Counted from the stretch's first letter, positions 1 through 46,199 are shown. The stretch is 46,199 nucleotides of DNA from Rhodothermales bacterium (GCA_022821385.1 JAJEDR010000006.1:1-46199), one strand, 5' to 3'. Program-made: numbers and translations. The notes: generated by a model from the letters alone, not told the origin.

Positions 1-1383
1 GATGGTTGGGATGAGTTCAACCAGGCACAGGGGCCAGGTTTTTATGGCTGGCCACTGTTCACGGGCTACAATGATCCATATCCGCATTATCATCTGGCTG
101 AAAAGGAATATGTGGAGCCGAATGCTGCTGCACCGCTGAACGAGTCAGAATACAATACAGGTGGACGCGAGCTTCACGAGGCGCTTCCGGCCTGGATTCG
201 GTATTACTATGGACCCAGCGAGGAGTACCCAGAGCTTGGTGCTGGAGGTTTGAATCCAATGGCGGGGCCAACATTTCATTTTGATGAGGTGAATGCGATT
301 GACACGGCTCTTCCCCCCTACTATAACGGGAAGGTCATGATTTACGAGTGGATGCGCAACTGGGTACAGATTGTTACGATTGATGAAGATGGGAGTGTGC
401 TGGAGATTGATCCTTTCCTGCTCGGCAATGACTACATCAGGCCAATGGACATTGAAGTGGGGCCGCATGGCCGGCTCTACATCATAGAGTGGGGAGACGA
501 ATTTTGGGGCAGCAACGCAAACGCACAGTTGGTACGGCTGGATTATTACGGTGCTTCGGGTCCGCCAGAGAAGGAGGTTCCAGAGATGCCTCCGGCCCGA
601 TCATTGAGTCTCGACTGGCCTCCTGATGGCGGGATATTTGATTTTGATTCGACGTATACCTATCGCGTTACGGTGAATGATCAGGCGCGCGCGGACGAAG
701 TGATTGTTCGCATATACACAGGGTTCGACACATCCCCGATACCGCTGGCAACCTATACGAGACCAGAGGGGGAATTCCGGATTACATACGCCTATACACA
801 TAACCCGGATTTGCATTATGCGGACCGGTTTGCGATTGTGGAAGCATGTCTGGATGCCTCTTGTGCGCGTGCGAAGTTACATCCACGTCTGAAAGAGGCG
901 GAACATGCGACCAGCGCGGAGAAGTCCGCTCGGAAGACGTATTCTGCTCGACCTGCGAGTAAGCATTGGGGGCGCACTGCGCTCACTGCTATGCCACTCG
1001 AGAATGGGTCAAGGCTCACATATAATCCCCTGAATCTTCAAGGGATTAACAGACTTACATTCCGCTTCAGGGCGACGGGAACAGGAACGATCTTGCTCTC
1101 TGCGGAAGGTAGTGAGATAGCTTTGCCGAGTATTCAAATTTCCCCTGACACGGGTCAGGCCATCGTGCCGCATCAGGCAGATTACACAGCCGGGGTACCG
1201 CCGGACTTTCCAGGTATGGGATTGTTGGCAGAGGATGCTTACGATAATTGGCGTGAAGTATCAGTGGAAATCCCATCCATCCCAGAAACTATCACATTAA
1301 TGCTTACCTTTGAGTCCGCAGAAGAAGATCCTGTTGTAGAACTTGACTGGATTCGCTTTGAAGATGCGGGCTTCATATATTGA
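1..1383 (+). CDS. PQQ-type sugar dehydrogenase (GSDH family), C-terminal part, with C-terminal carbohydrate-binding-like domain
   Basis: The reading frame is open from base 1, so the N-terminus lies outside the window; 460 residues are visible. The opening DEFNQAQGPGFYGWP stretch and the later YYNGKVMIYEWMRNW and GPHGRLYIIEWGDEFW blocks are typical of the last blades of the glucose/sorbosone dehydrogenase beta-propeller found in secreted Bacteroidota and Planctomycetes proteins. After the propeller (visible residues 1-190) comes a beta-rich PKD-like linker (about 200-300) and a jelly-roll module (about 310-460) ending NWREVSVEIP...VELDWIRFE, which resembles CBM6-type sugar-binding domains. 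The family oxidises sugars with PQQ and passes electrons to cytochromes; the cofactor site cannot be checked here. The Tat-exported isomerase follows 23 bp downstream, suggesting one operon. The family is fairly sure; the CBM6 assignment is less so. Confidence 0.85.
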   Translation, partial: DGWDEFNQAQGPGFYGWPLFTGYNDPYPHYHLAEKEYVEPNAAAPLNESEYNTGGRELHEALPAWIRYYYGPSEEYPELGAGGLNPMAGPTFHFDEVNAIDTALPPYYNGKVMIYEWMRNWVQIVTIDEDGSVLEIDPFLLGNDYIRPMDIEVGPHGRLYIIEWGDEFWGSNANAQLVRLDYYGASGPPEKEVPEMPPARSLSLDWPPDGGIFDFDSTYTYRVTVNDQARADEVIVRIYTGFDTSPIPLATYTRPEGEFRITYAYTHNPDLHYADRFAIVEACLDASCARAKLHPRLKEAEHATSAEKSARKTYSARPASKHWGRTALTAMPLENGSRLTYNPLNLQGINRLTFRFRATGTGTILLSAEGSEIALPSIQISPDTGQAIVPHQADYTAGVPPDFPGMGLLAEDAYDNWREVSVEIPSIPETITLMLTFESAEEDPVVELDWIRFEDAGFIY

Positions 1384-1406
1384 CCATCGGTTAAACCAAA
1401 TTCAAA

Positions 1407-2318
1407 ATGCGTACAACTCGTCGTGATTTCCTGAAAACAAGCGCGCTGGCAGCAGCCGCACTTCCTCTGTCTACTCGGGTGTGGGCTGGATCAAAGAGAA
1501 AACTCTTTGATATTTCACTCGCTCAGTGGTCCTTGAATCGCTCAATTTTTGCCAAAAAGATTGACAACCTGGAGTTCGCTTCTGTTGCAGCAGAAAACGG
1601 AATTTTGGGCTTGGAGTATGTTAACCAGTTCTTCATGGACAAGGCGGAGGACATGGATTACCTGAATGAAATGAAGGCGCGTGCAGAGGATGTTGGCGCG
1701 ACCAATATTCTCATCATGTGCGATCGCGAAGGGCGCCTGGGCGACCCGGACGAAAAGTTGCGACGCGAGTCAGTAGAGCGGCATTTTAAGTGGGTAACCG
1801 CTGCCAAACATTTGGGGTGTCACTCAATTCGCGTCAACGGGTACAGCGAGGGCGACTATGACGAGCAAATGAGGTTGGTTGCCGACGGGTTGCATCAGCT
1901 ATGCAATTTTGGGGATGAGCATGGATTGCATGTGATTATTGAGAATCATGGTGGGTATTCGAGTAATGGAAAATGGCTTGCGGACACGATCAGGATGGCG
2001 GATCATCCACGGGCTGGTACGCTTCCGGACTTCGGGAATTTCCGTATTGATGAGGACAACACCTATGATTCGTATCGCGGAGTAGAAGAACTAATGCCTT
2101 ATGCAACTGGTGTCAGTGTAAAGCCAAACGTCTATGACGATGACGGCAATTCCAGTCCGCTGGATTACGAGCGCATGATGCGGATAGTTTTGGCAGCTGG
2201 ATACTCTGGGTACTGTGGCATTGAGCATGGACCGGCCGACCGTGAGGTGGAAGGCATTCTGGAAGTTAAGGCAGCCTTGGAGGCGGCTCGCGAAACACTC
2301 GCGGCTGAGATGGAATAG
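1407..2318 (+). CDS. Tat-exported sugar isomerase/epimerase (AP endonuclease family 2 TIM barrel)
   Basis: This 303-residue protein starts with a twin-arginine signal (RRDFLK at 5-10, then an Ala/Leu-rich stretch to about residue 28), so it probably acts folded in the periplasm. The rest is a xylose-isomerase-like TIM barrel. Metal-ligand candidates are the Glu of IIENHGG, the Asp of PDFGNF, and the Glu of CGIEHGP near the C-terminus. Related exported proteins are annotated sugar phosphate isomerase/epimerase, but a periplasmic location argues for an unphosphorylated or keto-sugar substrate, perhaps in C3-keto-glycoside processing with the nearby Gfo/Idh and DUF1080 proteins (inference). It follows the sugar dehydrogenase by 23 bp. 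The ATG start fits the signal peptide. Confidence 0.85.
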   Translation: MRTTRRDFLKTSALAAAALPLSTRVWAGSKRKLFDISLAQWSLNRSIFAKKIDNLEFASVAAENGILGLEYVNQFFMDKAEDMDYLNEMKARAEDVGATNILIMCDREGRLGDPDEKLRRESVERHFKWVTAAKHLGCHSIRVNGYSEGDYDEQMRLVADGLHQLCNFGDEHGLHVIIENHGGYSSNGKWLADTIRMADHPRAGTLPDFGNFRIDEDNTYDSYRGVEELMPYATGVSVKPNVYDDDGNSSPLDYERMMRIVLAAGYSGYCGIEHGPADREVEGILEVKAALEAARETLAAEME

Positions 2319-2750
2319 CCCTCTGCCTCGGTAGAGTGGGCGGGCAACTCCAATCCAGCCATACTATATCGGGGTGGAGTTTTGCAAACTGAGCAGCGCA
2401 CGGGGACCTCACGTGTCATGGAACGAGGACCTGTGTTGCGATAATGAGGCTTGTGGTTGCGACGGTTATCCCGACCAATCAGCGAATCAGACAGACTCCA
2501 ATTGCTCAACTACTTTTGAAGTAGTCTTGGAATCCCGTGTGACAACTGTACCGCTTTGCGAGTTTCGCCGGATTGGATCTTACAAGGCTTAACCGGTGCC
2601 ATAAAAATATTTTAATGGTGCCAGACAAGCGGGCAGGACCTCCAAGGTTATTTCGGATATAACCTTCAAATAAAAAACCATTTAAGTCACGAACACCAGA
2701 TCCTTGCCTGGCCACCACAGATCCTCCAGACGCGTTAGTGAAAAGTCAGG
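2319..2750. other. intergenic region between convergent genes
   Basis: 432 bases lie between two convergent genes. Short open frames occur but none resembles a known protein. A direct repeat GGTGCC flanks an A/T-rich block near 2595-2622. I see no hairpin with a T-tract and no RNA gene. Confidence 0.5.
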
Positions 2751-4082
2751 TTACTTGGCCGTCAAATGTTGTCCATCCCAGTAAACGGTCTTTTCCATCT
2801 CCAGTGAAGAGTTGATCATGTGCGCACATGCGGCGGCATGATGTCCAACCTCTGCGTTTTCCTTGGTAGCGCTGCCGTTTCGTATCGCATCCAGCCATTC
2901 CTGAATATGAGCAAGAATGGAGGCCTGTCCTTCGGAGAAGTAAACCTCTTCACCTTCCACAGCTGCCTGGGGGCGACTGGAGGGCATTTCCTCAAGGCGA
3001 ACGGCTGGATCGGCGATATAGGCGTCTGCCAAGTCCTTTGGCCAGCTGTCAGTGATCCAGCCATTGCTTTCGTTAACACGCTCAGGGATGAAGCGCAGTC
3101 CACCTCCAAACACCAGTGAGCCTTCCGTACCCAGAATTCGCATACCACCACCGCTGCCTCCCTGATTATTGAAGGTGCCGCTCAGGCTCACCATAAAGCC
3201 CTCCCGGTACTTCAGTGATGCATTAATAGTGTCGGGTACATCGCGGGAGCGGGTCCATCGGTACAATCCGCCCATGGCCATAACGCTTTCAGGAATTTGT
3301 GCCCCCATGACATAATTGATGGTCGTGCATGTGTGGACATAGAGATCAGTGGACATGCCGCCTGAATAGTCTTTGTAGCAGCGCCAGCGGAAGAAGCGTT
3401 CAGGGCTGTACGGTCGCTTGGGTGCTGAGCCAAGGAACAGATCCCAGTCAACGGTTTTCGGTGAGGCGTCCGGCGGTATCGGGTATATCCATGCGCCGGA
3501 AGCAGTGTTGCGGTTCGTGCTTGCGCGCACCATGGTAACCTGCCCAAGTTTTCCCTCCCGGATCATCTGGCGTGCTTTTTGGACAAGCACACCGCCGGGT
3601 CCGGGGCTACCCACTTGTACGGCGAGGTTAAGCTTCTTTTGCGCCTCAATGATGTCCAGCCCTTCCTCTATAGAATAGGTGAGCGGCTTTTCTATGTAAG
3701 CGTGCTTGCCCGCATTGAGCGAATCAACAGAGTGCCGATAATGCCAGTGATCAGGGCTGGAAATCACAACTGCGTCAATGTCGCTGCGATTGATGATTTC
3801 CCGGTAGTCCGCCATGATGTCAATCTTCCGCCCTGTTCGGTCCCTCATACGATGCAGGCGTCCCGTGTAAGCATCGCAGGCAGCCACGACCTCCATTTCG
3901 GGGAACTGCTTGAAAGCCTCGACCAGTTGATGTGCTCTGGCTCCTGCACCAATCATGCCGATCGTGATACGATCGCTGGGAGCCACAACTGCCGGACGTG
4001 TCGCGCCCATGGCAAGTCCGGCGGTGCCAATTACACCGGTGCGCATAAAATCACGCCGGGAAACTAAAAAACGCTGCGCCAT
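2751..4082 (-). CDS. Tat-exported Gfo/Idh/MocA-family oxidoreductase
   Basis: 443 residues, beginning with a twin-arginine signal (SRRDFMRTG, residues 8-16), followed by a Rossmann fold with the dinucleotide motif GMIGAGARAH at 42-51 and the family signature EKPLT at 131-135. The C-terminal alpha/beta domain (about 150-430) carries the glycine-rich SGTFNNQGGSGGG and GTEGSLVFGGG stretches common in exported members. Family members oxidise sugar hydroxyls with NAD(P); exported forms hold the cofactor tightly. It is the last gene of a minus-strand run (sulfatase, CBM9-like, DUF1080, this gene) with an 11-bp gap to the DUF1080 gene. With DUF1080 next door, oxidation of a glycoside at C3 is a reasonable inferred role. 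Confidence 0.9.
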   Translation of the reverse strand: MAQRFLVSRRDFMRTGVIGTAGLAMGATRPAVVAPSDRITIGMIGAGARAHQLVEAFKQFPEMEVVAACDAYTGRLHRMRDRTGRKIDIMADYREIINRSDIDAVVISSPDHWHYRHSVDSLNAGKHAYIEKPLTYSIEEGLDIIEAQKKLNLAVQVGSPGPGGVLVQKARQMIREGKLGQVTMVRASTNRNTASGAWIYPIPPDASPKTVDWDLFLGSAPKRPYSPERFFRWRCYKDYSGGMSTDLYVHTCTTINYVMGAQIPESVMAMGGLYRWTRSRDVPDTINASLKYREGFMVSLSGTFNNQGGSGGGMRILGTEGSLVFGGGLRFIPERVNESNGWITDSWPKDLADAYIADPAVRLEEMPSSRPQAAVEGEEVYFSEGQASILAHIQEWLDAIRNGSATKENAEVGHHAAACAHMINSSLEMEKTVYWDGQHLTAK

Positions 4083-4093
4083 TGCTGAGAAGG

Positions 4094-5092
4094 TTATAGG
4101 ATTGGAGTTAATACGAGATTTCGGTACAGAACACGGCCGTGATCCCCTTGAAGATAAATAGGCCCAGGCGAGGCTTCGTCAGCCGTCATGGCACCACCAG
4201 TCACTCCGAGAACAGGTTCATTGTCAATGATCGTTGTTCCGTTCAGAATCACCGTGAGGTGGCGCTGATAGAGGGTAATGTCCAATGATTGCCATTCACC
4301 GGCAGGCTTCTCCGCGCCGGATGAGGGTTTGATTCTGCTGTAAAGGGCCCCCATGTGATGACTGTCCAAGTCCCTTCCGTAGGTATCCGCAACCTGAATT
4401 TCATAGATGCCGCGAAGATAAACACCGCTGTTGCTGCCCTCAGGTATATTCACGTCCAGCGTCAGACGAAAGTCCTCAAAGGTAGCGTCGGTGCGCAGGT
4501 TTCCGTAACTGATATGCTCACCATTTTCCGGTTGCACCGGATCGTTAACAAGCATGCCCTCCTCGGCCTTGAAACCGTTGGTTTGCCGGTCGTTGATTAG
4601 ACTCCATCCAGTAAGATCTTCGCCGTTGAACAGATCAATGGGATCTCCATAGGTTGCCTGCGAGAGATCTGGTGCAGGGGGCATTTCGGGAATCCGAACT
4701 GCCTCAAACTCTGTTGTACTGGTACCCATTCCAGATCGGTCTGGAAAATATGCCGTACCTGTCAGGCGCTCGCCATCGGGTCGGAGCTTGAGGGTATTAG
4801 TGAGGATGTGACTACGTGTACTCCCGTCTTCAAGCTCCCGGTTGACGGTTTGTGTTCTCGTGACGGTCAGTACGTCACCAGTAACGTTCGCACTGGACAC
4901 AGGGAGTACGCTGCCGCCGTACCAGAGCAGAGATGCATCTACAAATCCCTGGTCATGAGTGACTTCAAGCCAGCCAGCTCCACCAGGCAGGTACAGGGTC
5001 CATTTACCTTCAAAGGCGGAGATATTATCCTGAGCATTGGCTGAGATCGCAATAAGGGATAAGAAAATTGTGAGAGTTAGTCGCGAAAGCAT
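4094..5092 (-). CDS. secreted DUF1080 (3-keto-disaccharide hydrolase-type) protein
   Basis: 332 residues with a Sec signal peptide ending near ANAQ (residue 21). An N-terminal beta-rich domain (about 25-130) precedes a DUF1080/PF06439 jelly-roll (about 150-332), recognised by the opening LFNGEDLTGW, the SNSGVYLRGIYEIQVADTYG block, and the ending GPIYLQGDHGRVLYRNL. PF06439 is described as a 3-keto-disaccharide hydrolase domain and is a concanavalin-like fold. The gene sits 11 bp upstream of the Gfo/Idh gene and 48 bp downstream of the CBM9-like gene, so oxidation and cleavage of a glycoside could be encoded together. The N-terminal domain is not assigned. Confidence 0.88.
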   Translation of the reverse strand: MLSRLTLTIFLSLIAISANAQDNISAFEGKWTLYLPGGAGWLEVTHDQGFVDASLLWYGGSVLPVSSANVTGDVLTVTRTQTVNRELEDGSTRSHILTNTLKLRPDGERLTGTAYFPDRSGMGTSTTEFEAVRIPEMPPAPDLSQATYGDPIDLFNGEDLTGWSLINDRQTNGFKAEEGMLVNDPVQPENGEHISYGNLRTDATFEDFRLTLDVNIPEGSNSGVYLRGIYEIQVADTYGRDLDSHHMGALYSRIKPSSGAEKPAGEWQSLDITLYQRHLTVILNGTTIIDNEPVLGVTGGAMTADEASPGPIYLQGDHGRVLYRNLVLTPIL

Positions 5093-5140
5093 GACTTTAT
5101 TGTTGTTTAGGGTTAGATAGTTGATAAACGGTCAAACAGT

Positions 5141-5986
5141 CTATTCGGCACGGCGCTCAATAGGCGCCTGAGCGCCAGTAAGGACCATGCGTCCCCACGT
5201 AGCATCGTCGTCACCTGTTCCGTAAATCATGAAATGTCCGCCATAGGGGCCTCCATCTGGATCACAATGTACAATTTCGAGTCCATATACATCACCAACG
5301 TGAGGAGGTGTCCAGCGAGGATCGCTGGCCCCCAGTGTGGGAGCCATCCTGACACGTGCTTCCAGTACAAAATCGGCTTCTCCTGTACCCCAGGGGTTGA
5401 ATTGGAAGGCGTATGACACAGCATCTGACGGGATTGGCTCCTCCACGTATCGCTCCTCGGCAGTTCCATGCCGCCACCACGCAGCGTAATCCGGTCGGGA
5501 TGCGTCCGCTACAAAGCAGAATGCGTTATCACCCTGCCCGAAATATTCTGGAGCTTCGTCCCGCGGTGCCTCGACAAAAAAACAAATGCTGTCGCGCAGG
5601 TACCACGCTCGTGGCTCCTGTCCGGGAGCATCAACATCGTTGGCGTTGTCTTTCACTTCGGCCCCGAAGTATAGATGTTCAGCATCCCAAGCCACATAAT
5701 AACGGGCTTGCAAGTCGTCTTCCGGGTGAGGCTCATTTCCATGGTCCGTGAGCCGGTTACGCCGGCCATCGTCATACCAAAATGTGTGGCGAAGGCGGTA
5801 AATATCCCAGATTCCATCCGTGAACGCCAAGTCTTTCCACTCGGATAAACTCCCGTCTATGTTGGGGGTGGAGTCCAGTTGGGGGACCAGGAGTTGGACA
5901 GTCTGTGTTGGACGCGGGGCATCCTGACCTGCTACCAGATATGCAGGTATAGTCAGTAGGAGCAAGAAAACTGTGCGCTTGATCAT
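5141..5986 (-). CDS. secreted carbohydrate-binding family 9-like protein
   Basis: I start at the ATG giving MIKRTVFLLLLTIPAYLVAGQ, a clean Sec signal peptide. The frame also opens upstream at ATG 6037 and GTG 6046, but those would put extra residues before the signal. The mature part (about 260 residues) begins with the CBM9-like sequence PNIDGSLSEWKDLAFTDGIWDIY and contains ARYYVAWDAEHLYFGAEVKDN and a terminal block about YGLEIVHCDPDGG, WGRMVL. Such domains bind glycans or surface polysaccharides and often appear alone in Bacteroidota glycan loci. It lies between the sulfatase and DUF1080 genes in the same minus-strand operon. Confidence 0.8.
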   Translation of the reverse strand: MIKRTVFLLLLTIPAYLVAGQDAPRPTQTVQLLVPQLDSTPNIDGSLSEWKDLAFTDGIWDIYRLRHTFWYDDGRRNRLTDHGNEPHPEDDLQARYYVAWDAEHLYFGAEVKDNANDVDAPGQEPRAWYLRDSICFFVEAPRDEAPEYFGQGDNAFCFVADASRPDYAAWWRHGTAEERYVEEPIPSDAVSYAFQFNPWGTGEADFVLEARVRMAPTLGASDPRWTPPHVGDVYGLEIVHCDPDGGPYGGHFMIYGTGDDDATWGRMVLTGAQAPIERRAE

Positions 5987-6049
5987 GATCAGAGTAAAAG
6001 CGGACTGTAGAAATAGAAAGTTAGTTGTTGTGCGCATACTGTGCACGAT

Positions 6050-7411
6050 TTACTCGTACTCCCATTTGAGAATCCAGGGATCGCCCGTCCTTTGCTGATA
6101 TGCGCGCAGCCTATTCTGATAATCTTCCAAAATAGTCAGATGGGCAGGGTCTCCGGCGAGGTTGTGGATTTCGTGCGGGTCATCCACAAGATCGTACAAT
6201 TCAAACCTCGGCCGTTCAAGGTAGTCCTTGACGGGGCGTTTACCGTAGTGCGTCAATCCTCTCGAAAGTGTACCCTGCCAAGTCTCTGAGGCCCAGAGAT
6301 CGGTGGCAAAGGGGTAGGGTAAGCCGTGAGCAATATTCCAGATGAGTTTGTAACGGCGTCCGCGGACTACTCGCATGGGGTAGTACATTGTGACTTCATG
6401 GAAAGTATGTGAAGCAAAGACCTCATTCCATCCCTCGGTTGAGCTTTGCGTCATTGCATTCCTGAAGCTGCGCCCGTGCATGGCGGGGGCTTCCAAGCTC
6501 ACGCCTGCCAGATCCAGGAGCGTTGGCGACAGGTCGGCCCAGGTTACCATAGCATCACATACTCCAGGGGCGACGTCAGGTCGTCTAATAACGCAAGGCA
6601 AACGCATACCTGGATCATAGAGTGTGGTCTTTGCCCCGGGAAAAGCCACACCGTTGTCTGAAATAAACACGACGACCGTATTCTCCCATTTACCCGAACT
6701 CTGAAGGAGTTCAATCAGACGCAAGAGACCGCGGTCAGCACGTTGCACGGACATATAGTAGCGTGCAAGTTCCCTTCGGGTTTCGGGCAGATCCGGTAAA
6801 TAGTCGGGAACGAGCACGTCGTCGGGCGATACAGGATCACTTCCGCCTCGCACGAAAGGCCGGTGCGGTTCGCTGGTGCAGAAGTACAGGAAGAAAGGAC
6901 GGCCTTCTTCTTGATCAAAAACGGATGAACAGGCCTCTGCGCGCTCCATTGGTGAAGTGCCAGAAGCTGTAATCTCTTCCTCAAACGCATAAACAGAAGG
7001 GGGTGCAACATGGTACTTGCCCGTTCTCACGGTACGGTATCCTGCGCGATGCAGCAGTGTTGGCAGCGATTGCACATGGTCGAAGGTTTTGAAATGATGA
7101 AAACCATGCATGTGGCCGTACTGCCCGTTAGCATGGTTATAGAGACCGCTCAATATGACGGATCGGCTGGCGCTACAGGATGCCGTTGTGCAAAAGCCAT
7201 GGGTAAATCGTGTGCCATGTTCTGCCAGCAGGTCCAGCCCCGGCGTCTTGATCACGGGATTGCCGTAACAGCCGGCATCATTCGTTCCTTGGTCGTCCAC
7301 CACAACCATGACAATATTTGGTTGTTGGCGGATGGTAAATTTACCTGCCAGTATAGCACTGGCAGATATGGTTTGAAGGAATTCCCTACGTGTGAAGTGA
7401 CTGTCTGGCAT
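6050..7411 (-). CDS. Tat-exported sulfatase resembling heparan N-sulfatase (SGSH, S1_8-like)
   Basis: 453 residues with a twin-arginine signal (TRREFLQ at 7-13). The type I sulfatase features are present: metal-binding DD at 39-40 (VVVDDQG) and the formylglycine-site motif C79-S-A-S-R83, of the Cys type needing FGE-like maturation. The sequence around it, with GLYNHANGQYGHMHGFHHF and GKYHVAPPSVYAF, closely follows N-sulfoglucosamine sulfohydrolases, so an N- or O-sulfated amino-sugar substrate is plausible, but the specificity is inference. SDNGVAFPGAKTTLYDPGMR supplies further metal and catalytic residues. It is the first gene of the operon ending with the Gfo/Idh oxidoreductase; its start faces the NYN gene across about 235 bp. 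Confidence 0.9.
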   Translation of the reverse strand: MPDSHFTRREFLQTISASAILAGKFTIRQQPNIVMVVVDDQGTNDAGCYGNPVIKTPGLDLLAEHGTRFTHGFCTTASCSASRSVILSGLYNHANGQYGHMHGFHHFKTFDHVQSLPTLLHRAGYRTVRTGKYHVAPPSVYAFEEEITASGTSPMERAEACSSVFDQEEGRPFFLYFCTSEPHRPFVRGGSDPVSPDDVLVPDYLPDLPETRRELARYYMSVQRADRGLLRLIELLQSSGKWENTVVVFISDNGVAFPGAKTTLYDPGMRLPCVIRRPDVAPGVCDAMVTWADLSPTLLDLAGVSLEAPAMHGRSFRNAMTQSSTEGWNEVFASHTFHEVTMYYPMRVVRGRRYKLIWNIAHGLPYPFATDLWASETWQGTLSRGLTHYGKRPVKDYLERPRFELYDLVDDPHEIHNLAGDPAHLTILEDYQNRLRAYQQRTGDPWILKWEYE

Positions 7412-7574
7412 TATTGATTGGTTTTGTTAGAGATTGCTAGTTTGGTGTCATACATCAAAAAATATTGAATATGTATAGAGAAGGTTACTGAAACATTGTT
7501 GCATAATAAACCGTCGAACCATACATCGGTACGAATCTAACCCGTCGGACTGCCGCCCAGAAGGGGGATATATC

Positions 7575-7617
7575 GGGGTCCGGCTGATCAAACCCCAAGG
7601 ACGCTATACGCGTCCTT
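7575..7617. repeat. two adjacent short hairpins upstream of the NYN gene
   Basis: The first inverted repeat is GGGGT (7575-7579) with ACCCC (7592-7596). Directly after it, AAGGACG (7597-7603) pairs perfectly with CGTCCTT (7611-7617) around a 7-base loop. The pair lies about 30 bases before the presumed start of the NYN gene, so it could be a leader structure. There is no T-tract. Confidence 0.4.
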
Positions 7618-7646
7618 GCGCTTTCAGGGGGAATTTGTAATAGAGA

Positions 7647-8186
7647 TTGAAAGATTGGACAGGTCGTACTGCAGGGTTCATGTTTCCAGACTTCAGGAAT
7701 TATGAGCTCTTAATGCGTGACGAAGACGATGAATCTAACACCGATTGGGCAAAAATCGGTCCCTCACTTGCGGTAGCGGCAGCAAACATTGTAAAAAGTG
7801 CGAGGCCAACAGAGTTCCAAGGGTTGAATTTTTACGAATCCTATGGACCGACAGAACAAGGGCGAAAGCGTAACCAATGGGCGACAAGTCTGATCGGCAC
7901 TCGTCCAGGGTGCGGTGCCGATATGCGTGGAACGGAGGAGAGGGGTGTTGATCTACGCATGGCAACAGATATGATTAAATTGGCATGGGTTGACAATTAT
8001 GATGTAGCCGTGCTGGTTTCCTCAGACGCAGATTTTGTCCCTGTGGCTGAATTTCTTGAGACGAGGGGAATAAAGGTAATCCATGGGGCATTTCCTCCAA
8101 AAGGACACCATCTGAGTTCTTGTTGCTGGGGACGAATAGATCTGCACAAGCTGCGCGAGGTATTTCGTTTCAGGAAGGGAGAATGA
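7647..8186 (+). CDS. NYN-domain (LabA/DUF88-like) protein, shortened
   Basis: The PIN-like NYN fold is recognised from DFRNYELLMRDEDDES near the N-terminus, RGVDLRMATDMIKLAW and the hallmark DVAVLVSSDADFVPVAEFLETRGIKV. These acidic residues form the metal site of predicted RNases. The frame opens at TTG 7647 after an in-frame TAG; the first ATG (7680) would cut away the first beta strand, so TTG is preferred, though the strand reads oddly (RTAGFMFPDF). Related proteins as I recall them carry a Cys-rich knuckle before the RGVD block; here TRPGCGADMRGTEERGVD suggests it is lost. The gene is unlike its sugar-metabolism neighbours. Its biological role is not known from sequence. Confidence 0.75.
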   Translation: MKDWTGRTAGFMFPDFRNYELLMRDEDDESNTDWAKIGPSLAVAAANIVKSARPTEFQGLNFYESYGPTEQGRKRNQWATSLIGTRPGCGADMRGTEERGVDLRMATDMIKLAWVDNYDVAVLVSSDADFVPVAEFLETRGIKVIHGAFPPKGHHLSSCCWGRIDLHKLREVFRFRKGE

Positions 8187-8352
8187 GTTGATAGCCCATT
8201 CTCATCGTGTCATCAAACATCCGGTTCTTGGAATTTTTCTCAAGTCAGGAGTCCTGTCAATATCTTTGTATTCGCAGGAACACGTGATAGCGGAAATTGA
8301 TAACTTGGGAAAAATTTCGCAAAAAATGTCTACTCCCCTTAAAACATCGAAG

Positions 8353-11300
8353 ATGACCTTACACAGAGGAGGTATTAGTGCTTTGGTTGTACTTGTGACA
8401 TTCTGTGTGCAGTGTGGATCTAATCCACCGGGGCCAGTTCTGTCGATCAATGAAGGAGATCATATTGTGCTTATTGGCAACAACCTTTGCTCGCGTATGA
8501 TGAATTTCGGGCATTTTGAAACGGAATTGCATCAGCGGTTTCCAGAGCATAAGTTAACAATCAGGAATATGTGCGATGGAGGTAATACTCCTGGGTTTCG
8601 GCCGCATCCGGGTCGTGTTTCTCCATGGGCCTTTCCTGGAGCAGACAGTTTTTATACGGAATTGGCGCAGCCTTCCAACAGTCAGGGGCATTTCGAGACG
8701 CCAGATGAGTGGCTGACGCGACTGCAGACCGATGTGATTGTGGCTTTCTTCGGCTTCAACGAATCCTACGCAGGCCTCGGGGGAGTCGACGCCTTTGAGG
8801 CAGAAATGGAGGCGTTCGTCCAGCATACGCTGTCCCAATCTTACAACGGAGACGGCCCGCCTGGTCTGGTACTGGTGTCTCCAATAGGGTTTGAGGATCT
8901 GTCGCATTTACTCGATGTTCCTGACGGTAAGCAGGAGAATGTTAACCTGGCGGCCTACACGGAAGCTATGCAGCGTGTGTCACAGCGCCATGGACTCCCT
9001 TTTGCCGACGTCTTTTCGGCTTCCAGGAGGTGGTACAGACGTACAACGGAACAGCTTACCATTGACGGTTCACAGCTCAATGAAGAAGGATATGTCTTGT
9101 TGGCGGAAAGTCTGACGGATCAGCTGTTTGGGGGTAGTCAAGTACTTGACGATCAGGAACGTGTCAATTTACTGGCTGCTGTGAGAGACAAGAATTGGCA
9201 TTGGCACAACGATTATAAAATCCCGAACGGCGTGCACGTGTATGGGCGTCGGTATAACCCGTTTGGGCCGGACAATTATCCGGCAGAACTGGAAAAGATT
9301 CAGCAGATGACTGCGATTCGGGATACCGCAATCTGGCATGTCGCGGCGGGAACGACCATGGATATAGATGAAGCCGATGCGCGGACGCTTGAGCTTCCTG
9401 AGGTGGTTACCAACTATGTACCGAGCAATAAAAATGGGGATCCTGCTTACCGCTATGGAGAGGAGGCCCTGGCGACCTTCACCACTGCGCCTGGATTCGA
9501 GTTAGAATTATTTGCTTCCGAGGTGGAGTTTCCAGACCTAGCGAATCCTGTGCAGATGTCATTTGATAACCAGGGGCGTCTGTGGGTGTCGGTGATGCCT
9601 AGTTATCCGCACTGGCGGCCGGGAGATCCGCTTCCCAACGACAAACTCCTGATCCTTGAAGACACAGATCAGGATGGAAAGGCAGACCGGCAGATTGTAT
9701 GGGCCGACAGTCTGCATCTTCCGGTTGGCTTCGAATTCGCCCCAGAAGGTGTGTATGTAAGCCAAGGTACTAATCTTGTACTGCTTTCAGACACCGACGG
9801 GGATGATCATGCAGATACACAGCAGATTATACTGAGTGGTTTTGATGACCACGATACACATCATGTGATCAGTGCATTTGTGGCGGATCCATCAGGCGCC
9901 ATCTATATGGGGGAAGGGGTGTTTCTTCATTCAAACGTGGAGACATCGTATGGTCCGGTTCGCGCAACGAATGGGGGATTCTATCGCTACAACCCGCAAC
10001 GACGCCACCTTGAGCGCACTGCGCAACTGTCGATCCCTAATCCCTGGGGGATTGCTTTTGATGAATGGGGACAGCCTTTCTTTGCGGAAACTTCCGGCCC
10101 AGATGTACGGTGGATGTCACCTGGAACCGTGAAACCACGTTATGGGGTGGCCACACACAAGTCATATAACCTGATTGAGGATGCTCATCGTGTGCGTCCC
10201 ACTTCCGGATTAGAGTTCGTACACAGTCGACATTTCCCAGACGAAATGCAGGGAGATCTGTTGATCAACAACACGATTGGGTTCCTAGGGATGAAGCAGC
10301 ACACGATGGAGGATGATGGGACTGGATACATCAGTACGCATCGTCAGGATCTGGTACAAAGTACTGATGGGAACTTCCGGCCTGTAGATATGGAGTTCGC
10401 GCCGGATGGTTCGCTTTACTTTGTTGATTGGCACAATGTGCTGGTTGGTCACATGCAGCACAATGCACGTGATCCCCTGCGCGACCATGAGCATGGCCGG
10501 ATCTATCGAATAACTTACCCATCAAGGCCACTGGTTGAGCCTGCTAAAGTGGCTGGGGCCACTATTGACGAATTGCTGGAGAACCTGACCTTACCGGAAT
10601 ATCGTACCCGTTACCGAACGCGCCGGGAACTACGGGGTCGTGATCCCTCAGAGGTACTGCTTCGCCTAGATACCTGGATAGCAGATCTGGATCCGGATGA
10701 CGAGGGGTACGAGCATCATCTATTGGAGGCCCTCTGGGTAACCTGGGGATTGAATCAGGTGGATGAAGCGCTATTGGAGCAGCTGTTGGGCGCGAGTGAT
10801 TTCCGGGTTCGTGCTGCTGCCGTTCGTGTACTTCGATACAATCCGCAACTAGGAAGGCAGACAGAACTGCTTACAGAAGCAGCAGATGATCCGCATGGTC
10901 GCGTTCGACTTGAAGTGATGGCGGCCGCTTCTTGGATGGATCCAGAACGAGGGCTGCCTATTGTTGAAAAGGCAAGCCAGCGCACACTGGACAGGTGGAA
11001 CATGAATGTTTCCGTAACGGCTATAGCTCATTTGCGAGATCAGCGTGTGCAGTCCGATCGGCCCGAAGAAGAAACACCGGAACTGGAAGGTTCGGATCTA
11101 GCGCAGTACACCGCCGGCAAGGAGATTTATGCGCGCGACGGGTATTGCAGTACCTGTCATAGGCCCGATGGCAACGGATTGCCGGCGTCGGGTTTTCCTC
11201 CACTGGCCGCCACAGACTGGGTATTGGGGGATTCAGAGCGCCTGATCAAGCTCACATTGGATGGTCTCATAGGGCCTATGGAAGTATTGGGCGAGAGTTA

Positions 11301-11496
11301 TCCGGGCCAGGTGCCTATGACGCCGTTTCGGGGTTTGCTGAGCGACGATGAGGTTGCTGCCGTGCTAACCTATGTGCGTAACGCATTCGGGAACAGTGCA
11401 TCAGCAATCACTCCAGCTCAGGTACAAGCTGTTCGTGCCAGTACAGCGACTAGGCAGGGCTACTATACAGTAGACGAGCTTTTACAGAACAGATGA
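8353..11496 (+). CDS. giant fusion: degenerate SGNH-like domain, GSDH-type propeller, HEAT-like repeats, cytochrome c
   Basis: The frame extends upstream to 8188, but ATG 8353 (or 8326, nine codons earlier) places a hydrophobic export signal first; the possible lipobox at Cys21 is weak. About residues 30-265 form an SGNH-hydrolase-like domain with block III GFNES, but the nucleophile position reads IGNNLCSRM and the usual DxxH block reads DGSQ, so Ser and His both appear lost. Residues about 290-680 match the putative membrane-bound dehydrogenase propeller (GFELELFASEVEFPDLANP; TDTDGDDHAD). Residues about 720-880 look like HEAT repeats. A class I cytochrome c ends the protein, heme motif C932-STC-H936, with distal Met probably in PMTPFRG. 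It likely oxidises sugars or alcohols in the periplasm. The stop overlaps the following sulfatase start. Confidence 0.88.
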   Translation: MTLHRGGISALVVLVTFCVQCGSNPPGPVLSINEGDHIVLIGNNLCSRMMNFGHFETELHQRFPEHKLTIRNMCDGGNTPGFRPHPGRVSPWAFPGADSFYTELAQPSNSQGHFETPDEWLTRLQTDVIVAFFGFNESYAGLGGVDAFEAEMEAFVQHTLSQSYNGDGPPGLVLVSPIGFEDLSHLLDVPDGKQENVNLAAYTEAMQRVSQRHGLPFADVFSASRRWYRRTTEQLTIDGSQLNEEGYVLLAESLTDQLFGGSQVLDDQERVNLLAAVRDKNWHWHNDYKIPNGVHVYGRRYNPFGPDNYPAELEKIQQMTAIRDTAIWHVAAGTTMDIDEADARTLELPEVVTNYVPSNKNGDPAYRYGEEALATFTTAPGFELELFASEVEFPDLANPVQMSFDNQGRLWVSVMPSYPHWRPGDPLPNDKLLILEDTDQDGKADRQIVWADSLHLPVGFEFAPEGVYVSQGTNLVLLSDTDGDDHADTQQIILSGFDDHDTHHVISAFVADPSGAIYMGEGVFLHSNVETSYGPVRATNGGFYRYNPQRRHLERTAQLSIPNPWGIAFDEWGQPFFAETSGPDVRWMSPGTVKPRYGVATHKSYNLIEDAHRVRPTSGLEFVHSRHFPDEMQGDLLINNTIGFLGMKQHTMEDDGTGYISTHRQDLVQSTDGNFRPVDMEFAPDGSLYFVDWHNVLVGHMQHNARDPLRDHEHGRIYRITYPSRPLVEPAKVAGATIDELLENLTLPEYRTRYRTRRELRGRDPSEVLLRLDTWIADLDPDDEGYEHHLLEALWVTWGLNQVDEALLEQLLGASDFRVRAAAVRVLRYNPQLGRQTELLTEAADDPHGRVRLEVMAAASWMDPERGLPIVEKASQRTLDRWNMNVSVTAIAHLRDQRVQSDRPEEETPELEGSDLAQYTAGKEIYARDGYCSTCHRPDGNGLPASGFPPLAATDWVLGDSERLIKLTLDGLIGPMEVLGESYPGQVPMTPFRGLLSDDEVAAVLTYVRNAFGNSASAITPAQVQAVRASTATRQGYYTVDELLQNR

Positions 11497-13232
11497 GAAA
11501 TTACACGACCAGCATGCGATTCATTATTCCTGTTATCTGGGTCATAACGATTGTTCTGGGAGGATGTCAGACATCAGATGGTCCGCAACGTCCCAATGTT
11601 ATTCTTGTTATCACCGATGATCAGGGGTATGGGGATATCGGTGCGCATGGCAATCCTGCAATCAGGACGCCTGTACTTGATCGACTGCACGACGAAAGTG
11701 TGCGTCTAACCGACTTTCATGTAGACCCAACATGCTCTCCAACGCGCTCCGCACTCCTTACGGGACGTTATTCTACCAGGACTGGAGTTTGGCACACGAT
11801 TATGGGACGATCCCTGATGGCCCCGGAAGAAGTTACGTTGGCCGAACTGTTTGCCGACGCGGGCTATCGGACGGGAATGGTTGGTAAATGGCACCTGGGC
11901 GACAACTATCCGCTTCGTCCGCAGGATCAAGGGTTTGAAGAAGCATTTTACCATCCGGCGGGCGGTGTTGGGCAGGGGCCTGATTATTTTGGAAATGACT
12001 ATTTCGACGACACGTATGTGCGTAACGGGGTCTTGGAGGAAACCGAAGGGTATGTTACTGATGTTTGGTTTGATGACGCTTTGCGTTTTGTGGAGGCGCA
12101 CCAGGATGAACCGTTCTTTTTGTATCTGTCAACGAATGCCCCGCATGGTCCATACTTTGTGGAAGAGGAGTACGCGGCACCGTACCGTGAGATGGGATTC
12201 CCTGAGGTCATGGCGCGGTTCAGTGGTATGGTAACGAACATTGATGACAATATGGGTAGGCTGCTGGCGCAGTTGGACTCTCTCGAGTTGAGTGATAACA
12301 CCATTCTCATCTTCATGACGGATAACGGTTCAGCGGAGGGCTGGGCCAACTGGCGTGGCCAGGAGGGAGCATGGGAAGGTTTTAATGTGGGTATGCGCCA
12401 AGGCAAGGGATCCGAGTACGATGGGGGGCATCGTGTGCCATTCTTTTTGCGTTGGCCGGTTGCTGGTTATGTCGGATCGCGGGAGGTGGATGCCTTGACG
12501 GCTCACATTGATGTCTTGCCCACGCTGGCCGAGCTCTGTGATCTATCGGTGCCAGCAGATCTGGATGGCATGAGCCTGGTACCATCGCTGGACGGAGGAG
12601 AACAGGCGGAACGCACGCTGTTTGTCCATTCTCAACGCGTTCCGTACCCGATCAAATGGCGTAAGTCTGCTGTCATGACCGAGCGTTGGCGGTTAGTTAA
12701 TCAGGATGAGCTCTATGACATTCAGGAGGATCCGGGGCAGGATAACAATGTTGCCGAAGAGTATCCAGAAGTGGTCAATGAATTACGTACAGCATACGAG
12801 CAGTGGTGGGATCATCTTGCTCCTTCGTTTGATGGCTATGTACGGATTGGGCTTGGGTCTGACGCGGAGAACCCGGTGGCATTGAATCCACATGACTGGC
12901 ATGTAGACAATCAATCCCAATCAGTTTGGAATCACAGGCAGGTTGAGAACGGTATGATGGGCAACGGCTATTGGGCTGTTGAGGTCGTCGAATCTGGTAG
13001 ATACACTTTCGAGCTGCGTAGATGGCCCAGACACATGGATGAGCCTCTGGAGAGTACTGAGGCGCGAATTAAGGTAGGGGAGCAGGAGGCGAGCATGGGA
13101 GTTGCCGAAGATCAGACGGCAGTAATGTTTACGTTTGATCTCGCTGCGGGTCCCACTACTGTGCAGACCTGGCTTGTCCAGCCGGACGGGCAGGAACGCG
13201 GTGCCTACTTTGTGTATGCAGAGCGCGAGTAA
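11493..13232 (+). CDS. lipoprotein sulfatase (type I, Cys) with C-terminal beta domain
   Basis: 579 residues. The ATG overlaps the previous stop (ATGA), showing translational coupling; an alternative ATG at 11514 also keeps the signal. The lipobox LGGC gives Cys25. DD 42-43 and the formylglycine motif C81-S-P-T-R85 mark an active Cys-type sulfatase, followed by GKWHLGDNYPLRPQDQGF and FMTDNGS. It resembles arylsulfatase A-like members (S1 family) of marine Bacteroidota. The last 110 residues (NGYWAVEVVESGRYTFELRRWP onward) form a beta-sandwich-like tail seen in some S1 sulfatases. Coupling to the dehydrogenase fusion suggests that both act on the same sulfated polysaccharide; the substrate is unknown. 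Confidence 0.9.
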   Translation: MRNYTTSMRFIIPVIWVITIVLGGCQTSDGPQRPNVILVITDDQGYGDIGAHGNPAIRTPVLDRLHDESVRLTDFHVDPTCSPTRSALLTGRYSTRTGVWHTIMGRSLMAPEEVTLAELFADAGYRTGMVGKWHLGDNYPLRPQDQGFEEAFYHPAGGVGQGPDYFGNDYFDDTYVRNGVLEETEGYVTDVWFDDALRFVEAHQDEPFFLYLSTNAPHGPYFVEEEYAAPYREMGFPEVMARFSGMVTNIDDNMGRLLAQLDSLELSDNTILIFMTDNGSAEGWANWRGQEGAWEGFNVGMRQGKGSEYDGGHRVPFFLRWPVAGYVGSREVDALTAHIDVLPTLAELCDLSVPADLDGMSLVPSLDGGEQAERTLFVHSQRVPYPIKWRKSAVMTERWRLVNQDELYDIQEDPGQDNNVAEEYPEVVNELRTAYEQWWDHLAPSFDGYVRIGLGSDAENPVALNPHDWHVDNQSQSVWNHRQVENGMMGNGYWAVEVVESGRYTFELRRWPRHMDEPLESTEARIKVGEQEASMGVAEDQTAVMFTFDLAAGPTTVQTWLVQPDGQERGAYFVYAERE

Positions 13233-13559
13233 CGGTATCTGTTCTACCGGAAACACAGGATTATCGTAAAATCTATCTGGATGTGATTCTGGGTCACTTT
13301 GTTTATGGTTTTGTGGACTCCTCTGCCAAGTTTGAGGTATGTCTCGCGGAATCTATCTCTTTTCCCCGAATCCGAAATCAAAACAATCTGGATGCAGAAA
13401 TTCTGCGAGAATTCCTACGGATCCCACAATCCTTGGACCGGGGCGATTAAGGGATTGATCGCCGCCTCTGGTATAAACACCTCCGTTCTGCACGGCGCGT
13501 AAATCCATCCACTGGGAGTTCAGGCTAACGAACCGGAGATCATTAATCGCCAGATAGGT
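13233..13559. other. intergenic region
   Basis: 327 bases between a plus-strand and a minus-strand gene. A short frame at 13299-13502 has no recognisable features. A weak hairpin GGCGAT (10-base loop) ATCGCC lies near 13442-13463, and the same GGCGATTAA sequence recurs inverted near 13543. There is no T-tract and no RNA gene visible. Confidence 0.4.
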
Positions 13560-14108
13560 CTACCCCTCCCATGGACCTGGAGGACTACAGGCCAGTGCCA
13601 GTACGGTGTTGTCGTCGTTGTATGTTAAGTTCATGTCATAAGCCACTAGTGTTTTGAGGTCGTCACTATCGGAGTATATGACAGCGTCGCAACTCTCGCT
13701 AACGCGCTGTATACAGTCTGCGAAGTCTTCAAGGCCGAGAAATCCAGCTTCCTTGTTCATTGTGCAGTCGGAAGTTGCGAGAGCGCTGTAGGCGTCCAGG
13801 TCCCCCCGTCGGCCAAGCTTCGCCCTGGTTTTGATTTGCATTATCGTGAAACGCGTGAGAAAGTCACCGACATGTGCGGCGCCCCAATGTCGCCCATCTG
13901 AAAGTTGGCCTGAATTGTCCCACTCAAACAGAGCGTGGTAGTCAGGAACCGAAGTTATAAGGACGAGCCTGTGTTCTTCCCGCTCGGCTCTTATGAGCGC
14001 CTCTATTTCGGTGGAGCTGTCCTGGGATGCCTCCCGTACAGAGGAGTTGCAGGAGGCAAATAGCGCAAGAATAATTGGGGCTGCAAGTATGCGAAGGATG
14101 TGTTTCAT
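13560..14108 (-). CDS. hypothetical lipoprotein
   Basis: About 182 residues from ATG 14108; the frame also allows ATG 14126. The N-terminus MKHILRILAAPIILALFASC is a signal peptide with lipobox Cys20, followed by a Ser/Asp-rich linker. The mature part has no family I recognise. It contains four further Cys (SDC, DFADC, SESC, ALAC) that could form disulfides in the periplasm. It is preceded by a non-coding stretch of about 400 bp that separates it from a divergent membrane protein gene. The coding call rests on the clear lipoprotein signal and the length. Confidence 0.65.
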   Translation of the reverse strand: MKHILRILAAPIILALFASCNSSVREASQDSSTEIEALIRAEREEHRLVLITSVPDYHALFEWDNSGQLSDGRHWGAAHVGDFLTRFTIMQIKTRAKLGRRGDLDAYSALATSDCTMNKEAGFLGLEDFADCIQRVSESCDAVIYSDSDDLKTLVAYDMNLTYNDDNTVLALACSPPGPWEG

Positions 14109-14325
14109 TTTGCTAGTTGGTTTCACACGGCACCAAAGTCATACTACCGTCGCTGTGTGTTCCGAAATGTTATACTTCGTGGTGGCAATGGTTTCATCAC
14201 CTTCCCTCACGAATTGCTGGAGATCCACACTCCAAACCTCCATCATGGCTTCAATGCGTCAGGTGTAGGCGGCTGCCGCGTGCTGGCTCGGGACAACTAG
14301 TAAAGAGCAAGTCATCAGAGCATTG

Positions 14326-14378
14326 ACCTAGTCCCAAATTTGTCACGCGCAGCGATTATTAGACTAAATTGGGTAGGT
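14326..14378. repeat. imperfect inverted repeat between divergent orphan genes
   Basis: ACCTA-gt-CCCAA-a-TTT (14326-14341) faces AAATTGGGTAGGT (14366-14378), about 13 pairs with two small bulges. It lies in the 440-bp region between the start codons of the divergent lipoprotein and membrane-protein genes. It could be an operator or an RNA hairpin; nothing else was recognised in this region. Confidence 0.35.
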
Positions 14379-14547
14379 GTCGCATAGTGGGTGGAGCTGC
14401 TGCATTGGGACCACTGCCGGTGCATTGGATAAAGCGCTGAGTATAAAGTTATTGGCGGTAGATTAGGTGTAGTGAGTAGGATTTAGTGGAGTATATCGGA
14501 AACTGAGAGGATGATTGAGAGTGTACTGGGAAGACAAACGAGATAAA

Positions 14548-14967
14548 ATGTCGACCGTTAAAAGATTTTCCTGGAGTTTCTTATTCCCTTTGCTAAGCTG
14601 GAGTATGTATTGGAACTGGGGTAGAAATGATCTTAATTTCGGCGGGACTGAATTCCTGATTGTCACAATTTCTGCTTTCGCTGTAGGCTGTCTTGTTTTT
14701 GCATTGTCAGGCTTGATTGTAGAACTGGAGATAAGGAGTAAGGTTGGTTTTTTATGCGTTTGTGTGTGGATAGCTTGTCTGGGTTTAGGGGTTGCCCAGT
14801 CGGTGCAGGATATTGATTCATGGGGGTGGCCGTTGACGTCTTTCTGCGTGTTTGTACCAGTGATGTATATAGTGTGTAAGCAATCGAAGTATCCTGAGTA
14901 TGGACGTGGACGGAGGAAACTAGTTTACACTGATCGAAAGGGAGAAACTAAATCTGTCACCTTCTAA
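14548..14967 (+). CDS. small multi-pass membrane protein of unknown function
   Basis: 139 residues from ATG 14548; the open frame extends to TTG 14515, but ATG with a GAGAT-like purine stretch upstream is better. Three or four hydrophobic helices are visible (about 7-24, 36-56, 66-84, 94-110), with a basic C-terminal tail (GRGRRKLVYTDRKGETK) that should be cytoplasmic. No family is recognised. Its neighbours are a divergent hypothetical lipoprotein and a convergent xylanase. The composition is typical of a real membrane protein. Confidence 0.6.
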   Translation: MSTVKRFSWSFLFPLLSWSMYWNWGRNDLNFGGTEFLIVTISAFAVGCLVFALSGLIVELEIRSKVGFLCVCVWIACLGLGVAQSVQDIDSWGWPLTSFCVFVPVMYIVCKQSKYPEYGRGRRKLVYTDRKGETKSVTF

Positions 14968-15158
14968 CTGTCTGTAGCCATCTGATTGCCGGGTATTCAC
15001 CCGCACGCTTGGTTACCTGTACGTCCTTTTGAAGCTATCTGGATACAGATTACTCTGGTTTCGTCGTTTTTGTCGCGTGAGTTTTTGCGTCCTCGGAAAA
15101 TGCTGAGGTCTCATCTTCACGGTACACGCGCAAACTCTGCCGGTAACATCAAAGGAGA

Positions 15159-16247
15159 TCAATTGCCCGTAAGCGCTTCAAGGAAACCCTCATAGGCTGG
15201 CTTGGGCCTGTACGCTGCATCGAACAGAAGACCCCATTCTGGATTACCCCAGAAATCGATCAGCCAACTCTCTGGATCACGTAATCCCCACCATGTGATT
15301 GCAAATTTATTGGCTTCAGGCAGGTCCATGAAGGCAGTGACGATGTCCTTTACGCGTTGCTTCTGAAGTTCACTCCGTACAGTCGTGAGCTCAGACAGAT
15401 CACCCTGGGGGTTGACGCGGACATCCATTTCAGAGATATGTATCAGAAGACCTCGCTGAACTATGGCGTCCATCACTGCAACAATATTGTTCAAGGGAGG
15501 AGTGTTGAAGGTGATATGCATCTGTAGCCCAACGCCGTCAATCGGTATGCCGCGGGTTTGAAGGTCATCTATCATGGATAACATCGCATCTCGCTTGGCG
15601 GTATCCCAGATCGTGCCGTAGTCGTTATAGAAAAGCAATACATCGGGGTCTGCATCCCTGGCATACTGGAACAACCGGGCTATGTAGTCTGGCCCCATTC
15701 GTCGGCGAAACACTGAATTGCGCAGCGCTCCCGATCCATCTTCAAAGGCTTCATTAATCACATCCCAGCTTACGACATCATCTTTGTAGCGTCCGACGAC
15801 ATTAGTGATGTAATTCTTGACGGCGTCCTCAAACTCAGCATCGGTCCCGCTGAAATTTTCCAGCCAGGACGGGGTAGACTGGTGCCAGACCAGTGCGTGG
15901 CCGTGCACCTGCATTTCATTTTCTTTTGCAAACGCAACCAATGCGTCGGTGGGGCCCCAGACATAGTTTCCTGAAGGATCTGTCATGTGCCGCATTTTCA
16001 TCTCGTACTCAGCAGTTACGCTGTTGAAAACGGTGCTGACAACCTGTGAGTGGGCCTCAGAACTCAATCGGCTTGATTGAAGCGCAACCCCCACAGGAAA
16101 GGGGGCCACAGAGCGCAGCGGCGTGTATTCGTTGCTGGGTTCGGGCTCCTGCTCTGCGACTGTGTTGTCTTTGCAGCCGAGAGCAAGTATGGACCAAAAG
16201 AAGAGAAGAAACAATCTCGAATGTATGCAATTAATAATAACTCCCAT
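15159..16247 (-). CDS. GH10 endo-beta-1,4-xylanase, lipoprotein
   Basis: 362 residues with lipobox LALGC (Cys25) and an acidic linker, so it is probably anchored in the outer or inner membrane. The rest is a single GH10 TIM barrel: HGHALVWHQSTPSW (116-128), the acid/base Glu166 in WDVINEAF and the nucleophile Glu273 in HISEMDV, with ITWWGLRDPESW near the end. No CBM is attached. The enzyme hydrolyses xylan or mixed-linkage xylans to oligosaccharides. Its start is 47 bp from the divergent PSD1 cytochrome gene, so the promoters must overlap. A cluster with sulfatases and a sugar ABC importer fits use of plant or algal hemicellulose. Confidence 0.95.
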   Translation of the reverse strand: MGVIINCIHSRLFLLFFWSILALGCKDNTVAEQEPEPSNEYTPLRSVAPFPVGVALQSSRLSSEAHSQVVSTVFNSVTAEYEMKMRHMTDPSGNYVWGPTDALVAFAKENEMQVHGHALVWHQSTPSWLENFSGTDAEFEDAVKNYITNVVGRYKDDVVSWDVINEAFEDGSGALRNSVFRRRMGPDYIARLFQYARDADPDVLLFYNDYGTIWDTAKRDAMLSMIDDLQTRGIPIDGVGLQMHITFNTPPLNNIVAVMDAIVQRGLLIHISEMDVRVNPQGDLSELTTVRSELQKQRVKDIVTAFMDLPEANKFAITWWGLRDPESWLIDFWGNPEWGLLFDAAYRPKPAYEGFLEALTGN

Positions 16248-16294
16248 TAGTTTCCGCCGTAATTTATATAGGCGCGCGCATTAAGCGAATAGCC

Positions 16295-19285
16295 ATGAAT
16301 GGTCAAGTAGTTTACCGCCTCGCCTTCTGCATTGTTGCCGTGGTTGCAATCTTGTTGCAGGGGTGTACCCGTTCAGACTTGGCGCACGATCTACCTGACA
16401 AGGTAGATTTCAATTATCATGTACGCCCCATTCTGTCCAACACCTGTTATGTGTGTCACGGGCCTGACGTCAGCACCAGGGAGGCGGAGTTACGTCTGGA
16501 CACCTATGATGGTGCCACTGCCCGGCGTGAAGGTGGTCAAGCTATTGTGCCAGGTAATGCAAAACGCAGTTTGCTCATTCAGCGCGTCAGTGCTCACGAT
16601 CCGGAGGAGCGCATGCCTCCGCCTAAGATCAACAAGATACTTACTGAATATGAAATCGCACTTCTTTCCAAATGGATTGATCAGGGTGCGGAATACAAGA
16701 CTCATTGGGCATTGATTCCGCCGGAAAATCCGCCGGATGAGGCTACAATTGATGCATTTTTGCAGGCAGACATTGAAAGAAGTGGCATTCAGCCTGCGGC
16801 CATGGCGTCGAGGGCCAGTCTGATTCGACGTGCGTCTTACGTGTTGACCGGATTGCCTCCCTCACCAAAGGACGTTGAGGCATTTGAGAAAGATGAATCC
16901 CCTGATGCCTATGAAAGGGTATTGGATACCCTCTTGGCTTCTCCAGCCTTTGGTGAGCGTTGGGCACGTCACTGGATGGACCTTGTGCGATATGCAGAGG
17001 CAAGAGGGCATGAGTTTGATTTTACAATTCATGGTGCGTGGCAGTACAGGGATTACCTGATCCGGGCCTTCAACGAGGATGTTCTCTACGACCAGTTTAT
17101 CCTGGAACACCTTGCGGGTGATGTTCTAAAGGAGCCCAGACGCAATCCAAAAGAGGGGTTTAACGAGTCTGTTATTGGGACCGCATATTTCGCACTTGGC
17201 GAAGGAAAGCACAGCCCAGTTGATACGCGCATTGATGAAGCTGAGCGCATAGACAACATTATTGACGTGACCACCAAAACATTTCAGGGGCTAACCGTAG
17301 CCTGTGCGCGTTGTCACGATCATAAGTTCGATCCAATTCCAACCACGGATTTTTACTCGCTGTATGGCATTGTTGAGAGTGCGCGATTCACGCCTGTTCC
17401 CATTCTGTCGGAAGGTTATCTGAACGGGTTGCGCTCGCTGATTGATTTCAATAAGACACTGCGCCTGGATATAGCGAACCGGTGGCAGTCATCCCTAGGC
17501 GAGGTTCCAGCCGTTCCGGCCAGTATGACAAAGTATCCGCCAACCGTACGGGATACAACCGCATCGTGGGAGCTACTGGGTGATTTTCGCGAGGGATCGT
17601 TTGATACGTGGTTCACGGACGGTGTGGCGTTTGAAGGTGGCACCTCTCACGGTCCCCCCGTGATAGAGGATGCCCGTTTGGTGCAGCTTTCTGAGGGAGT
17701 GGCGAGCAGCCGGCATATATCAAAGGGTATTCCAGGGGCACTGCGGTCACCCACTTTCACTATAGCCCATGATACGATCACGGTCATGGCAAAAGGCTAT
17801 AAGTCAGCGCTGCGACTTGTGGTTGATAATTTTCAGCTTATACGAGCTCCGATTCACGGCGAGCTTGATCAAGTACTCAGCAGTGATGAGTTAAGACCCT
17901 ATCGATTCCCTTTAGATTTATGGCAGGGGCATAAAGCCTATATAGAGTTGCTTGTCGGGACCTATGACAGGAAACAGTTTCTTACCGACCAGCACATGCT
18001 CGTTGTTAATGATTCGTCCTACTTTGAAATTGCTTATGCCGTAGCCCACAATGAGGCTGCTCCCGCTTTGCCGCCCCGGGAACTTGAACAGGCCCCGCTC
18101 CCGCAATCTGTAAGTGCCTGGGCTGCACAGAAAGCTAGTCCTGCGCAGGTGGCCGCCATTAACCAGGCTTTGGAATCCGGTGCGCTGGAGCGGCCACTAC
18201 TAAATGATGTCGTTAGTCAGAGGCAGGAGATCAAACAGGCCATGCCCGCCGCGGAGTTCTTTATTGGTATGACTGAAGGGGACGTGGTTACGAGTGCGGT
18301 CTTTGGGCGCGGCAACTATAAAACCCCTGTGGGGGACCCAGTACCGCATAGATTTTTGACCGCACTTGATCCTACCGGTAGTACTTTTAACAAGACGCCC
18401 AGCGGGCGCTTGGAATTCGCCGAGGCAATTATAGATCCTGCCAATCCTCTCACTGCACGTGTTATGGCAAACCGCCTGTGGCATCATGTTTTCGGGAGAG
18501 GGATTGTAAAGACCGTAGACAATTTTGGGGGGCAGGGGAGTCTTCCGACGCATCCAGAACTGCTTGATTATCTGGCATTGCGCTTTGTGGAGCTGGATTG
18601 GTCAATGAAATCCATGCTCCGGGAGATCCTGCTTTCGGAGGCTTTTCAGCGTTCTACTCAGGTCCCTGAAAATGCCGCTGAACTTGACCCCTCGAATCTA
18701 CTATTATCGCACTATCCTGTGCGGAGGCTGGAGGCCGAGGCAATTCGTGATGGCATATTGGCGGTGTCGGGAGCGCTAGACACCACCATGTATGGTCCGC
18801 CGATACCGATTCATTTAACGGAATTTATGACGGGTAGAGGACAACCCGCTGTTAATGGACCATTGGATGGAGATGGTCGGCGAAGTATCTACATTGCTAT
18901 ACGTCGCAATTTTCTCTCGCCGATGATGCTCGCCTTTGATATGCCGATCCCGTTCTCTACGTTCGGGGCTCGTAACTCCAGCAATGTGCCTGCACAGTCC
19001 CTTACGTTGCTCAATGATGCGTTTGTTGCAGAGCAGGCTGTTCACTGGGCAGACACGCTCGTGGGGCAACCCCATCTTGACATTGCGGATCGTGTGCGGC
19101 ATATTTACTTACAGGCGCTGTCTAGGCTTCCAGACCCTAATGAGTTGGAGGAAGCTCAGGCCTTTATAGATGCAGAAGCCGAGGCACTTGGCCTGCAGTC
19201 CATAGAGATCATGCATGCCGCAGAGCTCTGGGCAGCATATTGCCATGTGGTGTTCAATCAAAAAGAATTTATTTACCTGATCTGA
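16295..19285 (+). CDS. PSD1-type cytochrome protein (DUF1549 and DUF1553), lipoprotein
   Basis: 996 residues with lipobox LLQGC (Cys24). A planctomycete-type cytochrome c domain carries heme motif C51-YVC-H55. DUF1549 follows (about 140-360: LTGLPPSPKDVEAF, FGERWARHWMDLVRYAE), including a second heme-like motif C337-ARC-H341 DHKFDPI. A middle insert of about 250 residues precedes DUF1553 (about 670-960: ANRLWHHVFGRGIVKTVDNFG; LLSHYPVRRLEAEAIRDGIL). These proteins pair with DUF1501 partners, as here, and are thought to take part in periplasmic electron transfer linked to polysaccharide oxidation; the reaction is not established. The stop overlaps the DUF1501 start. Confidence 0.93.
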   Translation: MNGQVVYRLAFCIVAVVAILLQGCTRSDLAHDLPDKVDFNYHVRPILSNTCYVCHGPDVSTREAELRLDTYDGATARREGGQAIVPGNAKRSLLIQRVSAHDPEERMPPPKINKILTEYEIALLSKWIDQGAEYKTHWALIPPENPPDEATIDAFLQADIERSGIQPAAMASRASLIRRASYVLTGLPPSPKDVEAFEKDESPDAYERVLDTLLASPAFGERWARHWMDLVRYAEARGHEFDFTIHGAWQYRDYLIRAFNEDVLYDQFILEHLAGDVLKEPRRNPKEGFNESVIGTAYFALGEGKHSPVDTRIDEAERIDNIIDVTTKTFQGLTVACARCHDHKFDPIPTTDFYSLYGIVESARFTPVPILSEGYLNGLRSLIDFNKTLRLDIANRWQSSLGEVPAVPASMTKYPPTVRDTTASWELLGDFREGSFDTWFTDGVAFEGGTSHGPPVIEDARLVQLSEGVASSRHISKGIPGALRSPTFTIAHDTITVMAKGYKSALRLVVDNFQLIRAPIHGELDQVLSSDELRPYRFPLDLWQGHKAYIELLVGTYDRKQFLTDQHMLVVNDSSYFEIAYAVAHNEAAPALPPRELEQAPLPQSVSAWAAQKASPAQVAAINQALESGALERPLLNDVVSQRQEIKQAMPAAEFFIGMTEGDVVTSAVFGRGNYKTPVGDPVPHRFLTALDPTGSTFNKTPSGRLEFAEAIIDPANPLTARVMANRLWHHVFGRGIVKTVDNFGGQGSLPTHPELLDYLALRFVELDWSMKSMLREILLSEAFQRSTQVPENAAELDPSNLLLSHYPVRRLEAEAIRDGILAVSGALDTTMYGPPIPIHLTEFMTGRGQPAVNGPLDGDGRRSIYIAIRRNFLSPMMLAFDMPIPFSTFGARNSSNVPAQSLTLLNDAFVAEQAVHWADTLVGQPHLDIADRVRHIYLQALSRLPDPNELEEAQAFIDAEAEALGLQSIEIMHAAELWAAYCHVVFNQKEFIYLI

Positions 19286-20733
19286 TGAAAGGTCCACACC
19301 GGTTAACGTGTCGAATGACACGTAGAGAAATGCTTACCATGTGTCGCAACGGATTCGGCGGTGTGGCGCTAATGGGGCTTATGGGAAGTTCTGCGTTTGG
19401 CAATATCATTAAGCAAGTTGCCCCATCAGGGCCTCACCCATTGGCTCCGCGCCCGAGCGATTTGATCCCCAAGGCAAGGAGCATCATATTCCTGTACATG
19501 GACGGTGGTGTGTCACAGGTGGACAGCTTTGATCCCAAGCCGCGCCTTGCCAGAGAGCATGGGCAGAGCCCATACGACAAGTTTACGGTTGATGCCACTC
19601 AATTCAACAGTATTGGCACAATCCTTAAAAGTCCATGGGATTTTCAGCGCTATGGTGAGAGCGGCATTGAGGTGAGTGACCTCTTCCCCCATGTTGGTGA
19701 GTGCGTGGATGATCTTGCAATCATCCGATCTATGGTAGCGGATTTTCCAGAGCATACGAATGCCAACTATTTTCTTCACACAGGGATAGGGATCCAAGGA
19801 CGCCCTTCCATGGGGGCTTGGATAAACTATGGGCTTGGAACCGAGAACCAGGATCTGCCAGGTTATGTAGTCTTGGATGGTGGACTGATTCCGCCGGGGG
19901 GACTGGATAATTTTAACAGTGGATTCCTGCCTGCGTCGTATCAGGGATCAATTTTCAGGGCAGGTGATACTCCCCTGGCGAATATTGAGCCCAAAGAGCC
20001 GACTTCGGAGCTACAGCGTCGCAAGTTGAATCTTATGAGCCGAACGGACAATCATTTGCTTGGTCGTATCGGTAATTCTGATCAGGTGGAATCAGCAATC
20101 ACCAATTATGAGTTGGCCTATCGGATGCAGGCTTCGGTTCCAGAACTGACCGACCTTTCAGGTGAAACGGAAGCGACTAAGAAGTTGTATGGGTTGGATT
20201 CAAGTGAGCCTGACACACGTATTTACGCTGCGCAGTGCTTGCTGGCCAGACGACTGGTTGAGCGCGGCGTGCGGTTTATTGAGTTAACCTGTCCAAATGT
20301 GAGGGCTGATAGATGGGATCAGCACGCAAACCTCAAAGAAGGCCATGAGCGCAACGCCCTTGCAGTAGATCAGCCCATAGCAGGCCTGATCAGAGACTTA
20401 AAGGCACGTGGTATGTTTGAGGATACTCTCGTGATTTGGGCCGGGGAATTTGGACGAACCCCCTTTGCACAGGGTACCAACGGAAGAGATCATAACCCGT
20501 CGGCATTCAGCATTTGGCTGGCGGGGGCAGGAATCAAAGGAGGTACTGTGTACGGTGCTACCGATGAGTATGGCTATCGGGCTATTGAAAACGTGACCAC
20601 GATCCATGATTTACATGCAACCATGTTGTACCTGTTGGGTCTGGAGCATGAGCATCTCACATATCGCTTCAGTGGACGCGATATCCGGCTCACAGATGTA
20701 GGTGGAAATGTCATCAGAGGGATTCTCGCGTGA
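19285..20733 (+). CDS. DUF1501 protein (sulfatase-fold, Tat-exported)
   Basis: 482 residues starting at ATG 19285, which overlaps the PSD1 stop (TGATG); a TTG at 19240 in the same frame would precede the Tat signal and is rejected. The signal is TRREMLTMCRNGFGGVALMGLM. DUF1501 hallmarks follow: ARSIIFLYMDGGVSQVDSFDPKPRLA, VADFPEHTNANYFLHTG, RRLVERGVRFIELTC and the C-terminal WAGEFGRTPFAQGTNGRDHNPSAFSIWLAGAGIKGG metal-binding block. The fold is related to alkaline phosphatases and sulfatases but the catalytic role is not established. Translational coupling shows it works with the DUF1549/DUF1553 protein. Confidence 0.93.
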   Translation: MKGPHRLTCRMTRREMLTMCRNGFGGVALMGLMGSSAFGNIIKQVAPSGPHPLAPRPSDLIPKARSIIFLYMDGGVSQVDSFDPKPRLAREHGQSPYDKFTVDATQFNSIGTILKSPWDFQRYGESGIEVSDLFPHVGECVDDLAIIRSMVADFPEHTNANYFLHTGIGIQGRPSMGAWINYGLGTENQDLPGYVVLDGGLIPPGGLDNFNSGFLPASYQGSIFRAGDTPLANIEPKEPTSELQRRKLNLMSRTDNHLLGRIGNSDQVESAITNYELAYRMQASVPELTDLSGETEATKKLYGLDSSEPDTRIYAAQCLLARRLVERGVRFIELTCPNVRADRWDQHANLKEGHERNALAVDQPIAGLIRDLKARGMFEDTLVIWAGEFGRTPFAQGTNGRDHNPSAFSIWLAGAGIKGGTVYGATDEYGYRAIENVTTIHDLHATMLYLLGLEHEHLTYRFSGRDIRLTDVGGNVIRGILA

Positions 20734-20845
20734 GGTTGGCCATGCAACGGTACAAGAAGGTTGAAAATAGAATTATATACCACACTACCCGTACATCGCG
20801 GTAGCAGGTATGCCAACTTCACGGATCAGGGAGGTGCCAGGAGCA

Positions 20846-20864
20846 AGCCGCTCGCCGTGCGGCT
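20846..20864. repeat. GC-rich hairpin after the DUF1501 gene
   Basis: AGCCGC and GCGGCT form a 6-bp stem around a 7-base loop, about 110 bases after the DUF1501 stop. There is no T-tract, so it is at most a weak transcription or RNA-stability element. Confidence 0.25.
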
Positions 20865-20881
20865 CTGTCTAGTCTGTGGGA

Positions 20882-20909
20882 TTCGTGCGGCCCCCACTCA
20901 AGTTATAAT
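20882..20909 (+). promoter_or_regulatory. possible promoter of the sugar ABC operon
   Basis: A perfect TATAAT lies at 20904-20909 with a weak -35-like TTCGTG 16 bases upstream, about 85 bases before the SDR start. The 260-bp gap after DUF1501 and the purine-rich stretch before ATG 20995 support a new transcription unit. The Bacteroidota -7 motif was not found here. Confidence 0.3.
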
Positions 20910-20994
20910 CACTCCAGGGCCGTAACAACTGAACAGCTCCAAAGATGGCAAAATTGCATTAGTTTACCCAAGAAAGGGAAAGAAAACTCCGTAC

Positions 20995-21747
20995 ATGAAA
21001 CTGGAAGGACGTGTAGCACTGGTTACGGGCAGTACAACCGGTCTTGGAAAGGCAATGGCGCATGCGCTGGCTCGTTCGGGAGCTACCGTTGCCCTCAACT
21101 ATGCGAACAATGAAGTTAGGGCGCTAAGTGCCTTGGCCGAGTTTGAGGCTGCGGGCACCCGAGCAATGTTGTTCAGATCCGATGTATCGGAAGAACACGG
21201 TGTTCGTACGCTGGTTTCGCAGGTCTCTAAGAAACTAGGCCCTATTGATATCTTGATCCCGAATGCGACCCCCGATCAGCCGCAACGGCGGATTGAAGAT
21301 TATTCGTGGCAGGATTACGAGCAGATGCTGGATTTTTTTGTGAAGAGTCCATTCTTGCTGACGAAAGCCTGTATTCCCCATATGAAGCAACAGCGATGGG
21401 GGCGCATTATTAATATCATCAGCGAGGTTTTTTCGTTGGGGGTTGCGCCGTTTACGGCTTACGCAGCTGCTAAAGGAGGGCAGGTGGGGCTTTCGCGCAG
21501 TCTCGCAACCGAGCTTGCACCGTTTGGGATAACGGTGAATATGATTTCTCCAGGATGGGTTCCGGTTGAGCGCCACCAATCGGAGTCACAGTCAAAGAAG
21601 GATGGTTATCTGCGGACAGTGCCTGTGGGTCGCTGGGGAACCCCGGATGATGTTGCCGCCGCAGCCTGTTATTTCGCAAGTAATGAAGCTGGTTTTGTGA
21701 CGGGACAGTTCGTTACGGTGAACGGCGGGCGCTCCTATGGTCTATAG
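20995..21747 (+). CDS. short-chain dehydrogenase/reductase (FabG-like) of a sugar operon
   Basis: 250 residues, the usual length. The NAD(P) motif TGSTTGLG is at 11-18. The catalytic set is Ser143 and Tyr156-x3-Lys160, with the NAG motif read as NAT (90-92), a common variant. PGWV and the C-terminal VTGQFVTVNGG are typical. The closest annotation would be 3-oxoacyl-ACP reductase or a sugar/polyol dehydrogenase; being first in an operon with a ribose-type ABC transporter and an epimerase-like isomerase, I favour oxidation or reduction of an imported sugar (inference). The next gene starts 3 bp after its stop. Confidence 0.88.
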   Translation: MKLEGRVALVTGSTTGLGKAMAHALARSGATVALNYANNEVRALSALAEFEAAGTRAMLFRSDVSEEHGVRTLVSQVSKKLGPIDILIPNATPDQPQRRIEDYSWQDYEQMLDFFVKSPFLLTKACIPHMKQQRWGRIINIISEVFSLGVAPFTAYAAAKGGQVGLSRSLATELAPFGITVNMISPGWVPVERHQSESQSKKDGYLRTVPVGRWGTPDDVAAAACYFASNEAGFVTGQFVTVNGGRSYGL

Positions 21748-21750
21748 TCG

Positions 21751-22782
21751 ATGATTCACAAAATTCCAATGCTGCAACAAACAAGTTATTATGTTCATTG
21801 TGCGGTGATCGGGTTCCTGGTGCTCTTTCTGGCCGCCTGTAGAACCTCGGACGAAGCTGATCGACCTGAAGTTGGCTTTGTCACAAATGGTATTGCATCT
21901 TTCTGGACGATTGCGGATCGCGGCGCTAACGCAGCCGCGGAAGCGTTTGATGTAGATGTATCGGTCATGATGCCCCCGGATGGTCCATCGGGGCAGAGCC
22001 GGATGGTTCAGAGCCTTTTAGCCCGAGGGGTGGACGGGATTGCAATCAGCCCATCTGATCCAGCCAATCAAGCCGGACTCCTCAATGAAATCGCGCAAAA
22101 CACGTACCTCATCACGCACGACTCGGACGCTCCAGAAAGCCAGCGTTTAGTGTATGTGGGGATGGATAACTATGAGGCTGGACGGATGTGTGGTCAATTG
22201 TTGAAGGAAGCCATGCCTGAGGGAGGTGAAGTTGTGCTTTTTATTGGTTTGTTGGGCCAGCTTAACGCGGATCTACGACGCCAGGGGGTAATTGATGAAC
22301 TCATGGACCGCAGTCATGATAACAGTCGACGCGATCCGGTTGATCGGGTTGTAGCAAACGAGCGCTATACAGTTCTGGATACGCGAGTTGATCAATTTGA
22401 TTTTGCGCGTGCGAAGGGACAGGTAGAAGACGCGTTGGCGCGATATCCAGAGCTGGATGCAATGGTTGGCCTTTTCGTGTATAATCCACCTCAAATATTA
22501 GAGGCTGTACGTGAGGCTGGAAAGCTTAATCAGATTACCATTGTTGGTTTTGATGAGGATGATGTAACGTTACAGGCCATCCGTGACGGTGAGATTGTTG
22601 GAACCGTGGTTCAAAACCCCTATCGGTATGGGTATGAGTCTGTTCGTGTACTGGCGTCACTTGCACGCGGTGATCAGTCAGTAATTCCCGAGAACCAGTT
22701 TATAGACATTCCCGCACGGCGCATCACTGCAGACAACGTTGATGTTTTTGAGGCCGAACTGAGGGATCTCATCGGCAACTAA
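21751..22782 (+). CDS. sugar ABC transporter substrate-binding lipoprotein (RbsB-like)
   Basis: 343 residues with lipobox LAAC (Cys30). The mature protein is a periplasmic-binding-protein type 1 fold: VGFVTNGIASFWTIADRGANAAAEAF, RGVDGIAISPSDP, YVGMDNYEAGRMCG and ITIVGFDEDDVTLQAIRDGEIVGTVVQNPYRYGYESV. It should bind a monosaccharide and deliver it to the ATPase and permease encoded directly downstream (5 bp gap). The exact sugar cannot be read off; ribose, xylose, allose or tagatose-like sugars are all possible. Confidence 0.93.
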   Translation: MIHKIPMLQQTSYYVHCAVIGFLVLFLAACRTSDEADRPEVGFVTNGIASFWTIADRGANAAAEAFDVDVSVMMPPDGPSGQSRMVQSLLARGVDGIAISPSDPANQAGLLNEIAQNTYLITHDSDAPESQRLVYVGMDNYEAGRMCGQLLKEAMPEGGEVVLFIGLLGQLNADLRRQGVIDELMDRSHDNSRRDPVDRVVANERYTVLDTRVDQFDFARAKGQVEDALARYPELDAMVGLFVYNPPQILEAVREAGKLNQITIVGFDEDDVTLQAIRDGEIVGTVVQNPYRYGYESVRVLASLARGDQSVIPENQFIDIPARRITADNVDVFEAELRDLIGN

Positions 22783-22787
22783 GCAAG

Positions 22788-24335
22788 ATGCGTGTGCCTG
22801 GGGAGATGCCGCTACTTGAGGTTCAGGGGATCACAAAGCGGTTTCCCGGGACGCTCGCGCTTGATTCTGTTGATTTGCGCGTTGGGTACGGGGAGGTTGT
22901 TGCGGTTATTGGCGAGAATGGGGCTGGTAAGAGCACACTGATGAACATCTTGGCAGGTGTGCTCTTACCCGACGAGGGTACGATCCATCTGGATGGTCAG
23001 ATTCAACAGTTTGCATCTGTAAAGCAGGCACATGCTGCAGGCATTGCGCTGATTCACCAGGAGCTCAGTCTGCTTCCAAACTTGAGTGTCGCCGCGAATC
23101 TATATCTGGGTCGTGAACCAGCCCGTGCAGGCTGGATCAATAAAGAAACACTTCGCACACAGGCGCTAAGATATCTGGAGCGTGTGGGCCTCAAGTGTGA
23201 TCCACAAACGCTGGTTGCTACATTGCCGATAGGGCAGCGGCAGTTGGTAGAGGTGGCCCGTGCACTAGCGTCCAATGCACGGCTCCTGATTATGGATGAA
23301 CCGACTTCAAGCCTAGCGGAAGAGGAAGCCGAGGTATTGTTTGATGTGATTCGTGAGTTACAGGAACGGGGGGTAAGCATATTGTATGTATCTCACCGAC
23401 TACGGGAAGTGATGTCAATTGCTGATCGTGTAGTTGTACTTCGTGACGGGCAAGTCACCGGAAGACTAGCGCAGGAATCTGTCACACGGGATGAAATGGT
23501 GAGGTGCATGATTGGGCGGAACGTGAGTCGTATTTATACTCGGAAGCGCAATGAGCCAGGTCCCGTGGTCATGCGTGTGGAACGTCTTGTTACGAGGAAT
23601 ACAAAAAAACGAAGCCTGTCTTTTTGCCTGCGCAAAGGCGAGATCGTCGGACTTGCTGGGTTGGTTGGATCAGGGCGTACGGAATTGCTTAGAATACTCT
23701 TTGGCGTGGATATGCCGAAGAGCGGACTTGTTACCGTAGCCGGCCGACCCGTCGAGTTGAAATCCCCGCGCCACGCCATAGCGGCCGGTATTGCACTGGT
23801 TCCCGAAGATCGGGCTATGCAGGGCCTGATACTGGAAATGTCCACACAGCCCAATCTTAGCCTGGGAGCATTGTATCGACATTATCTGGGTTGGAAGTTG
23901 CTGGATCGTGCATGGGAGAATGATGTGACAAAGAAAATGGTTAGCCAGTTGAACATCCAAGGTGTTCAGGCGAGTAAACCAACCCGTCACTTATCCGGTG
24001 GTAACCAGCAAAAGGTCGTACTAGGTAAATGGCTCACGCTGCATCCTCACGTTCTGTTACTGGATGAGCCTACGCGTGGTATTGACGTGGGAGCGAAGCA
24101 GGAGACCTATAAAGCTATTGACGAACTGGCTGCTAGAGGGATGGCGATCCTGTTGGTTAGCAGTGAATCTGACGAAATCATTGCACTTTCTGATCGCGTG
24201 CTGGTCATGCAGGATCACACCATAGTCGGAGACCTGGACCATACCGAACTCACCGAAAGGGCGCTAATGCAACTAGCTACTGGATCGACTCACGAGTCCC
24301 CCATTGAGGAGGAAAGTATAGGGGAAGTTGCATGA
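22788..24335 (+). CDS. sugar ABC transporter ATP-binding protein, two domains (RbsA/XylG-like)
   Basis: 515 residues, the usual length of the double-ATPase family. The first domain has Walker A GENGAGKST (42-50), signature LPIGQRQLVEVARAL and Walker B LLIMDEPTSS. The second has the degenerate Walker A LVGSGRTE, signature LSGGNQQKVVLGKWL and LLLDEPTRGIDVGAK. ATG 22806 is a second possible start. The stop overlaps the permease ATG (ATGA), so the two are coupled. It powers import with the adjacent binding protein and permease. Confidence 0.95.
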   Translation: MRVPGEMPLLEVQGITKRFPGTLALDSVDLRVGYGEVVAVIGENGAGKSTLMNILAGVLLPDEGTIHLDGQIQQFASVKQAHAAGIALIHQELSLLPNLSVAANLYLGREPARAGWINKETLRTQALRYLERVGLKCDPQTLVATLPIGQRQLVEVARALASNARLLIMDEPTSSLAEEEAEVLFDVIRELQERGVSILYVSHRLREVMSIADRVVVLRDGQVTGRLAQESVTRDEMVRCMIGRNVSRIYTRKRNEPGPVVMRVERLVTRNTKKRSLSFCLRKGEIVGLAGLVGSGRTELLRILFGVDMPKSGLVTVAGRPVELKSPRHAIAAGIALVPEDRAMQGLILEMSTQPNLSLGALYRHYLGWKLLDRAWENDVTKKMVSQLNIQGVQASKPTRHLSGGNQQKVVLGKWLTLHPHVLLLDEPTRGIDVGAKQETYKAIDELAARGMAILLVSSESDEIIALSDRVLVMQDHTIVGDLDHTELTERALMQLATGSTHESPIEEESIGEVA

Positions 24336-25309
24336 AAAAAATATTTGGAATACTCGGAGTGTTTGTTGCGGTGTTTGTGCTCACAGCGATACTGGAGCCG
24401 AACTTTCTGACCGCCTACAATCTGCAGAACACGCTGCGATGGACAGGTCTCTTCGGAATCATAAGTATTGGAGCAGCCTTTGTCATTATTACCGGTGGTA
24501 TTGATCTGTCCACAGGTTCAGTGATTGCGCTTGTCGGTGTTCTTGTACCGATGTTGCTGGTCGATGTCGGTATGTCTCTGGTACTCGTTCTGCTGATCTT
24601 GTTTGGTGTTCTCCTGGTTATGGGCATTTTTCACGGAGTTTTGGTGACTAAGCTCAACCTGCAGCCGTTTGTTGTGACACTATGTGGATTACTGGTTTAC
24701 CGGGGGCTTGCCCGTTGGCTTGCAGGTGATCAAACGCAGGGTTTTGGTTCGGCTTTTGATGGTTTGCGACAATTGGCTATCGGCCGCATTCCTATTGTCG
24801 GTGATTTTGGGCTTCCAATTCCTTTCGTGATCCTGATTGTTTTGGCTTTATTATCGGCGGGATTTCTGCATAACACGGTTTGGGGACGCTACCTGTTGGC
24901 ACTAGGATACAATGAGGAAGCCGCACGTTTTAGTGGGATCAACACGAGTCGGATGATCACGGTAGCGTACGTGATCGGCGTGATGACCGCTGGATTTGGG
25001 GGGCTGCTGTTTTCGCTTGACGTGAACTCTATTCAGCCAGCCGTACATGGTAATTTTTACGAGTTGTATGCGATCGCGGCAGCGGTTCTTGGAGGATGCA
25101 GTCTGCGAGGGGGCGAGGGATCGATTTTTGGTGTAGTGATCGGGGCAGCAGTGCTGCGCCTCCTTTACAATGCCATCAACATATTGGGTATACCAACACA
25201 GCTGGAGTTCGCTATTATTGGCACGGTTATTCTCGTTGGCGTTAGCACAGATGAGATCGTTCGCCGACTAGCGGCGCGTCACGAACTAAAGACAACGCGT
25301 GACACATAA
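24332..25309 (+). CDS. sugar ABC transporter permease (RbsC-like)
   Basis: 325 residues of mostly hydrophobic helices. Family blocks are ITGGIDLSTGSVIALVG, the EAA-like segment ALGYNEEAARFSGINTSRM, and AIAAAVLGGCSLRGGEGSIFGVVIGA. It forms the transmembrane channel with the double-domain ATPase. The start overlaps the ATPase stop. The purine stretch GGGGAAG lies just upstream of the ATG. Confidence 0.95.
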   Translation: MKKIFGILGVFVAVFVLTAILEPNFLTAYNLQNTLRWTGLFGIISIGAAFVIITGGIDLSTGSVIALVGVLVPMLLVDVGMSLVLVLLILFGVLLVMGIFHGVLVTKLNLQPFVVTLCGLLVYRGLARWLAGDQTQGFGSAFDGLRQLAIGRIPIVGDFGLPIPFVILIVLALLSAGFLHNTVWGRYLLALGYNEEAARFSGINTSRMITVAYVIGVMTAGFGGLLFSLDVNSIQPAVHGNFYELYAIAAAVLGGCSLRGGEGSIFGVVIGAAVLRLLYNAINILGIPTQLEFAIIGTVILVGVSTDEIVRRLAARHELKTTRDT

Positions 25310-25373
25310 GTGCAGAAAACAGGTCCTTGCGTTGTATTTTTGAAACACACACGTATTGTTAATCCGAAACCAA

Positions 25374-26258
25374 ATGCATCTTGCGATTCACAACTGGATG
25401 AAAGTCGAACCGATAGAGGTTACCGTTGAGCGGTTAGCCAAGTACGGTTACAAGGGCCTCGAAATTCAAGGCGAGCCCTACAAATACGATACCCGTAGGG
25501 TCAGGAAGCTTCTGGATGACTACGGGGTGCGTTGTTGGGGCAGTGTCACCTTGATGCTTGATGAGCGCAATCTCCTTGCAAAAGATGAGGATCAGCGAGC
25601 AGAGTCAGTGACTTATGTGAAAGATTGCATCACGATGGTGGGCGAATTGGGTGGGGAGGTTATCTCGGTGGTGCCCAGCACGGTCGGGAAAATCGTTCCG
25701 GACTCAACTCCAGAGATGGAGTGGGATTGGTGTGTTTCTGCTTTGCAGGAGATCAATGAGCATGGGCGTCAGTGTGGGGTCAAGATCGGCATTGAGCCCA
25801 TTAATCGATTCGAGACATATTTCATCAACCGGGGTGCTCAGGCGATAGCCTTGGCTGAGGCGGTGGCCCCGGATTGTGGGGTATGTCTGGATATCTTTCA
25901 TATGAATATTGAGGAGGATGATCCGATTGCTGCAATTCACGAGGCCCAAGGCCGTCTGGTGAACTTTCATGTTGCAGATAACAACCGCATGGCCTGTGGC
26001 ATGGGTTGTCTGGATTGGTCGGCAATCGTGCAGGCATTAAAAGAGGTTGGTTACGAAGGTGCGATTTCGGTTGAGTTTTGTCCGCCACTTGATCGTACGC
26101 CGGCTAATCGATTTCCGGGCAGCGTAGATTCCAACCCTGAGGGGATATCGGATTCTGAGCGCAAGTTCCTGGAGGATCACGGCAGCAGCGTATTCAGTTC
26201 TGATTTTTATGATATGCATGTACGCCGTTCTGCCGAGACGTTATTGCCGCTAATTTGA
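25374..26258 (+). CDS. sugar isomerase/epimerase (D-tagatose/D-psicose 3-epimerase-like)
   Basis: 294 residues from ATG 25374; the frame runs up to 25356 but without a better start. This TIM barrel has the metal-binding set of ketose 3-epimerases: Glu141 (GIEPINRFET), Asp173 (LDIFHMN), His199 (NFHVADN) and Glu234 (SVEF), with His176 near the substrate. There is no export signal, unlike the Tat-exported homologue at 1407, so it acts in the cytoplasm on the sugar brought in by the ABC transporter 64 bp upstream. Substrate identity is inferred only from family resemblance. Confidence 0.85.
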   Translation: MHLAIHNWMKVEPIEVTVERLAKYGYKGLEIQGEPYKYDTRRVRKLLDDYGVRCWGSVTLMLDERNLLAKDEDQRAESVTYVKDCITMVGELGGEVISVVPSTVGKIVPDSTPEMEWDWCVSALQEINEHGRQCGVKIGIEPINRFETYFINRGAQAIALAEAVAPDCGVCLDIFHMNIEEDDPIAAIHEAQGRLVNFHVADNNRMACGMGCLDWSAIVQALKEVGYEGAISVEFCPPLDRTPANRFPGSVDSNPEGISDSERKFLEDHGSSVFSSDFYDMHVRRSAETLLPLI

Positions 26259-26363
26259 GTTTGTTATAGGCAGCTTATGTGGCGTGCGTTTGAATTCCTG
26301 AAGTACGATCTGCAGACACACATTTGTTTCTGCCCGGGTGGAATGTTAGGGTTCAATGATCTT
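26259..26363. other. non-coding stretch between the sugar operon and a gene fossil
   Basis: Nothing recognisable: no hairpin with a T-tract, and no frame resembling a known protein. Confidence 0.4.
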
Positions 26364-26580
26364 TGATCGCACGTCCAGAGAGGCGTGAAGATTGATGTTT
26401 CTATTACTGGGAATATCCATACGTTGGAGCTCGGAGGTGGTACATGGTGGGCGTGACAGATAACGGGCTCCTTCAAGGCAATGACTCGTGAACAGGTGGA
26501 CTCGCTTGATAAGTTAGTGATTAAAGTAAGCTCTGGTCGCTTCGAACCGAATATTCCTAATGGCAATACCGTGATTTTTG
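26364..26580 (+). pseudogene. eroded N-terminal fragment of an AlbA_2/Schlafen-type ATP-binding protein gene
   Basis: This stretch is a diverged copy of the start region of the intact gene at 26999. First, bases 26364-26437 match the sequence just before that gene (common words TGATC, AAGATTGATG, ACTGGGAA, CATCC/TTCCAT). Then about 160 bp are missing, and from about 26446 the fragment reads MVGVTDNGLLQ, a one-base insertion near 26478, then MTREQVDSLDKLVIKVSS, against LMGVTDDGILQ DMTREQMDALDNLVVEVST in the intact protein. Frameshift, deletion and lack of a start make it a pseudogene. Similarity fades beyond about 26555. Confidence 0.75.
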
Positions 26581-26843
26581 TAGGGGAGAACCATATTAGT
26601 TAAAGATGCTACGCACAATTATCCCAACAGCGAACCCTTGACCTCGATTGGAGTAATGCAGATAATCCCAACCGTGCGGTAGCTTGGTTTCATACCGAAT
26701 TTACTGCAATGGATTCTGAACGCCGATCAAGTTGCCATAATGCCAAAAGTGCAGGTGAGGTTGTCGAACGGGGATGAGTGCGGGAATTTCTTGTTGTCTG
26801 ACGACAGTTTGTAAAAAATAGATGTTTCGAGCGCATCACTTCC
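26581..26843. other. spacer between the N-terminal fossil and the AlbA_2 locus
   Basis: Open in places on both strands but with nothing recognisable. A 24-codon frame starting at the ATG near 26737 (MPKVQVRLSNGDECGNFLLS) looks protein-like but ends at a TAA. This may be debris of the same duplicated locus. Confidence 0.3.
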
Positions 26844-26999
26844 ATGCCGCAGAATAACGATTTTTTTCAGAGCTTTTACTGCTTGGGAGAGTTGATAAAG
26901 CGGTCGATATCTGAACTGAGTGATCAGCAGTCCAAGAATATGAAGATTGATGCTCTCACTACTGGGAACTTCCATGTGCTTGAGTTGAGGATTGAGTGA
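26844..26999 (+). CDS. possible 51-residue small protein overlapping the AlbA_2 gene start
   Basis: The frame begins MPQNNDFFQSFYCLGELIKR and ends NFHVLELRIE, with its TGA overlapping the following ATG (TGATG). Its last part recurs in frame in the fossil upstream (KIDxxxTGNxHxLEL), which shows that the segment was duplicated together with the AlbA_2 gene. It may be a true small partner, the tail of a broken gene, or a chance frame over a conserved leader. No family is recognised. Confidence 0.25.
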   Translation: MPQNNDFFQSFYCLGELIKRSISELSDQQSKNMKIDALTTGNFHVLELRIE

Positions 27000-28741
27000 T
27001 GGTGCGCGACGAGGACATTCGACAGCGACTAAAGCTGGGCGAGGACAACAAATGGGAATTCAAGCAGGTGGAATTCTCAGGCGGACATCCTGTAGGCCCC
27101 AGTCGCAGTGATATTGCTGCCGAGATGATCGCGTTTGCCAACGCGGACGGAGGTCGGCTCTTGATGGGTGTGACGGATGACGGGATCCTTCAAGATATGA
27201 CTCGCGAACAGATGGATGCGCTTGATAATTTAGTAGTTGAAGTGAGCACTGACGCCATCAATCCGAGTCTGCGTATCGAGGTGTATCGCCGGAAGCTGGA
27301 TGACAGAGCCTTCGTCTTGGTTGAGGTACCCAGGGGCGACTCGCTGTACGAGTGTGGCGGCCGAAGCTGGATCCGGGTTGGGGCAAGCAAGCGTCGACTG
27401 ACTGGTGACGAGCCAATGCGGTTAGCGCAGCGGCGCGCACAGGGTCGGTATCTGTCGTTTGACGAGAGGCCAGTGGCAAAAACCGGGTTTAACACGTTGG
27501 ACCCGGTGCTATGGAGGTCAATGCTAAGCACCGAGGGTGCCATTGAGCCGGAGGTAGCGCTGGCGAAGCTCGCGTTACTCACGTCGGATGAATCTGGGAT
27601 GCAATGTGCGACCGTAGCCGGTGTGTTGTTGTGTACCCGACATCCTGAGCAATGGCTGCCCAACGCTGTCATCTCAGCAACCCGCTATCGCGGAGCGGAT
27701 CGTACGACCGGCCAAGTGGACTCACAAGAGATCACTGGTCCACTTCAGCAGCAAATCGCAGATGCGCTAACGTTTACGGGGCGGAATATGCAAGTGGCTG
27801 CTCGTAAGACCCCTGCACGGATTGATATGCCGCAGTACAGCGAGAAGGCAATCTTTGAGGCGGTTGTCAATGCTGTAGTGCATCGTGACTATTCAATTCG
27901 TAGCAGCAGAATCCGCCTGTCTATGTTCTCAGATCGTTTGGAAATCCAATCGCCCGGTGCGCTCCCCAACAGCCTGACACTTGAGAGCATGACGCTGAGG
28001 CAGGCGACACGAAACGAGATCATCGCCTCTGTAATGGGACGGATGGGAGTGGGTGATATTCGTGGCTCTGCGGATAGACGCTACTTCATGGAGCGCCGCG
28101 GGGACGGTGTGCCCACAATCATCCGAGAGACCCGCGAGCTTTCAGGAAGGGCGCCGGAGTACCGATTGATTGATGATGCAGAGGTCTTGCTGCGAATTCC
28201 CTCCGCACCGCAGGAATCCGTCTCGTCCCGCGTGGTTGTCACGGTTAGAACTGACGGGCAGCCCCTGCCCGGAGCAAATGTTTTGGTGCTGTTTCCGAAC
28301 CGGACCTGGAAACAGGCGGTCTCGGATGAGAATGGCGAGGCAACCTTGGATCTGTACACGACCGAACTGCCGGTGACCGTATTCGGAGCGGCACTCGGAT
28401 ACTCAGCGGGCCTGGTACGAGAATGGCTACCCGCTACGGGAGCTCTCGCTCTTGATCTGGCTCCAATGCCGCGGGGTGGAAGTGTCATCTTTGCCGAGGC
28501 AACGGGTCATGTTCCCGGCTTGAGGGGGCGTCTAAACCCCATACGGGATGCGCTGGAGCGCACCTATCTGTATGCTTCAGATCTCTCTATTGACCGGGGT
28601 CGGCCGCAGCCCGTTCAATTCGTTCTCGGCGAGACATTCCAATTGACCGATTCAGACGGAGTAGAGCGCCGTGTGCGCATCGTCGAGATTATTGGCCGTT
28701 CCGCGCTATTGGAGCATTGGGTGCCGGAACCGCCGGAATAG
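26999..28741 (+). CDS. AlbA_2 (Schlafen-like) nucleic-acid-binding / HATPase_c_4 protein with C-terminal beta domain
   Basis: 580 residues from ATG 26999 (a GTG sits directly before). The N-terminal AlbA_2 domain has Glu20 (KWEFKQV) and AFANADGGRLLMGVTDDG (45-62). A middle section leads to the HATPase_c_4 module YSEKAIFEAVVNAVVHRDYS with SDRLEIQSPGALPNSL. Then come a winged-helix-like segment and a carboxypeptidase-regulatory-like beta domain (DGQPLPGANVLVLFPN; DENGEATLDLYT). The last 90 residues are conserved in the fossil at 29965-30177. Such proteins are annotated ATP-binding or RNA-binding regulators; some sit in defence islands. Its neighbours are fossils of the same gene and a coiled-coil membrane protein. 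The exact role is unknown. Confidence 0.85.
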   Translation: MVRDEDIRQRLKLGEDNKWEFKQVEFSGGHPVGPSRSDIAAEMIAFANADGGRLLMGVTDDGILQDMTREQMDALDNLVVEVSTDAINPSLRIEVYRRKLDDRAFVLVEVPRGDSLYECGGRSWIRVGASKRRLTGDEPMRLAQRRAQGRYLSFDERPVAKTGFNTLDPVLWRSMLSTEGAIEPEVALAKLALLTSDESGMQCATVAGVLLCTRHPEQWLPNAVISATRYRGADRTTGQVDSQEITGPLQQQIADALTFTGRNMQVAARKTPARIDMPQYSEKAIFEAVVNAVVHRDYSIRSSRIRLSMFSDRLEIQSPGALPNSLTLESMTLRQATRNEIIASVMGRMGVGDIRGSADRRYFMERRGDGVPTIIRETRELSGRAPEYRLIDDAEVLLRIPSAPQESVSSRVVVTVRTDGQPLPGANVLVLFPNRTWKQAVSDENGEATLDLYTTELPVTVFGAALGYSAGLVREWLPATGALALDLAPMPRGGSVIFAEATGHVPGLRGRLNPIRDALERTYLYASDLSIDRGRPQPVQFVLGETFQLTDSDGVERRVRIVEIIGRSALLEHWVPEPPE

Positions 28742-28928
28742 TGCCAAGGGGACTTGGGTCGGAGAAATCGAAGCCGCGGTTTGAACAAGTCGAACTGTTT
28801 GAAGACTGTATCTGACGAGGGACACATGCCGTCTGTTTATATCGCCAATTGATGAAAATCACGAACGACTTTTGTAGTTTCCCGAAAAAGAGACAAAAAG
28901 GAAACTAAAGCCATTTAACCTAATTTGA

Positions 28929-29312
28929 ATGCTCATGGCCGAGCCATCGCTTAACACAAACAAGCTGTTCTTCTTGTTGCGAAAGCTGGCCAAGGCGAAC
29001 ACGTTCTCTTCCAATGAGACAACCGAACTAGCCAACGAGATTTACAACATGGCCGCTATCAATACCATAGAGCGCTTCGGCTCGCAGCTGGACGCATTCA
29101 TTGAGTCCAACAAGGCACAGTTGGCAGCAATCCACGAGTCCACCAATGTCCGGCTGGACGCACTCAAAGAGTCAAATGAGGCACAACTGGATGCGTTCCG
29201 AGGATCCAATAGGGTGACGCGCTGGATTATGGGAGTGGGCCTCACGCTCATTGGACTCGGGGTCACGGCGATTGGGGTCATGGTCGCCTACGGCATGTTC
29301 TTTGCCGGATAG
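28929..29312 (+). CDS. small coiled-coil membrane protein with 11-residue repeats
   Basis: 127 residues (start at 28929 or ATG 28935). Residues about 64-107 are four tandem 11-residue repeats, QLDAFIESNKA, QLAAIHESTNV, RLDALKESNEA and QLDAFRGSNRV, with hydrophobic residues at fixed positions, as in hendecad coiled coils. A single membrane helix follows (WIMGVGLTLIGLGVTAIGVMVAYGMFF). It looks like a tail-anchored oligomer, loosely similar to DUF1640-type proteins. It lies 187 bp after the AlbA_2 gene and could be its membrane partner, but that is inference. Confidence 0.7.
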   Translation: MLMAEPSLNTNKLFFLLRKLAKANTFSSNETTELANEIYNMAAINTIERFGSQLDAFIESNKAQLAAIHESTNVRLDALKESNEAQLDAFRGSNRVTRWIMGVGLTLIGLGVTAIGVMVAYGMFFAG

Positions 29313-29327
29313 GAGCGGCATGAAGTC

Positions 29328-29492
29328 TTACGGTCGGGTGAGGATTTGGAACAGATTGTTCACCTTGGCAGCATGCATCAGGGCGACGGATGATGAAGCA
29401 CCAAAAAGAACTTGAATACCCTGTGTATTCAAGTAGAGCGGTGTTGCTACGTCTGTTCGCACGCTTGTACCATCATGTGAACGTTTAGGCAT
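29328..29492 (-). CDS. possible 54-residue small protein with strong ribosome binding site
   Basis: The minus-strand frame starts MPKRSHDGTSVRTDVATPLY and ends NNLFQILTRP. A GGAGG motif lies 4 bases before the ATG, which is rare in this window. The middle (LYLNTQGIQVLFGASSSVALMHAAKV) vaguely recalls excisionase-type helix-turn-helix proteins, but too weakly to name. The perfect palindrome at 29410 lies inside the frame, so the segment may be regulatory DNA rather than a gene. It is convergent with the coiled-coil gene. Confidence 0.3.
   Translation of the reverse strand: MPKRSHDGTSVRTDVATPLYLNTQGIQVLFGASSSVALMHAAKVNNLFQILTRP
29410..29434. repeat. perfect palindrome, 10-bp arms and 5-bp spacer
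   Basis: ACTTGAATAC (29410-29419) and GTATTCAAGT (29425-29434) are exact inverted copies around CCTGT. A 25-base dyad of this quality fits a dimeric regulator's operator or a short RNA hairpin. No T-tract follows on either strand. Confidence 0.65.
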
Positions 29493-29964
29493 GTTTCCTC
29501 CACCCGGTCATGCAGGATCGCCAGAACGACACTGCACAGGGTGATTCGTTGCGCAATAGTCAACTGGCGGAAAGCGCAGTGCGCGTCCCGGGATATGCAG
29601 ATGCCCAAACTTCATGGGTTACCATCGGCTCCGCTTCTGGGCGGGAACGGGGTCAACGGAAGGTATCTACAGTCGGAGGGGGGCGGCGCAATGGGGGCGT
29701 ACTTCTCTGCCCAGTCGTCCAGCATCCACTGGACCGATCCCTACATCGGCTCCTCTTTACGGACCGTCCACATTATTAGGGAGTCCGCCAGTATTGCGGG
29801 GACGATCACATACGCTTTGCGCACTTCGTAGCCAGGTGGAGAGGCTTTCAGAGCGGATCCTAGTTGAGAGCGGGATCGCAATGGTCGGTGATCTGGCCTG
29901 AATTACCGTGGGGAATTCAGAATAGCTCTGCCTTATGCAAAGAAAAACAATTTAACAAGGAGCA
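29493..29964. other. region without recognisable genes
   Basis: All three plus-strand frames are open for 89-96 codons in parts of 29510-29901, but none shows a signal, domain or ribosome binding site, and they overlap each other. I regard this as debris of the decayed locus. Confidence 0.4.
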
Positions 29965-30177
29965 CTTTTCTGCAAATTTGGGGCTCGCGAAAAAACAATT
30001 TATCCAGAAAATCTGTCCGTAGTGAAAGCGGCTGATCCATTCATTCTTTGTGAAACACTTCAAATGACTGATTCAGACGGAATAGTGCGCCATGTGCGCA
30101 TCGTCGAGTTAGTCGTCCGCTCCACGCTACTGAAGCATTGGGTGTCGGGATCATATAAAGAGCGCCAAGACTTTTAG
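29965..30177 (+). pseudogene. eroded C-terminal fragment of the AlbA_2-type gene
   Basis: The frame ending at TAG 30175-30177 reads REKTIYPENLSVV...ADPFILCETLQMTDSDGIVRHVRIVEL...RSTLLKHWV. The intact protein at 28545-28735 reads LERTYLYASDLSI...PVQFVLGETFQLTDSDGVERRVRIVEI...RSALLEHWV. Similarity fades at about 29965 upstream. There is no start and the rest of the gene is missing, so this is a remnant. Its frame remains open, which suggests either recent loss or selection until recently. The tail after HWV differs. Confidence 0.8.
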
Positions 30178-30319
30178 TGACCATTAATATTTCCGTCAGT
30201 GACAATAGTATCCTCACGGGCGCAAGGTTATAGCATCCTTGAGTCTTTATTCCGCTGAAATTGACGCACTTTTGCCAACTCCTAGGGTTCTAAGAGTGAA
30301 CAACAGCATAGTGGTTTGG

Positions 30320-30336
30320 AAGAGCAGCGTGCTCTT
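30320..30336. repeat. short perfect hairpin after the creatininase operon
   Basis: AAGAGCA and TGCTCTT pair exactly around GCG, about 36 bases past the creatininase stop on the minus strand. It sits where a terminator would be expected, but lacks a T-run. Confidence 0.35.
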
Positions 30337-30371
30337 TGTACGAACGCAAAATGGAAGTACTTAGGTGTCCG

Positions 30372-31298
30372 TTACATGACCCGATCCACGAAGTCCCGGC
30401 TATGTACTTCAACAGGTACCTTCATGAGTTCCAGTACTCCACGGGCTACATGTTCAGAGAGCCTACGAAAGGCCTCCTCCCCCTTCTCCTTAGTGGCGCG
30501 TAGCGGATTGCCGATAACCCCGCTCTCAATAAACTCGTGGTGATCCATGGGGAAATTGAAATAATTATATCCCTCAAATTCCACGTCAGGCATTCCATCT
30601 TTTTTAGCAAAGGATCGGGGCAGAAAATCAGGGATGTGCGCCTTGGTGTATGCTGCCCGATCCATTCGAACCAGTTTCTCATTCCATGCGAGATCCTGGG
30701 ATGTTTCCAGCTCACTGGAATGCCAACCGGGTGTCTCCTCGGGCGGGTTTTCCATCAGTCCCTTCAGGATTCCCGTGTAGCGCTCCATGTACGGTTTAAC
30801 GAAGCTGATAAGAGCACCTGTCTCGTAGCGGAGCTTTCTCAGGACTGGGTCAACAACCTTGACATTTGAACCATGGCCATTGATGAAGATGATACGATTG
30901 AATCCATGGTGAATCAGGCTACGTGCGACATCATGCATTACAGCTAAGAGCGTTGTACTTCGAACCGTGATGGTGCCCCGTCCTTGACCGGGCTCATGCA
31001 TATGCTGCGGTGAGTAGCCCATCCAGATGGGCGGCGAGTGCACAACGCCAATCAGGTGTGCCACACGCTGAGACATGTGAATTGCGGTGATAGTATCCGT
31101 GTAGAGCGGTAAATGCGGTCCGTGCTGCTCTAGACTGGCTACGGGCACCAAGACAATATCCTTGTGCTGAAGATAAGTTTTGATGTCCGTCATGGTCAGG
31201 TCTCCCAGATCCCATGACAGGAATTGTGCGCGGAATTCGTTGTCGCCGGAGGTTAATTTCGGCAGGTGGCTAAGGTCGTTGGGTGATGATGCGATCAT
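30372..31298 (-). CDS. creatininase-family amidohydrolase
   Basis: 308 residues. The metal-binding set of the creatininase fold is intact: Glu57 and His59 in SLEQHGPHLPLYTD, Asp68, His142 in INGHGSN, and Glu196 in WHSSELETS. The N-terminal 30 residues are an extension without signal. Family members hydrolyse creatinine or cyclic/formamide bonds, e.g. in cofactor synthesis; the substrate here is unknown. The start overlaps the stop of the Tm-1-like gene (ATGA), the last step of a four-gene minus-strand operon. Confidence 0.9.
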   Translation of the reverse strand: MIASSPNDLSHLPKLTSGDNEFRAQFLSWDLGDLTMTDIKTYLQHKDIVLVPVASLEQHGPHLPLYTDTITAIHMSQRVAHLIGVVHSPPIWMGYSPQHMHEPGQGRGTITVRSTTLLAVMHDVARSLIHHGFNRIIFINGHGSNVKVVDPVLRKLRYETGALISFVKPYMERYTGILKGLMENPPEETPGWHSSELETSQDLAWNEKLVRMDRAAYTKAHIPDFLPRSFAKKDGMPDVEFEGYNYFNFPMDHHEFIESGVIGNPLRATKEKGEEAFRRLSEHVARGVLELMKVPVEVHSRDFVDRVM

Positions 31299-32521
31299 GT
31301 TTGCTGTGATTCCATGAGTTGGATGAATATATCTGCCACGGCGACCCCGAAACCTGGATCGTTCACATGGCAGTCGTAAGGCTCTATCGGAATATCCGTT
31401 CGTAGGTGTTGCTTTAGCTCGCCGATGAATCGACCGTCAGCTTCAGGATCCCAAAATACTCCCTTGGGTACATTTGGGATAGACAGACCTCTTAGAGGAA
31501 TGACCATCTTGACGGGGCCTTGGGCAGGATTCAGTTTTCGGGCGAAGATTCGGCCAAGCTCAGCCATTTCATCGCTGGAGGCGCGAACGAGTACATATTC
31601 GGGGTTATGGTCATACTTGGGGCGGCTGCGCAGCTTTTCGGGGACGGTACCGGCATTCCAGACGCTGAAGTCAATACATCCCGGGACAACGACCTGAGGC
31701 AATCCAAGGCGGCCGATAACTTCCAGACGGTCGGGACCGCCGTCGTGAATGCCTCCTACGAGCGGGTCGTAGACCTCGTTAGTTGTGAAATCAATCACAC
31801 CGACGAATTGGTTTTGCATTGCAAGTTCCTCCATGGCTGGGCCACCCACACCATTGGAATGGAAAATAACGGCTTCGTACCCGGCACGCTCCAAGTGATC
31901 CTTTGCCGCCATGACTGCCGTTGTTGTGTTGCCCAACATGGTGATCGCAACGTTGCGTCCCTTAGGTGGGACTAGACCGCGGCCATGCAAGACCATTCCG
32001 TACAACGCTGCAGCTACGTTGTCAAAGATGCTGCATGCAATAGGATTCAACCCCAAAATGTCCACCACGGAGTGAACAATCATCATGTCTCGTGTACCAA
32101 CCAGCGGTGCGAAGTAGTGGAATCCTGAGGCAATAGGAGATACTAGTACTTTGGGTACACCAACTGGAAGCACCATCATGGCTGCGGCTCCCATAACTGC
32201 TCCTTCTGCACCGCCCATACTCACGATCGCGTCAAGCCGTCCAGTGCTGTACAATTCCGATACGAGATTCTTGAGCGACTCACGCATCAGATCAACAGCT
32301 TTTCCCCGGCTGCCGGCGGTACGCATGGTTTCCAAGTTGGAGCCCGCGTAGGTTGCCGATTCTTCATGTGGAATATCTGGCACGATTTCCAGTGGCTCGC
32401 CGAGAATGCCGGAGTCGATCACGATGGTGGATAGCCCGAGTGCTTGGAGCCGGTCACGCAGATAGGCAATTTCTGGACCTTTGGTGTCCAGTGTGCCAAT
32501 AAGTACAACCGTCTTGGCCAT
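31295..32521 (-). CDS. Tm-1-like / UPF0261 ATP-binding domain protein
   Basis: 408 residues from ATG 32521; a GTG directly before is possible. The start overlaps the preceding stop (TGATG). UPF0261 features are the N-terminal VVLIGTLDTKGPEIAYLRDRL, SMGGAEGAVMGAAAM, ALYGMVLHGRG, and VVPGCIDFSVWNA. The N-terminal half resembles the ATP-binding domain of the tomato Tm-1 protein. The bacterial function is not known. Its place between an Fe-S protein and a creatininase suggests one step of a catabolic pathway. Confidence 0.9.
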   Translation of the reverse strand: MAKTVVLIGTLDTKGPEIAYLRDRLQALGLSTIVIDSGILGEPLEIVPDIPHEESATYAGSNLETMRTAGSRGKAVDLMRESLKNLVSELYSTGRLDAIVSMGGAEGAVMGAAAMMVLPVGVPKVLVSPIASGFHYFAPLVGTRDMMIVHSVVDILGLNPIACSIFDNVAAALYGMVLHGRGLVPPKGRNVAITMLGNTTTAVMAAKDHLERAGYEAVIFHSNGVGGPAMEELAMQNQFVGVIDFTTNEVYDPLVGGIHDGGPDRLEVIGRLGLPQVVVPGCIDFSVWNAGTVPEKLRSRPKYDHNPEYVLVRASSDEMAELGRIFARKLNPAQGPVKMVIPLRGLSIPNVPKGVFWDPEADGRFIGELKQHLRTDIPIEPYDCHVNDPGFGVAVADIFIQLMESQQT

Positions 32522-33612
32522 CACGAATGAGGAGGTAGTTGTGTGAGCAATGTCTCGTAGAGACCCTGTATATGCAGGTTGCTTTCATTGCGAAGACGGA
32601 GTTCATAGAGCGTTACGGGATCGTCGCACACGATAGATTGTGCACCACGATTGATGGCATCCTCCAGCCGTGCCTCGGTCAGCCGGACGCCAATATCAGG
32701 CCGAGTAAACTGAATCGCTGTGCTTCCAACCGGGTGTGCACGATCTTCTCGCCAAAAGAGCTCCAATGGAGCATAGCCCAGAGCGACCTCACAAAGTGTA
32801 CGCGCAGCATCGAAACGTCTAGGAAGTCGAACCGCATGCGTAGGGTCTACATAGGCCGTGGCATTTTCTGCGGTTCCAGCAGGTGGGATCATTTTGAGAT
32901 TCGGAACCTGACTGGCCAGAAAATCAACCAGATCAATAATTACCACATCTTCGGGCCAAGCAATATCCAATCGCTCCTGGTGCATCTGGAGAAACGCGAA
33001 GAGATCCTGCGGCGAAAGCACCAAGAGCTTTTTAATGCCGGTACGCTGAACCTCTTCTATGCACAGACGGGCCTGCGCTTGTGCTGTCCTGGGATAGCCC
33101 AATGAACAGGGGATAAACCCACTGTCAAGTCCACAGCCTACTGAAACGACATCCAGTTCGCAGGCCTCCAGCAGTTTTAGGGCAGCTCGCATAGTCTCCT
33201 GAGCGAGGTTGAAACCTACATCCCCAACAAACAAGCCCCACTCCCCCTGCTTAGTAGCAGGCTCATAGCTTCCGAAGGCTGAATGATTTTCAGCGATCCG
33301 GTCGTGTGCTCTGACCACTTCTGGAGGAGCAAGTCCATCGTCGGCTACTTCTGCACGAATGGCGGCGATGGCAGCGGGCAACGGTTGATCCGTCACACAG
33401 TGTGCTCGACAGTTTCCTCCGTCAGGTTCAGCGTACAGAACATCCAGCGTGCTGGGATTCCAGGTCAGTTGTCCTTGGCGTTGCATAGCTGCTACAAGGG
33501 CGATACCATGCGGAGTGACGGACTCGTTATGAGTTATATGGCCCACTGGCGCCACATGTCGGCACATGAGGCAGAATCGACAATTCTCTATGGCGCCAAT
33601 CGCTGTGTTCAT
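32521..33612 (-). CDS. Fe-S (ferredoxin-like, CCG-type) oxidoreductase subunit
   Basis: 363 residues. The N-terminus carries a ferredoxin-like cluster C11-xx-C14-xx-C17 followed by C68-xxx-C72, and the C-terminal part has a CCG-like segment in which the usual DPCHLGR reads DPTHAVR. This resembles the GlcF/heterodisulfide reductase subunit that partners FAD-linked oxidases, but with degenerate cysteines. The FAD oxidase gene lies 10 bp upstream, so an electron-transfer complex like glycolate oxidase GlcD/GlcF is probable. The gene overlaps the next one by its stop codon. Confidence 0.8.
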   Translation of the reverse strand: MNTAIGAIENCRFCLMCRHVAPVGHITHNESVTPHGIALVAAMQRQGQLTWNPSTLDVLYAEPDGGNCRAHCVTDQPLPAAIAAIRAEVADDGLAPPEVVRAHDRIAENHSAFGSYEPATKQGEWGLFVGDVGFNLAQETMRAALKLLEACELDVVSVGCGLDSGFIPCSLGYPRTAQAQARLCIEEVQRTGIKKLLVLSPQDLFAFLQMHQERLDIAWPEDVVIIDLVDFLASQVPNLKMIPPAGTAENATAYVDPTHAVRLPRRFDAARTLCEVALGYAPLELFWREDRAHPVGSTAIQFTRPDIGVRLTEARLEDAINRGAQSIVCDDPVTLYELRLRNESNLHIQGLYETLLTQLPPHS

Positions 33613-33622
33613 TTGCTACAGT

Positions 33623-35062
33623 TTAATGTCCAAACCCAACTTTGCCTGGATTCATGATTCCGTTTGGGTCAAGTGTTTTCTTGATCCGATCCAGTAATGG
33701 CCATGCATCTCCATACTGACGACGCATGAACCGGGAGAGTTTCAAACCGACACCATGATGCTCATTCACCATTCCCCCATTCTCCAGGACTGCAGTCATG
33801 GCCGTATTCCAAACCCGGTTGTGAAGCCGAACGGCTTCTTTGGCATCATCGGGAGGATTGCGGATGATAAACCGTGTATAGACCATCACCCCCCAATGGA
33901 ACCAGTGGGAAAAATGACCAATGAAGTCGATATCCCACTCTTTGTAGCCTTCTTCGACAGCTTTTTTTTCTGCGAAATATAGTTTTTCAATCTTATCGTA
34001 GGTCGTTACGGTTTCTGTGGTCCCGTACATCCACGGCAGCTTGAGGCTTTGCGGAGGATAATAAAAGTCGTAGCGATGATTCCACCAGGCCTCGCCAGGT
34101 TCGCGTCCGAGGTCACGAGCCCCAAACCCATTGATAATGTCCATAGCCTTTTCTTCCTGCAGAGTTGCAATATCTTTATCGCCATCAAATCCCAGCACCA
34201 TGTAGGCACCCTCAAGTTCGTACCCCAGAATTTTTTTCACTCGGGATGCAGTTGAACGGGGATCATACAGGCGAATCACAAAGGGCTCCAGTCGGCGTGT
34301 CATGATTTGTCGCCCCGCCTCAATTGCGTCCGTTAAGTCTTCGAAAAGCACGGCACGAAGCAGGCGGCATTCGGGCAGATAGTCCAGCTGCATGGTAGCT
34401 TCTGTGATGACACCGAAGGTACCTTCGGAGCCCAGGAACAACCGATAGAAGTCAGGTCCAGCTGCATGTTGAGGTACAATTGGGGTGCGCAAAATATGTC
34501 CGTCCGGCAGCACAACCTGCATGCGCAGTACTAGGTCCTCGGCCTTGCCGTACTTGGTACTGATTGTTCCCGTACCGCGAGGAGCCAGATATCCTCCCAG
34601 TGTTGCACAGTTTGCCGAGGCAGGATAGTGTGGAAGCATGAGGCCTTTCTCGTTTACGGCCCATTCCAGTTGCTTGCCGTTGATGCCGGCCTCGGCGGTG
34701 ACGGTTAGAGACTTTTCGTCAATCTCGATAATCCGGTTCATTCGCTTCGTATCAAGGACTATGCCCCCGAATACGGGCAATGCACCTCCCTGAGAACCAG
34801 ATCCGCCTCCCCAGGGAATAACTGGGATTCGATAGGCGTTGGCGACCTGAAGAATAGCCGAGATCTCCTCTGCACTCTTGGGACGGACAATAAAGTCGGG
34901 CTTACGCGGGATTTCACCGCGGTCCAGCCACATTTGTGGTAGCCAAAACCAGTCAGTTGCATACACGAGTCGGTCCGCATCGTCGGTTGATACATGTGCA
35001 TCACCCACAATCTCCGTGAGTTCGCTGCGAACCATTTCGGGTTGAAGACCCGTCCACTCCAT
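33623..35062 (-). CDS. FAD-linked oxidase (GlcD / vanillyl-alcohol oxidase type)
   Basis: 479 residues from ATG 35062; a GTG at 35071 is possible. The PCMH FAD fold has PWGGGSGSQGG, APRGTGTISTKYGKAEDLVL, GSEGTFGVITEATM, and the C-terminal NEHHGVGLKLSRFM and LDPNGIMNPGK, the last two shared with 2-hydroxyacid dehydrogenases. It would oxidise a hydroxyacid or related substrate and pass electrons to the Fe-S protein encoded next. It is the first gene of the operon with Tm-1-like and creatininase genes. The divergent ThuA gene starts 117 bp away. Confidence 0.9.
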   Translation of the reverse strand: MEWTGLQPEMVRSELTEIVGDAHVSTDDADRLVYATDWFWLPQMWLDRGEIPRKPDFIVRPKSAEEISAILQVANAYRIPVIPWGGGSGSQGGALPVFGGIVLDTKRMNRIIEIDEKSLTVTAEAGINGKQLEWAVNEKGLMLPHYPASANCATLGGYLAPRGTGTISTKYGKAEDLVLRMQVVLPDGHILRTPIVPQHAAGPDFYRLFLGSEGTFGVITEATMQLDYLPECRLLRAVLFEDLTDAIEAGRQIMTRRLEPFVIRLYDPRSTASRVKKILGYELEGAYMVLGFDGDKDIATLQEEKAMDIINGFGARDLGREPGEAWWNHRYDFYYPPQSLKLPWMYGTTETVTTYDKIEKLYFAEKKAVEEGYKEWDIDFIGHFSHWFHWGVMVYTRFIIRNPPDDAKEAVRLHNRVWNTAMTAVLENGGMVNEHHGVGLKLSRFMRRQYGDAWPLLDRIKKTLDPNGIMNPGKVGFGH

Positions 35063-35128
35063 TCTAAGCACTAGGCAAGGTTAACAATTACGCTGGGGCT
35101 TGCGCTAACGCAAGTCTCAATTGATTCA

Positions 35129-35142
35129 TAAATTTGTATAAT
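35129..35142 (+). promoter_or_regulatory. possible promoter of the ThuA gene
   Basis: TAAATTTG (35129-35136) matches the Bacteroidota -7 consensus TAnnTTTG and runs straight into TATAAT (35137-35142). No convincing upstream element was found at the usual distance. It sits about 40 bases before the ThuA start. Confidence 0.35.
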
Positions 35143-35178
35143 GGATGATAAGATACTCACTTGTCGGATAATACAGCT

Positions 35179-36066
35179 ATGATTACTGCACTGCATCTGG
35201 TATGGAGCTTGGTGTTAAGCTTCGGGACCCTCAACCAGTCGTCTGTACTGATTGTATCAGGGCAGAACAATCATGACTGGGAACGTACCGTTGAACATCT
35301 TGAGCGGACGCTCCTGGATGTTGGGATATTTTCGGTCGATCTGACGCTATCCCCGGGTAAAGAAGCTGACCAGGAAGCCTGGGACGGTTGGCAGCCTAAC
35401 TTTGGTGCGTACGATGTGGTGGTGTTGGCCTATAATGGAGAGCCTTGGCCGGAGCGTGTGCAAAAGGATTTTGAAGAGTACGTCTCTGGGGGCGGCAGTA
35501 TTCTGGTCCAACATGCGGCAAATAATTCGTTTCCGGGATGGGAGGCTTATGAGGCCATGGTTGGGCTTTTATGGCGAGGAAAAGATGCCGGTCACGGAGC
35601 ATACTGGGATGAGGAGCAGGGCCTGTTGCGCATACCTCCAGGAGAGGATCGTGGTGCTGGTCATGGGTCGTTACATGACTGGCAGATCACGACACGGGAC
35701 GCCGAACATCCTGTTATGGCAGGTTTACCAACGGTGTGGATGCATCCTCATGATGAGCTTTATCACGGCCAGCGCGGTCCAGCGGAGGGAATGAATGTGC
35801 TGGCGACCACATGGAGTGACCTCGAGTTTGGCGGAACCGGACGGCATGAACTAATGGTCTGGTGGACGCCGTTTGGTGAGGGTAAAGCCATGACGTTTTT
35901 ACCGGGTCACCTTTGGGGAGGGCAAGAGGACGACCGCGCGCTTCGTTGTGTCGGGTTCAGAACACTATTGCAGCGCAGCGTGGAATGGCTGGCCACGGGG
36001 GAGGTTACGTTACCCATACCGGAGAATTTTCCGACTGCGGAGAAGGCCGTCGTGATCGGCGAATAA
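35179..36066 (+). CDS. ThuA-domain protein (secreted)
   Basis: 295 residues from ATG 35179 (the frame opens at TTG 35161). The N-terminus MITALHLVWSLVLSFGTLNQ is a signal peptide. The glutamine-amidotransferase-like ThuA fold is seen in SVLIVSGQNNHDWERT, YDVVVLAYNGEPW, EEYVSGGGSILVQHAANNSF and MTFLPGHLWGG. ThuA domains occur in trehalose utilisation and in secreted sugar proteins of Planctomycetes and Rhodothermota; the catalytic role is not fixed. It is divergent from the FAD-oxidase operon and followed by the Septu-like island. Confidence 0.88.
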   Translation: MITALHLVWSLVLSFGTLNQSSVLIVSGQNNHDWERTVEHLERTLLDVGIFSVDLTLSPGKEADQEAWDGWQPNFGAYDVVVLAYNGEPWPERVQKDFEEYVSGGGSILVQHAANNSFPGWEAYEAMVGLLWRGKDAGHGAYWDEEQGLLRIPPGEDRGAGHGSLHDWQITTRDAEHPVMAGLPTVWMHPHDELYHGQRGPAEGMNVLATTWSDLEFGGTGRHELMVWWTPFGEGKAMTFLPGHLWGGQEDDRALRCVGFRTLLQRSVEWLATGEVTLPIPENFPTAEKAVVIGE

Positions 36067-36127
36067 ATGGAAGGGGAATGTTCAGGAATTACCCCGCTGG
36101 AAGAGGAAACTTGTTCGGGGAGAAAAA
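36067..36127. other. leader region before the defence-like island
   Basis: No promoter matching a consensus is clear. A GGGGAG stretch at 36117-36122 lies right before the ATG of the small frame at 36128. Confidence 0.3.
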
Positions 36128-36331
36128 ATGAAAACACTCCACAGGGAACTGAATGCCCGACAGAGTCTAATTCGCCGAGCAGAAACAGTTAAAGGGAACT
36201 CCTGTAACACGTCGTCTTGCATGAGCTCACTCTACATGGTATGGTTCTCCTGCCGTTTTTTGGCTGGACCCAAAAGGAATACGAGATTTCTTGGTCTACG
36301 AATGAATTCTGTTGACATTACCCGAAAATGA
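36128..36331 (+). CDS. possible 67-residue basic protein coupled to the ATPase gene
   Basis: The ATG is preceded by GGGGAG at a good distance, and the stop overlaps the ATPase start (ATGA), an arrangement that suggests translational coupling. The product is basic with four cysteines (CNTSSCMSSLYMVWFSC) and resembles nothing I know. It could be a regulatory leader peptide, a small defence component or a chance frame; the A+T content is less biased than in the following genes. Treat as a candidate only. Confidence 0.35.
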   Translation: MKTLHRELNARQSLIRRAETVKGNSCNTSSCMSSLYMVWFSCRFLAGPKRNTRFLGLRMNSVDITRK

Positions 36332-37614
36332 AGATATCAAAACTGAAGCTTAAGAATATTAAATGTTTCAAAGACATTGAGATTTCGTTTGAGGATGACA
36401 AAGGTAGTATTAAGAATTGGTCTCTTTTCGTGGGAGATAACGGATATGGAAAGACAACTATTCTTAGAAGTATGGCTGTGGGGCTATGTGATAAAGAAGG
36501 CGCATCTGGGCTTTTGTTGGAATTACATGGAGAATATCTAAGACGGGGTGAAAAGGAGGGGACCATTGAGATAGACTTAAAGAGTGATGAAGACGAGCGT
36601 TTTACGATTCGAACTTCTATAAAGGTAAAGGGGGATAGCGAATCTGTTTCTCAGGAAGTAGAACCAGTTGGTGAGAGTAGTCGAGGCGAAACCAGAGACG
36701 CAGATTCAGATTCTGTAAGAGAAAGAGTTTTCGCAGCAGCATACGGTGCAGGCAGATCTATTACAGGTACAAAATCTTATGAGCAATATGCAACGGTTGA
36801 TGCTGTGTATACACTCTTTAACTATGAACATCCTCTGCAGAACCCAGAATTGGTGGCATTTAGGATTAAGATTGCTTCTGAGGATGAATGGGAAAAACTT
36901 AAAAACACATTAAAGAAAGTTTTGATGCTTCGTGATGACGTTAAAATTTCTCTGGAAAGAACGGGGTTATATGTTAAGACTAGCGGAGTAAAGGAATCTT
37001 TAAATTCTATGAGTGATGGGTATCAGTCATTGACTTCCGCTATACTAGATTTTCTAGGCTGGAATTTGATGTACAGGAAAGATGAAGATTTTGATTTAAG
37101 CAATCTTTCAGGAATTTGCTTCATTGACGAACTTGAACAGCACCTCCACCCAAGATGGCAGCGAAGTATCGTGAAAATTCTCTCAGAACAGTTTCCAAAT
37201 GTACAATTCATATGCAGTACGCACACTCCCATCTGTGCCTTGGGACTTGGCGATTTGGAAGGTGGGTCTTGGCTTTTCAAGACTCCTATTCCAGACGGAT
37301 ACAGCGATATTGATAGGTTCAATCTCCAAGAGGACTTCAAGGGTTACAGGGCGGATCAGATATTGACCTCAGGCATTTTTGATCTTACGGATACAAGGAG
37401 TATTTCCGTGGAAAGTAAACTGGAAGCGTATAGAGATATATATCTTAAGGAAGAAAGTCAAAGAAGTGAGAAAGAGAAGCAGAAGTTTCAGTCTATTGAA
37501 AATGAACTGAAGAACTTACCTATGTGGGACCACTTAGAAGATTGGCGGCAAAGGAAAAGGCTTATTGAGTTAATTGAAGGCCGTTACGAAATCAAAAGTA
37601 ATGATCAAGATTGA
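36328..37614 (+). CDS. ptuA-like: AAA family ATPase resembling Septu PtuA
   Basis: 428 residues. An SMC/OLD-type ATPase with Walker A GDNGYGKTT (36-44), a signature-like segment LNSMSDGYQSLTS (225-237), Walker B CFIDELEQHLHP (264-275; Asp267, Glu268) and the switch motif CSTHTP (296-301). The region between is poorly conserved, with an acidic insert at 84-130. The C-terminal 60 residues are helical and charged. In the Septu defence system PtuA is an ATPase that works with the HNH nuclease PtuB; here the next gene is an HNH nuclease overlapping this one. The gene is clearly more A+T-rich than its flanks, suggesting transfer. No Shine-Dalgarno is visible. Confidence 0.85.
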   Translation: MKISKLKLKNIKCFKDIEISFEDDKGSIKNWSLFVGDNGYGKTTILRSMAVGLCDKEGASGLLLELHGEYLRRGEKEGTIEIDLKSDEDERFTIRTSIKVKGDSESVSQEVEPVGESSRGETRDADSDSVRERVFAAAYGAGRSITGTKSYEQYATVDAVYTLFNYEHPLQNPELVAFRIKIASEDEWEKLKNTLKKVLMLRDDVKISLERTGLYVKTSGVKESLNSMSDGYQSLTSAILDFLGWNLMYRKDEDFDLSNLSGICFIDELEQHLHPRWQRSIVKILSEQFPNVQFICSTHTPICALGLGDLEGGSWLFKTPIPDGYSDIDRFNLQEDFKGYRADQILTSGIFDLTDTRSISVESKLEAYRDIYLKEESQRSEKEKQKFQSIENELKNLPMWDHLEDWRQRKRLIELIEGRYEIKSNDQD

Positions 37615-38350
37615 GCGTGGAAGCCCCCCTGCCGATACTGCTATGGACAGGAAAAGAGAAAGAGTGCTGCGGAAAATTAGGGAATTAGTAGGGTCTGGAA
37701 AATCAAACTCTACTAAGATTAAGTTCAATACATTATGGTCCGCGCCAGAAGTCAAAGATTTCCTGTACGAATCTCAACTTGGCAAGTGCTGTTACTGTGA
37801 AAGAAACCGAGACAAAAAAGAATTCGATGTAGAGCACTTTCGTCCCAAAGGCAAAGTTAAAGAAGCTGAATTAAATCATCCGGGTTACTGGTGGCTCGCC
37901 TATGACTGGGAGAACTTACTGATCGCCTGCAAGACATGTAACCAAAAGAAGAGCTCACATTTTCCGCTGAAGGACGAGAAAAACAGAGCCTACCTAGAAG
38001 ATACTGACCTTGGAAAGGAAGTACCTATTTTGATCAATCCCCTGAATGAAAACCCTGAGTTGTTTATAGACTACGATGTCAGAGAAACTGGACTTATGGT
38101 AAAGGCCATTGGAAGATGTGAACGAGGTGAGAATACAGTCAACGCACTGACAGGAATAAATGATAGAAAAGTGATGGAGGAAAGAAAAGGCAAACTCGAG
38201 GAATATGAGTTGATACGACGTTTATTGCGGAATGGTGGTAACGAATTATACTCAGCGGCAATTGAATTTATGCGAAAATATGTATCTCCTACCAGTGAAT
38301 TTTCAGGATTTGCAAAATTCTATTTTCGGAGGGAAGGATGTCTCCAATAG
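37601..38350 (+). CDS. ptuB-like: HNH endonuclease resembling Septu PtuB (TIGR02646-like)
   Basis: 249 residues from ATG 37601, inside the end of the ATPase gene (a TTG at 37574 is less likely). The Zn-finger HNH core reads C63-C-Y-C66, catalytic His79 in DVEHFRPKG, AYDWENLLIACKTCNQKK with C110/C113 and Asn114, and a final His120. This is the pattern of PtuB/TIGR02646 nucleases, which cut nucleic acids when the ATPase partner signals infection. The C-terminal helical half (about 150-249) is unassigned. It overlaps the next gene by 13 bases, so all four genes are likely one mRNA. Confidence 0.85.
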   Translation: MIKIERGSPPADTAMDRKRERVLRKIRELVGSGKSNSTKIKFNTLWSAPEVKDFLYESQLGKCCYCERNRDKKEFDVEHFRPKGKVKEAELNHPGYWWLAYDWENLLIACKTCNQKKSSHFPLKDEKNRAYLEDTDLGKEVPILINPLNENPELFIDYDVRETGLMVKAIGRCERGENTVNALTGINDRKVMEERKGKLEEYELIRRLLRNGGNELYSAAIEFMRKYVSPTSEFSGFAKFYFRREGCLQ

Positions 38351-39501
38351 AGGTTCCTTTCCGTGTAGAACAGCTTGATAGAACCCCAGCGTTTGTCTAC
38401 AATCTTGGTGAAGTAAAAAACAGAACAACTTTTCTTTCCGAGATAAAAAACAAATCCAACTGTAAAGTCTTTTATTCGACAAAGCCGTTACCTCTCTTAA
38501 GGATCTTGGAGGAAATGGAATCTCTGGAAGGATTTTCTGTAAGTTCTCTTTTTGAAGCTAGGCTGGCACAGAAAGCTTGCAAGAACAGGAAAGAGATTCA
38601 TTTTGTCAGCCCAGGGATTAGGAATGATCAATGGGAAGACATCTCAACTGCTGCCAGTTATTTAACATTTAATTCGTTAGAGCAGTTTTCATACTTTGAA
38701 TCTAAACTCGGCAAGCAAAGTTACGGGATAAGAGTGAATCCAGAAATCTCCTTTATTGAAGATCCCAGATACAACCCCTGCCGTGAATTTTCAAAGCTCG
38801 GTGTTCCCATTTCTCAGATCAATAACAAGATTTCCACCGACTCGGATTTTTTCAAAAAAATAGAGGGAATTCATTTTCACACGAACTTCGAAAGTAAAGA
38901 CTTCTCTCATTTAGCTGAGACATTGTCCAGACTAGAGATTGGACTCGCAGATCAGCTTAAACGGTTTAAGTGGATTAACTTGGGTGGCGGTTATTGTTTT
39001 GATGAGTCAAAAGACCTATCTCTTTTTTTTGGACTAATAGATGAACTTAATCACAGTTACGATTTCGGTGAAATTATTATTGAGCCTGGTAACTTTCTAG
39101 TCCGGGACTGTGGATTTCTGGTTTCTTCAGTTATTGATCTTTTTCGGAGGGATGGAAAATACATTGCTGTTTTAGACACTACCGTGAATCATCTTCCGGA
39201 AGTCTTTGAATACCAATACGAACCTGATGTTTGGGGAGATGCCTGCTCCAATAAGAACGAGTATATATTAGCAGGGAGCAGTTGTTTGGCAGGGGACGTT
39301 TTTGGCGTGTATCGCTTTGAGGATGAGTTGGCACTGGGTTCAAAAGTCATTTTTGAGAAAGTGGGAAGCTACTCTCTGGCTAAGGCACACATGTTTAATG
39401 GGATCAATCTTCCTGATGTTTACTGTCTTGAAGAAGATACTGGACTGAAAAGGGTAAAAAGTTTTACTCTTGAACACTATATGCACTATTACGGAGGATA
39501 A
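38338..39501 (+). CDS. nspC-like: PLP-dependent decarboxylase resembling carboxynorspermidine decarboxylase (NspC)
   Basis: 387 residues with a strong GGAGGGAAGG before the ATG. The fold-III PLP enzyme family is clear: Lys49 in FYSTKP as the likely Schiff-base lysine, YNPCREFSKLGV, GIHFH (177-181), INLGGGY, EPGN (249-252), DTTVNHLPEVFEY, and the closing SSCLAGDVFGVYRF with Cys316 and KAHMFNGINLP. These follow NspC step by step, but several usual residues differ (NFESKDF instead of the LCE block; no SRLG but SKLG). It would decarboxylate a diamine-type amino acid to a polyamine. Why it sits in an operon with an ATPase and a nuclease is not known. Confidence 0.82.
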   Translation: MSPIEVPFRVEQLDRTPAFVYNLGEVKNRTTFLSEIKNKSNCKVFYSTKPLPLLRILEEMESLEGFSVSSLFEARLAQKACKNRKEIHFVSPGIRNDQWEDISTAASYLTFNSLEQFSYFESKLGKQSYGIRVNPEISFIEDPRYNPCREFSKLGVPISQINNKISTDSDFFKKIEGIHFHTNFESKDFSHLAETLSRLEIGLADQLKRFKWINLGGGYCFDESKDLSLFFGLIDELNHSYDFGEIIIEPGNFLVRDCGFLVSSVIDLFRRDGKYIAVLDTTVNHLPEVFEYQYEPDVWGDACSNKNEYILAGSSCLAGDVFGVYRFEDELALGSKVIFEKVGSYSLAKAHMFNGINLPDVYCLEEDTGLKRVKSFTLEHYMHYYGG

Positions 39502-39504
39502 GTT

Positions 39505-40875
39505 ATGCGGTTTTTAGAAAGGGAACTGTCCTTCCCCAAGATCCAGGACAACAGAGATTTGCTGTCATATATTGAAGAGCAAACATCCTCCCATCTGAGC
39601 AAGGAAGGATTGCTACCTATAAGAATTTCTGTTACCGATAGCTCAGGTTCGTACTATAATTGCGAAGTCGGTGCTTTGCGCACGGAGGATACAAGCAGCT
39701 TTGAGGAAGCGAAGTTAGTATTTAAGTTTAGAAAGCGAAGGTTTGAAAACACAAAGTATTTCAATGTGGTTTTCTTGATTCCTACTGGAATTGGCTGCGA
39801 GATCGGGGGCCACGCAGGAGATGCTACACCGGTTGCAAGACTATTATCTTCAAGTTGTGATAACCTCATCACTCATCCAAATGTTTTTAATGCTTCCGAC
39901 CTCAATGAAATGCCTGAGAATAGTCTTTATGTTGAAGGGAGTACAATCTGTCGCTTGATGATGGGGACCGTAGGTCTGCAACCCGTAAGATCAAATAGAA
40001 TTCTTGTTATCATAGACAAAAATGAGCACGAAGTCTTTGAGAATGCGGCTGTTAATTCTGTCAATGCCGCCAGAGCAGTCTTGGGCATAACATGTTCCGA
40101 TGTGGTGAAATTAGATCCCTCAATAACTATGGAATCCAGATATTCCTCTTCCGAGAGAGCTGTCGGCACCATTGACGGGATTGATAATTTATTCTCCGTT
40201 TTGAAGAGGTACGAAGGAACATATGACGCAGTTGCCATCTCAACGACAATTGATGTTCCGAGGGAGTATCATACGGAATACTTTCGCCGTAGAGGAGAAA
40301 TGGTTAATCCTTGGGGAGGGGTAGAAGCCATGCTTACCCACGCTGTCTCCTACAAGCTAAACATTCCTTCGGCTCATTCCCCAATGTTTGAATCACCCAA
40401 AGTTGCTCATGAAGATCCTGGAGTTGTTGAAGCCAGAATGTCAGCGGAAGCCGTTTCCACAACCTTTTTTCACTGTGTCTTGAAAGGACTTCATAAAAGC
40501 CCCAAGATAATTACTGATCAGGCGGCGTTTCATTATGATGATATTATTTCGGCAAAAGACATTTCCTGCTTGGTCATTCCCGATGGTTGTTTAGGGCTTC
40601 CTACTCTGGCGGCTTTGAAACAAGGGATAAAAGTTGTGGCGGTAAAGGAAAATAAAAACCTGATGAGAAATGATCTTAACGAACTTCCTTGGAATACCGA
40701 ACAATTCATTAGAGTTGAAAACTACTTAGAAGCAGCTGGTGTTTTAAGCTCAATAAAGCAGGGCATTAATCCTCAATCAGTAAGACGGCCTTTTAAGACT
40801 TTGAATTTTGAAACATCAGATATTCCCCGTTATATTGAGCGCCAGAGTCCAAGTTTGAAACGAGTCAACGGGTAG
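39505..40875 (+). CDS. DUF3326-domain protein
   Basis: 456 residues, 3 bp after the decarboxylase stop and preceded by GGAGGATAAG. The hallmark is IPTGIGCEIGGHAGDA (92-107), with YVEGSTICRLMMG, NPWGGVEAMLTHAVSY, HSPMFES and VIPDGCLGLPTLAAL further on. I recognise DUF3326 from cyanobacterial proteins of unknown function; no reaction is established. Glycine-rich loops suggest a nucleotide or phosphate site (inference). The N-terminal 90 residues are a separate alpha/beta region. It is the last gene of the A+T-rich island. Confidence 0.75.
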   Translation: MRFLERELSFPKIQDNRDLLSYIEEQTSSHLSKEGLLPIRISVTDSSGSYYNCEVGALRTEDTSSFEEAKLVFKFRKRRFENTKYFNVVFLIPTGIGCEIGGHAGDATPVARLLSSSCDNLITHPNVFNASDLNEMPENSLYVEGSTICRLMMGTVGLQPVRSNRILVIIDKNEHEVFENAAVNSVNAARAVLGITCSDVVKLDPSITMESRYSSSERAVGTIDGIDNLFSVLKRYEGTYDAVAISTTIDVPREYHTEYFRRRGEMVNPWGGVEAMLTHAVSYKLNIPSAHSPMFESPKVAHEDPGVVEARMSAEAVSTTFFHCVLKGLHKSPKIITDQAAFHYDDIISAKDISCLVIPDGCLGLPTLAALKQGIKVVAVKENKNLMRNDLNELPWNTEQFIRVENYLEAAGVLSSIKQGINPQSVRRPFKTLNFETSDIPRYIERQSPSLKRVNG

Positions 40876-41010
40876 GTATCAGAAAAATGAATACTCCGCG
40901 GAACTTGGACAGCGGATTGGATCAAGGTGTTCCAATGATCAAATCCTCCGGCGCGCAACGTGGCTCACTTCTATCGGATTCAGTGGCCCACTTCGTCGGA
41001 ATTTGCATCA

Positions 41011-41436
41011 CTATTGATTGGGCTTGCTACCCTTTCCCTGTTCCCCGGTGGACCTTGGCTTTTGGGGGGTGACCGGTGGCTTAGGTGCTCCACCATTCTG
41101 TGGGTCTGGCTGGGATCCTCTGCTTCCAAAATAGAAACCAACCACAGCCCCGGCCACTCCTGCCAATGCACTGAGAGCCTCCACGAAGTACTTCAGATCG
41201 TCAGTCCCCCTGTATCCAGCGCCAAGTGCAGCAATAGCCATGAATGCACCCACGATAAGGAGTGCCAGCATCGAACGGACAGAACCCTTGGGGAGTCCGA
41301 GCCCCAATCCATTTAAGTCTATCTTACCATTGGACCTTCCCCTGGATTTGGACACCGCGATTGACGGGAGAAGAATTAACACTATGGCAAACAATATGCC
41401 GACGGCCCAAAGGAATGCTGTCTCGAAATTATTCAT
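41011..41436 (-). CDS. small membrane protein with Pro-rich tail
   Basis: 141 residues with three predicted membrane helices (about 7-28, 54-73, 83-105) and a Gly/Pro/Lys-rich cytoplasmic tail (QPDPQNGGAPKPPVTPQKPR). The segment GLPKGSVRSMLALLIVGAFM followed by GVAGAVVGFYFGSR is a pattern I have seen in uncharacterised bacterial membrane proteins. Function unknown. It is convergent with the DUF3326 gene and composed like the host, so it probably marks the right edge of the island. Confidence 0.65.
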   Translation of the reverse strand: MNNFETAFLWAVGILFAIVLILLPSIAVSKSRGRSNGKIDLNGLGLGLPKGSVRSMLALLIVGAFMAIAALGAGYRGTDDLKYFVEALSALAGVAGAVVGFYFGSRGSQPDPQNGGAPKPPVTPQKPRSTGEQGKGSKPNQ

Positions 41437-41610
41437 GGGCGATTGTGTGATTTGTTAACGAAATGTCGTGAAGGGCGATTGGTCTATCGGTTCATTCATT
41501 GTCTTGCCTTGGTCAGTGCTAGAAGCATTCTTGGGAACACGCGGATTGAATTCTCAACGCAACTCCGAACAGCCACCTGTCTCCACGGCGATGCATCTCA
41601 GCACTTGGCT

Positions 41611-42555
41611 CTACAGATCCGCAGGACGCATGTCTGGTTTGAACTTATCTCCGAACCCGGAATTGTTCGGGTCGTAGGGGGCAGCGAACGATGCATCGGC
41701 ACCTTCATCAGGAATATCATGTCCCAGAGCCCACAGGATACCATTCAATGCCAACTTTCGCATGGAAACATCCTTGAAATCATATGGATGTCCCAGTGTC
41801 GTGAAGAAGACTCTCGCAGGCTCTCCGCTCGTTCCGGTATATGTTTTGGTCCAAGCCACGGGGTTCGTGAGAGGAAACCGATCCAGACGTCCCGCATTGG
41901 CGTGGCCTGACTGTAGTGCTGTACCATTGAGTAGCGGTTGACTGTCCCCATACAAGCTCCATTCACCGCCATGGACGTGGTAGAGCCAGGAGAAAGCATC
42001 AAAGTCGGTGACCCCGTTCAGGATTGGATGCGCCTGCATGTCCTCAATAATTTCCACGTGCGTCAGAGGATTGTTGCCGTCATCAAAATGACCGTGATGC
42101 GTGATCCATTGTTGCCCGAAGACGCGTGTAGGCCAGTCGTTATTTAGGTGTTTACGTTCTTCGTCATCCTTGTACAGAAACGCATGTGTTGTCGTACGGA
42201 ATCCGGCCATTGGTTTGCCAGATTCTGCAAACTGCAGGATATAGTGAGCCTGTGAATCGGGCAATGCGCGAAACCGGGTGAAAAGTACCATCATATCTGC
42301 ATCCTCAAGTTGCTCCAGGCCGTCAATATTGTCCAGCACGTTAGGATCTATGTATCCTTCCTCATTCAGTGCGTAGCAGACGCTGACCTCAAAGCCGTAG
42401 TCTCGTTTCAGAATCTTGGCCAGCATGGGCATGGATTCTTCTGATCTATATTCTTCATCTCCGGTTACAAAGACGATGTGTGGAACGGTAGGCGTCTGTG
42501 CTGCACTGGTTCCGACAAGCAGCAATCCAATTAACGCGGCGAATAGAGAGCGCAT
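41611..42555 (-). CDS. ThuA-domain protein (secreted)
   Basis: 314 residues from ATG 42555 (MRSLFAALIGLLLVGTSAAQ is a signal peptide; the longer frame to 42639 is not needed). The ThuA fold shows in HIVFVTGDEEYRSEESMPML, ADMMVLFTRFRALPD, GKPMAGFRTTTHAF, WITHHGHFDDGN and RVFFTTLGHPYDFKD. It differs from the ThuA protein at 35179, with only distant similarity. The divergent third sulfatase starts 104 bp away, so the two may be co-regulated. Role in sugar metabolism is inferred from family context. Confidence 0.88.
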   Translation of the reverse strand: MRSLFAALIGLLLVGTSAAQTPTVPHIVFVTGDEEYRSEESMPMLAKILKRDYGFEVSVCYALNEEGYIDPNVLDNIDGLEQLEDADMMVLFTRFRALPDSQAHYILQFAESGKPMAGFRTTTHAFLYKDDEERKHLNNDWPTRVFGQQWITHHGHFDDGNNPLTHVEIIEDMQAHPILNGVTDFDAFSWLYHVHGGEWSLYGDSQPLLNGTALQSGHANAGRLDRFPLTNPVAWTKTYTGTSGEPARVFFTTLGHPYDFKDVSMRKLALNGILWALGHDIPDEGADASFAAPYDPNNSGFGDKFKPDMRPADL

Positions 42556-42659
42556 GATTTCGAGAAAATGGTTCTTGACCGTAAGGTACGACGTTCGTTG
42601 GTAAGATCGGATTAAATGGCTGTGTATTTTAAGGTTCATTTAGTAAACATCTCGCGATA

Positions 42660-44063
42660 ATGTATAGACTAATTCCCGTTTTGCTGCTTGTAGCAGCCTG
42701 CAGTGTCCCCCAGGATGATCCGGTCAATGTCTTGGTATTCTACACGGACGACCAACGATTCAGCACGATTGGTGCGTTGGGTGATGAGGCCGTGCAAACC
42801 CCCAATCTGGATGCGCTAATGCAGCGTGGCACAGCATTCACGCATGCACATACGATGGGCGGCCAGCACGGTGCACTTTGTGCTCCCAGCCGGTCGATGC
42901 TTATGACGGGGCGTCCCCTTTTTCGATTACATGCCAGGGGAGACAGCATCCCGCCAAACCACACCATGCTGCCGGAGCTTCTTGCAGAAACGGGATATAG
43001 GACCTTTGGTACCGGCAAGTGGCACAACGATCGTTCGTCATTCGCGCGTGCGTTCCAGGCGGCGGATAACATCTTTTTCGGAGGCATGCACTGGCCCAAT
43101 CAGGGAGGGCACGAAGCCCCTCATCTAAATGAATTTGATTCTACGGGCGCCTATCCGAGATCGGCGCGGCGACAAGTGGAGGGATATTCAAGTGTGCTCT
43201 ATGCGGATGCAGCTATTGATTTTCTGGCCGAGGCACGCACGATGGATCAGCCCTTTTTTGCCTATGTGTCCTTCACTTCACCGCATGATCCAAGAACTCC
43301 GCCCGAGCCGTACGCCAGTTGGTATCATCCAGACTCAGTTTCGCTGCCAGCCAATTATCTGCCTGAGCACCCATTCGATAATGGGGAATTGTATGTTCGC
43401 GATGAAAGGCTTCGTGAGCATCCACGCACCGAAGCCATTGTACGGGAGGAACTCGCGCTGTACTATGGAATGATCAGTGAGCTGGATGCCCAAATTGGGC
43501 GAGTCATGGATGCGCTTGAGGCTAATGGACAGTTGGAGAACACTCTCATTGTGGTGGCAGGCGATAATGGGCTGGCGGTCGGCAGCCATGGACTTCTTGG
43601 AAAACAGAACCTATATGAACACAGCATGCGGGTTCCGCTCATTGTAGCCGGTCCCGATATTCCTTCTAATGAGAGGCGTAGCCAACTGGTCTATATCTTT
43701 GACATTTTCCCGACTATTGCAGAGTACTTGGGTGTTGCATTACCCCCGACGGTTGAAGGTGAGAGTCTGCGGCCCATCATAGAGGATCCGCAGTTGCCAG
43801 GTCGAACGGCGGTATTCTATGCGTACCGTCATTTTCAACGCGGGGTGCGCACGGCAGATGGCTGGAAGCACATACAATATCAGGTGGACGGGGTCCACAC
43901 TGAGCAGCTTTTCAACCTCAATACGGATCCACACGAGACGCAGAATCTGGTTGCAGATTCCACATACGCAGCGCAACTTCATGAGCTGCGTGAGCTACTC
44001 ATGACGGAAAGTGTGTACTGGTCAGATCCGCTGGACTTGACAGCCCTCAATTGGGGACGCTAA
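42660..44063 (+). CDS. lipoprotein sulfatase (type I, Cys)
   Basis: 467 residues with lipobox VAAC (Cys14). Metal-binding YTDDQR (28-33) and formylglycine motif C74-A-P-S-R78 are intact, with GTGKWHN, FVSFTSPHDPR-type block (YVSFTSPHDPRTPP) and GDNGLAVGSHGLLGKQNLYEHSMRVPL. It resembles iduronate- or choline-sulfatase-type S1 members rather than the SGSH-like one at 6050, so its substrate should differ. Its partner gene is the divergent ThuA protein. Confidence 0.92.
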   Translation: MYRLIPVLLLVAACSVPQDDPVNVLVFYTDDQRFSTIGALGDEAVQTPNLDALMQRGTAFTHAHTMGGQHGALCAPSRSMLMTGRPLFRLHARGDSIPPNHTMLPELLAETGYRTFGTGKWHNDRSSFARAFQAADNIFFGGMHWPNQGGHEAPHLNEFDSTGAYPRSARRQVEGYSSVLYADAAIDFLAEARTMDQPFFAYVSFTSPHDPRTPPEPYASWYHPDSVSLPANYLPEHPFDNGELYVRDERLREHPRTEAIVREELALYYGMISELDAQIGRVMDALEANGQLENTLIVVAGDNGLAVGSHGLLGKQNLYEHSMRVPLIVAGPDIPSNERRSQLVYIFDIFPTIAEYLGVALPPTVEGESLRPIIEDPQLPGRTAVFYAYRHFQRGVRTADGWKHIQYQVDGVHTEQLFNLNTDPHETQNLVADSTYAAQLHELRELLMTESVYWSDPLDLTALNWGR

Positions 44064-44164
44064 GGGGGCATCCAAAGGATCCCTATCTCTCATGTGGCAA
44101 ACATAATCTCCATCCACAGCAATCGCGTGGAAACCTTGGTAACTAGAGCCCTTCATCTTTGCAG

Positions 44165-45541
44165 ATGATAAAGCACTTACCCAACCATTTATTCCGACTG
44201 ACAGATCGCGAAGCCACCCTTTCGGGGGAAATTCGGGCTGGCTTTGCGACTTTCATGGTAATGGCTTATATCATTTTCGTCAACCCCAGTATACTGGGCG
44301 GGGTGGTTGACAGCACCAATGCCGTACTGCATCCTTCTGCAATACTGAGCCTAACCTGTTTGGCTGCAGGAGTGCTGACTATCATAATGGGCCTGTATGC
44401 AAACTACCCATTCGCATTAGCACCAGGCATGGGACTCAATGCACTCGTTGCATTCCAGCTGGTCGGTCAGATGGGGTTAACATGGGTTCAGGCAATGACA
44501 GTCGTATTCATAGAAGGAGTCATCATACTGGTGCTCGTTCTGACACATTTCCGTGAAGCGATGATGGATGCCATCCCAATGTCTTTGAAAAAATCAATTG
44601 GTGCAGGCATAGGGCTATTTCTAGCCATGATCGGAGGTGTCAACGGCGGAATCATAGTGAATACTACCGGAACACCACTTGCCCTGGGAGACTTGACTCA
44701 ATTGAGTGTGATTACATTTCTGATCGGGCTGTTGCTGACCGTGTGGCTACTGTCCAGAAGGATAAAAAGCGCACTCCTTCTGGGCATTGGTGCAACTACA
44801 GTCCTCGCCATTATTCTCAACCTAATCGTTGCCGATGGTACGGCATTCAACGGTGCTGCACAGATACCCACAGAATTTATTGGGCTTCCCCAGGGGATCT
44901 TTGGAGCAGATGCCATATTCGGCCGACTAGATCTGGGGTTGTTTGCAAAGTTGGGATTACTATCTGCCGCTCTGGCGGTTTTTTCACTCTTGCTGACCGA
45001 TTTTTTTGATACGATGGGGACCGTTGTTGGGCTGGGAGAAGAAGGTAAATTCCTAGCAAAAGACGGTAAATTGCCAGGTATAAACAGAGTGTTACTGGTG
45101 GACTCGGTAGGTGCAGCATTTGGTGGCTTTGCAAATGTTAGCAGTAACACGACCTACATCGAAAGTGCTGCAGGAATTGCGGAAGGTGGGCGTACCGGAC
45201 TGACTGCTGTGGTTACGGGCATACTTTTTCTGCTCTGCATGTTTTTTAGTCCGCTCGCAAACATCATACCCCCCGCTGCTACAGCTCCCGCACTCATACT
45301 TGTAGGCTTTTTGATGATGTCCACACTCCGAGACATCCCGTGGAAAAACTATGAGGAAGGAATTCCGGCCTTCCTAACATTGTTCTTCATGCCTCTGACG
45401 TACAGCATTACCAATGGTATCGGAGCTGGTATCATCGCATACACAGCACTCAAGTTGCTATCGGGAAAATTTCAGGAAATTCACTGGCTCCTGATTGTAG
45501 CAAGTGTGGCATTCATAGTATACTTTGCCTTCCCCATATAA
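44165..45541 (+). CDS. NCS2 family purine permease (AzgA/PbuG-like)
   Basis: 458 residues from ATG 44165 (TTG 44159 is also in frame). It has 12-14 hydrophobic helices and the AzgA-type signatures GEIRAGFATFMVMAYIIFVNPSIL, APGMGLNALVAFQ, KKSIGAGIGLFLAMIGG, LLLTDFFDTMGTVVG and FANVSSNTTYIESAAGIAEGGRTGLTAV. These are proton symporters for hypoxanthine, guanine or adenine. It has no link to the glycan genes and is probably core-type. Confidence 0.93.
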   Translation: MIKHLPNHLFRLTDREATLSGEIRAGFATFMVMAYIIFVNPSILGGVVDSTNAVLHPSAILSLTCLAAGVLTIIMGLYANYPFALAPGMGLNALVAFQLVGQMGLTWVQAMTVVFIEGVIILVLVLTHFREAMMDAIPMSLKKSIGAGIGLFLAMIGGVNGGIIVNTTGTPLALGDLTQLSVITFLIGLLLTVWLLSRRIKSALLLGIGATTVLAIILNLIVADGTAFNGAAQIPTEFIGLPQGIFGADAIFGRLDLGLFAKLGLLSAALAVFSLLLTDFFDTMGTVVGLGEEGKFLAKDGKLPGINRVLLVDSVGAAFGGFANVSSNTTYIESAAGIAEGGRTGLTAVVTGILFLLCMFFSPLANIIPPAATAPALILVGFLMMSTLRDIPWKNYEEGIPAFLTLFFMPLTYSITNGIGAGIIAYTALKLLSGKFQEIHWLLIVASVAFIVYFAFPI

Positions 45542-45756
45542 TCCAATTCCGGAAAGCACGAACACGAGCAACTGAGGCTAGCATTTCCTCGTGGAACTGC
45601 TACTTCGCCCACCGAATTGTGTGCGAGTGTGTTTGCTAAAAAGTTTTTTTACAGCATCTTCATCTCCTTATGGAATCTCGACGGACATTTCACGTGACCC
45701 TTACATTGATCTGCCCGTAATAGAACTAGACGTATTTTTGTCCGAGTAACTGCAAC
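45542..45756. other. intergenic region
   Basis: No gene recognised between the permease and the terminator. Several short A/T runs occur. A 77-codon minus-strand frame at 45726-45959 overlaps the terminator and looks spurious. Confidence 0.4.
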
Positions 45757-45787
45757 AAAAAAAGCTCGGCGCTCTTCTTCAAGCGCC
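45757..45787 (-). terminator. intrinsic terminator of the T9SS protein gene
   Basis: On the minus strand, GGCGCT and AGCGCC form a perfect 6-bp GC-rich stem with an 8-base loop, followed after GAGC by seven T (the A run at 45757-45763). It lies about 175 bases after the stop of the minus-strand gene at the right edge. Confidence 0.65.
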
Positions 45788-45961
45788 TTATTGCTGTTAT
45801 TTTTCTGGGTAGAACGGTCTGGACAAAGGATTTGGGTAGTGTTGGCATTGCAGACCGGAACGAGAGCCCGGCTAGCCGCACTCGCTGACGGCGATCAAAG
45901 GTTTGACGCGGCCGTAAGTGACAAATGGAATCTTCAATCCAGGCGAAGCCTTGCTTCATGC

Positions 45962-46199
45962 TCAGCGCACGACCGTCATGGTTTTCACAATGGAATAGTT
46001 GCCGACTTCCAGGCGGTACAAGTATAGGCCGCTTGGCCAGGCGGATGCGTCCAGCCGTGCCGAGTGCAATCCCGCACTTTGCTGCTCGTCCAGAAGTACG
46101 GCCATTTCACGCCCGAGCACGTCGTATACGGTCAGCCGTACTCTACCCGGTGCCGGGACGCTGTACGTGATTGTCGTTGCGTCGCGAAAGGGATTCGGA
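45962..46199 (-). CDS. C-terminal end of a T9SS-secreted protein (type A sorting domain)
   Basis: The frame is open to the window edge, so only the last 78 residues are seen. They form a typical T9SS C-terminal domain: PNPFRDATTITYSVPAPGRV, RLTVYDVLGREMAVLLDE, AGLHSARLDASAWPSGLYLYRLE and the final KTMTVVR. Such domains direct proteins through the outer membrane by the type IX secretion system and are cleaved by PorU. The rest of the protein lies outside the window. This is the best taxonomic marker of the window (Bacteroidota/Rhodothermota). Confidence 0.9.
   Translation of the reverse strand, partial: PNPFRDATTITYSVPAPGRVRLTVYDVLGREMAVLLDEQQSAGLHSARLDASAWPSGLYLYRLEVGNYSIVKTMTVVR

What the first reader, a model, noticed from the sequence alone, without database searches (positions are those of the whole stretch)
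36328..40875. Septu-like ATPase and HNH nuclease in one operon with an NspC-like PLP decarboxylase and a DUF3326 protein
The four genes overlap or nearly abut (13-base overlaps, 3-base gap), all on the plus strand, and share an A+T-rich composition unlike the flanks. Septu is known as PtuA plus PtuB; I know of no description that adds a polyamine-type decarboxylase and DUF3326. They could supply or remove a small-molecule signal or modify nucleic acids or amino acids, or just be cargo in the same island. This is the best candidate for an undescribed system.
Basis: partly seen in the sequence, partly recalled or inferred. Interest (0 to 1): 0.85.

Follow-up and report, generated by a model that had tools for sequence, protein, structure and literature searches.

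The report
Septu nuclease pair with decarboxylase–DUF3326 module
A known type of bacterial anti-virus nuclease pair (Septu) is here part of a conserved four-gene operon with two small-molecule enzymes, a decarboxylase and a protein of unknown function, in bacteria of at least six phyla, which suggests an undescribed way of arming or restraining a defence nuclease.

Summary
Four overlapping or abutting genes encode a PtuA-type ATPase, a PtuB-type HNH nuclease, an NspC-like PLP decarboxylase and a DUF3326 protein. They sit in a 5.4 kb A+T-rich insert; two same-genus genomes show the empty site.

All 79 testable bacterial DUF3326 loci have a decarboxylase gene next to DUF3326, and never both kinds: 36 NspC-like, 43 of an unrelated pyruvoyl (SpeD-like) family. 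The order PtuA–PtuB–decarboxylase–DUF3326 recurs in 16 loci of at least six phyla. Two further loci, found from the PtuA side, have the decarboxylase in place but end at or near a contig edge. Cassette-linked PtuAs form one clade (support 99–100) apart from 64 PtuAs without it. Inside that clade the decarboxylase kind changed at least four times.

In two related Neomarinimicrobiota genomes PtuAB is replaced, at the same site, by a membrane protein, while decarboxylase–DUF3326 stays. This points to a conserved enzyme module with exchangeable effectors.

Best model (inferred): the module makes an amine product, or an amine tag on a target, that restrains or licenses PtuAB. Substrate, product and anti-phage activity are untested. 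No held paper describes the combination.

The parts
36328..37614 (+). PtuA-like ABC-type ATPase (428 aa): Walker A GDNGYGKTT, MSDGY signature, Walker B FIDELEQHLHP, STHTP; predicted sensor/regulatory subunit of the nuclease
   Evidence: PADLOC PtuA E 7e-64; motifs conserved in cassette-linked relatives
37601..38350 (+). PtuB-like HNH nuclease (249 aa from ATG; TTG 37574 is an alternative start): CCYCE, VEHFRPK, WENL, CKTCN; predicted effector
   Evidence: PADLOC PtuB E 1e-53; TIGR02646 52.6 bits, cut-off 52.15; alignment; start
38338..39501 (+). NspC-like fold-III PLP decarboxylase (387 aa) with K49, H181, GGG216-218, EPG249-251, C316, D320, Y345
   Evidence: TIGR01047 E 2e-78 but under the cut-off; solved NspCs 9eaf, 3n29 align over the full length; invariant sites
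39505..40875 (+). DUF3326 protein (456 aa), two Rossmann-like domains plus an N-terminal 85-residue alpha/beta part; predicted enzyme of unknown reaction
   Evidence: PF11805 E 1e-97; AlphaFold2 pLDDT 93; invariant polar residues; no confident fold match
36069..41513 (.). Insert that carries the operon, between two ThuA-domain genes
   Evidence: L213 and L220 join window 36068 to 41514 with 32 bases between
41011..41436 (-). 141-aa ORF with hydrophobic stretches inside the insert; no known family; membership in the system not shown
   Evidence: ORF list; no Pfam match

Best explanation
A distinct subtype of Septu: an operon of PtuA, PtuB, a decarboxylase and DUF3326, moved between bacteria as a unit. 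SHOWN: the gene order, its recurrence across phyla, the fixed pairing of DUF3326 with a decarboxylase, the PtuA clade, decarboxylase replacement inside it, and an in-place exchange of PtuAB for a membrane protein. INFERRED: PtuAB is the exchangeable, potentially toxic effector, and decarboxylase plus DUF3326 form a two-enzyme module that makes an amine-bearing product. DUF3326 would join an amino-acid-like group to an acceptor (a nucleotide or nucleic acid, say) and the decarboxylase would remove its carboxylate, or the two would act in the reverse order. The product would hold PtuAB inactive, much as RT plus msDNA hold PtuAB in retron-Eco7. Infection would upset the product, and PtuAB would then cut tRNA or DNA. 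I put the anatomical part at about 0.95 and the restraining step at about 0.4.
For: 79 of 79 testable bacterial DUF3326 loci have an adjacent decarboxylase, of two unrelated kinds and never both. PtuA/PtuB directly before the pair in 16 loci of at least six phyla; two more found from the PtuA side have the decarboxylase (L138, L210). Cassette-linked PtuAs are one clade against 64 others (SH-aLRT 99, 100/99). Decarboxylase kind changes at least 4 times in that clade; one NspC-type group is rejected, AU p 0.002. L014/L023: PtuAB exchanged for a membrane protein with decarboxylase-DUF3326 kept, and PtuAB diverges faster than the module. Catalytic residues intact in all four families. PtuAB as a toxin held by a partner module in retron-Eco7: PMC11555353.
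Against: No function was measured. The enzyme pair is more often found without Septu, in operons with GspS/DUF350 and in phage contigs, so its reaction is not specific to Septu. Thirteen of the fifteen PtuAs in the clade were found through DUF3326, so the clade is partly conditioned on the cassette. In L138 and L210 the DUF3326 gene itself could not be seen. The fold of DUF3326 gives no reaction.
Confidence: 0.5

Rival explanations
1. Modification and restriction of nucleic acid: decarboxylase and DUF3326 put an amine-bearing group on host tRNA or DNA, and PtuAB cuts molecules that lack it. Phages with the pair would use it as counter-defence.
For: PtuABs cut tRNA-Tyr or DNA (PMC13096335, PMC11555353). 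About 40 viral contigs carry a SpeD-like gene with a short DUF3326. A transferase-like two-domain fold is possible.
Against: No nucleic-acid-binding domain was recognised in DUF3326. The pair also lies in envelope-stress type operons, where a nucleic-acid mark has no obvious use.
Confidence: 0.2
2. The pair makes a polyamine-type metabolite that is itself a second line of attack on the phage or the cell (or depletes ornithine/arginine), independent of PtuAB control.
For: Both decarboxylase families belong to polyamine enzymes; phage relatives of SpeD decarboxylate ornithine (PMC9992855); a viral DUF3326 locus has an ornithine-cyclodeaminase-family gene instead.
Against: Does not explain why one PtuA clade alone carries the pair.
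Confidence: 0.15
3. Cargo: two unrelated functions share a mobile island by chance.
For: The pair is widespread without Septu, and the insert is mobile.
Against: Fixed order with overlapping or closely spaced genes, 16 loci in at least six phyla, one PtuA clade, decarboxylase kind replaced while its position is kept.
Confidence: 0.08

Closest known systems
Septu (PtuA + PtuB)
   Same: Both proteins, their order and their motifs.
   Different: Obligate-looking addition of a decarboxylase and DUF3326 in one PtuA clade; not described in the held literature.
Retron-Eco7 / Ec78 (type I-A, PtuAB effectors)
   Same: PtuAB with a second module; there the module (RT plus msDNA) neutralises PtuAB toxicity (PMC11555353).
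   Different: No reverse transcriptase family was found in the four genes and no Rfam match in the window; PtuA and PtuB are below the NCBIfam retron cut-offs.
NspC, carboxynorspermidine decarboxylase
   Same: Fold III PLP enzyme, full-length alignment to solved NspCs.
   Different: 264 bits against a cut-off of 409; no other strong NspC match in the genome; family-wide changes N183 and E288.
SpeD homologues turned ornithine or arginine decarboxylases (SpeDC, SpeDA; PMC10407285, PMC9992855)
   Same: The SpeD-like partner in other loci keeps S63, H68 and C83 and lacks a proline at position 71.
   Different: Those papers do not mention DUF3326; the substrate of the cassette enzymes is not tested; the window has the PLP-type partner instead.
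PspA/DUF350/GspS/AdoMet-decarboxylase envelope-stress operons (PMC11237479)
   Same: 37 bacterial DUF3326 loci have GspS and/or DUF350 genes nearby.
   Different: DUF3326 is not mentioned there, and no Septu genes take part.

Membership tests
Septu | PtuA ATPase next to PtuB HNH nuclease | tested here: met
   PADLOC PtuA E 7e-64 and PtuB E 1e-53, adjacent
Septu | Intact Walker A/B of PtuA and H-N motif of PtuB (needed for defence in Septu EcB88, PMC13096335) | tested here: met
   Alignment
Septu | Anti-phage activity | not testable with these tools
   Needs phage challenge
Retron type I-A (Eco7) | NCBIfam equivalog scores for retron PtuA and PtuB | tested here: not met
   124 of 500 bits and 55 of 150 bits
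Retron type I-A (Eco7) | Reverse transcriptase and msr-msd RNA | tested here: not met
   None of the four genes is an RT by Pfam; no other ORF in the insert is long enough apart from a 141-aa one without a Pfam match; no Rfam match in the window at gathering score
NspC (TIGR01047 equivalog) | Score over the curated cut-off | tested here: not met
   264 of 409 bits; the same for the cassette genes of other Septu genomes
NspC | Decarboxylates carboxynorspermidine | not testable with these tools
   Needs an assay
AdoMet decarboxylase SpeD (partner in other loci) | Self-processing Ser, His, Cys (S63, H68, C83) | tested here: met
   100% in the cassette set
AdoMet decarboxylase SpeD (partner in other loci) | Proline said to be kept in all true AdoMet decarboxylases (PMC10407285) | tested here: inconclusive
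   Position 71 is D or E in 94% and P in 4%, but that this is the proline meant in the figure is my inference
DUF3326 (PF11805) | Pfam gathering score | tested here: met
   327 bits, cut-off 25
GT-B glycosyltransferase fold (for DUF3326) | Structural match over most of both domains | tested here: inconclusive
   Z about 9-10 over 120-140 residues of one domain only, tied with other folds; no Foldseek match at E 0.001 or better to a GT-B entry

The most novel reading that the evidence does not exclude
Decarboxylase plus DUF3326 is the core of an undescribed class of modular defence: one metabolic two-enzyme module controlling different plug-in effectors (PtuAB nuclease, a membrane protein with 4-5 hydrophobic segments, perhaps a cyclase-TPR protein), with phages carrying a short form of the same pair as a possible counter-measure.
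Probability: 0.35. Interest if true: 0.92.

Novelty: new variant of a known kind. Interest (0 to 1): 0.8.

Why it matters
How Septu is held in check and triggered is poorly understood; in retron-Eco7 the restraint is an RT–msDNA module. A Septu clade bound to two metabolic enzymes offers a concrete route to a metabolite or modification that controls a defence nuclease, and gives DUF3326, a family also present in cyanobacteria, a testable context. The natural swap of PtuAB for a membrane protein suggests a module whose effector can be exchanged.

Tried and rejected
DUF3326 in plasmid and phage records: no tblastn match, so known mobile elements gave no context. PDB sequence profile for DUF3326: nothing credible. 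Foldseek against PDB for the full-length model: nothing at E 0.001 or better; for the short form only PRPP synthetase at 6e-4 and 7e-4 with TM about 0.16, then ornithine and putrescine carbamoyltransferases from about 0.003; not used as evidence. BFVD: nothing. Canonical polyamine supply of the host: the window genome has no AdoMet_dc match and, for nspC, only the cassette gene and one weak hit, so the cassette gene is not a spare copy beside a second good NspC. Promoter and terminator scans gave no more than shuffles; repeats at the insert ends are not convincing. The four SpeDC-diagnostic residues of PMC10407285 could not be mapped with certainty, as the figure is not held, so ornithine as substrate is only suggested. 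Literature: no held paper links Septu with a decarboxylase or DUF3326; preprints and most subscription papers are not held.

Full report
WHAT IS THERE. The window holds four genes on the + strand: a PtuA-like ATPase (36328-37614), a PtuB-like HNH nuclease (37601-38350 from its ATG), an NspC-like PLP decarboxylase (38338-39501) and a DUF3326 protein (39505-40875). Overlaps are 14 and 13 bases, the last gap is 3. G+C falls to about 0.39-0.44 across the operon from about 0.50-0.54 on both sides. PtuA keeps its ATPase motifs and PtuB its HNH motif; the decarboxylase keeps its PLP lysine and catalytic residues.

A RECENT INSERT. In two same-genus genomes (L213, L220) the left flank up to window 36068 runs, after 32 bases, straight into window 41514 and on. 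So 36069-41513 is an insert in this genome, or was lost in those. A third relative (L214) has unrelated DNA at the same point, so the spot seems to be used repeatedly. Of 394 genomes drawn from the phylum three have DUF3326, and the six same-genus genomes in that draw have neither DUF3326 nor a match to this PtuA. The nearest copy of the operon is in a Dadabacteria MAG (86, 82, 70 and 69% identity for DUF3326, decarboxylase, PtuA and PtuB). Transfer between phyla is likely; a second Dadabacteria MAG from another project has the same decarboxylase–DUF3326 pair (L008), which speaks against mis-binning of that pair.

DUF3326 ALWAYS GOES WITH A DECARBOXYLASE. 80 bacterial and 50 viral-contig loci were gathered with a DUF3326 profile, besides those. 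In the bacterial set, 79 of the 79 loci with enough sequence have a decarboxylase gene beside DUF3326 on the same strand, nearly always directly upstream: 36 NspC-like, 43 of the pyruvoyl AdoMet_dc family (PF02675), none with both. In the viral set 41 have the pyruvoyl kind, 37 of them adjacent. Seven viral loci lack both kinds; one of these has a phosphatidylserine-decarboxylase-like gene there (L090), three an ornithine-cyclodeaminase-family gene (L089 tested; L130 and L133 alike by eye), and three no recognised partner. On the DUF3326 tree the decarboxylase kind changes at least ten times. Unrelated enzymes filling one place suggest that what matters is the reaction.

A SEPTU SUBTYPE. PtuA and/or PtuB stand directly before the pair in 16 loci from Rhodothermota/Bacteroidota, Dadabacteria, Planctomycetota, Neomarinimicrobiota, Alphaproteobacteria and other Proteobacteria, and a MAG labelled Deltaproteobacteria. 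Searching from the PtuA side in four phylum samples gave two further loci with the decarboxylase (L138, L210; DUF3326 itself lies beyond the DNA seen, at or near a contig end) and a third whose contig ends at PtuA (L211). Fifteen cassette-linked PtuAs form one clade against 64 PtuAs without a cassette (SH-aLRT 99; with selected outgroups 100/99). Thirteen of the fifteen were found through DUF3326, so the clade is partly conditioned on the cassette. Within it the decarboxylase kind changes at least four times, and a single NspC-type group is rejected (AU p 0.002).

EFFECTOR EXCHANGE. Two Neomarinimicrobiota genomes (L014, L023) share the left flank (82% in DNA over 3 kb) and, from about 200 bases inside the decarboxylase gene, the rest of the operon (83%; DUF3326 93% in protein). 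Between these stand PtuA-PtuB in one and a 360-aa membrane protein in the other. That protein family, with 4-5 hydrophobic segments and no Pfam or PADLOC match, precedes the pair in six loci. Effector genes diverge faster than the module: PtuB 44% between L010 and L013, where DUF3326 is 89%.

OTHER SETTINGS. 37 of the bacterial loci lie near GspS (glutathionylspermidine-synthase-like ATP-grasp) and/or DUF350 genes, members of the envelope-stress operons described in PMC11237479 without mention of DUF3326. Four have a cyclase-domain plus TPR protein upstream (L005, L015, L066, L074), L066 with GspS as well. The pair thus has a role beyond Septu.

WHAT THE ENZYMES MAY DO. The NspC-like genes of Septu loci all score below the NspC cut-off and share changes from solved NspCs (N183, E288). 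The SpeD-like partners keep the self-processing Ser, His and Cys but lack a proline at position 71; true AdoMet decarboxylases are said to keep a proline in this region fully (PMC10407285; that it is the same position is my inference). Phage homologues of that superfamily decarboxylate ornithine (PMC9992855). DUF3326 is modelled with high confidence (pLDDT 93; short form 90) as two Rossmann-like domains, one like the nucleotide-sugar-binding domain of GT-B transferases, one like lumazine synthase, both at Z about 9-10 and not decisive. It has invariant T94, D106, N126, N129, Y142, N164, N268, E274, H291, E315, Y407 and E409, as an enzyme would. The decarboxylase families found here act on conjugates in their best-known reactions (AdoMet, carboxynorspermidine, phosphatidylserine; own knowledge), hence the proposal that DUF3326 makes or uses an amino-acid conjugate and the partner decarboxylates it. 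This is inference.

MECHANISM. In retron-Eco7 PtuAB is a toxin held by RT plus msDNA (PMC11555353), and Septu cleaves tRNA-Tyr on infection (PMC13096335). Here the two enzymes stand where a restraining module would. The model: an amine product restrains PtuAB, infection removes it, PtuAB fires. Rivals are nucleic-acid marking, an independent metabolic attack, and cargo; the last is disfavoured by the clade and swap data.

NOVELTY. No held paper mentions DUF3326 in defence, or Septu with a decarboxylase; preprints and most subscription papers are not held. I file the operon as a new variant of Septu; if the module proves to control several effectors it would be a new class.

Noticed in passing
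L014:7724-8806, L021:8257-9483, L025:58-1287, L032:3-791, L051:3-1193, L059:8326-9525: A membrane protein family (360-409 aa where complete, 4-5 hydrophobic segments, no Pfam match for the two members tested and none in PADLOC) directly before the decarboxylase-DUF3326 pair; it replaces PtuAB in L014 relative to L023.
   Followed up: partly
L005:12098-13567, L015:135-1679, L066:7149-8855, L074:45-1457: A cyclase-domain plus TPR protein upstream of the pair, with a PRMT-like methyltransferase beside it in L066 and L074.
   Followed up: partly
L091-L132 (viral contigs), e.g. L102:9627-10984: A short DUF3326 without the N-terminal 85 residues, usually with a SpeD-like gene, in metagenomic viral contigs; absent from cultured phage records by tblastn.
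   Followed up: partly
L090:7178-7900; L089:3939-4865: Other partners of DUF3326 in viral contigs: a phosphatidylserine-decarboxylase-like protein and an ornithine-cyclodeaminase-family protein.
   Followed up: partly
window 36068/41514; L213, L214, L220: Insertion hotspot between two ThuA-domain genes: the operon in the window genome, empty in two relatives, other DNA in a third.
   Followed up: partly
window 41011-41436 (-): A 141-aa ORF with hydrophobic stretches inside the insert, no known family.
   Followed up: no
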